A DNA stretch of 54,260 nucleotides from an uncultured Flavobacteriales bacterium. Its GTDB lineage: Bacteria; Bacteroidota; Bacteroidia; Flavobacteriales_D; Sanyastnellaceae. Below, in pieces: positions 1 through 54,260 of this stretch (the stretch's first letter is position 1; each line of letters begins with the position of its first letter). A model generated the notes under the pieces. That model saw only the letters and a program-made list of their open reading frames with translations, had not been told where the DNA came from and did no database searches. Position numbers and translations under genes: made by a program. Where the stretch lies: the NCBI GenBank assembly GCA_937881575.1, contig CALGEI010000149.1, positions 1-54,260 of the forward strand, given 5' to 3'.

Positions 1-849
1 ATGTCTACACTGGAGGTTGATGGTTTCACTCAGTTGAACGACAGCTTAGATGTTGCGAAGAGCGCACACGTTCAGGACAACTTCTCTGTTGAAGATTCAA
101 CTCGATTGAATACAGCAGGTAACTCTGGTACAGTATGGGCAATTCAAGACATGGATGGAAATAATGTTGTAACAGTGGACATCGTTCCAATGTTAGCACA
201 GGCCAACCAGTCAACAGCTGTTTTGACCGTTCCAGAATTGATTGTTCAGGATGACGCCAACTACCAAGGCGACATGACAGTTGGTGGTGCTTTATCAGTA
301 ACATCGAATATCACGTCTGCAGCAGTTCCGTCTAGCAATTCGCACATTACGAATAAAGCATACGTTGATGGAGCGGTTGCATCGGCACTCACACCTCCAC
401 AGATGTGGGATTACGTAGCTTATGAGTCAACTTCAGAGAATACTATTTTCTACATCAATGGTGACTTGTTGCTCTATGCTGGAGAAGAAGAGGGATTGGT
501 GAATTATGGAATGCGAATCTTTGGGTCTGACCTCAATCAGGAAGGTACCGACATGGAAATTGTTGAGGTATCACTCAAAGCTCGCGGAAACACCCACAAT
601 TTGAATAACAACAGCAATGATTTGACCTTCAATAGTGCGGGCGCCCGACTAACCTTCAACATTGGTTACTCTGACATCAAAGATCTCTCTGGTGGCCAAG
701 AAGATGGTTATGTATCTACTTCAGTTATGTTTGAAACTGCAGGAGGAGAGAAGTACAATTCAGGAATAACAATCCGATTCTACTTGGACAGTGAGAACAC
801 GCCTCCTACGGATGCTACGTTCACTACTCCAATAACAGGAGACCTGTAA
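1..849 (+). CDS. Surface/fibre-like protein, probably the C-terminal part of a longer gene
   Basis: The frame is open from the first base of the window to a TAA at 847-849. The first codon happens to be ATG, but no signal peptide follows, so I think this is an internal Met and the gene begins upstream. The N-terminal part has repeat-like stretches alternating Leu, Val, Asp and Asn, resembling the repeated strands of bacterial fibre and adhesin proteins. Around residues 107-125 there is a motif (SSNSHITNKAYVDG) like those of tail-fibre and collar-type proteins. Residues 130-282 look like a separate globular beta domain. There is no T9SS sorting motif at the C-terminus. A small secreted protein follows 29 nt downstream in the same direction, so the two may be cotranscribed. 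Function is not recognised; a structural surface role is an inference. Confidence 0.6.
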   Translation: MSTLEVDGFTQLNDSLDVAKSAHVQDNFSVEDSTRLNTAGNSGTVWAIQDMDGNNVVTVDIVPMLAQANQSTAVLTVPELIVQDDANYQGDMTVGGALSVTSNITSAAVPSSNSHITNKAYVDGAVASALTPPQMWDYVAYESTSENTIFYINGDLLLYAGEEEGLVNYGMRIFGSDLNQEGTDMEIVEVSLKARGNTHNLNNNSNDLTFNSAGARLTFNIGYSDIKDLSGGQEDGYVSTSVMFETAGGEKYNSGITIRFYLDSENTPPTDATFTTPITGDL

Positions 850-878
850 TAATTAGTAACCCCCAAAACGAGCACATT

Positions 879-1319
879 ATGAAAAAGCTAGTTTACATGT
901 TGTTCCTGCTCGGGGGTCTCTCGATGATCTCTCAGGAAACGACGGCGCAAATCTCTATGGAGCGCCAAGCGATTACCTCGGGTTATCATTCGGGAGAAGT
1001 TGACGCAATAGGAGACGTACTTGGAGAAATCGATGGTAGCATCGGCCAAGTGTTCACTACGACCCTTGATGATGGAAACATCTTCTTGACTCAAGGATTT
1101 CATCAGATGGCATTCCGCGAATGCCCTGGTGATGTCACCGGTGACAACGCAGTTGGAACCAATGACCTCCTCGCGATTTTGAGCCTCTATGGGGTTCAGG
1201 ATCCAGTTGAGATTGCCAACTCCCCTAACGGAGGAGCTGAAGATCTGAACGGAGACGGTATCATTGGAACAGCCGACTTGTTGATTCTCCTCGCTTACTA
1301 CGGTGAGTTGTGTAACTAA
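879..1319 (+). CDS. Small secreted protein ending in two dockerin/EF-hand-like loops
   Basis: 146 residues. Residues 1-24 form a signal peptide ending at TTAQ. Residues 25-80 match the module often seen in Bacteroidota secreted proteins, with a SIGQVF...LTQGFHQ signature. The C-terminus carries two 12-residue calcium-binding-type loops, D85-T87-D89-G93-D96 and D122-N124-D126-G130-D133, each followed by a similar helix (NDLLAILSLYG and ADLLILLAYYG). That duplicated loop-helix layout resembles a type I dockerin. The protein stops six residues after the last helix, where related proteins usually carry a T9SS sorting domain. C82 and C145 could form a disulfide that closes the module. A terminator lies 25 nt after the stop. 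Partner and function are unknown. Confidence 0.8.
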   Translation: MKKLVYMLFLLGGLSMISQETTAQISMERQAITSGYHSGEVDAIGDVLGEIDGSIGQVFTTTLDDGNIFLTQGFHQMAFRECPGDVTGDNAVGTNDLLAILSLYGVQDPVEIANSPNGGAEDLNGDGIIGTADLLILLAYYGELCN

Positions 1320-1343
1320 CACCCGGAGCGATTATAGAAATGA

Positions 1344-1373
1344 GGGCTCCCCATTATGGGGAGCCCTTTTTTT
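1344..1373. terminator. Rho-independent terminator, possibly bidirectional
   Basis: A 9-bp stem, GGGCTCCCC (1344-1352) with GGGGAGCCC (1358-1366), has a 5-nt loop and is followed by seven T residues. It lies 25 nt after the stop of the dockerin-like gene. The converging TPR gene on the minus strand ends at 1483, so the hairpin could also serve that operon, but the minus side lacks a good U-tract. Confidence 0.9.
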
Positions 1374-1482
1374 ATGCGCTAGAAATTGGTTTGACAAAGC
1401 GAAGAGGTGAGAGGGAGGCAGTTTTACGAGGAGACCTTCCAGCTAAAGGCCGTAACACGCTTTAGGAGGCACGTAAAAGGGG

Positions 1483-3291
1483 TTATCCTTGGTCTTCCTC
1501 ACCGCGCAGCAGCCGAAAGCGTCGACGCGCTTCAATGGCATGCAAACTGCCAGGGAACTCAAATAAGAGTTGTTCGTATAAAGGCAGGGCGACCTCAGGT
1601 TGATTGAACCATTCTTGGCGCAACTGGGCCAATTGAAACAGAGCGTCGTCTGCCAGGATATCGTCGAAATGAAGGTCCACAATTTCCTGCAAAAGCACCA
1701 CGGCGGTGTCGACTTGATTTTCAGCTAGCGCCATTTGAGCCAGTTGCATCAAGACCTCGTCTTCCAGAGCATGACCTGGCCAGGTCGTTACCAGTGAGTC
1801 CAATTTGACGCGTGCGTCATCATAACGATGTTGCGATGCCAGTAAATCAGCCTGAGCATAAAGCCACATGGGCTCGATGATGGTGTCCATGGCGTAGTTG
1901 TCCGTGATCAACAGGGACAAATCGATGGCGTCGTTGGAGATGAGTTTGGAAGTTGAGGCCTTCAACGCATCGAGTTGGGACTGGGCCCAGTCGAAGTCAC
2001 CAGCGAAGTAGCTGATGCGCGCATTTCTAAACTTGGCCTCATGGCCCAAGGGGTCATCTTTAAAGTCCAACTCGACTTGAGAAAAGAGCAAGGAAGCGTC
2101 CCAAATTTCATCGGTAAAGACCAAAACGTCACCGAGTTCCAATTTGGATACTGCGGCGGTGCGGTTATACAAACTTGGAATGGCCAAGATGGTCTCCAAG
2201 CGCTCGATGGCTGCAGCCGGGTTTTGTAAATAGAATGCTTCGACATGAGCCAATTCCTTGGCGAGCGTAGCGGTTTCGGTTCGAATACCTAAATCACGCA
2301 ACGTAGTACGGTAACGCTCAGCCAACCTGGCAATCTCTTCCATGGACGGCGGAGTCGAGTCAAGCAACGGTTGCATCAATACGCGGAGCGATTGGCAGCG
2401 CGCAGTGAAGAAGTAAGGATTGTCTGGCCCTTTGGAGCTGACAAACTGATAACACGCGGCGGCTGTTTCAGTGTCTCCATTCTTGCTCGACATCTGGGCG
2501 AGTTCGATGAGTCGCTCACCAGATTCGTTGAAGCGTAAATCCAAGGATTTGGCATGAACAAAGGCACTTGCAAAATCGAGGCTCTGCTTGAAATACCAAA
2601 CGAGCAATTCGGGAAAGATGGTGTCTTCCGGGAATTCTTTAGCCGCACCAAGAAGCTTGGATCGCAGCAACTCTCCCAATTCAGGATTGTCCTGAATTCT
2701 CAAATTGCGGTTGAAGCTATTCTGAATATTGCGCAGGTAGGTCGGCTTCAGGTGAAGCAGTTCCAAGGATGCGTCAATCATTCCGGGATAGTTCCCCCTG
2801 CGCCCTTGCAAATCGACGAGCTGGTATTCCAAGTCCCGCGTTCCCAATTCTTTGGCCTTCTCATAAACCTCCAGTGCGAGGTCGAGTTCGTTGAGATCGA
2901 GGAAGGCATTGGCCAAGGCGAGTGCTTTGTTCTTTCCTGGCTCCAATCGCTGGAGTGCTTCAGCAAAGGCCTCTCTCGCTTCAATTTCACGATCGAAGTG
3001 CAAGTACAACTGTCCCAATTCAACATAGGCCGTCGCACGGGTGTTTTTGTTGCGCATCCGGCTCTTTACGAGTTTTTCGGCACTTTCAAAATCATTGACC
3101 GCGAGCAACGACGCGTAATACATGTCGAAGACTTTTTTGGTCTTGTTTTTTTTCCAGAGTTGATCCAGGTAGAGCTTCGCCTGCTCATAAGAACCTTCGT
3201 TGTAATAAAATTCGGCCAGTTCCAGGTCTGATTGGGCAGCAGCTCCGGCAGGAAGCGCAAACACCATGGCGAGCATCCAAATTTTTCTCAT
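1483..3291 (-). CDS. Secreted tetratricopeptide-repeat protein
   Basis: 602 residues starting with a signal peptide (MRKIWMLAMVFALPAGAAAQ). The mature part is almost entirely helical TPR-type repeats, visible as regularly spaced A-x-x-x-L-D and Y-x-x-A-x-x-x-L patterns from residue 25 to the end; the last repeats (FPGSLHAIEARRRFRLL) resemble YbgF/BamD-like periplasmic TPRs. It is probably a periplasmic scaffold, but no partner can be named. Its ATG overlaps the stop of the upstream lipoprotein gene in an ATGA, so the two are translationally coupled and probably work together. It is last in the serS-lipoprotein-TPR run. Confidence 0.85.
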   Translation of the reverse strand: MRKIWMLAMVFALPAGAAAQSDLELAEFYYNEGSYEQAKLYLDQLWKKNKTKKVFDMYYASLLAVNDFESAEKLVKSRMRNKNTRATAYVELGQLYLHFDREIEAREAFAEALQRLEPGKNKALALANAFLDLNELDLALEVYEKAKELGTRDLEYQLVDLQGRRGNYPGMIDASLELLHLKPTYLRNIQNSFNRNLRIQDNPELGELLRSKLLGAAKEFPEDTIFPELLVWYFKQSLDFASAFVHAKSLDLRFNESGERLIELAQMSSKNGDTETAAACYQFVSSKGPDNPYFFTARCQSLRVLMQPLLDSTPPSMEEIARLAERYRTTLRDLGIRTETATLAKELAHVEAFYLQNPAAAIERLETILAIPSLYNRTAAVSKLELGDVLVFTDEIWDASLLFSQVELDFKDDPLGHEAKFRNARISYFAGDFDWAQSQLDALKASTSKLISNDAIDLSLLITDNYAMDTIIEPMWLYAQADLLASQHRYDDARVKLDSLVTTWPGHALEDEVLMQLAQMALAENQVDTAVVLLQEIVDLHFDDILADDALFQLAQLRQEWFNQPEVALPLYEQLLFEFPGSLHAIEARRRFRLLRGEEDQG

Positions 3292-3953
3292 GAATCTTCA
3301 GGGGTGGAGTCGTCTGTGCTGTCCAGGATGTGTTGAGCAAGACGTGCACGCAGAATGGTTTGGAGACTGTCGTTGTCTGCGCGCGCCTCTTCTACTAAGG
3401 CGACACCTCGTCGAGCTAAATCAATTGTTTCATTGATCGCTTCAATCAATTCACGGGCGATGCGTGCCTCAGTGAGGACTTGAGTGGCAATGTAACCGGA
3501 GTCAATCGGAGTTCCGGCTCCGTCGATGTGCGCGTTTTGAGCGATTGCATCCGCGAGCAATTGCAGTTGCAAGCGTGTTCGTTCAGTGTTTTGTGTCAAA
3601 CGATTGCGGCGGCTTTCATGATCTTTGAGGAGCCTACGCGCTCGGGAGACTTCTGAAATGATAGAGCCTTCAGCCTTGGTGATCACGATGTGACCGCCGG
3701 AAAGAAGGAGCTCCAATTCCTGAAGGTTCTCACTTGACCAGCGGGCGCATTGCAGCACAGAGTCTGTAGGGAGTTCTTGCAATTGCGCAAAGGCTGTGGA
3801 AACGGAACGCTGGAGTTCCTGCAATTCATCGATTGCTGCTTGATGCGGATGGGGTGATTGACAACTCGAAAGCCCCAAGACAATCAAAAAGAAACAAGAA
3901 ATGGAACCCAACGCACCAGAAGAGGGGTGTCGAGTGAACATGGCTTCATTCAT
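3288..3953 (-). CDS. Coiled-coil lipoprotein
   Basis: 221 residues from the ATG at 3953; an in-frame ATG at 3941 is an alternative. Frames starting further upstream would run into serS, so they are rejected. Residues 14-31 are a lipoprotein signal with lipobox LSSC (C31). The mature protein is rich in Gln, Glu, Leu, Ala and Arg in heptad-like order (residues about 38-120 and 165-210) and is probably an elongated helical or coiled-coil protein. It starts 22 nt after the serS stop and overlaps the TPR gene by 4 nt (ATGA). The lipid anchor plus the secreted TPR partner suggest an envelope complex. Function unknown. Confidence 0.75.
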   Translation of the reverse strand: MNEAMFTRHPSSGALGSISCFFLIVLGLSSCQSPHPHQAAIDELQELQRSVSTAFAQLQELPTDSVLQCARWSSENLQELELLLSGGHIVITKAEGSIISEVSRARRLLKDHESRRNRLTQNTERTRLQLQLLADAIAQNAHIDGAGTPIDSGYIATQVLTEARIARELIEAINETIDLARRGVALVEEARADNDSLQTILRARLAQHILDSTDDSTPEDS

Positions 3954-3975
3954 GGGATGAAGATAGCAAGGACCT

Positions 3976-5247
3976 TCAGTCAATCCGTTCAAAGCCACAA
4001 AATGCCTGCAAGGCTTTTGGAATTCGAATGCCATTTTCATCTTGGTGGTTCTCCAACAGTGCTGCAACAATGCGGGGCAACGCGAGCGCTGAACCGTTCA
4101 GTGTATGCACAAGTTGGGGTTTGCCATCACTTCCCTTGAATCGGCATTTAAGGCGATTCGCTTGGTACGTCTCAAAATTGGACACGGATGACACCTCCAA
4201 CCAAAGTTCTTGCGCTGCAGAGTAGACTTCAAAATCATAGGTGATGGCCGAGGTAAAGCCCATGTCTCCTCCACAGAGGCGCAAAATGCGATAAGGCAAT
4301 TCCAGGGCTTCGAGCAATCCTTTGACATGGTCAACCATGCTGTCCAGTGTTTCGTATGAGCGTTCGGGATGATCAATTTGAACGATTTCTACTTTATCGA
4401 ATTGGTGCAAGCGATTGAGTCCCCGAACGTCTTTGCCATAACTCCCCGCTTCTCGTCGAAAGCAAGGGGTGTATCCGCAAAGCTTGATGGGCAATTCCTG
4501 CTCTTTGACCATGACATCACGGTAGATGTTGGTCAATGGTACTTCAGCTGTCGGAATGAGAAACAAGTCGTCAGCGGAGTCGTGGTACATCTGACCTTCC
4601 TTGTCCGGCAATTGCCCTGTGCCGAAACCGCTTTCCGAATTGATCATGAGCGGTGGAATGAACTCTTCATATCCTGCTTTATCCGCATAATCCAAAAACA
4701 TGCGAATCAAACCTCGTTGCAGTTTGGCTCCTTTTCCACGATAGAACGGAAAGCCTGCGCCGGTCACTTTCGACCCGAGTTCGAAATCGATCAACTTGAA
4801 CCGATCCGCCAATTCCCAGTGGGGCATGGCGCCGGCATGGAGTGTCGGGATTTCACCCCAACGAGCAGTTTCGATATTATCCTCCGCGCTTTTCCCGGCG
4901 ACAACATCCGAATGGGGCGCGTTGGGAATGGTACAGAGAACGTCTTGGATCGACGCTTCCAAATCGTGCATGCGATTTTTGAGCTCACTGGTTTGCTCGC
5001 GCATTTCGGCCGTCTTGCCTTTGATGGCTTCGGCGGCTTCTTTTTTACCTTCTCGCATCAAGCCGCCAATTTCCCGACTAAGCGCATTGCTTTGCGCCAA
5101 CAAGTCGTCAAGAGTGGCTTGAGTTAGCCGACGACCAGCATCCCATTCGAGCACTTGTTCGATGTCTGAGGTGACGTCAACGTGGCGTTTGCTCAGCGCT
5201 TGGATGATCCGGTCTTTGTCGTCGCGAAGGGATTGAATGGTCAGCAT
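3976..5247 (-). CDS. serS: Serine--tRNA ligase
   Basis: 423 residues, normal length for bacterial SerRS. The N-terminal 105 residues form the long antiparallel tRNA-binding arm. The class II catalytic core follows, with motif 2 around residues 255-275 (TPCFRREAGSYGKDVRG) and motif 3 near the C-terminus (NGSALALPRIVAALLENHQ). It charges tRNA-Ser in the cytoplasm. It lies downstream of rplU-rpmA on the same strand, separated by a terminator at about 5312-5355, and upstream of the lipoprotein/TPR pair. The ATG at 5247 gives the standard start (MLTIQSLRDDKDRIIQAL). Confidence 0.98.
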   Translation of the reverse strand: MLTIQSLRDDKDRIIQALSKRHVDVTSDIEQVLEWDAGRRLTQATLDDLLAQSNALSREIGGLMREGKKEAAEAIKGKTAEMREQTSELKNRMHDLEASIQDVLCTIPNAPHSDVVAGKSAEDNIETARWGEIPTLHAGAMPHWELADRFKLIDFELGSKVTGAGFPFYRGKGAKLQRGLIRMFLDYADKAGYEEFIPPLMINSESGFGTGQLPDKEGQMYHDSADDLFLIPTAEVPLTNIYRDVMVKEQELPIKLCGYTPCFRREAGSYGKDVRGLNRLHQFDKVEIVQIDHPERSYETLDSMVDHVKGLLEALELPYRILRLCGGDMGFTSAITYDFEVYSAAQELWLEVSSVSNFETYQANRLKCRFKGSDGKPQLVHTLNGSALALPRIVAALLENHQDENGIRIPKALQAFCGFERID

Positions 5248-5311
5248 GGATGCAGCAGTGCTTCAAAAATGTTTCAATTTGAGACCTCTCAGGAGGCCCC
5301 CAAGTTGGTTT

Positions 5312-5355
5312 GGTAAAAATACAGAACTCCCGAACCCTTTGCAGGGTCGGGAGTT
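5312..5355 (-). terminator. Terminator after rplU-rpmA
   Basis: Read on the minus strand, AACTCCCGACCCT (5355-5343) pairs with AGGGTTCGGGAGTT (5338-5325) around a GCAA tetraloop, apart from one bulged base. A short T-rich run (TATTTTTA) follows a few bases later. It sits 50 nt past the rpmA stop and separates the ribosomal-protein unit from serS. Confidence 0.8.
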
Positions 5356-5404
5356 AACATTTCAACCGTTCAGGGCTCAGAATTTGAGCCAATTGAGATT
5401 CCTC

Positions 5405-5668
5405 TTAAGCTTCGCCCATGGGCACAACCGATACAAATGACCGGTTGTTGGCCTTCTTGCGGAATTCAACTACACCGTCTGTTAGAGCAAACAAGGTGTG
5501 ATCCCTGCCAATTCCAACATTCGTTCCAGGGTGATGCTTGGTACCTCGCTGCCGCACAATAATGTTGCCAGCGATGCATCCTTGTCCACCAAATATTTTT
5601 ACGCCCAGTCGTTTCGACTCGGACTCCCGTCCGTTTTTCGAGCTACCTACACCTTTCTTGTGAGCCAT
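5405..5668 (-). CDS. rpmA: 50S ribosomal protein L27
   Basis: 87 residues starting [24 protein letters not shown], the classic L27 N-terminus whose tail reaches the peptidyl-transferase centre. There is no Firmicutes-type cleavable extension before the MAHKKG segment. It follows rplU after 15 nt in the usual L21-L27 order and is followed by a terminator. Confidence 0.98.
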
Positions 5669-5683
5669 GGTTCAGGGTTCTAT

Positions 5684-6019
5684 TCAAGCGTCTTTCGAAG
5701 CAGTCTTCGCGACCTTGATGTTCGTAATCTTAATTTCCGTCAATGAAGCACGGAAACCATTCAATTTTTGATATCCTTTCCTCCGCTTCTTTTTGAAGAT
5801 GAGGACTTTGTCGCCTTTAAGGTGGCGTTCAACCTGAGCTGACACTTGCGCGCCGCTTATCGCTGGGGCGCCAACAGTAACCTTGCCGTTGTCGTCTACA
5901 AGAAGCACTCGGTCAAACTTGACCGTCTTGCCTTCTTCAACGTCCAAACGGTTTACGTAAACCTGTTGGTCTTTCTGTACCTTGAACTGGTGCCCTGCGA
6001 TCTCTACGATTGCATACAT
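5684..6019 (-). CDS. rplU: 50S ribosomal protein L21
   Basis: 111 residues with the L21 signature: MYAIVEIAGHQFKVQKDQ at the start and KRRKGYQKLNGFR near residues 78-90. The last 15 residues are a Lys/Ala-rich tail. It is first in the rplU-rpmA unit and has the best-formed promoter in the window upstream (6053-6083). Confidence 0.98.
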   Translation of the reverse strand: MYAIVEIAGHQFKVQKDQQVYVNRLDVEEGKTVKFDRVLLVDDNGKVTVGAPAISGAQVSAQVERHLKGDKVLIFKKKRRKGYQKLNGFRASLTEIKITNIKVAKTASKDA

Positions 6020-6052
6020 GATGAAAGAATATTATTCCCAAAAGATGGGGTG

Positions 6053-6083
6053 CAAAGGTAGAGGAAAGCATGGAACTTTTCAA
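6053..6083 (-). promoter_or_regulatory. Bacteroidota-type promoter of rplU-rpmA
   Basis: On the minus strand a TTG (6083-6081) is followed after 20 nt by TACCTTTG (6060-6053). This matches the Bacteroidota primary-sigma consensus, TTG, about 20 nt, TAnnTTTG. Transcription would start near 6047, giving a leader of roughly 28 nt before the rplU ATG. Confidence 0.75.
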
Positions 6084-6171
6084 CACTGATGAGGCGGAAT
6101 CTACAAGCCGTTGTTTCCCACGCAATATTGCAGGTCGATTCAATGGCTTTTAGAGGCGTTTATTCAGTGTC

Positions 6172-7098
6172 TTATTTTCCTTTTGAAGAACGTCCAGCGC
6201 GGTGTGTAATCCACACCCCGATGAGGATGAGTGTCCCGGCAATGAGATGGCTGGCGTGCAGTGACTCTCCATCCATCCAACCCCAAAACGTGGCGAAGAC
6301 GGGGATGATGTAAGTCACGGAAGCGGCGAAAACGGAGTTGGTCCAGGCGATGACTTGGTTGAAAAGTACCAATGCACCAGCGGTGCCAATAGCCGCGAGC
6401 GCCACGATGGCGAGCAAACCACGTGTGCCATCGGGATGCGTCACGATGAGAGAGGGGATGTCTCCGCTGAGAAACCAAATGGCGGCAGGGATTGAAACCA
6501 ATCCCAAGGAACAGGAGGCGATGACAGGTCCTTTCAGTTGTTGGAGCTTTTCTCGGGTAATGTTGACACTGGTGCCGTAGCAGATGGTGGCGAGGACAAG
6601 CAAAGCTCCCGGGCCCCATGCGGCTTCGAAGGAGGCTTCTGGATTCCAAATCAATCCAAGGGTTCCAATCAATCCAAATCCCAATCCGATCAATTGACCG
6701 CGCTTGAATTGCACGCCGAATGCGGTAATGGCAATCAACAAGGTCCACAAAGGTGTCAGTGCATTGAGCATACCGGCTACAGCGCTTGGAAGGTGAGTTT
6801 GGGCAATGGCAAACAACAAGGCAGGGATGAAGCTCCCGACGACGCCAACAACAGCCACCCACTTCCATTGCTCGGAAGACAGTTGTTTAAAATACCTGAA
6901 TCCAATCGGGAATAGCGTGAAGCCCGCTATGGAGATCCTCATGGCTGCCAATTGAGCGGGGGGAAATAGGACCGAGCCATCGCGAGCGAAAAGTCCCATT
7001 TTCATCAGAATGAAACTGCTTCCCCAGACAAACCCCAGAAGTAAGAGAATCAGGGGGGCCGCCCATCGATTCGGAGCAACATGCGAGGACGAATTCAT
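6172..7098 (-). CDS. EamA/DMT-family permease
   Basis: 308 residues with about ten hydrophobic helices arranged as two EamA halves (roughly residues 15-145 and 160-300). The first helix has the family motif GFVWGSSFILMK and the helix 3-4 region has PSAVAGMLNALTPLWTLLIA. Such inner-membrane proteins export metabolites or amino acids; the substrate cannot be read from sequence. The gene is transcribed divergently from the HMA lipoprotein with 84 nt between start codons. A second EamA protein at 38620 is only distantly similar. The C-terminus ends in a short basic tail (HRAGRSSKGK). Confidence 0.9.
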   Translation of the reverse strand: MNSSSHVAPNRWAAPLILLLLGFVWGSSFILMKMGLFARDGSVLFPPAQLAAMRISIAGFTLFPIGFRYFKQLSSEQWKWVAVVGVVGSFIPALLFAIAQTHLPSAVAGMLNALTPLWTLLIAITAFGVQFKRGQLIGLGFGLIGTLGLIWNPEASFEAAWGPGALLVLATICYGTSVNITREKLQQLKGPVIASCSLGLVSIPAAIWFLSGDIPSLIVTHPDGTRGLLAIVALAAIGTAGALVLFNQVIAWTNSVFAASVTYIIPVFATFWGWMDGESLHASHLIAGTLILIGVWITHRAGRSSKGK

Positions 7099-7143
7099 GA
7101 GCGAAAGTTTAAAGGGCGTGAAGGAGCTCGAAATTAGAATATG

Positions 7144-7178
7144 TTGTCTTCTCCTCAGCGGAGGACAACCTATCTTTG
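7144..7178 (+). promoter_or_regulatory. Promoter with a dyad in the spacer, before the HMA lipoprotein gene
   Basis: A perfect -7 box TATCTTTG lies at 7171-7178, 4 nt before the ATG at 7183. A TTG at 7144-7146 lies 24 nt upstream of it. The interval holds an imperfect dyad, TTGTC-TT-CTCC (7144-7154) against GGAGGACAA (7160-7168), that fills the spacer and could be an operator. Start-codon placement suggests a leaderless or nearly leaderless mRNA. Confidence 0.55.
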
Positions 7179-7182
7179 TGAA

Positions 7183-7587
7183 ATGTTCATTTGTCGTTTC
7201 ACTACACCTCGAATACTGGCCCTTTTGGTTGCTAGCAATCTGCTAATGGTAAGCTGCAATGAGTCATGCTCGTATGAACTCACTGAAGTGCATGAAGCGG
7301 GATTGGCGGTGAAGACCACCGCTCGAATTGACGTGACCGGGATGATGTGTGCGCATGCATGCGGCGGGAAGATTAAAAAGGAGTTGTTGGAGGTGCAGGG
7401 CGTTGCGAACGCCATTATTGATTTTGAATTGGACCGGGATATGAATCATGCAGAGGTTGAGTTTGACCCCGCTCAAGTGCATGTGGATCAGTTGGTCGCA
7501 GCTGTGACTGGAATTGCTGATGGGAAACTATATGGTGTAGAAGCCGTCCAACTCACGCATTTTGCCAAAGCTGCAAACCGTCCTTGA
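7183..7587 (+). CDS. Lipoprotein with a heavy-metal-associated (HMA) domain
   Basis: 134 residues. Residues 5-25 form a lipoprotein signal ending in MVSC (C25). Residues about 46-125 are an HMA (ferredoxin-like beta-alpha-beta) domain with metal motif GMMC56-AHA-C60, a CxxxC spacing in place of the usual CxxC, as seen in other Bacteroidota HMA lipoproteins. It probably binds copper(I) outside the cytoplasmic membrane. I chose ATG 7183 because an upstream ATG at 7141 lies before the promoter box. Its 3' end overlaps the heme A synthase gene by 26 nt, so the two are coupled. A role in copper supply to cytochrome oxidase is inferred from this neighbour only. Confidence 0.8.
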   Translation: MFICRFTTPRILALLVASNLLMVSCNESCSYELTEVHEAGLAVKTTARIDVTGMMCAHACGGKIKKELLEVQGVANAIIDFELDRDMNHAEVEFDPAQVHVDQLVAAVTGIADGKLYGVEAVQLTHFAKAANRP

Positions 7588-8593
7588 CCGAACTCCGAGG
7601 TTGTTGCGGAGGCTGGCCATTGCAACACTGGTCATGTCTTCATTGGTCGTCCTTGCGGGAAGTGTCGTGCGCATGACAGGCTCAGGAATGGGGTGTCCCG
7701 ATTGGCCCAAGTGTTTCGGGTTGGCCATTCCACCGACCTCGGTAGAAGAGGTAACATGGTCTTTGGGGGCGACATATGCCCCGGGGCGAATGTTGCTCGC
7801 AAACGACACGTTGTGGGTCGCTCAATCAACGGTGTTGGCGAACGATTTTGCTCAAGAGCGCGAGGATGGTATTTGGATGGCGTACACAAGGCATGATTAT
7901 GCTGTGTTCAACCCGCTGCATACTTGGGTCGAATTTATCAACCGTCTGATTGGTGCACTAACGGGAATTCCGGCATTGCTGTTAGCTCTGGGAGCGTTCC
8001 TCTATGGTAGGAGACAAAAGAAATGGCGACCATTTTTGTGGGCACTCGCGAATTTAGCATTGCTTGGATTGGTCGCGTGGATGGGAAAGAAGGTTGTGGA
8101 CGGCAATTTGATTCCGTTTTCGATCACGCTGCACATGCTCGGGGCGGCAGCCATTCTCCTCGTCCTGACGGCGGTGTGGATGTCGTTGGCGGGTCCTTGG
8201 ACAGGACCGGAATTGAAGCGTCGCCCGTGGTTGATTGTGGCTCTGGTATTGACGTCGGTCCAATTGATTGGCGGGACACAAGTCCGGGAACAAGTGGATT
8301 TCCTGTCTCATTCAGGTTTGTTGCGAGCAAATTGGCTGGATGCTCTTCCAAATTGGTGGAAGTGGCACCGCACGGGATCTTGGCTCATCCTGGTTGTTCA
8401 GTTGTTTTGGGCCTGGCCTAATCGACAGGGGATTCCCGCGGCACGGTGGTCCATGGCATTGGTTTTGCTTCAGATGATTACGGGTATCCTGTTTGTTTTT
8501 GCCAACATGCCGCCCTGGACCCAACCGTTGCATTTGGCGCTGGCCATGGCCTTGCTGGTAGGCAATGGTTGGGCCATGATGCGTTATCGATGA
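7562..8593 (+). CDS. ctaA: Heme A synthase (CtaA/COX15 family)
   Basis: 343 residues, eight predicted membrane helices. It oxidises heme O to heme A for aa3-type cytochrome oxidase. Key features are VVRMTGSGMGC45PDWPKC51 after helix 1, H120-x3-E124-x3-R128 (HTWVEFINR), and the other heme-ligand type histidines H191, H269 and H324. The start is TTG at 7562, inside the end of the HMA gene; the first in-frame ATG (7634) would delete half of helix 1, so TTG is preferred. No ctaB or oxidase subunit lies in this window. It converges with hemCD, with 15 nt between the stops. Confidence 0.93.
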   Translation: MPKLQTVLDRTPRLLRRLAIATLVMSSLVVLAGSVVRMTGSGMGCPDWPKCFGLAIPPTSVEEVTWSLGATYAPGRMLLANDTLWVAQSTVLANDFAQEREDGIWMAYTRHDYAVFNPLHTWVEFINRLIGALTGIPALLLALGAFLYGRRQKKWRPFLWALANLALLGLVAWMGKKVVDGNLIPFSITLHMLGAAAILLVLTAVWMSLAGPWTGPELKRRPWLIVALVLTSVQLIGGTQVREQVDFLSHSGLLRANWLDALPNWWKWHRTGSWLILVVQLFWAWPNRQGIPAARWSMALVLLQMITGILFVFANMPPWTQPLHLALAMALLVGNGWAMMRYR

Positions 8594-8608
8594 ACGAACG
8601 CCTGAGAC

Positions 8609-10213
8609 TTAACGATAGAGGGCTCGCTCTACGGCTAGCCAAACCTCCCACTCACAAGGCTCCGAAGACACCTCAACATCAATGGATTCATCCGTCGCTT
8701 TCACGGCTGCTGCGGTAGAATTTCCCAACGTAACAATCGAATGGACTGGAGTGCCGGATTGCACATAAGCCGCCCATTGTGAAGGGCTGGTAATCACGGC
8801 AACGGTATGTTGCGGCAATGCCGCCGGTTCCAAGGTCGTTTCATAAGCACACCAAGCCACGATTCTTTCAGGAGAGGACAGCGATGCCCAGCGTTCCATC
8901 GAACGGTCACTGTGCGGGACAAATATTCGGTGTTCTGACCCCTTCAATAGAGCGGCGAATTCAGCATGGGTCTTTTCGGGCGTGCCACTTCCGACCCACT
9001 GTGGGATGCGGTCAGACACGTGCGCCAAAGCGGCGGCTGTTCCTTTGCCTGCGCATGCAATTGTTCCGGGGAAATCGGAGAGCAAGGGCCGCATGACTTC
9101 GACTGCTGAAGGCGAATGCAACCAGAGCCAATCTGAAGGAGCGGGGAGTTCAGGCCAGTCAATGGATGCCGCTTGGCTTCGAACCAATGGTTGCTCTATG
9201 AGTTGAAGACCTGCGGCTCGCACGAGCGCTTCAAAAATGGGCCACTTGCCCGGTATTTTGGATAGAAACACGTTGCCATGCAAAGGTGTGTTCAAGCGAG
9301 CTAAGGCTGCCATAGCGCTGGCACCAACCGTTTGTTTTTCGAGAATGCCGATTTCTGATAAACGCGGCCCGGCAGGAGTTTCAAGGAATGTCCTGAGTCG
9401 GTTCCCTATCACATGGGCTCCAAACGGCAACAGGCATCCGCCTTCAAGTGCACGCAACACGCTGCGCTCACGATCTATAGATTGAACAGTCGCTTCATCG
9501 TTGAGCGTGGACTTGACCCAATCCAAGTGAACATCACGATCTCGCATTTGAATGGCCAAAGCACCTTGCGCTGGGGCTGGCACAAACTGGTTGGTCGGCA
9601 GAATATGCACATGGAGATCAGACAGGTCGAGCCCCAATCGTTCAATGCCCGCGCGTGCGAGTACAATGGCGTCGTATTCCCCTTGGCGCAGTTTTTCCAC
9701 TCGCGTGGGCACGTTGCCGCGCAACGGAACAATGTTCAAGCCGGATTGCAATGTCTGGAGTTGAGCGCGTCGCCGGTGTGAACTGGTTCCCACTTTGGCG
9801 CCATGAGCAATGCTCAATGGGGTGCGGTCATCGCGAAGGAGTGGTTGCATAATGAGCACGTCCTCCACGGGGCCTCGCGCTGGAACTGCGGCAATGCACA
9901 ATCCATCAGGCGAAGTCGTCTCCAAATCTTTGTGGCTGTGGACTGCGATATCAATGCGGTCTTCCAAAAGCGCGGATTCAATCTCTTTGGTGAAGAATCC
10001 TTTGCCTTCCATTTTGTCAAAAGTGACATGTTGGATGCGGTCGCCTTGAGTGGAGATGATCACCAACTCGACTGTTGCTCCAGCAGCTTCTAAACAATCT
10101 TGAGTGAAGTGGGCTTGCCAAAGCGCTAAATCACTGCCTCGGGTCCCAATACGGAAATGAGGAGGAGAGGAGTTGAGGATGGTCTGGCGGGCGGCGTGCA
10201 GCGGCTTGTCCAT
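8609..10213 (-). CDS. hemCD: HemC-HemD fusion: porphobilinogen deaminase and uroporphyrinogen-III synthase
   Basis: 534 residues. Residues 18-310 are porphobilinogen deaminase: RIGTRGSDLALWQ, the catalytic Asp in HSHKD96L, the Arg-rich SSHRRRAQL, and C260 in EGGC that carries the dipyrromethane cofactor. Residues about 311-534 match uroporphyrinogen-III synthase: LHSPSAVEVM (near 380), ACAGKGTAAAL, and ITSPSQWAAY near 480. The chain would convert porphobilinogen to uroporphyrinogen III without releasing the unstable hydroxymethylbilane. In most bacteria these are two genes. I see no stop or frameshift at the junction. It begins 24 nt after the hemA stop, so hemA-hemCD is one transcription unit. 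Confidence 0.93.
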   Translation of the reverse strand: MDKPLHAARQTILNSSPPHFRIGTRGSDLALWQAHFTQDCLEAAGATVELVIISTQGDRIQHVTFDKMEGKGFFTKEIESALLEDRIDIAVHSHKDLETTSPDGLCIAAVPARGPVEDVLIMQPLLRDDRTPLSIAHGAKVGTSSHRRRAQLQTLQSGLNIVPLRGNVPTRVEKLRQGEYDAIVLARAGIERLGLDLSDLHVHILPTNQFVPAPAQGALAIQMRDRDVHLDWVKSTLNDEATVQSIDRERSVLRALEGGCLLPFGAHVIGNRLRTFLETPAGPRLSEIGILEKQTVGASAMAALARLNTPLHGNVFLSKIPGKWPIFEALVRAAGLQLIEQPLVRSQAASIDWPELPAPSDWLWLHSPSAVEVMRPLLSDFPGTIACAGKGTAAALAHVSDRIPQWVGSGTPEKTHAEFAALLKGSEHRIFVPHSDRSMERWASLSSPERIVAWCAYETTLEPAALPQHTVAVITSPSQWAAYVQSGTPVHSIVTLGNSTAAAVKATDESIDVEVSSEPCEWEVWLAVERALYR

Positions 10214-10237
10214 GGTTGATCGATGCGGAACGCAACG

Positions 10238-11467
10238 TTACGATTGGCGCAACTGATCCAAAACGGCCTGACGCGCCAATTTCATCGGTACGCCGACGTA
10301 TTTCTTTTCCATATAGCCCACGATGCGGTCAATCAATTCGCGGGTTTCGTCATCCAATCGGGACAAGTCTTGAGCGAAAATTTCACCCAATGCTGTTTCG
10401 CGAATCGCGGAGATCGTTGCTGGCAGTTCGCGCATGGACAGTTCCACCTGCCGCTGTTGCAAACGGTCCCGGTATTGCTGCATTGCTTCCTGAATGTGTA
10501 CTTCGCATCCGGCGATTGCAGATTTGCGTACAGCAAGGTTGGCATCGATTTGCTCGTGCAACACGGTTAAGTCTACAACCGATGTTTCCGGCCGCATGCG
10601 AAATGCAGCACCGGTGTCTGCAGGAAGACCCAGGTCAAGGACATGCAGTGCGCCTGGCGGCAGGAATCGCGCTTCTTCCCCATCGAGAAGAGGCTCCGTG
10701 CTGCTCGTGCAAATCACGATGGCTTGAGGACCACTTTCTAAGTGTTTCTGCAATGCATCGAGCTGATCCCATTCCCAATGGAATTCTGCCGCCAATTGCT
10801 GTGCCGCCAAATCCGTTCGGTTGAGGACCGTTACTTTTTGGTAACCCGATTCATGCATGAATCGCGCAACATTCCGGTTGGTTTGACCGGCACCAATCAT
10901 CAAAATAGGAGCATTCTTGTCGAGCTTCCAATGCTCCATGCAATGCCAACCCAATGAATTGACAGAGACAGGTTTTGAGCCTATCGCCGTCTCAGTAAAA
11001 ATGCGTTTGGCTGTTTCGACCAACAAACGCCCGGTGATTCTGAGGTGATCTCCAGCGATGCGCATTGCTGTGCTGCAGTCGAAGGCTTCGCGCAGTTGGG
11101 TGATGATTTCACGTTCACCTAAAACCATGGACTCCAAGCCACAAGCCACCCGAAACAGGTGAGTCATGGCGTCTTCTCCTCGATAGCTTTTGATGGCTGT
11201 GGTAACTTGGCCTAGTTGTTTTCCATCCAGATGGAAAGCCTGCAACAACCGGTGCAGACGACCGGTACAGAAATAGGTCTCGTCTGAGAATATGAACTCC
11301 ACTCGATTGCATGTGGACAGATAGACTAGACCATCCAGTTCTAAAGCGGCCTTCCAATTAGCGAGTTGGGTTTGCTTGCAATCAGTGTCCAAATGCAAGG
11401 CGCCGATGAGTTCCAATGGAGCAGATCGAAAATCCAAAGACAGCACTTGAAGTGAAGATGGCTTCAT
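10238..11467 (-). CDS. hemA: Glutamyl-tRNA reductase
   Basis: 409 residues from ATG 11467; upstream in-frame ATGs are rejected because they run back through the nrdA terminator. First step of C5-pathway 5-aminolevulinate synthesis, reducing glutamyl-tRNA to glutamate-1-semialdehyde with NADPH. The catalytic Cys is C53 in STCNRVEF. Other family features are LGEREIITQLREAF, the Rossmann segment MIGAGQTNRNVARF, and a C-terminal helical dimerisation domain ending in LRQS. The partner aminomutase hemL is at 26601. A near-consensus -7 box, CACCTTTG (11479-11472), lies 4 nt before the ATG. Confidence 0.96.
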   Translation of the reverse strand: MKPSSLQVLSLDFRSAPLELIGALHLDTDCKQTQLANWKAALELDGLVYLSTCNRVEFIFSDETYFCTGRLHRLLQAFHLDGKQLGQVTTAIKSYRGEDAMTHLFRVACGLESMVLGEREIITQLREAFDCSTAMRIAGDHLRITGRLLVETAKRIFTETAIGSKPVSVNSLGWHCMEHWKLDKNAPILMIGAGQTNRNVARFMHESGYQKVTVLNRTDLAAQQLAAEFHWEWDQLDALQKHLESGPQAIVICTSSTEPLLDGEEARFLPPGALHVLDLGLPADTGAAFRMRPETSVVDLTVLHEQIDANLAVRKSAIAGCEVHIQEAMQQYRDRLQQRQVELSMRELPATISAIRETALGEIFAQDLSRLDDETRELIDRIVGYMEKKYVGVPMKLARQAVLDQLRQS

Positions 11468-11471
11468 GATG

Positions 11472-11479
11472 CAAAGGTG
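11472..11479 (-). promoter_or_regulatory. Near-consensus -7 box before hemA
   Basis: The minus strand reads CACCTTTG followed by 4 nt and the hemA ATG. It differs from TAnnTTTG at the first base only. No clear TTG is found 19-22 nt upstream, so this is a weaker call than the rplU promoter. The spacing matches the secA and HMA lipoprotein boxes. Confidence 0.4.
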
Positions 11480-11536
11480 CATTGAAATGCTGGGAAATTC
11501 TGTCATTTCTCCGTCAGTGTTGGAATTGTGAAGCAC

Positions 11537-11558
11537 AAAAAAGGCCCACAAGGGGCCT
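11537..11558 (-). terminator. Terminator after nrdA
   Basis: On the minus strand AGGCCC (11558-11553) pairs with GGGCCT (11547-11542) around a 5-nt loop, followed by a run of T residues (complement of 11537-11542). It lies just after the nrdA stop and separates nrdBA from hemA. Confidence 0.85.
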
Positions 11559-11580
11559 CTTTTATGGTCATGTGGTGGCA

Positions 11581-13977
11581 TTAGCCACTGCACATTTCAC
11601 AGTCTGCTCCATTTTCAATGGAGCAAGCCAGGGCTGCTTGTTCTTCGTCCGACATCTCGAGTACTGATTTGCGTGGGGCGTCAGCGACAACGGCCGCTTC
11701 AGCAGGAACGTCCTTCCACTTCTTGTCGACCGTGAACTTAATCGCATCGGTCGCGGCTTTTGTTCGGAGGTAGTACATGCCCGTCTTCAGGCCTTTCTTC
11801 CAAGCATAAAAATGCATGGAGGTCAACTTGGCTGTGTTGACATTTTCCATGAAGACATTGAGCGATTGCGATTGACAGATAAAGGCTCCCCGATCCGCTG
11901 ACATGTCGACAATGGCGCGTTGGGATATTTCCCAGGCTGTTCGGTACAACGCTTTGAGGTTCTCAGGAATTTCCTTGATGTTTTGGATCGAACCATTCGC
12001 TGAAATGATGCGGTTCTTCATGTCATCGTCCCACAAGCCCAATTTGGTCAGATCACGCAACAAGTGCTTGTTGACGATGATGAACTCACCCGAGAGTACA
12101 CGTCGCGTATAGATGTTGGATGTGTAAGGTTCAAAGCACTCGTTGTTGCCCAAAATTTGTGCCGTGGATGCCGTTGGCATGGGGGCGAGCAACAGGGAGT
12201 TTCGTAAACCGTGTTCTTTAATTTCTTCTTTTAAAACGTCCCACTCCCAACGGTTTGAGGGTTTGATGTCCCACAGATCAAACTGAAGACGACCTTCTGA
12301 CGCAGGCGATCCTTGGAAGGTTTCGTATGCGCCTTCTTCCTTGGCCAAATCCTTCGATGCAGTGCATGCAGCGTAGTAAATGGTCTCGAAAATATCTCGG
12401 TTTAAAGCACGAGCTTCTTCTGATTCGAACGGAAAACGCATCAAAATGAACGCATCGGCCAATCCCTGTACACCGATTCCGATGGGACGGTGACGCATAT
12501 TGGAATTGCGTGCTTCAGGAATCGGATAGTAATTCCGATCGATGATGCGATTGAGGTTTTTAGTGACCTGGTAGGTGACTTCAAACAGCTTGTCATGATC
12601 GAAGGTGCCGTTGTTGACATACTTCGGCAAAGCGACCGAAGCCAAATTGCAAACAGCCACTTCATCAGGAGAGGTGTACTCCATGATCTCCGTGCACAAA
12701 TTGGACGATTGGATTGTTCCAAGATTTTGCTGATTGGACTTGCTGTTGGCAGCGTCCTTGTAGAGCATGTAAGGAGTCCCCGTCTCAATTTGAGACTCGA
12801 GTATTTTGAACCAGAGATCTTGTGCTTTGATGGTCTTTCGTCCCTTTCCTGCAGCTTCATATCCTGTATAGAGTGCTTCGAACTCTGCGCTGTGCGTATC
12901 AGCTAATCCGGGGCATTCGTTGGGGCACATCAAGGTCCACTCGCCGTTTTCTTCAACGCGCTTCATGAACAAATCTGGAATCCACATGGCGTAGAACAAG
13001 TCGCGTGCACGTTGTTCTTCCTTTCCGTGATTCTTTTTGAGGTCTAGGAAATCGAAGATGTCTGCGTGCCAAGGCTCCATGTAAATCGCGAAAGAACCTT
13101 TGCGCTTTCCTCCTCCCTGGTCTACGTAGCGAGCGGTATCGTTGAAGACACGCAACATCGGAACGATCCCGTTGGATGTGCCGTTGGTTCCTTTGATGTA
13201 GGAACCTGTAGCCCGAATGTTGTGAATGGCCAAGCCAATACCACCGGCGTTCTGTGAAATCTTAGCACACTGTTGCAGCGTATCGTAAATGCCGCTGATG
13301 CTGTCTTCTTTCATGGTCAAAAGAAAGCAGCTAGACATCTGAGGCTTGGGCGTGCCTGCGTTGAACAAGGTCGGTGTGGCGTGGGTAAACCAGCCTTCAC
13401 TCATCATGTTGTAGGTTGCTACTGCCGCCTCCAAATCATCTTTGTGAATTCCGATCGACACGCGCATCAACATGTGCTGTGGGCGCTCAACAATTTCACC
13501 TTTGATTTTCAGCAAGTAACTGCGCTCTAACGTCTTGAATCCAAAGTAATCGTAATTGAAATCGCGGTCGTAAATAATCTGAGAATCAAGGAACTCGGCA
13601 TTTTCACGAATGATTTCAATCACATCGGTTGCAACCAATGAAGCCACTGCGCCGGTAATTGGATCCATGTAGGTATGCAAATCCTCCATGGTCTCAGCAA
13701 AGGACTTCTTTGTCGCTTTGTGCAAGTTGGACACCGCTATGCGACTGGCAAGACTGGCATAATCAGGATGGGTGACGGCGTTGGTTGCAGCAACTTCAGC
13801 TGCTAGGTTGTCTAACTCAGTCGTCGTGACACCGTCATAAACACCTTCGATAACACGCATGGCGACCTTGACAGGGTCCACGGCATCGTGCAGTTCGTAA
13901 CACAGTTTTTTGATGCGGGCAGTAATCTTATCGAACTGAACAAGCTCTTTTCGGCCGTCTCTTTTGATGACATACAT
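11581..13977 (-). CDS. nrdA: Ribonucleoside-diphosphate reductase, alpha subunit (class Ia)
   Basis: 798 residues. Residues 1-90 are an ATP-cone ([18 protein letters not shown]), the dATP-sensing activity site. The catalytic barrel has MSSCFLL (first redox Cys), the radical-site finger loop NLCTE, and CNLASVAL (second redox Cys). The C-terminal tail CEMCSG is the mobile Cys pair that re-reduces the active site. With NrdB it makes deoxynucleotides aerobically. The ATP-cone implies normal allosteric shut-off by dATP. It follows nrdB after 49 nt and is followed by a terminator. Confidence 0.98.
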
Positions 13978-14026
13978 GGGCTAGAGAATCGTGTGAATCG
14001 TGTGGGGAAAAGTGAGGAGAGACGAT

Positions 14027-15070
14027 TTAGAAGTCGGCATCAAGGCTGAAGGACTTAGATCCCTCGTCAGAATTGTTGAGCACACCGGCTTTTTGATACT
14101 CACCAACACGCTTTTCAAAGAAGTTGGTTTTGCCTTGGAGTGAAATCATGTCCATGAAATCGAACGGGTTGGTGACGTTGTATTCCTTTTCGGTTCCTAA
14201 CTCGACCAAGAGTCGGTCAGCAACGAATTCGATGTACTGTGACATAAGATCAGAATTCATCCCGATCAATCGCACCGGAAGCGACTCACAGATGAATTCT
14301 TTTTCAATGTCGACGGCATCGATGATGATTTTACGCAGAGTCTTGACCGGGAGCTTGTTGACGATGTGCTCATTGTAGAGCAAGCAAGCAAAGTCACAAT
14401 GCATGCCTTCGTCGCGTGAGATCAATTCATTTGAAAAACTCAGCCCAGGCATCAGGCCACGTTTCTTCAACCAGAAGATGGAGCAAAAACTTCCGCTAAA
14501 AAAGATCCCCTCAACAGCAGCGAAAGCAACAATGCGCTCAGCGAATGAACCGTTGTCTATCCAATCGAGCGCCCATTCGGCTTTCTTCTTGACGCAGTCC
14601 ATCGTGTCGATTGCGTTGAACAATTGGCCTTTTTCTGCATCGTCTTTGATGTAAGTATCGATGAGCAAGGAATACGTTTCAGAATGGATGTTTTCCATCA
14701 TGATCTGAAAGCCATAGAAAAACTTAGCCTCCGTGTACTGAACTTCAGAAAGAAAGTTTTCAGCGAGGTTTTCGTTCACAATGCCATCGGAAGCTGCAAA
14801 AAAGGCGAGGATGTGCTTGACGAAATAGCGCTCATCGTCATTGAGCTTTTCATTCCAATCCACTAAGTCCGCCGCGAGGTCGATCTCCTCAGCCGTCCAA
14901 AAGCTGGCTTCTGACTTCTTGTAATAGCTCCAGATATCATTGTGTTGAATAGGAAACAACACGAACCGGTTGGGATTGTCTTCGAGAATGGGTTCAGAGA
15001 CGACCGTATTCATCGGCAACACTTCATCAATGGTGGTTTGGGCTGGGGCTTTTGTAGACAAGTCGCTCAT
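14027..15070 (-). CDS. nrdB: Ribonucleoside-diphosphate reductase, beta subunit (class Ia)
   Basis: 347 residues, of the eukaryote-like R2 type. Predicted di-iron ligands are D95, E126, H129, E187, E221 and H224, and the radical tyrosine is Y133 in ENIHSETYS, so it is a class Ia tyrosyl-radical subunit and not a Mn/Fe class Ic protein. The C-terminus ([10 protein letters not shown]) is the acidic and aromatic tail that docks on NrdA. It is first in nrdB-nrdA. A perfect palindrome lies 68 nt upstream of the start. Confidence 0.98.
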
Positions 15071-15110
15071 TTTCGCGTTGGGGTAGTTGCGCCTGGTGAC
15101 GCGTGTGAAT

Positions 15111-15143
15111 CAAAGTCGTCGAACGAAACCTCTAATATGTCAA
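15111..15143 (-). promoter_or_regulatory. Possible nrdB promoter
   Basis: On the minus strand TTG (15143-15141), a 22-nt spacer and CGACTTTG (15118-15111) fit the promoter layout except that the TA of TAnnTTTG is CG. The TTG is inside the palindrome at 15138-15160. The leader would be about 35 nt. Weak match, so low confidence. Confidence 0.3.
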
Positions 15144-15160
15144 CCTATAAGTGGTTGACA
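15138..15160. promoter_or_regulatory. Perfect 8-bp inverted repeat upstream of nrdB, candidate operator
   Basis: TGTCAACC (15138-15145) and GGTTGACA (15153-15160) are exact reverse complements separated by TATAAGT. There is no T-run, so it is not a terminator. It does not resemble NrdR boxes. It overlaps the presumed -33 element of nrdB, a position suited to a repressor. Confidence 0.5.
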
Positions 15161-15179
15161 AGCAGTCCCCTACAGTTGA

Positions 15180-15365
15180 TCATCGCGTTCTTGGGGGGTC
15201 AAAGGGCCTATCCTCGAAGAGCAAGGAAGACCGGAATCGCCTCCCTAAAGAAGCAGGATGTTCGCGTTTGTTTGGGGACAAGTTGCGCTTCAAGAAGAAG
15301 AGATGTCCAACAGTTCCCCAAAGAAAAACGATGTAGAGGGTCAACGCCAAAACAAAAGAATTCAC
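15180..15365 (-). CDS. Doubtful small single-helix membrane protein
   Basis: 61 codons with a GTG start. Residues 3-25 are strongly hydrophobic (FVLALTLYIVFLWGTVGHLFF) and are followed by a basic tail with several Lys and Arg, a layout typical of a small inner-membrane protein. There is no Shine-Dalgarno, no clear promoter, and no family match that I recognise. The frame also crosses the hairpin at 15265-15330. It lies on the same strand as nrdB and would be read toward it. A chance ORF is equally possible. Confidence 0.25.
   Translation of the reverse strand: MNSFVLALTLYIVFLWGTVGHLFFLKRNLSPNKREHPASLGRRFRSSLLFEDRPFDPPRTR
15265..15330. repeat. Long imperfect hairpin
   Basis: The core stem is TTTGGGGA (15271-15278) with TCCCCAAA (15315-15322). 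An inner GTTG (15282-15285) pairs with CAAC (15308-15311). An outer CGTTT (15265-15269) pairs with AAA...CG (15324-15330) with small bulges. About 18 pairs enclose a 22-nt purine-rich loop. It lacks a terminal U-tract, so it is not a standard terminator. Confidence 0.5.
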
Positions 15366-15597
15366 AATGAGAGGGAGTTGTTAACACGGGCAGAAATGCA
15401 TAGGCGCTAAGTAAGTGTAAATCAACGATTAGAGGTCATTTTTTGATGCGTTGGGGATAACTGATAAGTGAAATTTGATCGTTTTTATGGCACGATTTTG
15501 TAAGGGTGGCTTTTGTTGAAATCGGCATTCAATGACTCCACGGGGACTTCAGAGGATTGGATGACAAATTGTACGCTGTCAGACTGCGATGAGTCCG

Positions 15598-15605
15598 TAC
15601 TTTTG
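15598..15605 (+). promoter_or_regulatory. -7 promoter box of secA
   Basis: A perfect TAnnTTTG (TACTTTTG) ends 4 nt before the secA ATG at 15610. A TTG at 15569-15571 lies 26 nt upstream, slightly longer than usual. If transcription starts 4-5 nt after the box, the secA mRNA would be leaderless. Confidence 0.55.
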
Positions 15606-15609
15606 TGCC

Positions 15610-18600
15610 ATGCTGAAAAAGCTTTTGAAGAAATTAATCGGTGATAAGGCCGAGGGCGATATGAAGGATATTCGTCCAGTTGTGGATGCGGTGCATGCCG
15701 TTGAAGCGGAATTGCAAGCGTTGACTGACGATGCTTTGCGGGGCAAGACGGCCACATTGAAAATGCGCATAGCTGAACGTACGTCGGCTCAAACGCAAGA
15801 GTCGAATGCCTTGCGTGAAAAGGCAGCTGCAATGGGAGAATCCGACCTAGAGGCCAAGGAGGCGGTTTATGAAGCGTTGGACGCATTGGAAAAGCAAATC
15901 AATGTCTCAATAGAAGAAAGTCTAGAAGAAATCATGCCGGAGGCCTTTGCGATTGTGAAGGAAACAGCGCGACGGCTTTCCGAGAATCATCAACTGGATG
16001 TGGAGGCGACAGATTGGGATCGCGACATCGCTGCGCGAAGAAGCGGGGTCCAGATAGAAGGTGATCGCGCGATTTGGAGTAACAAATGGATGGCGGCAGG
16101 TGCAGAAATTGAATGGAACATGATCCATTATGATGTGCAGCTTGTTGGAGGTGCGGCTTTGCACCGAGGCAAGGTGGCGGAAATGCAAACAGGGGAGGGT
16201 AAAACGTTGGTGGCAACATTGCCGATGTTCCTCAACGCTCTTCCAGGAAAAGGGGTGCATTTGGTTACAGTTAACGACTACTTAGCACGTCGAGATTCCG
16301 AATGGATGGCTCCTATTTTTGAGTTTCATGGCATACGAGTCGACTGCATCGACAAGCACCAACCCAACAGTGAACAAAGGAGGGAGGCCTATCGCGCGGA
16401 CATCACCTATGGAACCAACAATGAATTCGGCTTTGATTATCTCCGAGATAATATGGCCCAACGACCGGAGCAATTGGTCCAACGCAAGCACCATTATGGC
16501 ATCGTCGACGAGGTGGATTCGGTTCTGATTGATGAGGCACGAACTCCATTGATCATTAGTGGCCCGACCCCCAAGGGCGACCAACAGGAATTTGATGCCT
16601 TGAAGCCCAAGGTGGTTCAATTGGTGGGAATCCAACAAAAAGCGGCACAAGGGTTTTTGGCGGACGCCAAGCGCTTGCTCGGAAAGGACGGCGCGACGAA
16701 GGATGAGATTGCAGAAGGAGGATTGGCCTTGTTTCGTGCCTACCGAGCGTTGCCAAAATCCAAGCCTCTGATTAAAATGCTCAGCGGGGAAGGGATGAAG
16801 CAGCAGCTGCTGAAAACGGAAGGGATTTATCTGCAGGACAACAAACGGGAGATGCCCAAAGCGGATGAGCAATTGTATTTCGTTATCGACGAAAAGCAAA
16901 ACCAAGTGGAACTCACTGAGCTTGGGATTGAGTATCTCACGTCGAATATGGAGGACGACCAGTTCTTCACGATGCCAGATTTAGCGACTGAGTTGGTGAC
17001 AATAGACAACGGTCCTGAAAGCGACGAGATCAAGCTCGAGATGAAGAGCAAGTTGATGTCCAACTATGACATCAAAAGTGCCCGTGTGCATACCATGAAC
17101 CAGTTGCTAAAGGCCTATGCACTGTTTGAAAAGGATGTCGATTATGTTTTGATGGACAACAAGGTGAAGATTGTCGATGAGCAGACAGGTCGGATCATGG
17201 ACGGACGTCGCTACTCCGATGGCCTGCACCAGGCGATCGAGGCGAAGGAGAGCGTGAAGATTGAAGCGGCCACCCAGACGTATGCGACGGTCACCTTGCA
17301 GAACTATTTCCGCATGTACCACAAGCTATCGGGCATGACAGGCACAGCGGAAACCGAAGCAGGAGAATTGTGGGACATCTACGCACTTGACGTGATGGGC
17401 ATCCCAACGAACCGGCCCATTGCACGGGATGACCGAGAGGATTTGGTTTACAAAACGAAGCGCGAAAAGTACAATGCCATCATCGATGATGTGGTGACCT
17501 TGCGGGATGCTGGACGGCCCATTTTGGTAGGAACGACCACCGTGGAAGTGAGTGAGTTGCTATCACGTATGTTGGACATTCGACAGATCAAACACCAGGT
17601 GTTGAACGCCAAACTACACCAACGCGAAGCGGAGATTGTCAGTGAAGCGGGAAAGCCTGGGACAGTGACGATTGCAACGAACATGGCCGGGCGAGGTACG
17701 GACATTAAGCTGACCGACGATACCAAGGCATCGGGTGGTTTGGCGATCATTGGAACAGAGCGACATGATAGTCGGCGAGTGGATCGTCAGTTGCGTGGAC
17801 GAGCCGGTCGTCAAGGCGATCCGGGATCCTCTCAGTTTTACGTTTCGTTGGAAGACGACTTGATGCGGTTGTTCTCTTCAGATCGCGTGTCTAAAATGAT
17901 GGACCGCATGGGGCATCAGGATGGCGATGTGATTCAGCACTCCATGATCACGAAATCCATCGAACGGGCGCAGAAGAAGGTTGAGGAAAACAATTTTGGT
18001 GTCCGCAAGCGGTTGCTGGAATATGACGATGTGATGAATGCGCAACGTGAAGTCATCTACAAGCGACGTCGACATGCCTTGCACGGTGACCGCATTCGAA
18101 CGGACATCGCGAACATGTTCTTTGAGTTGGTCGAATCAGCCGTTATGGCCTATCAGCCGGAGAAGGAATATGAAGGTTTCCGGTTGTCTTTGTTGCGCGA
18201 CTTTGGCATCGAACCTCCAGTGGATGAGTCCGGTTTTGCGACAGGCAACGCGGAAGAAATTGCATACCAAACGTACCAAAGTGCAGAGTCTGTATACCGC
18301 ATGAAGTTGAAGGACTTGGCAGAGCGTGCTCATCCAGTCATCCAACGGGTGCAGGATGATCCGGCCAATGATTTCAAACAGATTTTGGTTCCATTTACGG
18401 ATGGACGCAAGACCATTCAAGTCTCCGCTGACATTGAACAAAGTGTCCTTTCAGAAGGCGTGAGCGTCATGGAGGGACTGGAGAAAGCGGTGGTTTTGGC
18501 CATCATTGATCAGTATTGGAAAGAACATTTGAGGAACATGGATGATTTGAGGTCCAATGTCCAATTGGCGCGATTCGAGCAAAAAGATCCGCTGTTGATC

Positions 18601-18963
18601 TACAAGTTTGAGTCGTACGAATTGTTCAAAGGCATGGTTCAACGAATGAATGCAGAAGTCGCCTCTTTCTTGCTCAAGTGTACGATTCCGACAGGCCCTG
18701 GTCAACAGGCAGTCAAACAGGCTCCAATCGCTCGCCCGTTGGCACCAGGAAGAATGGATATTTCAAAGGAGGGAGTTCAAAACATTCAGCAACAGGCCAT
18801 GGCTGCAGCGCGTCAAAACGCCGCTCGCCAAGGCGGTCAGACCGGAATGCCGCCACCACCACCTCGGAAAACAGAACCAATCCGAACGGAAAAGAAGGTG
18901 CTTCCGAATGAACCCTGCCCATGTGGTTCGGGCAAGAAGTTCAAGAAGTGTCACGGCGCTTGA
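15610..18963 (+). CDS. secA: Protein translocase ATPase SecA
   Basis: 1117 residues from ATG 15610 (MLKKLLKKLIGDK); a start 21 nt earlier would lie upstream of the promoter box. It drives export of unfolded precursors through SecYEG. Visible features are Walker A TGEGKT (G195-T199), DEVDSVLIDEARTP with the DEAD-like box, the TNMAGRGTDIKL helicase motif, and GRAGRQGDPGSSQFY. The preprotein-binding region carries an extra segment of about 60-80 residues near 330-410, common in Bacteroidota SecA and the reason for the large size. The C-terminus has a SEC-C zinc motif (CPCGSGKKFKKCHG) for lipid and SecB contact. It is a single gene facing the DUF72 gene. Confidence 0.98.
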   Translation: MLKKLLKKLIGDKAEGDMKDIRPVVDAVHAVEAELQALTDDALRGKTATLKMRIAERTSAQTQESNALREKAAAMGESDLEAKEAVYEALDALEKQINVSIEESLEEIMPEAFAIVKETARRLSENHQLDVEATDWDRDIAARRSGVQIEGDRAIWSNKWMAAGAEIEWNMIHYDVQLVGGAALHRGKVAEMQTGEGKTLVATLPMFLNALPGKGVHLVTVNDYLARRDSEWMAPIFEFHGIRVDCIDKHQPNSEQRREAYRADITYGTNNEFGFDYLRDNMAQRPEQLVQRKHHYGIVDEVDSVLIDEARTPLIISGPTPKGDQQEFDALKPKVVQLVGIQQKAAQGFLADAKRLLGKDGATKDEIAEGGLALFRAYRALPKSKPLIKMLSGEGMKQQLLKTEGIYLQDNKREMPKADEQLYFVIDEKQNQVELTELGIEYLTSNMEDDQFFTMPDLATELVTIDNGPESDEIKLEMKSKLMSNYDIKSARVHTMNQLLKAYALFEKDVDYVLMDNKVKIVDEQTGRIMDGRRYSDGLHQAIEAKESVKIEAATQTYATVTLQNYFRMYHKLSGMTGTAETEAGELWDIYALDVMGIPTNRPIARDDREDLVYKTKREKYNAIIDDVVTLRDAGRPILVGTTTVEVSELLSRMLDIRQIKHQVLNAKLHQREAEIVSEAGKPGTVTIATNMAGRGTDIKLTDDTKASGGLAIIGTERHDSRRVDRQLRGRAGRQGDPGSSQFYVSLEDDLMRLFSSDRVSKMMDRMGHQDGDVIQHSMITKSIERAQKKVEENNFGVRKRLLEYDDVMNAQREVIYKRRRHALHGDRIRTDIANMFFELVESAVMAYQPEKEYEGFRLSLLRDFGIEPPVDESGFATGNAEEIAYQTYQSAESVYRMKLKDLAERAHPVIQRVQDDPANDFKQILVPFTDGRKTIQVSADIEQSVLSEGVSVMEGLEKAVVLAIIDQYWKEHLRNMDDLRSNVQLARFEQKDPLLIYKFESYELFKGMVQRMNAEVASFLLKCTIPTGPGQQAVKQAPIARPLAPGRMDISKEGVQNIQQQAMAAARQNAARQGGQTGMPPPPPRKTEPIRTEKKVLPNEPCPCGSGKKFKKCHGA

Positions 18964-19003
18964 TCTGCGGATCTTTGGATTTCTAGTGTACGGAACCGAC
19001 TCG

Positions 19004-19912
19004 TTAAAAGAGGGTTTGCGCGGAGTCCATAAGTTGGGGTGACCGACAGGATAATTGACTGACCTGCTTGAGGTGATGTGCGAACTGAATGCATGTATGC
19101 GGTGTCAGGACACTATCGGGCTCGTGCACCAAAAAGTCAAAGGACTCAAGGCCGCTCGCTTTCCATTGGTTGATCCACTGAACCCACCGCAGAATACGGG
19201 TCTCATCCAAAGGGTGTCCTTCATATCCTCCAAACCGAACGATCACATGAGGTGCCGTGATGCGCATGTGCAAGGCGTCTCGTCGACCAGCGGTGTCTGA
19301 GATGACTGCGCCAATCCCGCGATCTTTCAAGAGTTGCCAAATGGCTAAAGATTCGGGGGTGTCCTCAAACCATTCGGGGTGACGAAACTCGATGGCTATC
19401 TTCAATTCTTCCGGCCATTTTTCCAGGTATTCGACCAAATGTGCAGCATGCTTGGGAGCGTAATGCGGTGGGAGTTGTATGAAACTCGTGCCCAATCGGC
19501 TCCCCAAGGCTAAGATCCCATCGATGAAGTCATCCGTCGGTCCCTCGCATCGGTTGAAACGTCGGTAATGGGAAATGATTTGTGGAAATTTGGGGCAAAA
19601 GCGAAAGTCTTCCGGCATGGATTCGGCCCATTCAGCCATTTTTACCGGCGGGTATATCCGGTAATGGGTGGCGTTGAATTCAAGACTCGAGAACTGCTTA
19701 CCATACCATTCAGGCCAGGTGCGTTGAACGGCTTTCTCTGGATAAACTGTGCCGCGCCAAGGCCGAATGGTCCACATCGTTCCTCCGGATCGGACGGTCG
19801 TCGGAGCCGATTGACCAAGGGGGTCAAGCACGCAAAAACGTTCGTCGACAGCGGGCAGCTGAAAGAAATCGGGGCTGCAGTGATCGATGGAAGGTAGTTT
19901 CCCGAATTTCAT
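19004..19912 (-). CDS. DUF72-family protein
   Basis: 302 residues from ATG 19912. The DUF72 signature is visible: EFNATHYRIYPP, FRFCPKFPQIISH, GTSFIQLPPHYAP, AIEFRHPEWF, and VIVRFGGYEG. The family has a TIM-barrel-like fold and no settled biochemical function. I chose the start from the promoter: a perfect minus-strand box TAAATTTG (19928-19921) lies 8 nt before this ATG, so longer versions beginning at 19942 or 19957 would start upstream of the transcript. It converges with secA, 40 nt apart, with no obvious terminator. Confidence 0.9.
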   Translation of the reverse strand: MKFGKLPSIDHCSPDFFQLPAVDERFCVLDPLGQSAPTTVRSGGTMWTIRPWRGTVYPEKAVQRTWPEWYGKQFSSLEFNATHYRIYPPVKMAEWAESMPEDFRFCPKFPQIISHYRRFNRCEGPTDDFIDGILALGSRLGTSFIQLPPHYAPKHAAHLVEYLEKWPEELKIAIEFRHPEWFEDTPESLAIWQLLKDRGIGAVISDTAGRRDALHMRITAPHVIVRFGGYEGHPLDETRILRWVQWINQWKASGLESFDFLVHEPDSVLTPHTCIQFAHHLKQVSQLSCRSPQLMDSAQTLF

Positions 19913-19920
19913 GGAGAGTA

Positions 19921-19928
19921 CAAATTTA
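19921..19928 (-). promoter_or_regulatory. -7 promoter box of the DUF72 gene
   Basis: The minus strand reads TAAATTTG, a perfect TAnnTTTG, ending 8 nt before the ATG at 19912. No TTG at ideal spacing is present; the closest is 26 nt upstream. It implies a leader of only a few bases. Confidence 0.5.
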
Positions 19929-19986
19929 GTCGTGACGGCCATGAACTGAACGGACAAAGGGTCTCAAAGCTTTTTGATCTTGCACC

Positions 19987-20661
19987 ATGGTCATTGCACA
20001 GCGCTTCTTGGATGTTGTATTTCCTCGGTATTGTTGGAAATGTGGTGTTTGGATGTTGAATGAATCCAATCCAATAGCATGTTGCGGTCTCTGCAGAAAA
20101 TTGTGGCCCGATTTACGCGGTGAGGTAGGCCGAATACTGATGCAAGAAAGGTTGGCGATTGTTTGGGGTCAAGTGGGTTTTCGTTTGCAGGAATCTGAAT
20201 TTTTAGAAGAACAAGTTCGGACGATTAAATACCGCGGAGATCGTTGGTTAGCATGGCATTGGGGCCGATGGTTAGCGAGCGGTAGCGAGCATTGTCCACG
20301 GGGAGAGAATGCGCTTGTTTTGGTTCCTATTCCGCTGCATTGGCGCAGGAAGTGGGACCGCGGTTTCAATCAAGCGGAATGGGTGGCACGGGGAATTGCA
20401 TCTGTTTGGCACATCCCAATAGCATCCAATTGGATGACGAGAGCCACCCACGGTGCATCGCTCACCGGGATGAGCAGAAGAGAACGCCAAGAAAAACTCG
20501 AACGAACCTACGAGGTGTCGGAAGAAATGGGCACAAGGCCTTGCCGTATTGTGTTGGTCGATGATGTACTGACAACGGGCACGACATTCCGGATGTGCGC
20601 AGCGGCACTGCAGGATACTCCACATCGCGTTGTTGGAGCTATGGCCTTGGCCTTGGCGTGA
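19987..20661 (+). CDS. comF: ComF-family phosphoribosyltransferase-like protein
   Basis: 224 residues. The N-terminus has the cysteine pattern CWKC (16-19) and CCGLC (32-36), a ComF zinc-ribbon. The C-terminal half is a type I phosphoribosyltransferase fold with the PRPP loop VLVDDVLTTGTTF around residues 189-201. Also visible are KYRGDRWLAWHWG and the RRKWDRGFNQAEWVARGI segment typical of the family. In naturally competent bacteria ComF helps DNA uptake, but the biochemical role is unclear in most Bacteroidota. The gene is followed 35 nt later by msrC with its own promoter box. Confidence 0.9.
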   Translation: MVIAQRFLDVVFPRYCWKCGVWMLNESNPIACCGLCRKLWPDLRGEVGRILMQERLAIVWGQVGFRLQESEFLEEQVRTIKYRGDRWLAWHWGRWLASGSEHCPRGENALVLVPIPLHWRRKWDRGFNQAEWVARGIASVWHIPIASNWMTRATHGASLTGMSRRERQEKLERTYEVSEEMGTRPCRIVLVDDVLTTGTTFRMCAAALQDTPHRVVGAMALALA

Positions 20662-20683
20662 ACCATGTGTTGCGGACGTAGGG

Positions 20684-20691
20684 TATCTTTG
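20684..20691 (+). promoter_or_regulatory. -7 promoter box of msrC
   Basis: A perfect TATCTTTG ends 5 nt before the ATG at 20697. No TTG at ideal spacing is seen upstream. The position suggests a nearly leaderless transcript. Confidence 0.5.
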
Positions 20692-20696
20692 ACCCG

Positions 20697-21197
20697 ATGA
20701 TTCTCTCGTCCAATCACCCGGAGGCTGACAACCGAAAGGACCTATTCAAGACCTTGACTCCGCAATGGATTGCTCTGTTGGAGGGTGAAGTCAATCGTAC
20801 GTCCAATTTGGCCAATCTAGCTGCGGCAATTTATGGAGCGTTTGAGTGGCATTGGGTCGGCTTTTATGAAGTCGATGAGCGACGGGACGAGCTCGTTCTG
20901 GGGCCTTTTCAGGGCCCAGTGGCGTGCACACGCCTGCGCCATGGAAAGGGTGTCTGCGCAGCGGCATGGGACACTATGGAGGCTCAGGTCGTAGACGATG
21001 TGCACGCCTTCCCGGGTCACATTGCATGCAGCGCGCTCTCGGTGTCCGAATTGGTGCTTCCCATCATTGTTGACGGCCATGTTGTGGCCGTTTTGGATAT
21101 TGATTCTGCGAAAGCTGCGGATTTTTCAACGGCGGATGTCAAAGGCTTTGACCGTATTGTAAATTATGTAGCTTCACGATGGAATCATTGGGAATGA
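20697..21197 (+). CDS. msrC: Free methionine-(R)-sulfoxide reductase (GAF domain)
   Basis: 166 residues, one GAF domain. All three cysteines of the fRMsr/YebR family are present: C77 (GPVAC), C87 (GKGVC) and C111 (HIAC), the last being the probable catalytic residue. Other conserved parts are HWVGFYEVD and LVLPIIVDG. It reduces free methionine-R-sulfoxide in the cytoplasm during oxidative stress. The stop codon overlaps the next start in ATGA (21194-21197), which couples it to a lipoprotein gene with no obvious functional link. Confidence 0.93.
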   Translation: MILSSNHPEADNRKDLFKTLTPQWIALLEGEVNRTSNLANLAAAIYGAFEWHWVGFYEVDERRDELVLGPFQGPVACTRLRHGKGVCAAAWDTMEAQVVDDVHAFPGHIACSALSVSELVLPIIVDGHVVAVLDIDSAKAADFSTADVKGFDRIVNYVASRWNHWE

Positions 21198-22840
21198 AAC
21201 ACGGACAACACAGGCGCTCAGCGCTCTTTTTAATGGGGTTGACCTTACTTGGGGGGTGTGCTCAGGTGTCTTCACCTACCGGTGGTCCAATGGATGAAAC
21301 GCCTCCTCAAGTGTTGGAAATGACGCCTCCCAATGAGACCGTCAATTTGTATTTGGAATCCTTGACGCTTGAGTTTGACGAATACGTCATCTCAAAAAAT
21401 GCGGCTCAACAGTTGCTCATCTCTCCGCCCATCGCTGGCAGACCATTGTTCAAAACAAGAGGGAAGGAGGTGCAAGTGGAATTTGATCCCAATTGGTTTG
21501 ATTCGGAGACCACATATGTTTTGAGCTTTGGAGACGCATTGGTGGATTTGCATGAATCGAATCCTGCAGAGGCACTCTTCTTTGCTTTTTCTACAGGGAA
21601 TGAATTGGACACTTTGACGTTGGAAGGTTGGGTTGTGGATCACCGAACGGGAGACGGTGTGCCTGGTCTGCGTGCTTTGTTTTATTCGGAATCAACCCCT
21701 TGGGATTCGATTTGGGGTGGTGAACGCCCGAAAGCCATTGCCATTACCAATGAAGCAGGGCAATTTACGGGCGCTTATTTGGCCGCAGGTCGTTACAAAG
21801 CCATTGCGATTGAAGACGTGAACAGGGACTACGTCTGGAACCCTGGAGAGGCATTGGCCTTTAGTACCGCATCGATTGGAGCTGGTCAGGCGTGGTCTTC
21901 ACCTTGGTTGTTTGCACCGACAACGCCACCCTCTCTTCCTGCTTACATCGTCTCGGCATCGATTGATTCTACAGGGTATTCTCGGATTTTGGCTCCGAAA
22001 GAAGAGGGTCAAAATGAAGAAGATTGGGCGATTTTATTGGAGGATGAAGCATTGGAAACCCAGTGGTGCAGAGCGGGGGATAGCGTATATCTATGGACAG
22101 AAGCACCGAAGTTGGTCGAAAATGCGGTGGTCACATGGAGTCGTTTGGAAGGAACGGATTCCTTGCCGGCGCGATTGCAACGGAGCGCGATGGGTAAGTC
22201 GCTTTCAATGTTGCCCCAATGGCCGGCGAAAACCACCAAGAAGGAAGAACGCATTTGGCGTTTTGACCGGGTCTTGCAACACGTGGATGCTTCGCTTTGG
22301 ACTTTGCACATCGATTCGGTCAAACGACTGCTTGTCCCAGAAGAACTGTCCATTTCAGACGTTGCCGATGGAGGGAATTCCGTGCAAATTCGGACATCTG
22401 AAATCTCGGCACAGCGCTATGCGGTGCACATACTTCCAGGAGGCGTGACAAGCAGAGAAGGTAGAGTCAATCAGGATACGTTGTCGTGGAAATGGTCCAC
22501 ATGGCCTGAAGATCATTTTGGAAGCTTGACGTTGGAGGTCAGTGAGCTTCCTGGTCCAGGCTGGTTGAGCTGTGTTCCAAAAGGACCGGTAGATATGGAG
22601 ACGCCGCGAATTCGTTGCGAATTAGATACCCTCTTGCGCTGGCCTCAACTGCATCCCGGAAAGTATGAAGTGGGTTTTGAGTTCGATGCGAACAACGACT
22701 CTATCTGGCAATCCATGGACCCTTTGATGCAGCAAACTCCTGAGCCCTATTTTTACCTCCCGGATGAATTGGATATACGTTCCAATTGGGAGATGGAGTG
22801 GAAGTGGACTTTGCAATCTGAAGTCGAAGAATTGGAATAA
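21194..22840 (+). CDS. Lipoprotein with an N-terminal Ig-like (Big_5) domain
   Basis: 548 residues from ATG 21194. The lipobox is LLGGC (C22). Directly after it comes the motif SPTGGPMDETPPQVLEMTPPNETVN, the start of the Big_5/SbsA Ig-like domain found in many Bacteroidota lipoproteins. The remaining part has carboxypeptidase-regulatory-like beta segments (TLEGWVVDHRTGDGVPGLRA, GQFTGAYLAAGRYKAIAIED). The conserved gene family is widespread in Flavobacteriales but has no named function. It overlaps msrC by 4 nt and is followed by a T9SS protein after 1 nt, so the three form an operon. Confidence 0.85.
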   Translation: MKHGQHRRSALFLMGLTLLGGCAQVSSPTGGPMDETPPQVLEMTPPNETVNLYLESLTLEFDEYVISKNAAQQLLISPPIAGRPLFKTRGKEVQVEFDPNWFDSETTYVLSFGDALVDLHESNPAEALFFAFSTGNELDTLTLEGWVVDHRTGDGVPGLRALFYSESTPWDSIWGGERPKAIAITNEAGQFTGAYLAAGRYKAIAIEDVNRDYVWNPGEALAFSTASIGAGQAWSSPWLFAPTTPPSLPAYIVSASIDSTGYSRILAPKEEGQNEEDWAILLEDEALETQWCRAGDSVYLWTEAPKLVENAVVTWSRLEGTDSLPARLQRSAMGKSLSMLPQWPAKTTKKEERIWRFDRVLQHVDASLWTLHIDSVKRLLVPEELSISDVADGGNSVQIRTSEISAQRYAVHILPGGVTSREGRVNQDTLSWKWSTWPEDHFGSLTLEVSELPGPGWLSCVPKGPVDMETPRIRCELDTLLRWPQLHPGKYEVGFEFDANNDSIWQSMDPLMQQTPEPYFYLPDELDIRSNWEMEWKWTLQSEVEELE

Positions 22841-22841
22841 A

Positions 22842-24440
22842 ATGCTCACACGAAAGGCAAATCGATTGAAACAGGTGAATGAACTGATCCGACTTGCGTT
22901 GTCAAAAGTCGCACCGGGAGTCTTGCTGCTGCTCGGCACCGTGCCCCTTGCAGAGGTCGCAGCACAGCCATACATCGCGACGTCTCAGAACTTTTTCTGC
23001 GCAGGCCAATCAGATCCGGTTTCGTTGTATTGCAATGTGCTTGCTTTTGACCCCACAACGATTGTGGAAGATTGGACCTTTGAATGGAGTCCCGCCGCCG
23101 ATGTGAGTGATCCCAGCGCTCAGTCTGTGTTGGTGAATCCGGCTTATACGAGCACGTTTTCGGCCGTTATGACATCGCCTTCGGGAGAGGTGTTTGAGGA
23201 TGATATCACCATCACGGTTTATCCCGGTTTTGAGGTGGACGGTGGCCCGGACTTGTTGTTGTGTTCAACGTTGGGGGCTAGCCTTGTCGCAAGCGTCGAC
23301 ATTCTCAATCCGGTCACGTGGGAGTGGCAGCCGGCATTGGGGTTGAGCGAGGCGACAGTTTCAAACCCGCAACTCACAGAGGAGTTGAGTCAAATTTATA
23401 CGGTCACGGCCACCATTGAAGGGTTGGGTGCAGCAGCGTGCTTTGCGACCGATGTGGTGGAAGTGGTTTCGGTCTTCCCGGATATGGAATTGGGAGGGGA
23501 TGTGGTCGCCTGTGATGGCGATGTAGTGACCATCGATCCGGGTTTGCCAGGGGATTATGTATATGAGTGGTCAGATCCCGGTATGATTTCCCCGACACTC
23601 GATGTTACGGCGAGTGGAACCTACGGCTTGACGGTGACATCTCCAGAAGGGTGTGTGCATTCGGATATTCTGAATGTTGTTTTCACCAATGGCCCGCTGT
23701 TGACTCTTGAAGATTCAACGACGACGTGTGCATCGCCTGGAATTTTATTGGATGCGATGCCAATCAATCTGGAAACCGGACCCTTTCAGTTCAATTGGTC
23801 GCATGGTCCCAATGAAGCTGAGGTGCTGATCAATGAGACCGGTGCGTATCAGGTGGTGGTAACGGATGCTGGTGGGTGCACCACATCGACAGTGGTTTCG
23901 GTCACGGCGCTGCCAAGTCCGCAATTCAACCTTCCTTCGGATACATCGCTTTGCTTTGAAGATTACCCTGGAATTCAATACACGTTTGCGGTACCTGCAG
24001 GGTTTGATGGATACCTCTGGAATGATGGTTCCACAGACAATACATTGCCCGTTGATGGTCCGGGTACCTATGGCGTTGTCGTTACCAATGACATAGGATG
24101 TGAAAGCGAACAGACCATCTGGGTCAACGGATTTTGCTCAGAACCAACTCTTTTCATCCCGTCTGCCTTTACCCCCGATGGAGACGGTTTGAACGAGGTT
24201 TTACGGATCGAAGGACGAAATTTGGTAGAGCTGGACTTTCAGTTGTTCAACCGTTGGGGCAATTTGGTTTGGCAAGCGGACGCGATCGGCGATTACTGGC
24301 ATGCACAGTCGCCTTCGTTGACACACTATGTCCAGGATGAACTTTATATCTGGAAAGCGAAATACCGACACTTTACGGACCCATCAGGATCGCTGAGCAC
24401 GTGGTTCGAAGCAGAAGGAGCTGTCCGTGTATTGCGCTAA
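22842..24440 (+). CDS. Secreted protein with T9SS type-B (gliding motility-associated) C-terminal domain
   Basis: 532 residues. The start ATG 22842 lies 1 nt after the previous stop. Residues 18-45 are a signal peptide (LLLLGTVPLAEVAA). The middle consists of four or five PKD/Ig-like modules with recurring GTYxLTVT/GAYQVVVT strands. The C-terminal about 90 residues are a CHU_C-type sorting domain: FIPSAFTPDGDGLNEV, FQLFNRWGNLVW, and YIWKAKYRH. Such proteins cross the outer membrane through T9SS and are attached to or released from the surface, often as adhesins. The ligand is unknown. Confidence 0.9.
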   Translation: MLTRKANRLKQVNELIRLALSKVAPGVLLLLGTVPLAEVAAQPYIATSQNFFCAGQSDPVSLYCNVLAFDPTTIVEDWTFEWSPAADVSDPSAQSVLVNPAYTSTFSAVMTSPSGEVFEDDITITVYPGFEVDGGPDLLLCSTLGASLVASVDILNPVTWEWQPALGLSEATVSNPQLTEELSQIYTVTATIEGLGAAACFATDVVEVVSVFPDMELGGDVVACDGDVVTIDPGLPGDYVYEWSDPGMISPTLDVTASGTYGLTVTSPEGCVHSDILNVVFTNGPLLTLEDSTTTCASPGILLDAMPINLETGPFQFNWSHGPNEAEVLINETGAYQVVVTDAGGCTTSTVVSVTALPSPQFNLPSDTSLCFEDYPGIQYTFAVPAGFDGYLWNDGSTDNTLPVDGPGTYGVVVTNDIGCESEQTIWVNGFCSEPTLFIPSAFTPDGDGLNEVLRIEGRNLVELDFQLFNRWGNLVWQADAIGDYWHAQSPSLTHYVQDELYIWKAKYRHFTDPSGSLSTWFEAEGAVRVLR

Positions 24441-24467
24441 TGACAAGTGAACAGCACTCACCTGGAA

Positions 24468-25163
24468 TCAAGAATTGACCTCGAGGAACCGCTTGACTGC
24501 AGTTAAGGTCCCGAATACGACCAAGGTGTCCGTGGCTTCGATTTCCATTTCAGGTTTGGGGACCCCAATGATGTGTTCTGTCGTTGACAATCCTTTTTCG
24601 TCCGTTTCAAATACGCGACGGATGGTGATCAGTCGTAACTCGTAACGATTCGTCAGGTCGATGCTGCCGAGGGGGCGGCCGATGCAATTTTTTGGAGCAT
24701 GAATTTCAGCGATTTCATAGTCATCAGGAAGTTCTAAGAATCCCCCGATGTTGGGATGGATCAATCGCTCGGATATGACACTCGCAACCTCACTTTCTGG
24801 ATTTAGAATTTCCTTTACGCCTAGACTTGAGAGGATGCGCTGTTGGTGCTCACCATTGGAACGAACAATTACACGAGGTACCCCGAGGTCGAGCAGATTC
24901 ATTGCTGTCAAAACCGTGGCCTCGAAATTCTCCCCAATCGCTACAACGGCTGCATCCATGTTTTGCACCCGTTGTGCTTTCAATGCCCGAACGTCAGTTG
25001 CATCTAGCGTAACGGCCAATGCGACGCTATCCTTGATGTTCTCAGATCGGACGGAATTGCTATCAAAGGTGAACACCTCTGCGCCCTTTGCGGCCAAGGC
25101 CAAGGCAATTTGGGTTCCATAACGACCAATGCCGAAGACGGCGAAGCGGGAAGATTGTGGCAT
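24468..25163 (-). CDS. Potassium-channel RCK subunit (TrkA/KtrA family)
   Basis: 231 residues. The N-terminal 125 residues are an RCK Rossmann domain with GIGRYG (11-16) and an acidic residue at the end of strand 2 (FDSN), expected to bind nucleotide. The rest is an RCK_C domain (EIAEIHAPKNCIGRPLGSIDL). Such cytoplasmic rings gate a KtrB/TrkH potassium channel. No channel gene is present in the window, so the partner must be elsewhere. It converges with the T9SS type-B gene and is separated from kynU by 24 nt, so it could be cotranscribed with kynU. Confidence 0.9.
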   Translation of the reverse strand: MPQSSRFAVFGIGRYGTQIALALAAKGAEVFTFDSNSVRSENIKDSVALAVTLDATDVRALKAQRVQNMDAAVVAIGENFEATVLTAMNLLDLGVPRVIVRSNGEHQQRILSSLGVKEILNPESEVASVISERLIHPNIGGFLELPDDYEIAEIHAPKNCIGRPLGSIDLTNRYELRLITIRRVFETDEKGLSTTEHIIGVPKPEMEIEATDTLVVFGTLTAVKRFLEVNS

Positions 25164-25187
25164 GGGGTAAATTTCGGTTGTTTCCTT

Positions 25188-26492
25188 TTACAAAGCAGTG
25201 GCTTCTAAAAAGATTGCATGGAATCGGGCGATGTCTTCAAACGAATTGTAAAGCGGAACAGGGGCCATGCGAATGGCATTGGGCTCTCTCCAGTCAGCAA
25301 CCACGCCTTGTTCAGTCAATTGATCAAACAACGCTTTCCCATATCCATGTGCGACAACGGAAAGTTGTGAGCCGCGTCGCTCAGGACTCGAAGGCGTAAT
25401 GACTTCCAAACGAACCTCGTTTTGTTTTGCGACATCATGAATGGCCCGCTCGAGGTAAGCTGTCAGGCGGTCTCCGCGTTCCCGCAAGGCCGGTAATCCG
25501 GCTTCAAGAAAAAGATCCAAGGCGACCGCGTGAACGGCCATATTCAAAACGGGCGCATTCGACATTTGCCAAGCTTCCGCTGTGCCCATGCTTTCGAATT
25601 TCGGTTCCATCAAAAACCGTCGTTGCGCATCATGCCCCCACCAGCCTTCGAATCGAGGCAAGTCCTCGCGTTGAGTGTGCTGCTCATGAATGAAGGCACC
25701 GGCCACAGCACCGGGTCCAGAGTTGAGGTACTTGTAGCTGCACCAACAAGCAAAATCCACCTTCCAATCATGCAATTGAAGGACCACGTTTCCTGCTGCA
25801 TGGGCTAGATCGAACCCGCAATAAGCACCCGCCTCATGGGCCGCACGTGTGATGCGCTCCATGTCCAAGAGTTGACCACTGAAGTAATGTACGCCCCCCA
25901 TTAGGACGAGGGCTATTTCCTCACCGGACTCTTCCAAAACAGCTTCGATGTCCGATTCTTCAATGAAATGCGTGCCAGGACGGGGCTGAATTTCAATCAA
26001 GTCCGTCTCAGGATTTCCTCCGTGAAATCGGATTTGACTCTCCAATGCATACTGATCAGAGGGAAACGCCTTGGCTTCACAAACAATCTTGGTTCGCTTT
26101 CCAGAAGGCTGATAAAAACTAACGAGGAGTAAATGCAAATTGACCGTTAGCGCATTCATGGCGACGACTTCGTGCGGCTTGCCACCGGTGATGTGCGCTA
26201 AGCCAAGGGCAAAGCGTTCATGGTAATCCACCCACGGGTTGTGCGCATGAAAATGTCCTTCCACTCCCCATTTGGCCCAATCGTCGAGTTCGGTTTGAAT
26301 CGCTTTTTGTGCGGATTTGGGTTGCAAACCCAAGGAGTTTCCGGTCATGTAAATGGCTTCTCGCCCACCGATATTCGGAATGTGAAACCGTTCCCGGAAT
26401 CGCTGCATCGGATCATTTGAATCCAATTGACGCGCGTGCTGCAGGCTGAATTCGTTGGCTTGCGGTTCGGACGATGAAGAATTGTTTGTCAT
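25188..26492 (-). CDS. kynU: Kynureninase
   Basis: 434 residues from ATG 26492; an open frame continues upstream to 26645 but overlaps hemL, so it is rejected. The enzyme cleaves kynurenine and 3-hydroxykynurenine to (3-hydroxy)anthranilate plus alanine using PLP. Seen are YMTGNSLGLQPK, MNALTVNLHLL, FPSDQYALESQ, the PLP-anchoring D228/H231 in FDLAHAAGN, and K254 in CSYKYLN. It is divergent from hemL. The next pathway enzyme, nbaC, is 13 kb away at 39570. Confidence 0.96.
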   Translation of the reverse strand: MTNNSSSSEPQANEFSLQHARQLDSNDPMQRFRERFHIPNIGGREAIYMTGNSLGLQPKSAQKAIQTELDDWAKWGVEGHFHAHNPWVDYHERFALGLAHITGGKPHEVVAMNALTVNLHLLLVSFYQPSGKRTKIVCEAKAFPSDQYALESQIRFHGGNPETDLIEIQPRPGTHFIEESDIEAVLEESGEEIALVLMGGVHYFSGQLLDMERITRAAHEAGAYCGFDLAHAAGNVVLQLHDWKVDFACWCSYKYLNSGPGAVAGAFIHEQHTQREDLPRFEGWWGHDAQRRFLMEPKFESMGTAEAWQMSNAPVLNMAVHAVALDLFLEAGLPALRERGDRLTAYLERAIHDVAKQNEVRLEVITPSSPERRGSQLSVVAHGYGKALFDQLTEQGVVADWREPNAIRMAPVPLYNSFEDIARFHAIFLEATAL

Positions 26493-26600
26493 GGTCTTGT
26501 CAAATGCTGGAGCCGAAGTCAATGGATGCATGCAATCGCACCCTTGAAAACGTTCGCCCAACCTTGGAGGGGCTAATTTCGCAGGAAAATCACTGAATCC

Positions 26601-27920
26601 ATGAATTCGAAGAGGCATTCTATCCAAAGGGTCCAATCCAAGCAACTCTTTGAACGCTCAAAGACCCTGTTTCCAGGGGGGGTGAACAGTCCGGTCCGAG
26701 CATTTGGTTCCGTGGGGGGGACTCCACTTTTTATGGAAAAAGGCCAAGGAGCCTATGTTTGGGATGCGGATGGAAACCGATTTATTGACTTCTGTTGTTC
26801 CTGGGGTCCCCTTATTTTGGGGCACGCACATCCTCGGGTCGAAGAAAAAATCATCGAAGCAGTGCGCAATGGCACCACGTTTGGCACGCCCACGCGACTA
26901 GAAAATGAATTGGGATCGCTCATTGTTGATCACCATCCGTATGTGGAGCAGGTGCGCTTTGTCTCGTCAGGAACTGAAGCGGCGATGTCGGCGATCCGTT
27001 TGGCCCGTGGGGTGACAGGCCGATCCAAAATCATCAAGTTTGACGGGTGCTATCATGGGCACGTGGACTCTTTACTTGTCAAGGCTGGGAGCGGATTGGC
27101 GACGTTAGGGACCTCCTCTTCTGCCGGAGTACCAGAGTCGTGTGCCCAGGAGACGCTTGTTCTTCCATTGAATGATTTGGAAGCGGTTGAGCAATGTGTG
27201 CTAGAATTCAAGGATGAGATTGCCGTGATGGCGATTGAGCCGATTCCAGCGAACAACGGCTTGCTCATCCAAGATGAGAGCTTTCTTCACGGACTCCGAA
27301 GCATTTGCGACCGTGAAGGCATTTTGCTTTTGTTTGATGAGGTTATTTCTGGTTTTCGCGTCGCCTTTGATGGTGCGGCAGGATATTATGGCATTCGGCC
27401 GGATGTGCTGGCTTTTGGAAAAATCATAGGCGGTGGCATGCCGGTCGGGGCCTACGCCTCTTCAGCGGAAGTCATGGCGCACATCGCACCTTCAGGACCG
27501 GTGTACCAAGCCGGCACGCTGAGTGGCAATCCGGTTGCGATGGCTGCAGGAACTGCGCAATTGACAGAGTTGTTGCAACCAGGTTTCTATGCGGATCAGG
27601 AGCGACGAACAAAGCGCCTCTTGGACGGAATCTTGAAGCATTCAGGGACGGCCGGATATCCCTTGCGTATTTTCAGTCGTGGGAGCATTTTTTGGTTGGC
27701 TTTCAGCGACCGCGTTTGGATTCGAAAATCGAGCGAAATTGACCCCGATAGCATGGCGTATTTTAGCAAGCTCCACAGTGCGCTATTGAACCGTGGAATC
27801 TACCTGGGCCCTTCGGGTTATGAGGTGGGATTTGTCTCCGCGGCGCACTCGGATGCCATTATTGACGAAGCCATACACGCATTTTGTTCTGCACTGGATG
27901 AAGTTTTTGAGTTGGCTTGA
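26601..27920 (+). CDS. hemL: Glutamate-1-semialdehyde 2,1-aminomutase
   Basis: 439 residues of fold-type I PLP enzyme. It converts glutamate-1-semialdehyde, made by HemA, to 5-aminolevulinate. Diagnostic segments are FPGGVNSPVRAF, SSGTEAAMSAIRLARG, KFDGCYHGHVDSLLV, FDEVISGFRV, and the PLP lysine K274 in FGKIIGGGMPVGA. Full normal length. The stop TGA directly abuts the stop of the convergent UbiA-like gene; the junction reads TGATCA, with no intergenic bases. Confidence 0.97.
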   Translation: MNSKRHSIQRVQSKQLFERSKTLFPGGVNSPVRAFGSVGGTPLFMEKGQGAYVWDADGNRFIDFCCSWGPLILGHAHPRVEEKIIEAVRNGTTFGTPTRLENELGSLIVDHHPYVEQVRFVSSGTEAAMSAIRLARGVTGRSKIIKFDGCYHGHVDSLLVKAGSGLATLGTSSSAGVPESCAQETLVLPLNDLEAVEQCVLEFKDEIAVMAIEPIPANNGLLIQDESFLHGLRSICDREGILLLFDEVISGFRVAFDGAAGYYGIRPDVLAFGKIIGGGMPVGAYASSAEVMAHIAPSGPVYQAGTLSGNPVAMAAGTAQLTELLQPGFYADQERRTKRLLDGILKHSGTAGYPLRIFSRGSIFWLAFSDRVWIRKSSEIDPDSMAYFSKLHSALLNRGIYLGPSGYEVGFVSAAHSDAIIDEAIHAFCSALDEVFELA

Positions 27921-28802
27921 TCAATTCGAAACGCCAAACCAGAAGACCGCACTTCCCTGAAGAATTAACAGTCCGTCTAGCAAAAGGCTGTACACGGCTT
28001 CTTTTCGCGGCCGAACGGTCCACGCAACGATCGGTAAAGCGAGTAGCGAGATGGTGGCTCTGCCCCAGTTGATGTCGCAGAGAAGGAACCCTGCAGCACT
28101 CAAGGCGAGCAGAAATAGCGCGATTCGGATGGATTTGAAAGGCCCCCAGCGTTGCGGCCAAGTTTGAAATTCCAGCGGATCTATGTTTAAATCGCGGACG
28201 TCAAAGGGAACGGTAATTCCAGCGACAAAAAAGGCTTGACTGCACGCCAGCCCCCACAGCGGCAAACTTTCCATTCCCCAGAGATTCAATCCGATATGTG
28301 AGGCCGGAAAAATCACGGTGGCGAGCGTCCAGCTCAATGCAATAGCAGGCAGCTTGAGATGCGGTCTCTCTCGCCATCCGCGGCCGCTTCCCATGGGATT
28401 AAAAGCATAGCCGATGCTGAGGACAGCAGCACAAAGAATCAAGATTCCGTGTATCGAGCCCGTTGCGGATTCAGACCTTTCTAAACCAAGCAGCCAATGG
28501 GTGCTTGCCCAGAGGGCGAGGATGGTCCATAAAACGCCCAGTCGACCGCCGTGCTTTCGCATGAATTCCAGTCGATAAGGAGGCATCTGTTCTGGCTTTC
28601 GGGTGCTTTTCATCCAGCGTTGGAAGGTGTAGACCCAACCAGTCGATGCTCCGATGGTCAACAAAAGGCTCCAATCCGGAGAGTCTAGTTCCAATCCGTT
28701 CGAAAAAGCGAACACCGATCCAGCCGCGCTCAAGCTGGCAGCAATGGCAATCCAAAAATGCGTAAAACCGAGCCGTTCGACCATGGTGCGAAGTTCGGAC
28801 AT
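27921..28802 (-). CDS. UbiA-like polytopic membrane protein, first catalytic motif not seen
   Basis: 293 residues from ATG 28802; the frame extends to a TTG at 28847 but ATG gives a sensible N-terminus. About eight hydrophobic helices. ITVPFDVRDLNID near residues 205-217 resembles the second Asp-rich motif of UbiA prenyltransferases, but the first motif (NxxxDxxxD) is absent; the equivalent loop after the second helix reads VYTFQRWMK. It therefore may not be an active prenyltransferase. Similar proteins are common and unnamed in Flavobacteriales. Divergent from gcvP. Confidence 0.75.
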   Translation of the reverse strand: MSELRTMVERLGFTHFWIAIAASLSAAGSVFAFSNGLELDSPDWSLLLTIGASTGWVYTFQRWMKSTRKPEQMPPYRLEFMRKHGGRLGVLWTILALWASTHWLLGLERSESATGSIHGILILCAAVLSIGYAFNPMGSGRGWRERPHLKLPAIALSWTLATVIFPASHIGLNLWGMESLPLWGLACSQAFFVAGITVPFDVRDLNIDPLEFQTWPQRWGPFKSIRIALFLLALSAAGFLLCDINWGRATISLLALPIVAWTVRPRKEAVYSLLLDGLLILQGSAVFWFGVSN

Positions 28803-28900
28803 CCCTGTTACGAATGCGATGACAATCGAATGGTTATAGAGTGTCAAAAATGAGGAATGAGATTTGCTTCAAGGGTGATGCAATCCGAGCATCTCAAAAC

Positions 28901-28908
28901 TACATTTG
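28901..28908 (+). promoter_or_regulatory. -7 promoter box of gcvP
   Basis: A perfect TACATTTG lies 21 nt before the gcvP ATG. A second near-match, CAAGTTTG (28918-28925), ends 4 nt before the ATG. The upstream box is the better match; no TTG at 19-22 nt spacing is visible for either. No glycine-riboswitch-like structure is apparent in the short leader. Confidence 0.45.
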
Positions 28909-28929
28909 TACCCTTAACAAGTTTGTGCT

Positions 28930-31806
28930 ATGCGTCTAGCCCATTTTGCTTCCCGTCACATTGGACCTCGATTGGAGGACATGCAGACGATGCTTCGTGC
29001 CATCGGTGCGGGCACCATGGATGATCTGATTGAAAAAACAGTTCCCGGCAGCATTCGCCTTCGGGAACGGCTCAATTTATCCCCGGCATTGACCGAAAGT
29101 CAATACCTCGAACACATTGATGGCATTGCTTCGAAGAACAGTGTTTACAGGAATTACATTGGCATGGGATACAATCCCACGGAAGTCCCGAGTGTCATCC
29201 GTCGCAATGTGCTTGAAAATCCCGGATGGTACACGGCGTATACGCCTTACCAGGCAGAGATTGCCCAAGGGAGACTGGAGGCGTTGCTGAATTTCCAAAC
29301 CATGGTGTGCGATTTGACGGGCATGGAGCTGGCCAACGCTTCGTTATTGGACGAGGCTACGGCCGCGGCTGAGGCGATGGCGATGGTGTTTGCTGCGCGT
29401 CCGAAAGCGCTAGCGAAGGCCGGGGCAAACCGATTTTTAGTCGATGAAGCGGTGTATCCACAGACGTTGGATTTGTTGCGAACCCGTTCGAAATATTTGG
29501 GGGTGGATTTGGAAATTGTCCGGCGCTCGGAAATGGAATTTGAAGCGGGAACGGGTGTGTTTGGCGTGTTTTTTCAATACCCGGATGGTGACGGATTCGT
29601 CGAGGACCTCACCGCCCTCATAGCTCAGGCCAAAGCGGTGGATGCCCAAGTCGTGGTGGCCACGGATTTGATGGCCTTGGCTTTGTTGCGCCAGCCGGGC
29701 GTGATGGGAGCGGACGTTGCCGTAGGAACGAGCCAGCGATTCGGCGTTCCTATGGGCTATGGCGGACCTCATGCCGCATTCTTCGCCTCGAGCGAACCTT
29801 ACAAAAGGCACTTTCCGGGGAGGATCATCGGGGTTTCAAAAGATCGTTTGGGAGCGCCGGCTTTGCGCATGGCCTTGCAGACACGCGAACAGCACATTCG
29901 ACGCGACAAAGCCACGTCGAATATCTGCACTGCGCAATCATTGTTGGCTGTGATGGCGAGCATGTATGCCGTTTACCATGGTCCCCATGGATTGAGAAAC
30001 ATTGCAGAGACCATTCATTCAGCGGCACGGACTTTGGACGCAGCCTTGAGAGGCAGTGACGATTACGACCAGCTGAATGCTTGCTTTTTCGACACGTTGA
30101 AAATTCGAGTCAACGGCGGAGAAGACGCCATGCGTTCACTGCAAGCACGGGCCGAGGCCTTGCGCATCAACTTGCGTTATTTCCCAGATGGTGAGCACGT
30201 GGGAGTCTCCTTGCACGAACGGGTGACGGAAACTGAATTGGTCGACTTGTGCACCGCTTTCGGGGTGAGTCAAGTGCACGGCCTTGAGGTCGAACGAGCC
30301 TTCTTGGGTGATCTATGGAGAGAAGTTGACTATTTGCACCACCCGGTATTCAATCGTTACCGGTCGGAGACGGAGATGATGCGGTACATCAAACATTTGG
30401 AAAACAAGGATTTATCTCTGGTTCATGCGATGATCCCATTGGGTTCGTGCACGATGAAATTGAATGCGGCCACAGAGTTGATCCCAATCACCTGGTCTGC
30501 ATTCGCTGAGCTCCACCCTTTCTGTCCTTCGGAACAGGCGAAGGGAATGTTGCAACTGCTGAACGAATTGGAAGCGGACTTGTCTGAAATAACTGGATTT
30601 GCAGGGGTTTCCCTCCAGCCGAATTCAGGGGCTCAAGGAGAATTTGCAGGGTTGATGGTCATTCGTGCGTTTCACGCGAGCCAAGGAAATTCGCACCGAG
30701 ACGTGTGCTTGATTCCCTCGTCGGCCCATGGGACCAATCCAGCCAGTGCGGTGATGGCTGGCATGCGTGTCGTCGTTGTTGGATGTGATGATCAAGGCAA
30801 CATTGACTTCGAAGATTTGCAATCGAAGGCCGAGAAGTACTCGGCGGAATTGGGGGCCTTGATGATCACCTATCCGTCAACGCACGGCGTATATGAAGAA
30901 GGAATTCTTGACATCACGGGATTGATTCACGGTCATGGGGGCCAAGTCTATATGGACGGTGCCAACATGAATGCTCAAGTGGGATTGACTAGTCCGGGTC
31001 TCATTGGTGCGGATGTTTGTCATCTCAACCTCCACAAGACCTTCGCGATTCCTCACGGGGGTGGCGGACCGGGCGTAGGTCCCATCGGCGTCGCCGAACA
31101 TTTGGTTCCATTCTTACCAGGACATACGGTAGTGAAAACGGGTGGTGATCAGGCCATTCACGCCATCAGCGGCGCCCCATTTGGAAGTGCGCTGATTTGC
31201 CAGATTCCGTATGCCTACATTAAAATGTTGGGTGAACGCGGGCTGAGGGCTTCTACGGAAGTCGCCATTTTGAACGCGAACTATTTGCGGAAAAAACTGG
31301 AAGGGGCCTACAACATCTTGTACAAAGGATCCAATGACACCGTAGCGCACGAGATGATTCTGGATTGCCGATCGTTCAAAGCATCAGCGGGAGTCGAAGT
31401 CATGGACATTGCCAAGCGATTGATTGATTACGGGTTTCACGCACCAACGGTTTCTTGGCCTGTGGCGGGAACACTCATGGTGGAGCCGACAGAAAGCGAG
31501 TCCCTGGAGGAGCTGGACCGGTTTGTTGAAGCCATGTTGGCCATCCGGGAAGAAATCCGTGCCATTGAAATGGGGGATGCCGATCGGGAAGACAACGTGG
31601 TTAAAATGGCTCCACATACCGCCCTTGAAGCGACAGCGACAGACTGGAGTCACCCCTATTCGAGAGAAGAGGCGTGTTATCCAACAGCCGATTCCCGCGC
31701 GCGAAAATTCTGGAGTCCGGTGGCTCGCGTTGACAATGCATACGGCGACCGCAATCTGGTTTGCAGTTGTCCTCCGCTCTCTGCATTTGAAGAGTTATTG
31801 GGCTGA
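28930..31806 (+). CDS. gcvP: Glycine dehydrogenase (decarboxylating), P-protein
   Basis: 958 residues, the single-chain homodimeric form with two halves corresponding to gcvPA and gcvPB. It decarboxylates glycine and passes the aminomethyl group to lipoyl-GcvH. Seen are FASRHIGPR at the N-terminus, [13 protein letters not shown], the PLP lysine K703 in [17 protein letters not shown], and the C-terminal [15 protein letters not shown]. GcvT and GcvH are not in the window, so the cleavage system is dispersed. Confidence 0.98.
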
Positions 31807-31853
31807 AATCAAGCCTTTTGAAATGAAATTCCTGAGGACTAGCAACCTCGATA

Positions 31854-31861
31854 TATATTTG
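31854..31861 (+). promoter_or_regulatory. -7 promoter box before the first tandem T9SS cargo gene
   Basis: A perfect TATATTTG lies 30 nt before the ATG at 31892. No good TTG is found 19-22 nt upstream. The short A/T-rich leader (acaacctaacacacc) has no Shine-Dalgarno. Confidence 0.45.
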
Positions 31862-31891
31862 TCACAACCTAACACACCAAACTGCTGAAAT

Positions 31892-33862
31892 ATGAAGCAC
31901 ATCTACATCGCGGCGTTCGCTGCTCTTTTCACATTATCCACTACCGCTCAGGGCTTGCTTCCTGATGCCGATTCGAAGTCCTCTCAGGCTCGACGGGTTG
32001 AATCTGCTGATGCAGTTCAAGTTCTAGATCGTGAGGTGATTTGGACACATGACTGCAACATCGATGACTGCGGTGATTGGGCGTTTGGCAACGGTGCCGG
32101 CGAAGCGGGAAGCCCTTGGGAAGACATTGATTTGAATTTCGAATGCAGCACAGACGGACCTGCGGGACCTTACAACCAATGGGCTGGAGGAACTGGAGAC
32201 TTCAGTGCAGCTAGCGCCATGAACTCAACGACTGCAGCCAATGGTCTGTTGATTGTTGATTCCGATTTGTTCGGAGCTGACGCCAACTACAGCGCAGCTT
32301 GGATTGAGAATAGCTGGGTTCAAACTGCCAATTCAGTCGATTGCAGCACCTTGGATTTTGTCAGCATCTCGCTTGAAACACGTTACCGTTGCTGGGACAA
32401 TGGAGGTTCTGACGACAGCGAGAAGTGCTTGATCGAGATTTCTCGTGACGGAGTGAACTGGCCAGACATCAGCACGTTTGCTGAGGTGGACGGAACCGTG
32501 GATTATGGCGATGGCGTGCTCGTACCAAGTCGTTGGGAAGTGTTCCCTGGCTTCGAGACGGGGAGTGAATCGGACAACCCCTCTTTGGTTGAGTTTGACA
32601 TCACTTCTGCTGCTGGCGGAGAGAGCATGATTTATGTTCGATTCCGTTGGGCTGGAACTTGGGGTTATAGCTGGGAGATTGATGATATTAGCATCTACGA
32701 GACTCCAGCCAATGACATCCGCATTGACAACTACTTGTCTTACACAGACTACTTCACCACAGGCATTTGGGAAGCCGGTGTATTTGCGGAAGGCCAGCTC
32801 TCATCACTTGAGGCGGCTGCCAAGGTATACAACGTCGGTTATTTGGAGCAGGCGGGAACCCTATTGACGTTGGATGTAGACGGCACGGTCGCTTCATCTG
32901 ATCCTATGCTTTTGGCATACCAAGGAGTGGACACGTTGCGTGTTCCTTTTGATATGGCTGCAGTTGGCACGTACAACCTCACTTACACCGTCAGCTCTGA
33001 CAATGAAGATGAGAATCCTGCCAATAACGAAGCGACACAGTCTTTTGAGGTGAGCTCATTGCACTATGGCCGTGACAACGGAACGATGACGGGTGTTTTC
33101 CCATCAGACGGAGCCGATGATTACATCGCTTTGAATCCCTACGACATCTTTGAAGATGTAACGGTTTATGCCATTGATGTGGCCATCGTTGCTGGTTCAG
33201 ACAACGGTACGCCGGTAGTGGCGCACTTGTTTGATGGAATGGACGACAACTACCTCACGGAACAGTATGGAGGTTTGATTTCAAGCACGTCCGAGTTGGA
33301 CTTGGCGGCGAACTATTCTAATGACGGTACTGAGGATGACATCGTATGGTACACTCTCGTTCTTGAAGAGCCGTATGAAGCCGCGGGAGGTTCTGTCCTC
33401 GCTGCTGGTTTTGAGCACTACGGTGGATCAGCTGTTCAGATTTGGGAGTCTCAGTATACGTATGACAACACATCATTTGTATATGGACCTTTCGGATCAG
33501 GAAGCGCTTATGATTGGTACTACACCAACGAGGTGCCGATGGTTCGTTTGAACTTGGATCCCAACGCAACCAACACAGTCGCTGTGGAGGAAATCGCTGA
33601 AGGTCCATTCCAATTGTATCCGGCATTCCCGAACCCAGCTGCGGAGACAACGCGCATCCAATACCGTTTGGATCAAGTTGCTGATGTTGCCGTAGAGGTA
33701 CGGGATGTAACGGGCAAGGTGGTAAATCAAATTGCTCGCGGAACACAGCCTGCTGGTTACCACAGCATCACATTGGATGTGGCGAATATGGCAGCAGGTG
33801 TTTACACCTACACATTGAATGTGAACAACGCGCGTTCTACGCAGCGTTTGATCATCAAATAA
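31892..33862 (+). CDS. T9SS-secreted protein with an N-terminal MAM/jelly-roll-like domain
   Basis: 656 residues. Signal peptide about 1-19 (ALFTLSTTAQ). Residues about 45-270 form an acidic Trp/Gly-rich beta domain ending in GYSWEIDDISIYE, like a MAM or carbohydrate-binding jelly roll. A CARDB-like Ig module follows at about 275-390. The last 80 residues are a type-A sorting domain (YPAFPNPAAETTRIQYRL, GVYTYTLNVN, RLIIK). It is very Asp-rich, as expected of a secreted marine protein. The next gene encodes a protein of the same layout, so the two are probably a tandem duplication. No catalytic motif is seen. Confidence 0.88.
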   Translation: MKHIYIAAFAALFTLSTTAQGLLPDADSKSSQARRVESADAVQVLDREVIWTHDCNIDDCGDWAFGNGAGEAGSPWEDIDLNFECSTDGPAGPYNQWAGGTGDFSAASAMNSTTAANGLLIVDSDLFGADANYSAAWIENSWVQTANSVDCSTLDFVSISLETRYRCWDNGGSDDSEKCLIEISRDGVNWPDISTFAEVDGTVDYGDGVLVPSRWEVFPGFETGSESDNPSLVEFDITSAAGGESMIYVRFRWAGTWGYSWEIDDISIYETPANDIRIDNYLSYTDYFTTGIWEAGVFAEGQLSSLEAAAKVYNVGYLEQAGTLLTLDVDGTVASSDPMLLAYQGVDTLRVPFDMAAVGTYNLTYTVSSDNEDENPANNEATQSFEVSSLHYGRDNGTMTGVFPSDGADDYIALNPYDIFEDVTVYAIDVAIVAGSDNGTPVVAHLFDGMDDNYLTEQYGGLISSTSELDLAANYSNDGTEDDIVWYTLVLEEPYEAAGGSVLAAGFEHYGGSAVQIWESQYTYDNTSFVYGPFGSGSAYDWYYTNEVPMVRLNLDPNATNTVAVEEIAEGPFQLYPAFPNPAAETTRIQYRLDQVADVAVEVRDVTGKVVNQIARGTQPAGYHSITLDVANMAAGVYTYTLNVNNARSTQRLIIK

Positions 33863-33900
33863 GAGTGCGTCAGAGCGCGTTGAGCGCTTCGAAACTGAAA

Positions 33901-33938
33901 AGAGGGGAATTCCGAAAGGGATTCCCCTCTCTTTGTTT
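33901..33938 (+). terminator. Terminator between the tandem T9SS cargo genes
   Basis: AGAGGGGAAT (33901-33910) pairs with ATTCCCCTCT (33921-33930), with a 10-nt loop, followed by a T-rich stretch. It lies 38 nt after the stop of the first cargo gene, so the second cargo gene probably has its own promoter. Confidence 0.8.
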
Positions 33939-34004
33939 GCACTTTCTGCGAATAATTGAGCGGGATTGACTTTCTTTAGGGCGTCAAAACCTGATTCACA
34001 CAAT

Positions 34005-36038
34005 ATGAAGCATTTTACTTTTCTTTTGGCCGCGATGTTGGGACTTGCTACTGCTTTGCAAGCACAACGATTGACGGACGTTCACACCTTTGCTCAGGTA
34101 CCTTCTGGGCTTTCAGATGCAGAAGCGCAAATGATGCGCGATGCCAGCCACGAATCTGCCTTGGAAGTTGCGCAGCGAGGTGGTGGAACTATTTTGTTCT
34201 ACGAAGATTTTGCCAATGGATTTGATGGCAATAACACGGTAGGTGCATGGTCCGCAGAAGATACAGGCGGCGGTCAAATTTGGCAGCACGTGGATGTAGC
34301 GGGCAATGGCTTTTATGCAGATGGCACTGCTTCAGGTGTTCAGCCGCCAGCAGGAGAATATTCGACCAACATCGGTTCTTTGAATTCGACAACATCGGAC
34401 AACGGTTGGATGGTCTTTGATAGCGACTACTTCAACACGCCAATTGCCGAGGGCTATGAGAACACGGAAGGGTGGATCACCACTCCCACTTTGGACATGA
34501 GCAACAACGGTTCTGTGGTCGTAACCTGGGAGCAATACTTCCGTTACTGCTGCTTTCCTTACGCCCCTATCTTTTTGGAAGTGAGCAATGATGGTGGCTT
34601 GACTTGGGTCACGTTTGATGGCCACGGCACGTTCATCGAGTCTGCGAACTCGGCATCAGCGAATGCTTTGACCACATCAGTGGACATTTCTTGTGTTGCA
34701 GCCTATGCGGCCGAAGTCCAAATTCGTTGGTCCTACCTGCAAGCTGCTGAAACAGGCGATGGATACAGCCACTACTACTGGGGGATTGATGACGTCACCA
34801 TTTCAGAAAATCTAGTTGCGGATGATTTGACGGTGGTTCAAGTAACCAACGGTGACGTTTACAACGTCTTTGAGTACCGTGTAACTCCTCTCGAGCAGGC
34901 CATTCCTGAGTCAGACGGAGGTCTCTTGGCAGGAGTTTTGTACCGCAACGCGGGCAATGCGAACCAAGATGAAACGGTGATCATCGTCGAGATTTTGGAC
35001 GATGCGGGTACCGTGTTGAGCACAACAACTGAAAACATCGGTACGGTATTGAGTTTTGCCAACGCAACGAGCTGTCCGGCCAATATGCAGGACACGGTAT
35101 ACATTGCCACTGGTTGGGCCCCCTCTGAAGTGGGCAATTACGTGTTGCAGGCGAGCATTGGTTCAGCCAATGAAGATGCGTCACCTGACGACAACATGAT
35201 GAGCAAGGTCATCGTCTATTCTGATGATGAGTATGGGCATGATGACGAAGGAGATTTGGACGTTGAGTTCGCTTCTGGAGAATCAGATATTCCAGGCTTG
35301 TTCAATCCAGCTGGATTTGGAAACTACTACCACATGCACAACGAAGGATCTGTTGCTTATGGCATGACAGTGCGTTTCGGACCAAGCGCAGGTGGAGCTG
35401 ATTTGGAGTTTGAATCACGACTCTACACATTGGGTGCAGACGGTTTAACGGCTTCACCTTTTGAGAGCACGTATTGGACATACGACGATGATTGGACTCC
35501 AAATAGCTTGAACACGACTGATATTGTGTACTTGCCATTTGAAGACCCCATTGAATTGAGCAATGCAGATTTCTACTTTGCAGCCATCATTGCAGAATTT
35601 GAAAGCGAAGCACAATTGACAGTTGCCGGTAATTCCAACTCGGATACGGACAACTCAACCGGGGACTATGGATTGACGGGTGACGGTGATTTCGTTTGGT
35701 TCACGTCACAAACGGCGACGCCAGCAATTCGATTGATTCTCTCTGAGCGCGTTGGCGTGGATGAGATTGCGAATATGAACGGCATCGAATTGCACCAAAA
35801 CACTCCGAACCCAACCAACGGTAGCACGACCATCCGATTTGAGTTGACTCAATCACGGAACGTTTCGATGGAAATCCGTGATTTGCAAGGACGTTTGATC
35901 GACCGCATGGAGCAGGGTCAGCTGCCTGCTGGCACGCACAGCATGAATTACCAGGTTGATCAGTTGCAGGGCGGGATCTATACCTACACACTGGTGGCTG
36001 ATGGCATGCGTTTGACAAAGAAGATGATTGTTCATTAA
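34005..36038 (+). CDS. T9SS-secreted protein, paralogue of the upstream gene
   Basis: 677 residues from ATG 34005. Signal peptide MKHFTFLLAAMLGLATALQAQ. Residues about 55-275 are a MAM/jelly-roll-like domain ending in YYWGIDDVTISE, matching the WEIDDISIYE end of the neighbour's domain. An Ig-like segment follows, then a beta domain (residues 430-590), and a type-A sorting domain (LHQNTPNPTNGSTTIRFEL, GGIYTYTLVADG, LTKKMIVH). The order of modules and the sorting domain resemble the upstream protein, but the sequences have diverged widely. A strong terminator follows. Confidence 0.88.
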   Translation: MKHFTFLLAAMLGLATALQAQRLTDVHTFAQVPSGLSDAEAQMMRDASHESALEVAQRGGGTILFYEDFANGFDGNNTVGAWSAEDTGGGQIWQHVDVAGNGFYADGTASGVQPPAGEYSTNIGSLNSTTSDNGWMVFDSDYFNTPIAEGYENTEGWITTPTLDMSNNGSVVVTWEQYFRYCCFPYAPIFLEVSNDGGLTWVTFDGHGTFIESANSASANALTTSVDISCVAAYAAEVQIRWSYLQAAETGDGYSHYYWGIDDVTISENLVADDLTVVQVTNGDVYNVFEYRVTPLEQAIPESDGGLLAGVLYRNAGNANQDETVIIVEILDDAGTVLSTTTENIGTVLSFANATSCPANMQDTVYIATGWAPSEVGNYVLQASIGSANEDASPDDNMMSKVIVYSDDEYGHDDEGDLDVEFASGESDIPGLFNPAGFGNYYHMHNEGSVAYGMTVRFGPSAGGADLEFESRLYTLGADGLTASPFESTYWTYDDDWTPNSLNTTDIVYLPFEDPIELSNADFYFAAIIAEFESEAQLTVAGNSNSDTDNSTGDYGLTGDGDFVWFTSQTATPAIRLILSERVGVDEIANMNGIELHQNTPNPTNGSTTIRFELTQSRNVSMEIRDLQGRLIDRMEQGQLPAGTHSMNYQVDQLQGGIYTYTLVADGMRLTKKMIVH

Positions 36039-36065
36039 TCGCGACTTAGAGCACATATTGAATGG

Positions 36066-36095
36066 AAGGGCGTCCCGCAAGGGTCGCCCTTTTTT
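36066..36095 (+). terminator. Terminator after the second T9SS cargo gene
   Basis: AAGGGCG and CCC (36066-36076) pair with GGG and CGCCCTT (36081-36091) around a GCAA tetraloop, with one T-T mismatch, followed by a T-run to 36095. It sits 27 nt after the stop. Confidence 0.88.
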
Positions 36096-36144
36096 CATGG
36101 ACCACAGACGGTGGACTCAGAGCGACAGGCAGTAAATTCGCAGC

Positions 36145-37653
36145 ATGTCGCTGAAATCGATCTTGAGCCAACCGTTAGCACGGCGCATTGCGAAGCGGGA
36201 GAATCGTCGAGCAATGGATGGCGCTTCCAAGCAGTTGGCTGTTTTGAAAGCGTTGCTCAGAAAAGGGCAGCACTCGATTTTCGGTCAAGACCATGGATTG
36301 AATCCAGCGATGACCACGAGGGAGTTTCGAAAGGCGGTGCCTGTTCGAGATTACGAGGCGCTCAAACCGTGGATCGATCGTTCCGTTGCTGGTGAAAGCG
36401 ATGTTTTGTGGCCTGGCAAACCCTTGTATTTCTGCAAGACCAGCGGTACAACCAGCGGAGCGAAGTACATCCCCTTGACACGCGATAGCATGCCGAATCA
36501 CATCGGTTCTGCGCGCAATGCCTTGCTGGCTTACATCGCAGAGACCGGGAAGTCGGAGTTCTTAGAAGGCAAGATGATTTTCCTTCAGGGTTCACCGGAG
36601 TTGACGAAGACGAGCGGGGGGATTCCCATGGGACGATTGAGTGGGATTGTAGCGCATCACGTGCCGAGCTATTTACAGGCCAACCGACTCCCTTCATTCG
36701 AGGCCAACTGCATCGAGCCTTGGGAAGCGAAGATCGAGGCCATTGTGGAAGAAACGCGGAATCAGGACTTGCGTTTGATCAGTGGAATTCCTTCGTGGGT
36801 GCAGAATTACTTCGAGCGACTTTTGTTGGCAACCGGGGCGAAAACGGTTCGGGAGGTCTTCCCCAACTTCGAGTTGTTCGTTTATGGTGGAGTAGCGATT
36901 GAACCGTACCGCGCCAAGTTTCGCGAGTTGATCGGTGCGGACGTGCCAACGATTGAGTTGTTCCCGGCTTCGGAGGGCTTTTTTGCTTATCAAGACCGTA
37001 CGGATGTGGAGGGACTTCGACTGAACGTGGATGATGGGATGTTCTTCGAATTCATTGCGGTGGACACCTATTTTGATGAAGAACCGGAACGCTTGGGTCT
37101 TGATGAGGTGGAGCTGGGCGTGCAATATGCCTTGATCATTTCAAGCAATGCGGGATTGTGGGGATATGATATTGGCGACACCATCAAGTTCGTTTCCACC
37201 GACCCCCATCGCATTGTTGTCACTGGACGCATTAAGCATTTCACCAGTGCGTTCGGAGAACACGTCATTGCTGAAGAAGTAGAAGGGGCGCTCAACGATG
37301 CGATGCAGCAGATGGGTGGACTTGTCACGGAATTTCACGTTGCACCGCAAGTCAATCCTCCGTCTGGCTTGCCGTATCACGAGTGGTTCATCGAGTTTTC
37401 GGAGCAACCCCAGGATGCTTTGGGTTTTGCAAAGTCCATCGACCAGTCGATGATCGCACGCAATCCGTATTACAAGGATTTGATTTCCGGAGGCGTTTTA
37501 CGTCCTGCAATCGTAACACTGGTGAACACGGGAGGGTTCCACAGTGCGATGGAATCTTTGGGGCGTTTAGGAGGTCAAAATAAGCCCCCCCGTTTGGCCA
37601 ATGATAGAAATTTTTCCGACTCTATCTTATTACAAGAAACTTCAAAGACATGA
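36145..37653 (+). CDS. GH3-like acyl-adenylating enzyme
   Basis: 502 residues. It matches the GH3 family, known in plants for conjugating auxin or jasmonate to amino acids and found in many Bacteroidota with unknown substrate. The ATP-binding motif is S100-GTTSGAK107 within FCKTSGTTSGAKYIPLT. Further family segments are ISGIPSWVQNYFERLL, ELFPASEGFFAYQ, YDIGDTIKF and the C-terminal-domain start VTGRIKHFTSAFGEHV. It probably forms an acyl-AMP and transfers the acyl group to an amine. It overlaps the uridine kinase gene in ATGA and begins a tight run of four genes. Confidence 0.9.
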   Translation: MSLKSILSQPLARRIAKRENRRAMDGASKQLAVLKALLRKGQHSIFGQDHGLNPAMTTREFRKAVPVRDYEALKPWIDRSVAGESDVLWPGKPLYFCKTSGTTSGAKYIPLTRDSMPNHIGSARNALLAYIAETGKSEFLEGKMIFLQGSPELTKTSGGIPMGRLSGIVAHHVPSYLQANRLPSFEANCIEPWEAKIEAIVEETRNQDLRLISGIPSWVQNYFERLLLATGAKTVREVFPNFELFVYGGVAIEPYRAKFRELIGADVPTIELFPASEGFFAYQDRTDVEGLRLNVDDGMFFEFIAVDTYFDEEPERLGLDEVELGVQYALIISSNAGLWGYDIGDTIKFVSTDPHRIVVTGRIKHFTSAFGEHVIAEEVEGALNDAMQQMGGLVTEFHVAPQVNPPSGLPYHEWFIEFSEQPQDALGFAKSIDQSMIARNPYYKDLISGGVLRPAIVTLVNTGGFHSAMESLGRLGGQNKPPRLANDRNFSDSILLQETSKT

Positions 37654-38258
37654 GAATTTTGGCGCTGATTGGAGGGAGTGGCTCAGGGAAGTCCACGGTG
37701 CTCGCCGCATTGAGAAACCACTTTAACGCGCGTGTTGCCGTTCTTTCTTTGGACGATTATTACCGTCCGAAATCAGAACTTCCTGTGGATGAAAATGGGG
37801 AAACGAATTTTGATTTGCCCGAGGTCATCAATCACGTGGATCTCATTCGCGACATAGATGCCTTGAAGCGAGGAGAGTCCATCTCTTTGAGCACGTATAC
37901 CTACAACAGAGAAGTCATGGTATCGGAAGACATTACCATTGATTCTTCTGAATGGCTGGTCGTAGAAGGACTGTTCGTCATGGCATATCCAGAGATGTTG
38001 AGTCGGGTGGATGTGCTCGGATTCATAGATGCACCGGAAGATGTTCGACTGCAACGGCGCATTGACCGCGATGGAGCTGAACGGGGCTATAGTGAGGAAG
38101 AGGTGCGCTATCAATGGAAACAACATGTGCGCCCCGCAGATTTGAAATACATCGAACCGTGGAAGGAGCGTGCCGATGTCATCATCGACAATCAACACCA
38201 TTGGGAAATCGGCACACAGCAGCTCATTGATTCCATGGAAAAATCAATTGTATCATGA
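37650..38258 (+). CDS. udk: Uridine kinase family protein
   Basis: 202 residues with Walker A GGSGSGKS (8-15), LSLDDYYRPK with the nucleoside-binding Asp pair near 32, the lid RRIDRDGAERGYSEEEV, and VRPADLKYIEPWKERADVII at the end. It phosphorylates uridine/cytidine or a related small molecule. The middle region differs somewhat from enterobacterial Udk, so the substrate is not certain. It is sandwiched between GH3-like and ArsC-like genes with 4-nt ATGA overlaps on both sides, which suggests coordinated translation. Confidence 0.85.
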   Translation: MRILALIGGSGSGKSTVLAALRNHFNARVAVLSLDDYYRPKSELPVDENGETNFDLPEVINHVDLIRDIDALKRGESISLSTYTYNREVMVSEDITIDSSEWLVVEGLFVMAYPEMLSRVDVLGFIDAPEDVRLQRRIDRDGAERGYSEEEVRYQWKQHVRPADLKYIEPWKERADVIIDNQHHWEIGTQQLIDSMEKSIVS

Positions 38259-38611
38259 AAAAAGCATTCACCCTTCCGACGTGTAAAACATGTGTTCGGA
38301 TTTTTGAAGAACTTCAGCCAGCGGCTCATGGATGTGAGGTCATCGACATCAAGTCTGAAGGCATCGCGGCCGAAGACTTGGACCGGATGGCGGAATTGGC
38401 GGGATCGTATGAGGCTGTTTTCTCTCGTCGCGCCATGAAATTTCGCTCCATGGGACTTGCTGACCAGGAGTTGAAAGAGTCGGATTATCGCCGGTTGATT
38501 CTCGAAGAATACACTTTCCTCAAGCGTCCGGTCTTCTTGTTTGCTGATTCGGTGCATGCGGGATCGGCAAAGGTCGCGGTATCTGCAGCTCAGGCTGCAA
38601 TGACGGCTTAG
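38255..38611 (+). CDS. ArsC/Spx-family thioredoxin-like protein
   Basis: 118 residues. The N-terminus has the redox motif C10-KT-C13 after the first strand, and the later part fits the ArsC/Spx/YffB fold (FSRRAMKFRSMGL, FLKRPVFLFADSV, cf. the YxxLIxxPxLRRPxL region). It lacks the clear catalytic features that would define arsenate reduction, so I give no gene symbol. It overlaps udk by 4 nt and is followed by an EamA permease after 8 nt. It may be a disulfide or glutathione-linked reductase or a regulator. Confidence 0.75.
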   Translation: MKKAFTLPTCKTCVRIFEELQPAAHGCEVIDIKSEGIAAEDLDRMAELAGSYEAVFSRRAMKFRSMGLADQELKESDYRRLILEEYTFLKRPVFLFADSVHAGSAKVAVSAAQAAMTA

Positions 38612-38619
38612 AGACGGCG

Positions 38620-39534
38620 ATGAATCGCCTCCTAGCTCATTTGGCCCTCTTGGTGGTTGCATTCACGTATGGAGGCAACTACCTCGTCGCAAAAGGGCTC
38701 ATGCCAGACCTCATTGGTCCCAGTGGTTTTATCGTTTTGCGCGTTGTCGGCGGCGGGGCTATGTTTTGGGTGTTACGGGGTTTACTGCGATTGAAAGGAG
38801 GGTGGGAGTCCGTGGACCGGTCGGACTTGGTGCGCCTTTTTCTTTGTGGCACCACGGGGGTCGCAGTCAACCAGCTGTTGTTTTTCAACGGATTGAATGC
38901 CACCAGTCCTGTCAACGCGTCCATCATCATGACGGTGAACCCCATCTTGGTATTGGGGATCTCGGCAGCCTTGCTCGGCACGGCGATCACAGCACGCAAG
39001 TTGACGGGCATTGCGATTGGTGGAGTTGGGGCTGTGGCATTGCTCATTTTCAGTGCGAATCAAGCCAATATCCACACATCATGGCAAGGCGATCTGATGA
39101 TCTTGATCAATGCAACGAGTTATGGTTTTTACTTGGTTCTTGTCAAACCGCTGATGTCCAAATACAAACCGCTCACGGTGATTTCCTGGGTGTTTCTCTT
39201 CGGCGCTCTGTGGGTCATTCCCATTGGTGGCCAGCAAGCTTTAGCCATTGATTGGTCGGCGTTTGAAACGATTCATTGGCAGGGCTTGGCGTATGTCATC
39301 TTGGCAACGACCTTCATGGTGTATCTGTTGAATATTTATGCGCTTGGGCATGTGCAACCCACGGTGGTGAGCATTTATGTTTATTTACAGCCTCTCTTGG
39401 CAACCGGATTTTCATGGTGGTTGGCTTCCTCCGGCGGAACGGATTACACGGCCGATCTCAGTTGGGTGACAGGCGCATGTGCACTGGCTATTTTTGCTGG
39501 TGTTGCCTTGGTGAGCCGTCCCAGCGCAGCCTAA
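38620..39534 (+). CDS. EamA/DMT-family permease
   Basis: 304 residues with ten predicted helices in two EamA repeats (roughly 5-140 and 155-295). Conserved parts are FTYGGNYLVAKGL, LNATSPVNASIIMTVNPILVLGI and GHVQPTVVSIYVYLQPLLAT, the last being typical of the second repeat. Substrate unknown. It belongs to the GH3-udk-arsC-like run (8 nt from the previous stop) and is followed by nbaC after 35 nt. Confidence 0.9.
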   Translation: MNRLLAHLALLVVAFTYGGNYLVAKGLMPDLIGPSGFIVLRVVGGGAMFWVLRGLLRLKGGWESVDRSDLVRLFLCGTTGVAVNQLLFFNGLNATSPVNASIIMTVNPILVLGISAALLGTAITARKLTGIAIGGVGAVALLIFSANQANIHTSWQGDLMILINATSYGFYLVLVKPLMSKYKPLTVISWVFLFGALWVIPIGGQQALAIDWSAFETIHWQGLAYVILATTFMVYLLNIYALGHVQPTVVSIYVYLQPLLATGFSWWLASSGGTDYTADLSWVTGACALAIFAGVALVSRPSAA

Positions 39535-39569
39535 AAAAATCGTCTTAGGAATTTGCTTAAATTCACACC

Positions 39570-40103
39570 ATGCCGATTGCAAAACCATTCAACTTAACGG
39601 CCTGGATCGAATCGAACCGGGACCTGCTCAAGCCGCCTGTTGGGAACAAGAACCTATACGTCGAAAGCGGTGATTACATTGTCATGATTGTAGCCGGCCC
39701 GAATGCGCGCAAGGATTACCATTACAACGAGACCGAGGAGCTTTTTTACCAACTCGAAGGCAACATTACGGTCCGCATCCAGGAGGATGGGCAGGCAGTG
39801 GATATGGAACTAGGACCGGGTGATATGTACTTGCATCCTGCAAATGTTCCGCACAGTCCCATGCGGGAAGCGGGTTCGTTGGGTTTGGTCATTGAACGTA
39901 AGCGGGCAGACTCGGACATGAAAGATGGGTTGATGTGGTTTTGTGATGCTTGCAATGAGCCTCTTCATGAGACCTTTTTTAAACTCGAGAATATTGAGAA
40001 GGATTTCATTCCGCGATTCCGCGAGTTCTATGGCAACGAATCACTGAGAACGTGTGATGCTTGTGGTGAGGTGATGGATACGGACCCACGGTTTGTTGAT
40101 TGA
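39570..40103 (+). CDS. nbaC: 3-Hydroxyanthranilate 3,4-dioxygenase
   Basis: 177 residues, one cupin domain. Fe(II) ligands H51, E57 and H95 are in place, as is the substrate-binding R47. The C-terminal rubredoxin-like iron site has C125-x2-C128 and C162-x2-C165, as in bacterial HAO. It opens 3-hydroxyanthranilate to aminocarboxymuconate semialdehyde, which feeds quinolinate/NAD synthesis or catabolism to glutaryl-CoA. The product of KynU (25188) is its substrate. It follows the EamA permease after 35 nt. No ACMS decarboxylase or kynurenine 3-monooxygenase is in the window. Confidence 0.97.
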   Translation: MPIAKPFNLTAWIESNRDLLKPPVGNKNLYVESGDYIVMIVAGPNARKDYHYNETEELFYQLEGNITVRIQEDGQAVDMELGPGDMYLHPANVPHSPMREAGSLGLVIERKRADSDMKDGLMWFCDACNEPLHETFFKLENIEKDFIPRFREFYGNESLRTCDACGEVMDTDPRFVD

Positions 40104-40153
40104 CAAGGGGTTAGATTGAAGCAAGGTCTTCGGATGTGAGCGCGCAACCTTTG

Positions 40154-40171
40154 CTGCGAATCCGCAGTTTT
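40154..40171 (+). terminator. Weak hairpin between nbaC and the next cargo gene
   Basis: CTGCG (40154-40158) pairs with CGCAG (40163-40167) across AATC, followed by TTTT. The stem is only 5 bp, so termination may be incomplete. It lies 50 nt after the nbaC stop. Confidence 0.3.
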
Positions 40172-40198
40172 AAACGTGTCTCATCAAAATTCATTCCG

Positions 40199-42457
40199 AT
40201 GACCAATACACGACTATTTACGCTGCTGGTTTTTATTTGCGCTTCGGTACTCGGCTTCTCCCAAGAATGCACGAATGTCGAATTCATTACTCTGAATACG
40301 AGCGGAGGTGAAATTGCCCAGTTGAACGTGGCATACGAGATCAATGCAGCAATGGGTGAGCTTGTGGAGTCCGGCTTATGGGAAGTCACATCAGATGATG
40401 TCGTCACGCCACTTTGTCTTCCTGCGGGCTGTTACACCCTCTTGATTTCGGGAACGAGCGTCAGCCCAAACACCTTGGAAGTCCAATTGGCACAGTCTGA
40501 CTACATCATGATTTTAGACTGGGACCAAGGAGCAGGAGAAGGGGAATGGGTGACGGCATTCTGTGTCGAAAATGCCCAGCAATTTGATTGCCCCGAAGTG
40601 ATTTATTTTGAAGCCGGAGAAGGATGCACGTGGGCCTTTGAAATTGGCAGCTTCCAAGAAGGTGAGAATGTGGTGTGGAACTTTGGAGATGGCCAAGAAT
40701 CGGTCGAAGGAGGACACTTCCATGTACATGATTTTCCGAATACAGGAACGTATGAGGTCACAGCTTTTTTCACCTCATTCGATTGCCCAATGGGAGTGTA
40801 TCTGACCACCACAGTCGACGTGCAAGGTTGCGGTGAAGCGGAGTGCACATTGGAAATGGACGTGTCAAGTGCGAATGGAATGTGGTACACCTTTGAAATT
40901 CCTGAACAACCAGCAGGCGCCGTGATTGAGTGGTACATCGATGGTCAGGTGATTCCTCCTACGAGCGAAAATGGATTGACCTTTGAAGCTGGATTTGATT
41001 TCAATCCGAATTGGAGTGTTTGCGTCGAGGTGTTCACCGATGCCTGTCCCGATGGAATGGAGGCATGCTACACCAACATGGAAAGCAGCGATTGTCCAGA
41101 CCCTGATTTCACGGAAGTTGAATACCTCGGTGGCTGCTATGCCTTGTTCTGGTTGTACGACAAAAATGTTTGGGAGATTGGATGGTCTGTGAATGGGGAA
41201 TTGATTGAATGGACTGCTGGGATTTATTTTGATTATGAGTTTCCGTCCAATGGGGAATATGTTGTGACGGCTGAGTTTTATTCCGCAACGTGCCAAGGGG
41301 AGGTGTATACGTGGGAGATGAATATCGAAGGGTGCGGCGATATGGAGTGCGACATAGAGGCCGTTGCGTATCCGCTCGAGTGCAATGAGTTCTTGGTCGA
41401 GGCGCTCAACTTTCCGGAAGACGCTCAGCTCTTTTGGACATTGGACGGTGAGCCTTACGAGGTCAATACAGCCGAGTTTTTCTATACGGCACCGGATGAT
41501 GACTGCCATGTGTTTTCCGTTGGCTATGAGACAGAAGACTGCCCCAACGGCGCGGGTGATGACGTAGAGGTTTGTCCAGATTGTGGTGACGATGGTTGTG
41601 AGGTGTCCATTGTCTGGGAGGCTTTGGCAGACGGTGTTTATTTATTCTCAGCGGTCGACTCCGATGGCGCATTGTGGGAAGGAACGGTAGATTGGTGGAC
41701 CACAGGTGAAAATGTCGGAGCAGGCAACCCGTTTGCCTGGACTTGGGACAACGAGGAGGCTTCCATCGAATCCATGTGCATCGGTTTTTCTGATTGGGAA
41801 GCGTGTGATGGAGGCGAAACCTGTATTGAGTTGGAGACCGCTCCAATTGAATGTGAAGAGGTTCAATTCGTACTCAATGCGGAATGGTCAGAGGCAGAGT
41901 TTTGGGCTTTTCAACTTTTGCTGAACGCGACGATTGCTGATTGGGAGGTCCAAGGGTGGTCGTTGAATTTGAATTGGGAGGAATTCGGCAGTGTTGCGGA
42001 TACGGTGACTGCATGCATTCCAGCAGCGTGCTTTGATGTGGCGGCGACCTTTGAGTTTCCTCTAGGAAGTGGGCTGGAGGCGTTTGTCATTCAGGCACTC
42101 TTGGATGAAGAATCTTCTCTCATTTTGGTGGACATTCAAAACGGTGTTTACAACGACTTCGGATTGCTTCCTGATTGCAGTGTAGACTCAGGATTGGAAG
42201 AAGGCATGGGGCTTCCCTCGACCGTTCATGTATGGCCAAACCCAGCGATCAATGCGGTCAATTGGACGCTGTCATCAGAAACCTTTAATGGAGACATTCG
42301 TGTCCATTCTCTTGACGGAAAATTGATCCATCAAGAGGCGATTCAAGGGATTGGAGGGACGCTGGAGGTCACCGGTTGGCCCGCGGGGTTCTACATGATT
42401 TTATGGGTGGAGAAGGGTTTGCCGGCTTACCGATCTCGGGTGCTGGTAGCAGACTGA
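40199..42457 (+). CDS. T9SS-secreted protein with cysteine-rich PKD-like repeats
   Basis: 752 residues from ATG 40199; 63 nt of earlier open frame lack a signal peptide and are rejected. Signal peptide about 1-22 (FTLLVFICASVLGFSQ). The mature part contains about four beta modules, each with cysteines and a CPxxxYF or YxGGCYALFW-type start, and PKD-like ENVVWNFGDGQES near residue 155. It is unusually rich in Trp, Glu and Cys. The C-terminal about 75 residues look like a type-A sorting domain (VHVWPNPAINAVNWTL, GDIRVHSLDGKLIHQ, PAGFYMILWVEKG). Probable surface adhesin; ligand unknown. Confidence 0.85.
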   Translation: MTNTRLFTLLVFICASVLGFSQECTNVEFITLNTSGGEIAQLNVAYEINAAMGELVESGLWEVTSDDVVTPLCLPAGCYTLLISGTSVSPNTLEVQLAQSDYIMILDWDQGAGEGEWVTAFCVENAQQFDCPEVIYFEAGEGCTWAFEIGSFQEGENVVWNFGDGQESVEGGHFHVHDFPNTGTYEVTAFFTSFDCPMGVYLTTTVDVQGCGEAECTLEMDVSSANGMWYTFEIPEQPAGAVIEWYIDGQVIPPTSENGLTFEAGFDFNPNWSVCVEVFTDACPDGMEACYTNMESSDCPDPDFTEVEYLGGCYALFWLYDKNVWEIGWSVNGELIEWTAGIYFDYEFPSNGEYVVTAEFYSATCQGEVYTWEMNIEGCGDMECDIEAVAYPLECNEFLVEALNFPEDAQLFWTLDGEPYEVNTAEFFYTAPDDDCHVFSVGYETEDCPNGAGDDVEVCPDCGDDGCEVSIVWEALADGVYLFSAVDSDGALWEGTVDWWTTGENVGAGNPFAWTWDNEEASIESMCIGFSDWEACDGGETCIELETAPIECEEVQFVLNAEWSEAEFWAFQLLLNATIADWEVQGWSLNLNWEEFGSVADTVTACIPAACFDVAATFEFPLGSGLEAFVIQALLDEESSLILVDIQNGVYNDFGLLPDCSVDSGLEEGMGLPSTVHVWPNPAINAVNWTLSSETFNGDIRVHSLDGKLIHQEAIQGIGGTLEVTGWPAGFYMILWVEKGLPAYRSRVLVAD

Positions 42458-42511
42458 AAACCCAACGCAGTCGCTTTGTTTCATTTATTCGCATTCGAAG
42501 GCGAACAAAGG

Positions 42512-42542
42512 TTGATTTCAGGATCACTTTTGGTCGCCTTTG
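42512..42542 (+). promoter_or_regulatory. Possible promoter of the DUF2723-purN-rnhA run
   Basis: TTG (42512-42514), exactly 20 nt, then CGCCTTTG (42535-42542). The TTG and TTTG positions and the spacing are ideal, but the TA of TAnnTTTG is CG. The leader to ATG 42585 would be about 38 nt. Confidence 0.35.
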
Positions 42543-42584
42543 CTTGTTAACTTCGCTGCTCAACTAAGGAAATTTCTGAGTTCA

Positions 42585-45500
42585 ATGCAGTACCAAAAAT
42601 TGAATGTGATCACGGGTTGGGGAGTTTGGGCCTTGGCGACAATCGTCTATGTCCTGACCATTGAACCCACAGCAAGTTTCTGGGATTGTGGTGAGTTCAT
42701 CGCGTCGGCGTTTAAGCTGGAGGTTGGACACCCTCCTGGGGCGCCATTCTTCATGTTGCTCGCACGGTTCCTGATGATCTTCAGCCCAACCGAATATGCA
42801 GCAACCTTTGCCAACCTGCTATCGGCGTTGAGTAGCTCATTCACCATCTTGTTTCTTTTTTGGAGCATCACGCATTTGGCGAAGAAGATGGTCGCCTCTC
42901 TAGGGGTGGCACCAACCAAGTCGGAAACCTGGGCCATTCTGGGTTCAGGTGCTGTTGGAGCCTTAGCGTATACATTCAGTGATAGTTTTTGGTTCAGTGC
43001 TGTCGAGGGTGAGGTATATGCCTTGTCGTCTTTGTTTACCGCGCTTGTGTTTTGGGCCATCCTCAAATGGGAAAACGTGGCGGACGAGCCGGGTCATTTG
43101 CGTTGGTTGATTCTCATTGCTTACCTCATGGGATTGTCGATTGGAGTCCACCTGCTCAATTTGCTGGCCATTCCAGCCATCGCATTGGTGTACTATTTCC
43201 GAAAATATCCGTTCTCTTGGAAGGGTTTACTCGCTACGGGAGTGATTGCTGTAGGACTTCTCGCATTGATTCAAGAAGGCATCATCAAAGGCGCAGTGCA
43301 TTTGGCTGGAAAGTTTGAATTGTTTTTTGTGAATGACCTTGGCCTGGCCTTTAACAGCGGTGTAATGGTCTACGCCCTCGTTCTCATCGCGACGTTGACT
43401 GCAGCCATTTGGTGGACACAGAAAAAAGGATGGTGGGCTGGCAACGCTTTCGTGTTGGGCATGACCATGGTGTTGATCGGTTACTCCACATTTGCTGTGA
43501 TTGTGATTCGGAGCTCAGCAAATCCGCCGATGGATGAAAACAACCCAGAGGATTTATTTGCCTTGGTGTCTTACCTCAATCGCGAGCAGTATGGAGATCG
43601 GCCGCTTTCTTCCGGCCAATTTTGGGATTCACCAATGGACTCCAGCACTCCATATTCAAATGGACGAGAGACGTTTGTAAAAAGCTATAGCGTTTATGAA
43701 TCTCGAGGCCGGGATGTTCGTGTGAAGTCCTTCCGATCAGAATCGGGAGCCAACGCCTGGATGAACGACAATGCGAACGAGCGCATGCGCATTGTTCAAG
43801 AGTATGTGGACAGCGAAGAGAAAAAAGCGAGCAAGCCCAATTTTGATTCCCGTTATACGATGCTGTTTCCGCGCATGTATTCAACCCAAGCGAGTCATGT
43901 GCAAGCCTATAAAAGTTGGAGCAATTACAAGGGTTATAACGAAGTCAGTGCATTCACGAGCCCGATGGCCAATGGGTTGATGTCCCGTCAGGTGTTTGAA
44001 GAGCACTTGGCAACAACGTACCTGAGCGGCGCAATGAGCGAAGTGGAATTGAAGCGCGCGTTCAATGCACTCTTCAGTGATTATGGCATGCGTTTCGAAA
44101 AGAATTATGAAGTGGCCTCTGCCGGAGAGTTGTTGGTTCGAAATCCCGAGACGGGTGGCATGAGTCGAGCGCCCTTTTCAGATAAGGGCATGCTGGAAAC
44201 CTTGACGAGTTACATCACAGCAGAGTTGGAATCAGGGATGCTTCGAGGTCAAGGGTACGTCGGAAGACTCGAGGGAGAGCGGGCTCAGCTAGAATCTCAA
44301 ATCCGAGCGGCAACGAGGCAAGCGAACCAATCAGGTTCGGCGGATGACGTTCGCCTCGTTCGTCAATTGGAGGGTGGATTGGATCGGGTGATCCAACAGC
44401 AAAAACCGTCGCAATGGGAGAATCTGCGCTTTTTCAAGGACTTCCAAGTGGGTTGGATGTACTTCCGTTATTTCCTGTGGAATTTTGCAGGAAAACAGAA
44501 TGACGTTCAGGGACATGGAGACTTTATTGATGGCAATTGGTTGAGCGGTGTAGAGTCGATCGATGAGGAGCGTCTTGGAAATCGCAGCGAACTCTCAGAG
44601 CATCGCGACAACAACAAGGCCCACAATGCCTTTTACTATTTGCCGCTACTGCTGGGATTGTTTGGATTGATTTTCCAAGCCATCCGTGATCCGCGACAAT
44701 TCCTCGTAGTGGGCTTGCTTTTTGTGATGACGGGATTGGCAATCGTCGTGTATTTAAATCAATACCCTTTCCAACCGCGTGAGCGGGACTATGCTTTTGT
44801 CGGGTCGTTTTATGCTTTTGCCATGTGGATTGGTCTGGGCGTTATGGCCCTTTTTGAAGCGTCGAGAAGACTTGAGACCAAGCAGCTGGGTGGAATCATC
44901 GGCGTGGGGGTTGTCGCCAGTGCGGTGCTTTTCGGGACGGAGACGGTTTCCGGAGGAGGACATGCACTGAGTTATTCCGTTGCGTTTTTGAGTGCCGTTG
45001 GTGGAGCGGCTTTGGCGTTGTCTTGGGCACTGAAACAAGGAGCCGTCAATGAAGCGTTGCGAGCACAGTTGCTTGTTGTTTTGGCGTTGTTGGTGCCGGG
45101 ACTCATGGCCAATGAGGGATGGGATGATCACAGTCGTGCCCATCGTAGAACTGGGGTCGATTTTGCGAAGAATTACATGGATTCGCTTGCTCCGAATGCC
45201 ATCCTCTTTACCAATGGTGATAATGATACGTTCCCACTCTGGTACGTGCAAGAGGTGGAGGGGTATCGAACGGATGTGCGCATTTGCAATCTGAGTTTAC
45301 TCAATACAGATTGGTATGTGGATCAAATGAAGCGTCAAGCTTATGAGAGTGCTCCATTGCCCATTGAAATGGATGAAGAGAAGTACCGGCAGGGCACGCG
45401 TGACATTGTTGTTTTAGACGCCCCAAGGGACCCCAACAACCCTTACATGGACTTGGGTCAAGCAATGGAGTCCGCGCTGAATGATGAGCGAACACGCGAT

Positions 45501-46472
45501 TATGGGGGGGGCAAATCCTACTCGGTATTGCCGTCCAATAGCTTTAGAATTGAAGCGGATAGTGCTGATCTCATCCGATACGGTGTTCTGAATGAAGAGG
45601 AAATGAAGTCCCGACTGGAGTTCATTGAATGGACGCTTACGGATGAACGTGGCAACCCCAAGAGCTACATATTGAAGAACCAGTTTGCCGTATTGGACAT
45701 GTTGCGCAACAACAATTGGGAGCGACCTATTTATTTTGCAGTGACCACAGGGCCAGACAGCTACATGGGTCTGCAGCAGCATTTCCGTCTCGAAGGCTTG
45801 GCTTACCGTTTGGTGCCCATGCGTTATTCCGAGAATGATAATCCGAATATGTTCGGCGGTGTTGCGAAGGACATCATGTATGACAATGTGATGAACAAAT
45901 GGCATTGGGGCGGGATGGACAACCTGGAAGATGGGGTGTACATGGACGAAAACAACCGCCGCATGGTCACCAATTTCCGTCTGCAGATGGCCAATTTGGC
46001 TGACGAATTCCTGAAGGATGGAGATGCAAATCGAGCGTTGGATATTTTCGATAAAATCCTGACTGTCATGCCCGAAGAAAACGTTCCCTATAGTCGGGTG
46101 CTTTTATCGGTTCAAAGCGGTTTGCTTGAATTGTCTTCGACTGTTGCAGGCCCGGGGCTAACCACCTATGAGTTGTCCGACGAACGGAGGGCGAGGGCCA
46201 AGTCGTTGGGCAAGGACCTGACACGAAGGCTGTACGACCTCCAAGCGGATGACTTGAATTATTACCATTCACTGAATCGCAGTCAATTCGAGGCCGTTAA
46301 AAGAGATCGTCAAATCGCCAAACAGGTAGCGGAACTGATGGTTCAAACTGTCGGAATCTATTTGCCAGACGATTCATTGTCGTCGGAATTGTCGCGGGAA
46401 CTCGACGCATTGCAAGAGATGATTCAGACTTCTGAACGCGCCTTTTACGATTTGGGGTCCTATGATTTTTGA
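42585..46472 (+). CDS. DUF2723 (TMEM260-like) giant membrane protein, putative O-mannosyltransferase
   Basis: 1295 residues from ATG 42585 (MQYQKLNVITGWGVWALAT). The N-terminal about 300 residues have many helices and the DUF2723 motif EPTASFWDCGEFIASAFKLEVGHPPGAPFF, whose Asp/Glu resemble the catalytic loop of GT-C (PMT-like) glycosyltransferases. A large soluble insert (about 310-650) separates a second helical block (690-850). The C-terminal region (850-1295) is soluble, includes a NGDNDTFPLWY segment and TPR-like repeats. The human homologue TMEM260 is an O-mannosyltransferase; transfer of that function is inferred. A G8 run occurs at 45504-45511. purN starts 3 nt after the stop. Confidence 0.88.
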   Translation: MQYQKLNVITGWGVWALATIVYVLTIEPTASFWDCGEFIASAFKLEVGHPPGAPFFMLLARFLMIFSPTEYAATFANLLSALSSSFTILFLFWSITHLAKKMVASLGVAPTKSETWAILGSGAVGALAYTFSDSFWFSAVEGEVYALSSLFTALVFWAILKWENVADEPGHLRWLILIAYLMGLSIGVHLLNLLAIPAIALVYYFRKYPFSWKGLLATGVIAVGLLALIQEGIIKGAVHLAGKFELFFVNDLGLAFNSGVMVYALVLIATLTAAIWWTQKKGWWAGNAFVLGMTMVLIGYSTFAVIVIRSSANPPMDENNPEDLFALVSYLNREQYGDRPLSSGQFWDSPMDSSTPYSNGRETFVKSYSVYESRGRDVRVKSFRSESGANAWMNDNANERMRIVQEYVDSEEKKASKPNFDSRYTMLFPRMYSTQASHVQAYKSWSNYKGYNEVSAFTSPMANGLMSRQVFEEHLATTYLSGAMSEVELKRAFNALFSDYGMRFEKNYEVASAGELLVRNPETGGMSRAPFSDKGMLETLTSYITAELESGMLRGQGYVGRLEGERAQLESQIRAATRQANQSGSADDVRLVRQLEGGLDRVIQQQKPSQWENLRFFKDFQVGWMYFRYFLWNFAGKQNDVQGHGDFIDGNWLSGVESIDEERLGNRSELSEHRDNNKAHNAFYYLPLLLGLFGLIFQAIRDPRQFLVVGLLFVMTGLAIVVYLNQYPFQPRERDYAFVGSFYAFAMWIGLGVMALFEASRRLETKQLGGIIGVGVVASAVLFGTETVSGGGHALSYSVAFLSAVGGAALALSWALKQGAVNEALRAQLLVVLALLVPGLMANEGWDDHSRAHRRTGVDFAKNYMDSLAPNAILFTNGDNDTFPLWYVQEVEGYRTDVRICNLSLLNTDWYVDQMKRQAYESAPLPIEMDEEKYRQGTRDIVVLDAPRDPNNPYMDLGQAMESALNDERTRDYGGGKSYSVLPSNSFRIEADSADLIRYGVLNEEEMKSRLEFIEWTLTDERGNPKSYILKNQFAVLDMLRNNNWERPIYFAVTTGPDSYMGLQQHFRLEGLAYRLVPMRYSENDNPNMFGGVAKDIMYDNVMNKWHWGGMDNLEDGVYMDENNRRMVTNFRLQMANLADEFLKDGDANRALDIFDKILTVMPEENVPYSRVLLSVQSGLLELSSTVAGPGLTTYELSDERRARAKSLGKDLTRRLYDLQADDLNYYHSLNRSQFEAVKRDRQIAKQVAELMVQTVGIYLPDDSLSSELSRELDALQEMIQTSERAFYDLGSYDF

Positions 46473-46475
46473 TCA

Positions 46476-47120
46476 GTGACGCAAGAGCCTCTCATTCGAA
46501 AACAACGGGTCGCGCTTTTGGTTTCGGGCTCTGGCTCGAATGCCGCGATGATCATGGAGCGATTCCAGCACCACGCGAAAGCAGAGGTCGTTTTTGTGGG
46601 GTGCAATCGCCCTCCCAATCGCGCAGGAATTTATACCCGATCAAGGACATTTGGACTGGAAACTGTGCCGTTCAGCAAGGACGATTTGAACTCAGGACGA
46701 TTGACTCAAATGCTTCAGAAGGCAGAGGTCGATTGGATTGCTTTGGCGGGTTTTCTCATGCGCATTCCAGTTGAAATGGTAGAAGCATATGACCGCCGGA
46801 TCATCAACATTCACCCGGCGTTGCTCCCGAAATATGGAGGCAAAGGGATGTACAATCACCACGTCCATGAAGCCGTTGCACAAGCGGGTGAATTGGAATC
46901 AGGCATGACGGTGCATTGGGTCAATGCCCTCTATGATGAAGGCGATGTCTTATTTCAGGCGGTGTGTACTTTGGAACCAGGCGATACAGCCGAAATCATT
47001 GGGTCCAAAGTTTTGGCCTTAGAGCACCGCTACTATGCCGATGTTTTGGAGAGCGTCATCAGTGAATCGGTGAAGGCAAACGAAGCGCTTCCGAGCGCTT
47101 CAAAAACAATGAACCGTTGA
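46476..47120 (+). CDS. purN: Phosphoribosylglycinamide formyltransferase
   Basis: 214 residues with a GTG start 3 nt after the DUF2723 stop. It transfers a formyl group from 10-formyl-THF to GAR in purine synthesis. Seen are VSGSGSNAAMIMERF for phosphate binding, FMRIPVEMVEAYDRRIINIHPALLPKYGGKGMYNHHVHEAV with the catalytic Asn/His, and VHWVNALYDEGDVLFQ with the catalytic Asp. Full length. Cotranscription with the DUF2723 gene is likely from the 3-nt gap, although the functions are unrelated. Confidence 0.96.
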   Translation: MTQEPLIRKQRVALLVSGSGSNAAMIMERFQHHAKAEVVFVGCNRPPNRAGIYTRSRTFGLETVPFSKDDLNSGRLTQMLQKAEVDWIALAGFLMRIPVEMVEAYDRRIINIHPALLPKYGGKGMYNHHVHEAVAQAGELESGMTVHWVNALYDEGDVLFQAVCTLEPGDTAEIIGSKVLALEHRYYADVLESVISESVKANEALPSASKTMNR

Positions 47121-47154
47121 TAGGCATGGCACCTTCTAATACCCTCAATTGCTG

Positions 47155-47616
47155 ATGTCACGTGTTCAAATCTATACAGATGGAGGAGCAAGTGGCAATC
47201 CTGGTCCAGGGGGCTATGGGGCGCTCATGATGTATGGAGAGCATCGGAAGGAGTTGAGTGGAGGCTTCCGATTGACCACCAACAACCGGATGGAGCTTTT
47301 GGCCGTAATCACGGCATTGGAAGCCTTGAATAAGCCCGGAATGGAGGTGGATGTGTTTTCCGATTCCAAATACGTTGTGGATGCAGTGCAGAAACGTTGG
47401 GTCATGAATTGGGAAAAGAAAGGGTATTTGAATAAAAAGAACCCCGATCTGTGGAAACGATTCTTGATCGTTTACCGTCAACATAAGGTGATCTTTCATT
47501 GGGTGAAGGGACATGCAGGCAACCCTTTCAATGAACTGGTGGATCAACTGGCTGTCTCGGCATACAAAAAGGGCAACTTACTCATTGATGCAGCCTATGA
47601 GGCATCAACGGCCTGA
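47155..47616 (+). CDS. rnhA: Ribonuclease HI
   Basis: 153 residues from ATG 47155; a TTG two codons earlier is in frame. All four DEDD-type residues are present: the Asp in IYTDGGASGNPGPGGYG, Glu in NNRMELLAV, Asp in FSDSKYVVDAV, and the C-terminal Asp in NELVDQLA. It removes RNA from RNA-DNA hybrids. It lies 34 nt after purN. Confidence 0.97.
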   Translation: MSRVQIYTDGGASGNPGPGGYGALMMYGEHRKELSGGFRLTTNNRMELLAVITALEALNKPGMEVDVFSDSKYVVDAVQKRWVMNWEKKGYLNKKNPDLWKRFLIVYRQHKVIFHWVKGHAGNPFNELVDQLAVSAYKKGNLLIDAAYEASTA

Positions 47617-47658
47617 ACGGGGGGTGGAGGAAGCACGTCATCTTCGAGGCGTGCTGCG

Positions 47659-47666
47659 TATCTTTG
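47659..47666 (+). promoter_or_regulatory. -7 promoter box of the acyl-CoA dehydrogenase gene
   Basis: A perfect TATCTTTG lies 28 nt before the ATG at 47695. No TTG is present at the expected distance. It gives a normal short leader. Confidence 0.5.
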
Positions 47667-47694
47667 TGCCCTCAACGCAATAACGATTGAAACC

Positions 47695-48873
47695 ATGCGG
47701 ACCGATCTCTACCAAGGCCACGATTACTATATGATGGATGAGATGCTCACAGAGGAGCACAAACTCATTCGTGAGACCGCCCGTGCTTGGGTCAAAAAAG
47801 AAGTGAGCCCGATCATTGAGGAGGCTGCTGAAAAATGTGTTTTCCCTCGCCATCTGCTTCCTGGACTGGGAGAGATTGGTGCCTTCGGCCCGTATATCCC
47901 AGAGGAATATGGCGGCCCAGGCTTGGATCAAATCAGCTATGGATTGATCATGCAGGAGTTGGAGCGATGTGATAGCGGATTGCGCTCAACAGCATCGGTT
48001 CAAAGCAGCTTGGTCATGTATCCGATCTGGCGCTATGGAAGTGAAGAGCAAAAACAAAAATTCCTACCCAAGCTTGCAACCGGTGAGATGATGGGCTGTT
48101 TTGGACTGACAGAGCCGGATCACGGTTCGAATCCAAGTGGGATGACCACCCATTTCAAAGAGGATGGGGATGACATCATCCTCAATGGCGCGAAGATGTG
48201 GATCTCCAACGCTCCTTTTGCAGATGTTGCGGTGGTTTGGGCAAAAAGCGAGGCAGGGCGCATCACCGGCGTTTTGGTTGAGCGTGGAATGGAAGGGTTT
48301 ACGACGCCCACCATGCATGGAAAATGGAGTTTGCGTGCTTCGGATACGGGCGAATTGATCTTCGACAACGTTCGGATTCCCAAGACCAACATCTTGCCGG
48401 GACGTGATGGGCTGGGCGCTCCTTTGAGCTGCTTGGACTCTGCACGGTACGGCATTGCTTGGGGCGCCATCGGTGCCGCATTGGATTGCTATGATACCGC
48501 CCTGCGTTATGCCCAAGAGCGGATCCAATTCGATCGTCCTATTGGCCAATTCCAGTTGCAGCAAAAGAAGTTGGCTGAAATGATCACGGAGATCACCAAG
48601 GCGCAATTGTTGACGCTGCGATTGGGTCAAATGCGGGACGCCGGAACAGCCACTTCGGCTCAGATTTCCATGGCCAAGCGAAACAACGTGGACATGGCTT
48701 TGACCATTGCTCGGGATGCTCGACAGATGTTAGGTGGAATGGGCATCACTGGAGAATATCCGATTATGCGCCACATGATGAACTTGGAGTCGGTCGTGAC
48801 CTATGAAGGAACGCACGATATCCACTTGCTCATTACAGGATTGGATGTCACGGGACTGAACGCGTTCGCTTAA
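47695..48873 (+). CDS. gcdH: Acyl-CoA dehydrogenase, glutaryl-CoA dehydrogenase type
   Basis: 392 residues. FAD-dependent acyl-CoA dehydrogenase with the GCDH-like segments LRSTASVQSSLVMYPIWRYGSEEQ, CFGLTEPDHGSNP, and the catalytic base E371 in VTYEGTHDIHLLITG. These features favour glutaryl-CoA dehydrogenase, which oxidises and decarboxylates glutaryl-CoA to crotonyl-CoA at the end of lysine and tryptophan catabolism, over straight-chain acyl-CoA dehydrogenases. Assignment to glutaryl-CoA is strong but not proven. Its stop overlaps the convergent omega-amidase stop by 4 nt. Confidence 0.88.
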   Translation: MRTDLYQGHDYYMMDEMLTEEHKLIRETARAWVKKEVSPIIEEAAEKCVFPRHLLPGLGEIGAFGPYIPEEYGGPGLDQISYGLIMQELERCDSGLRSTASVQSSLVMYPIWRYGSEEQKQKFLPKLATGEMMGCFGLTEPDHGSNPSGMTTHFKEDGDDIILNGAKMWISNAPFADVAVVWAKSEAGRITGVLVERGMEGFTTPTMHGKWSLRASDTGELIFDNVRIPKTNILPGRDGLGAPLSCLDSARYGIAWGAIGAALDCYDTALRYAQERIQFDRPIGQFQLQQKKLAEMITEITKAQLLTLRLGQMRDAGTATSAQISMAKRNNVDMALTIARDARQMLGGMGITGEYPIMRHMMNLESVVTYEGTHDIHLLITGLDVTGLNAFA

Positions 48874-49691
48874 ACGATATCATTCAATACAGGGAAGCGC
48901 TCTCGATAGTGGTTCAAATCAGCCCGGCTGAGCATCGCAGATATCCATTGTGTTGCATTGGCCTGCGCCGCTAAAACGACGTCCCCTTTAGGGGCATGAA
49001 TGGCACTCAATCCATTGTGATGAACACCATTGGCATCTAGACCAATGCGGTTGACTCCTGCAACGTATGCTTGGTTTTCAATCGCACGAGCGGGAAGTAA
49101 AGCAGACCAAGCTGAAGCGCGGACTTCGGGCCAATTTGCTACATAGAGCGCGAGATCATAGGGTTCATCCTGGAAGTTTCGGCTGGATTCCGGAAACCTC
49201 AGGTCGTAGCAAACTTGCAGCAAGATGTCCCAGCCTCGCCAAGAAATGGTCATCTGTTCTGCACCCGGGCTGTACGACGCATCTTCACCTGCGAACCGGA
49301 ACAAATGACGTTTGTCGTACCAGCCCATGAGGCCCTCTGGTGTCATGAAAAAACACCGATTGACACAGCGTTCCTCATCCAAGAGGTGACAGGACAAACT
49401 GCCGACGACTGCGGCGTCGTGCTGACGACTCCAACGCAGCATGGCCTGAAGTGGCAGTGACCAATTTTCGGCCGTCTGTGCGAAGGCCATTTCCCATGGA
49501 ATGCCCGCTTTCAGGGGTTGCATGGTGAACCCTGTGGCCCACATTTCCGGCAACACCAGCACATCCCAATCGCCGTGACTCATGACTAAATCGTTCATGT
49601 GCAGGTCGATTTGAGCGATGTTGACCTCAGGGCTTTCCCATGCCAAGTCCAATTGAAGCAACGCGATATTGAGATCTTCGGTGGTGGACAT
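48870..49691 (-). CDS. Omega-amidase-like carbon-nitrogen hydrolase (Nit2/YafV type)
   Basis: 273 residues. The nitrilase catalytic triad is E49 (LPEMW), K127 (YDKRHLF) and C161 (QVCYDLRFPE). Family segments WPEVRASAWSALLPARAIENQAYVAGVNRIG and NGLSAIHAPKGDVV place it with YafV/Nit2 omega-amidases, which hydrolyse alpha-ketoglutaramate or alpha-ketosuccinamate. It follows the aminotransferase gene after 9 nt, so the aminotransferase would make the 2-oxo-amide and this enzyme would clear it. Stop-stop overlap of 4 nt with gcdH. Confidence 0.9.
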   Translation of the reverse strand: MSTTEDLNIALLQLDLAWESPEVNIAQIDLHMNDLVMSHGDWDVLVLPEMWATGFTMQPLKAGIPWEMAFAQTAENWSLPLQAMLRWSRQHDAAVVGSLSCHLLDEERCVNRCFFMTPEGLMGWYDKRHLFRFAGEDASYSPGAEQMTISWRGWDILLQVCYDLRFPESSRNFQDEPYDLALYVANWPEVRASAWSALLPARAIENQAYVAGVNRIGLDANGVHHNGLSAIHAPKGDVVLAAQANATQWISAMLSRADLNHYRERFPVLNDIV

Positions 49692-49700
49692 GGACAGCGA

Positions 49701-50900
49701 TTAGGAGGGATTAGAGAGAAGAAGCAAACGGCGGATGCCCTCATCGAGCGTGGCCTCGTTTTTAGCAAAACAGACACGAACACGATGGGTGGGGTGACCT
49801 TCCGGAATGCCGTTCGGATAAAACGGGGACAAGGGAATTAACGCGACGCCATTCTCGGCCCCTTTTCGACACCATTCGTGCACGACTTCTCGGTCGCTGC
49901 GGTCATCAAATCCACTGTAATCCAACACCTGGAAGTACCCTGATTCGGCGGGCGTCCAATTCCAGCGACTCCCTTTCAAGCCATGCAGTAGCTGGTCGCG
50001 TTTGCTTTGATAGAAAGCAGGGAGCGCCGCCAAATGATGCTGGCCGTCTTGACTTTTAAGAAATGAAGCGATGCCTGCTTGGAGGGGCGCTCCCGTTGAA
50101 AACACATCGTATTGATGCACCTTCCGCACTTCCTTCATCAGTTCGGCTGGCCCTAAGAGGTAGCCGATTTTCCATCCGGTCGCATGCAGGACCTTTCCAA
50201 ATGAAGCAGCCACCAGGGCGCGCTGGGACAAGGCAGGATGGCTGGACAAGCTCAGCGCCTTTCGACCATCGTGTTGCAAGGGCCCATAGACTTCGTCGCT
50301 CAGGAGCAGGATGTCTGTGTTTGCAAGAAGTATGTGCAACGCGTCAAAATCTTCGTAGGACCATCCGCTCCCGGTGGGGTTGTTCGGGACATTGAGGATG
50401 ATCATGCGAGTGGAAGCAGTGATCTCCGAGGCGATTGCTTCCAAGTCGAGGTGGTAATCAGCGCCTCTAAGAGGAACGACCACCAGAGAACCTCCGGCCA
50501 ATTGAACGGCGGGTTGGTACAAATCATATGCTGGCGCGAGTGCGATTACCTCGTCACCGGGATGCACCCAGGCCTGTATGGCCGCAAACAACAATGACGA
50601 AGCTCCCGCGCCAACGGTGATCTCACTATCAACGTCATAGTCGCGCTTGGTTCGGCGTTCGGTGTCTTCGGCAATCCAAGAACGCAAGTCCCAATCCCCT
50701 GCCATGGGAGCATATTGGTTTTTGCCTGCGTTCATGGCGTCCACAACAGCTTGACGCAAGGCCTCTGGAGGATCGAAATCGGGGAATCCTTGACTCAGAT
50801 TGAGCGCCCCGAATTGAGCTGCCAGCGCACTCATCTCTGTGAAGATGGTGGTTCCTACATGGGGCAATTTAGAATCCGGGAGATTGAGGGAGTCGGCCAT
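49701..50900 (-). CDS. Class I aminotransferase, methionine/glutamine (kynurenine aminotransferase-like) type
   Basis: 399 residues, fold-type I PLP enzyme. Features are LSQGFPDFDPPEALRQAV, NQYAPMAGDWDLRSWIAE, NVPNNPTGSGW, and the PLP lysine K236 in SFGKVLHATGWKIGYL. It is close to the YbdL/MtnE and glutamine transaminase K (kynurenine aminotransferase I) group. Pairing with an omega-amidase supports glutamine- or methionine-linked transamination (the glutaminase II pathway or methionine salvage). Kynurenine is another possible substrate, given kynU and nbaC in the window. It begins 6 nt after the porZ stop. Confidence 0.9.
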   Translation of the reverse strand: MADSLNLPDSKLPHVGTTIFTEMSALAAQFGALNLSQGFPDFDPPEALRQAVVDAMNAGKNQYAPMAGDWDLRSWIAEDTERRTKRDYDVDSEITVGAGASSLLFAAIQAWVHPGDEVIALAPAYDLYQPAVQLAGGSLVVVPLRGADYHLDLEAIASEITASTRMIILNVPNNPTGSGWSYEDFDALHILLANTDILLLSDEVYGPLQHDGRKALSLSSHPALSQRALVAASFGKVLHATGWKIGYLLGPAELMKEVRKVHQYDVFSTGAPLQAGIASFLKSQDGQHHLAALPAFYQSKRDQLLHGLKGSRWNWTPAESGYFQVLDYSGFDDRSDREVVHEWCRKGAENGVALIPLSPFYPNGIPEGHPTHRVRVCFAKNEATLDEGIRRLLLLSNPS

Positions 50901-50906
50901 ATTGGA

Positions 50907-53447
50907 TCAGCGTGTGACGGCCAATTTTGTTGTTCCGGCTGAATTGCCGTCGGAATCGGTTGCGAAAATGAGGTAGACTCCGTGCGGTACGTCGCTTCCA
51001 TTCAGATCCTTTCCGTCCCACACGGCGCGCCCTCCATTGGATTCCAAGAGGGCGACCAAACGCCCGGACGTGGTGGTAATGTGAACGGTGGAGGCATAAG
51101 CCAGGCCATTGATGGCAATCCATCCTTCAAAATCGGGACGAACCGGATTGGGGTAGACTTCAAGCGCATCAATTTCACTGACAAAGTTGGTCGCATCGCT
51201 TCGCCAAGCCAGAAGTCCTTGGGAGGTGCCAATGTACGTTTCGCCATTGCGGTGGTTGATGGCGATGTCGGAAATGGAGTTGCTTAAAAGCGGACTATTT
51301 GCTTCCGTAAAGTGCGCTTCTTGTGTAGCCCCGTCAGGACTCAAGAGGTACAAACCAGAGTTTTGTGTGCCGATCCACTTTCGATTGCCACCATCGATGC
51401 AAATGCTGCGGATGACCTCAGTTTCAAGGAGCAATTGATAATTTCCGTCTTGTTGGATCAAGATTTGGGAAGCTACGGGATTCGTATTCTGGATATCGAA
51501 GATGGCGCTCGGGAGATAAACGACACAGGGACCTGCTGAGGTGCCAATCCAAATCTCACCGTCCAGATCTTCTTCAACGGAATAGACGTCATCCGAAGGC
51601 AAGGCTCCTTGATTTTCGGCATCAGACAACAACCGCCAGTCATCATCGGTTGTATTGCCAGGGGTTTGGTTGGTGTCATAGACAAAAAGCCCTTGATTGT
51701 CGGGCATGATGCACCAGATATAGCCGTTGCGTGCGGCCAAAACATCCCCCATCCACCCGTTGTTTCCCATGGCATTGCCCACATCTAAGGCGATAAAAGT
51801 GCCATCGGCTAGGCGCACCTGCAATGGCTGATCGGCGAAAGCATTGGTGAACCAGAGATTGCCATTGGAGTCGAAGTCAACCCCGCCAACGCCTATTCGT
51901 GGAGACCCGCCGAAATTCGAAACCTCCAAGGTGCTATTGGAGTCATTGTAAATATCAATGACGGTGTTGTCCATTACCTCAATGAGGCCTTCTTCCCAGG
52001 TTCCAAAAAAGGCATGTGCTGGATTCAGCGGGTCAATGCTCACTACGAGAGGGTCATTGATTCCAGAGATGTCATTTTCGCCTTCTGCAGGAGGAATCCA
52101 CTCCCATTGAGTTCCGTTTAAACCGTAAAACCCATGCTTGTGGTACATGCCGGTCCACGTTTCGTCCACTCCGCCTGACGCAATCCACATGCGATCATTC
52201 CAAGCGTCTATGCAACGAACCAACGATTTGGGAGGGCCAGTTGGCGACCAGTGATCGTCCATTTCACCACCTGTTATATCGAGTCGAAGCAAGCCCTCTT
52301 CTTGGTTTGCAATCATCAAATCGGAAAAAGCGTAACTGATTCCTTGCTCGCTAGCGATCACCTGGTGGTGAAAAACCATGTGACGTGCACGCAAGGGGAC
52401 GCCGTCTGCTGAGTAATCCAATTGAATGGGCTCAAGCGCGGCATTGAACAATTGAATGGATTGGTAATCTGAGATGGCCAAAAGCCAATCGTCTGAAGCC
52501 GCAGTGGTCGCGCCGGCAGCGATGTCATACACCTGATTGCTTTCCCATGCAGGCAAAGGAGCCCAGAGGCCTTCTGGATTTTTCCACCAAAGTTCATCTG
52601 GCTGACTGGCGTTGTCGGTATGCAAATGCAGAATAACCGATCCGTCAGGATGGAAGATCACGTGCCTGTAATCTCCTGTTTCGAGGGGGATGTCACTCCA
52701 TCGCGTCCAGGCATCGGGCGCACTCAAAAATGGATGATTCTGATCCGCCTCAAAAATGCCGGCATCGGTCCAAACGACGATTTGACCCTCATGGAACTGA
52801 ATCCCCTGACACGACCGCAATTCCTGTTGACCTTCAAGAAACCAGGTATCCCTCACATCAAATTCTCGTGGATTGATCTCGACAATGCCAAACCCGCAGG
52901 CGGCATAAATGCGGTCTGTGTCATCGGTCGTGACCGGAACCATGGAGTGGATGGTTTTGTCTCCGATGAGGTTGCTGTCTTTGATGTCGCTCATGGTGAA
53001 CAACCTCACGCCTTGATCGGAGAAAAAATCAATAACACCGGACGCGTAGCCCACCACGAGCATGCGGCCCTGGACATCCCAAGCCAATGCAGACGGATTG
53101 CTACCATTCATTCCGTTGACTTTGGAGATGGTTTGAATGCTCCCATCGGAGAAGACAAGAAAAACTCCATTTTCAGCACGAACCGCCCAGAACCCGTCTT
53201 CTCCTGCTGGCGAATGGGTGCTTCCACAGTAAACCGTTTCCTGGGCATGGCTGTATGGCAGATGGTCTGTCCACGTGCCAACATCGCGGTAGATGACATC
53301 GGATGTTTCTAACGCCGATTGAGCCGCAAGTCCAGCCTCATCCAATCCGAAAGAGCAACCAAGGACAAGGAGCACTGCGTGCAGGGTAGGAGCGAATGGA
53401 AAGCGCATGGGTCTTAACAACGAGAGAGGTGTGTTCTGCATACGCAT
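50907..53447 (-). CDS. porZ: T9SS attachment-complex protein PorZ (beta-propeller, C-terminal sorting-like domain)
   Basis: 846 residues from ATG 53447; 53441 and 53408 are alternative starts, the last giving the shortest signal peptide. The signal peptide ends near LAAQ. The mature N-terminus, VGTWTDHLPYSHAQ, and the segments IQTISKVNGMN, VVGYASGVIDFFSDQG, DIKDSNLIGDKTIHSM and AACGFGIVEINPREFDVRDTW match PorZ propeller blades. Two-component-regulator-like propeller repeats continue to about residue 730 (LWFTNAF, GEIWIGTSAG, KWIGTQNSGLYLL), followed by a CTD (VYPNPVRPDFEGWI, GVYLIFATDSDG). PorZ works with PorU, PorV and PorQ to attach cargo to lipid. It is upstream of the aminotransferase by 6 nt. 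Confidence 0.85.
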   Translation of the reverse strand: MRMQNTPLSLLRPMRFPFAPTLHAVLLVLGCSFGLDEAGLAAQSALETSDVIYRDVGTWTDHLPYSHAQETVYCGSTHSPAGEDGFWAVRAENGVFLVFSDGSIQTISKVNGMNGSNPSALAWDVQGRMLVVGYASGVIDFFSDQGVRLFTMSDIKDSNLIGDKTIHSMVPVTTDDTDRIYAACGFGIVEINPREFDVRDTWFLEGQQELRSCQGIQFHEGQIVVWTDAGIFEADQNHPFLSAPDAWTRWSDIPLETGDYRHVIFHPDGSVILHLHTDNASQPDELWWKNPEGLWAPLPAWESNQVYDIAAGATTAASDDWLLAISDYQSIQLFNAALEPIQLDYSADGVPLRARHMVFHHQVIASEQGISYAFSDLMIANQEEGLLRLDITGGEMDDHWSPTGPPKSLVRCIDAWNDRMWIASGGVDETWTGMYHKHGFYGLNGTQWEWIPPAEGENDISGINDPLVVSIDPLNPAHAFFGTWEEGLIEVMDNTVIDIYNDSNSTLEVSNFGGSPRIGVGGVDFDSNGNLWFTNAFADQPLQVRLADGTFIALDVGNAMGNNGWMGDVLAARNGYIWCIMPDNQGLFVYDTNQTPGNTTDDDWRLLSDAENQGALPSDDVYSVEEDLDGEIWIGTSAGPCVVYLPSAIFDIQNTNPVASQILIQQDGNYQLLLETEVIRSICIDGGNRKWIGTQNSGLYLLSPDGATQEAHFTEANSPLLSNSISDIAINHRNGETYIGTSQGLLAWRSDATNFVSEIDALEVYPNPVRPDFEGWIAINGLAYASTVHITTTSGRLVALLESNGGRAVWDGKDLNGSDVPHGVYLIFATDSDGNSAGTTKLAVTR

Positions 53448-53470
53448 CAAAGGTCGGAATATTGTGTGAT

Positions 53471-54160
53471 TCAACGGTGGTCTTTCCATCGAAACGCCTC
53501 TACTCCGGAGGATTCCAATTGGTCCAAGGCGTCTTCGTCGTTCAGTGAGTAGACCCAGCCGTTGGGGCCATATTCCCAGCGTACGATTCCCCAAACAATG
53601 AGCAGACACAGCAAGTCCTCGGTGGCATCGAAATCAAGACGTCCGATGCGAACGACGTGAAGAAAGGACAAAGCCCGTCCTGATCGCCAAGCACTGAATA
53701 GTTTTCCGATGAATTGATCGTAGCGAAATTCAGCGCGATCCAAGCGCATTTCATATTGCCATACTTTGACTAAAACAGGGCTGGCTCGGTGAATGCGGTC
53801 TTCCTTTCTTAAATACGCTTGTAACTTTCCTTTCTCATCCGCGCAGAAATGTGGACGAGCAGCAGAACGGGGGACTTGGACCTCCATCACTGTTTTCAGC
53901 TCGGCCTTCCAAATTTGCACATCAAATGCAATCGGCGGTTTGCAATGCATTTCTGCTGCAGATTGGATCATGTGGTACTCTTCGTCAGCCCGAACGCCTG
54001 CTATGCTTCCATTGTCTTTGACTCCAATCAAGAGTCTTCCGCCTTCCGTGTTCGCGAATGCGCAAAGTGTTCGCGCGATCTTGCCCGCGTCCTCAACACG
54101 CATTTTAAAATCTTGCTTTTGGTGCTCCCCTTCAGCAATCATTTGGATGACGTAGGACAT
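53471..54160 (-). CDS. AlbA_2 (Schlafen-like) domain protein
   Basis: 229 residues. The N-terminal 120 residues match the AlbA_2/divergent AAA-associated domain: EGEHQKQDFKMRVEDAGKIARTLCAFANTEGGRLLIGVKDNGSIAGV. The family includes stand-alone putative nucleic-acid-binding or transcription-related proteins. The C-terminal part (120-229) is helical and might hold a winged-helix, but it is short compared with the longer ATPase-like members. It ends 24 nt before the chosen porZ start and probably is the first gene of the porZ-aminotransferase-amidase run. Function not known. Confidence 0.8.
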   Translation of the reverse strand: MSYVIQMIAEGEHQKQDFKMRVEDAGKIARTLCAFANTEGGRLLIGVKDNGSIAGVRADEEYHMIQSAAEMHCKPPIAFDVQIWKAELKTVMEVQVPRSAARPHFCADEKGKLQAYLRKEDRIHRASPVLVKVWQYEMRLDRAEFRYDQFIGKLFSAWRSGRALSFLHVVRIGRLDFDATEDLLCLLIVWGIVRWEYGPNGWVYSLNDEDALDQLESSGVEAFRWKDHR

Positions 54161-54260
54161 GGTTTTAGGTGGCGATGAAAATCAGGTGTGATTCGAGTCA
54201 ACGAAGTTAATGGTCATATTGATAAAGCAAGTTTTAGGATATCCATCTGAAATCGTTACC

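Follow-up and report, generated by a model that had tools for sequence, protein, structure and literature searches.

Several genes in the stretch of DNA analysed here (54,260 nt, hereafter the window) have a match to the −7 promoter box of the Bacteroidota, TAnnTTTG, ending only 4 or 5 nt before the start codon. The question raised by this locus is whether such boxes are promoters of leaderless genes, and how far the arrangement extends beyond the window. The Bacteroidota translate largely without Shine–Dalgarno sequences, and leaderless mRNAs are a small class in the published maps of the phylum, but here they may be a main mode.

Boxes and genes in the window

The initial annotation described five genes, for an HMA-domain lipoprotein, secA, msrC, hemA and gcvP, as probably leaderless, and all five boxes were found at the positions and with the spacing that it gave (Table 1). 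The boxes carry the six fixed bases TAnnTTTG, those of hemA and gcvP reading CAnnTTTG. With 16 perfect boxes in the window and 19.7 expected, the number of boxes is not above expectation, so it is their placement and not their number that is unusual. Genes were called with a home-made hexamer caller, which gave 37 in the window; one further window gene has a perfect box at a gap of 8 nt from an upstream ATG at 19912.

Table 1. Boxes and genes discussed in the text, in window coordinates.
Feature	Position	Strand	Remarks
−7 box TATCTTTG, HMA-domain lipoprotein gene	7171..7178	+	4 nt to ATG 7183
HMA-domain lipoprotein gene, predicted leaderless	7183..7587	+	Pfam HMA PF00403, residues 49–110
hemA (glutamyl-tRNA reductase), predicted leaderless	10238..11467	−	TIGR01035
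Near-consensus box CACCTTTG of hemA (CAnnTTTG)	11472..11479	−	4 nt to ATG 11467
−7 box TACTTTTG of secA	15598..15605	+	4 nt to ATG 15610; box and N4 kept in L021–L024
secA, predicted leaderless	15610..18963	+	NF009536 SecA, residue 2 on model position 3
−7 box TATCTTTG, msrC-like GAF-domain gene	20684..20691	+	5 nt to ATG 20697
msrC-like GAF-domain gene, predicted to have no leader or one of ~1 nt	20697..21197	+	Pfam GAF_2/GAF
Perfect box TACATTTG, likelier gcvP promoter (leadered)	28901..28908	+	gap 21 to ATG 28930
Near-box CAAGTTTG by gcvP	28918..28925	+	4 nt to ATG 28930
Leadered perfect box, contrast class	31854..31861	+	gap 30 to ATG 31892
Near-consensus box TAAATTCG	36133..36140	+	4 nt to ATG 36145; one mismatch; absent from the initial annotation
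GH3-family, OlsH-like gene, possibly leaderless	ATG 36145	+	near-box at gap 4
Leadered perfect box, contrast class, acyl-CoA dehydrogenase-like gene	47659..47666	+	gap 28 to ATG 47695

The HMA gene, secA and hemA each have more than one in-frame start. For the HMA gene an alternative is the in-frame ATG at 7141, and the gene caller chose 7288 rather than 7183; the N-terminus MFICRFTTPRILALLVASNLLMVSC reads as lipobox-like, and the single homologue found (in L023, the protein being 49% identical) also has TATCTTTG-N4-ATG. For secA there is an upstream in-frame ATG at 15589, and no ATG stands at the equivalent place in L021–L024. The hemA product narrowly misses the cut-off of its family model (199.1 bits, E = 1.1e-58, cut-off 209.55 bits), and CAnnTTTG-N4-ATG is found at hemA in all four same-genus homologues with 69–81% identity. 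As a separate matter, hemA loci of the genus are of two kinds (L102–L105 and L111–L116): among 15 other genomes of the genus, four have a copy that is 69–81% identical, six have only one of 23–26% identity and five gave no match, which suggests hemA replacement.

The msrC-like gene owes its name to the initial annotation, and a search of NCBIfam gave no match for it. In seven homologous loci a perfect box lies at a gap of 4–6 nt in five and at gaps of 28 and 12 nt in the others. The L023 homologue starts with GTG at a gap of 4 nt from a perfect box, a rare non-ATG instance of the geometry. The leaderless reading of this gene is thus favoured by conservation (the five loci, one of them with GTG), but not by the genome-wide behaviour of the N5 class to which it belongs (see below).

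For gcvP the leaderless reading was abandoned. A perfect box lies at a gap of 21 nt, and the three homologues (L022, L024 and L028) have perfect boxes at gaps of 19, 36 and 18 nt, with nothing box-like at gap 4. Because of its own perfect box and these leadered homologues, the near-box at the gcvP ATG is not likely to be the promoter.

Distance between box and start codon across the genome

A peak in the distance from box to start codon had been set beforehand as a test of the leaderless reading. We counted four distances (N4, N5, N9 and N20) throughout the genome that holds the window (2.59 Mb in 213 contigs, 99% complete, 51% GC), and only N4 stands out: TAnnTTTG-N4-ATG occurs 79 times (45 + 34 by strand) vs 17 for the reversed pattern. 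The other distances are near background on the same control, with 19 vs 13 for N5, 24 vs 15 for N9 and 17 vs 9 for N20. The expected peak is therefore present at N4, but does not extend to N5 as had been proposed, and N5 was rejected as a general class.

The placement can also be measured on called genes, with eight permuted motifs providing the expectation. The sample comprised 436 kb with 342 called genes; its stretches C187, C156 and C44 (60 kb) were picked around N4 hits, and C42 and C199 were cut just after one. Of these genes, 17 carry a perfect box 3–6 nt from a candidate ATG, compared with 0.9 expected (12 of them in C42 and C199, three in C44 and two in the window). A perfect box at a gap of 7–100 nt is found for 42 other genes, with 12.6 expected. 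Boxes with one mismatch also peak at gap 4 (25 vs approximately 3 expected), and 21 of these 25 have a C at −1; the same base precedes the ATG at 66 of 79 N4 sites, compared with 184 of 448 coding-best ATG starts in the pooled sample. The changes tolerated in the family pool are mostly TAnnTTCG, TAnnTTTA and TAnnTTGG; at gap 4 the form with one mismatch that occurs most often is TAnnTTCG, with 15 cases. When perfect and one-mismatch boxes are taken together, 42 of the 342 sampled genes have the geometry and approximately 4 would be expected by chance, a count that includes the rejected gcvP and, because of the home-made gene caller (which did not start HMA at 7183), excludes the HMA gene and the gene at 36145.

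These numbers decide the simplest objection, namely that a degenerate six-base motif falls near start codons by chance. In its favour are the unremarkable number of boxes in the window (16 vs 19.7) and the fact that the window was chosen after the fact. However, 77 of the 79 N4 matches lie outside the window, the whole-genome control is 17 (Poisson p ~2e-26), and the geometry is conserved across species. We regard the probability of the chance reading as practically negligible: the N4 count and the conservation in homologues already refute it, and the claim in the initial annotation that the placement exceeds chance holds both for the called genes (17 vs 0.9) and for the whole genome (79 vs 17).

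In two places on other contigs of the same genome, copies of TAnnTTTG-N4-ATG on opposite strands stand back to back, with the ATGs ~50 bp apart (C55:19924-19977 and C58:1760-1815). If both members of each pair are genes, these would be very compact divergent promoters.

Genes with the geometry and their start codons

The 17 perfect-box genes are secA, the msrC-like GAF gene, lpd, a gene for a MacB/FtsX-type permease, prfB, a polyprenyl-diphosphate-synthase-like gene, lptB, clpP, panD, ssb, trxB, a cysteine-synthase-like gene, galE, lpxD and three without an NCBIfam match. Among these, secA, ssb and lpxD are essential in model bacteria. The product of prfB (release factor 2; L004:3433-4533, which is C42:63433-64533), a gene with a gap-6 box, aligns with its family over residues 8–356 in a single frame, so that no programmed frameshift seems needed.

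Leaderless initiation prefers AUG over GUG or UUG. The start codon of the anchored genes is ATG in 49 cases (2.8 expected), GTG in two (0.6 expected) and TTG in four (1.8 expected).

Because starts were chosen by a home-made caller, and several in-frame starts are available in the HMA gene, secA and hemA, it might be supposed that the start codons are misassigned and that the true ones lie downstream, behind ordinary leaders. We consider this highly improbable. Profile alignments begin at residue 1–9 in panD, ssb, secA, lpd, galE, lpxD and trxB, so that for those seven genes the true start is unlikely to lie much further downstream. In addition, homologues retain the ATG that follows the box, and it is ATG, rather than GTG or TTG, to which the boxes are anchored. 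Starts further downstream in the proteins had been named at the outset as a result that would speak against leaderless genes; for the best genes they are unlikely both from the profiles and from the retention of box and spacing (69–96% identity).

Promoter features of the boxes

Published work on Flavobacterium johnsoniae describes a box of the form TAHHTTTG and many promoters with 4 or 5 nt from box to transcription start (PMC6847099), and bases outside the six that define our search can be compared with this form. At box position 4, G is found in none of 48 leaderless boxes, vs 30 of 136 coding-internal boxes (p = 6e-5) and 10 of 97 leadered boxes (p = 0.03). Directly after the box it is found in 4 of 48, vs 39 of 136 coding-internal (p = 0.005) and 7 of 97 leadered boxes, and the difference at position 3 (3 of 48 vs 23 of 136 coding-internal) is non-significant (p = 0.09). 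The leaderless boxes carry promoter features independent of the search motif, in that they avoid G as does TAHHTTTG of F. johnsoniae, although the difference between leaderless and leadered boxes at position 4 counts somewhat against the likeness of the two classes.

In a search for the −33 TTTG element upstream of the boxes, no position reached 6% in either class. Six of 97 leadered boxes are preceded by a TTG at a distance of 22 nt, a weak hint; it is absent from the 48 leaderless ones, and a −33 element upstream of leaderless boxes, none being seen among the 48, was rejected. The element appears to be optional, because in F. johnsoniae it is likewise described as much less evident (PMC6847099).

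The distances in the family pool are separated by a valley, with 49 boxes at gaps of 3–6 nt, 10 at 7–12 and 25 at 13–18. A second perfect box at a gap of 13–100 nt is found for 1 of 49 leaderless-type genes vs 90 of 655 others (p = 0.014), the count covering perfect boxes and leaving room for imperfect promoters.

These observations also bear on the possibility that the box is no promoter but a translational element, Kozak-like or in contact with the ribosome, of mRNAs with leaders. Initiation in F. johnsoniae depends on bases near the start codon (PMC6847099), and C before ATG is common anyway in these genomes (184 of 448). However, the boxes share with the leadered promoters all six fixed bases and a similar avoidance of G, leadered genes are A-rich at −13 to −10 instead, and another perfect box from which a leadered mRNA could start is seen upstream in only 1 of 49 genes. 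We consider a purely translational role quite unlikely, and keep to the reading of the boxes as promoters.

Conservation in homologues

For secA, hemA, panD, lpd and lptB the box and its spacing are conserved in homologues, and the DNA upstream is not. In 52 homologues (4, 4, 15, 14 and 15 respectively; msrC and HMA were left out of this count), the fixed box bases are as in the window's genome at 303 of 312 positions, compared with 128 of 208 in the spacer and 569 of 1404 in the upstream region from −13 to −39, where a shift of 0 or 1 nt chosen by the best box match (8 panD and 2 lptB rows) favours the box slightly. The box of lptB is less constant (83 of 90) than those of the other four genes, for which the values are 220 of 222 for the box, 93 of 148 for the spacer and 448 of 999 upstream.

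All 16 panD loci of the genus, our own included, have a perfect box, at gap 4 in eight and at gap 5 in eight, so an exact +1 and a 1 nt leader are indistinguishable by sequence; beyond f1, the family of the window's genome, panD has a perfect box at gap 4–6 in three of six other families of the order. For lpd, the gap-4 box is present in 15 of 15 same-genus loci (13 perfect, 2 with one mismatch) and a perfect one in none of seven outgroup loci, three of which have perfect leadered boxes at gaps of 16–28 nt. For lptB, a box at gap 4–5 is present in 16 of 16 same-genus loci (9 perfect, 7 with one mismatch), and a perfect gap-4 box in one of eight outgroup loci.

The secA loci are the best 80 of at least 595 Bacteroidota matches, and 76 of the 80 were readable. 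Of these 76, only the four nearest (L021–L024) place a perfect box at gap 4 before the ATG; in 49 the perfect box stands at another distance, and in 23 there is none within 80 nt. In L025–L027 secA is leadered, with gaps of 42, 32 and 54 nt. Read most simply, these loci point to a change of secA from leadered to leaderless within the group around the window's genome. Since secA, lpd and lptB have leaderless-type arrangements here and leadered or other ones in related genomes, the switch should be traceable gene by gene. The leaderless-type secA of L021–L024 and the leadered secA of L025–L027 are a natural pair for studying the change of mode, and lpd, with the box at the ATG in the genus and without it in the seven outgroup loci, is a second.

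Distribution among lineages

We denote the other families of the order as f2 and f51–f60. L021–L025 and L027 are labelled Flavobacteriales in their records and L026 Crocinitomicaceae; judged by equal pattern counts, L023 probably belongs to f1 and L025–L027 to other genera of f1.

The N4 excess over the control was counted in 70 whole genomes of the order. It is high in this genus (65.8 per genome, n = 4), the rest of f1 (57.7, n = 11), f2 (81.1, n = 15), f58 (71.3, n = 3) and f59 (61.0, n = 1), and lower in f53 (31.3, n = 7), f52 (23.5, n = 15), f51 (21.0, n = 1), f55 (18.0, n = 1), f57 (14.7, n = 3), f54 (10.5, n = 2), f60 (8.3, n = 6) and f56 (−6.0, n = 1). At N20 the excess per genome is 6.2 in this genus, 7.2 in the rest of f1, 23.0 in f2, 0.7 in f58 and 27.0 in f59. 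Across the phylum, a table of 296 genomes shows a weaker N4 excess for many Bacteroidia and, outside that class, for at least one family (f24); by eye, f17 and f23 have little or none in the same table. In f24 the excess is strongest in three of the nine listed genomes (G172, 28 vs 4; G195, 38 vs 6; G203, 56 vs 8), and this family is possibly an independent rise of leaderless genes. The family- and order-wide counts involved no selection by N4 count.

We also estimated the leaderless share of perfect-box promoters, as the excess over permuted motifs, in sampled sequence; G023, G357, G101, G213, G369, G373 and G374 were sampled after their N4 counts had been seen. In f1 the share is 0.35 in the window's genome, 0.44 in G023, 0.61 in G357 and 0.40 in the nearest loci. 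Elsewhere in the order it is 0.37 in G101, from another family, and 0.05 in G388. Of the 80 secA loci, 64 entered pools for this estimate and 16 were left out. The share is 0.06 in 36 mostly Bacteroidales loci (two of them labelled only Bacteroidia or Bacteroidetes), 0.00 in Bacteroides neonati, 0.10 in 11 Cytophagales, Sphingobacteriales and Chitinophagales loci (a loosely named pool that includes Flavitalea) and 0.10 in the other 15 left-out loci. For 12 loci labelled Flavobacteriales it is 0.42, and with L025–L027 out and L054 in (10 loci) it is 0.31; as the pool keeps this share without the probable f1 loci, the trait is not confined to f1. Some samples were small (60 kb or 3 of 10 stretches for G213, 140 kb or 7 of 10 stretches for G373, 102 kb for G369). 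The share is about zero in the small samples of Pedobacter, Flavitalea and G213, but whole-genome N4 counts are 193 vs 86 in Pedobacter and 118 vs 29 in Flavitalea, and because of this excess the shares for these two are uncertain.

The distribution has to be weighed against a more modest reading, that we are seeing the small leaderless class already known in the Bacteroidota, its share appearing high where leadered promoters have drifted off consensus at 51% GC. The N4 excess in many Bacteroidia, such as that of Pedobacter, agrees with this, as does the fact that the shares were computed from perfect boxes only. On the other hand, the N4 excess differs among families of one order (57.7–81.1 vs 8.3–31.3), and at the same 42% GC the share is 0.44 in G023 of f1 vs 0.00 in Bacteroides neonati. 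Nor is the result peculiar to perfect boxes, since those with one mismatch have an excess of 24 at gaps of 3–6 nt vs 34 at 13–60. We consider this reading unlikely. The leaderless arrangement is apparently far commoner in f1 and its relatives than in the Bacteroidota studied so far, and it is likely that in f1, f2, f58 and f59 at least one third of primary promoters lie directly before start codons, with leaderless initiation as a main route of expression.

Proposed mechanism

The observations to be explained are the geometry itself, its excess over controls, the sharpness of N4, the codon specificity, the promoter-like features, the conservation and the uneven spread over lineages. We propose that promoters of the primary sigma factor adjoin start codons and give leaderless mRNAs, as a major and conserved mode in f1 and some other families of the order, and put the probability of this at roughly 0.88. 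A −7 box of the sigma-ABfr type would sit at −12 to −5 from the A of the start codon. Given the spacing from box to transcription start in Flavobacterium, a gap of 4 nt predicts that the A of the ATG is +1, and RNA polymerase would start the transcript on this A, mostly with a C before it. Judging from the geometry, the mRNAs of the N4 genes would thus very probably have the start codon at their 5′ end and lack a leader. Ribosomes would recognise the 5′-terminal AUG of such an mRNA rather than a leader, and the arrangement may be beneficial. Genes with ordinary leaders, their boxes at least 13 nt upstream, would form a second class beside it. The N4 peak, the starts and the conservation support the leaderless reading that was first proposed for the box-N4-ATG genes, with the exception of gcvP.

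If this is true, leaderless initiation would be a main route in a phylum known for leadered initiation free of Shine–Dalgarno sequences. The main new point would be the scale and the uneven lineage spread of the leaderless geometry. A practical consequence would be a start-finding rule for gene callers on such genomes, TAnnTTTG-N3-C-ATG.

Comparison with known systems

Leaderless genes have been reported in the phylum before, so the idea as such is not new. Zheng et al. (2011) find many atypical genes in Bacteroidetes (PMC3160421). A survey published in 2024 connects leaderless mRNA with certain Flavobacteriia that lack the CCUCC core in their 16S (PMC10783764), and in a follow-up of GeneMarkS-2 the FCB group is handled as one with AT-rich non-canonical sites (PMC9581028). 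A literature search covering titles and the beginnings of abstracts, mostly outside subscription papers and without preprints, gave among the matches listed no report of a box-based, lineage-resolved excess. In the transcription start maps of other Bacteroidota 3.7–5.5% and at most 13% are leaderless; in F. johnsoniae, for example, leaders longer than 10 nt make up 87% (PMC6847099). Because these maps find leaderless mRNAs to be rare, the lineage difference described here is one of sequence.

The boxes agree with the sigma-ABfr promoter (TAnnTTTG or TAHHTTTG) in their six fixed bases, in the avoidance of G and in the 4 nt to the predicted transcription start. They differ in that this start would be the A of the start codon in approximately one eighth of the sampled genes (42 of 342), and in that no −33 TTTG is seen. 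The TA-led genes of Actinobacteria and Deinococcus-Thermus are similar in having a box at a fixed short distance in many genes, but there the box is that of another sigma factor (PMC3160421). A further comparison is with the leaderless mRNAs of Flavobacterium psychrophilum, where the box lies at −12 to −5 (PMC9723704), and of Bacteroides thetaiotaomicron (PMC7366714), which share the promoter box and the phylum with the genes described here. Specifically, RNA mapping gives 5.5% of 890 CDSs as leaderless in the former and 5′ UTRs shorter than 10 nt in ~3.7% of cases in the latter, whereas in f1 we estimate, from sequence only, a leaderless share of 35–61% of perfect-box promoters.
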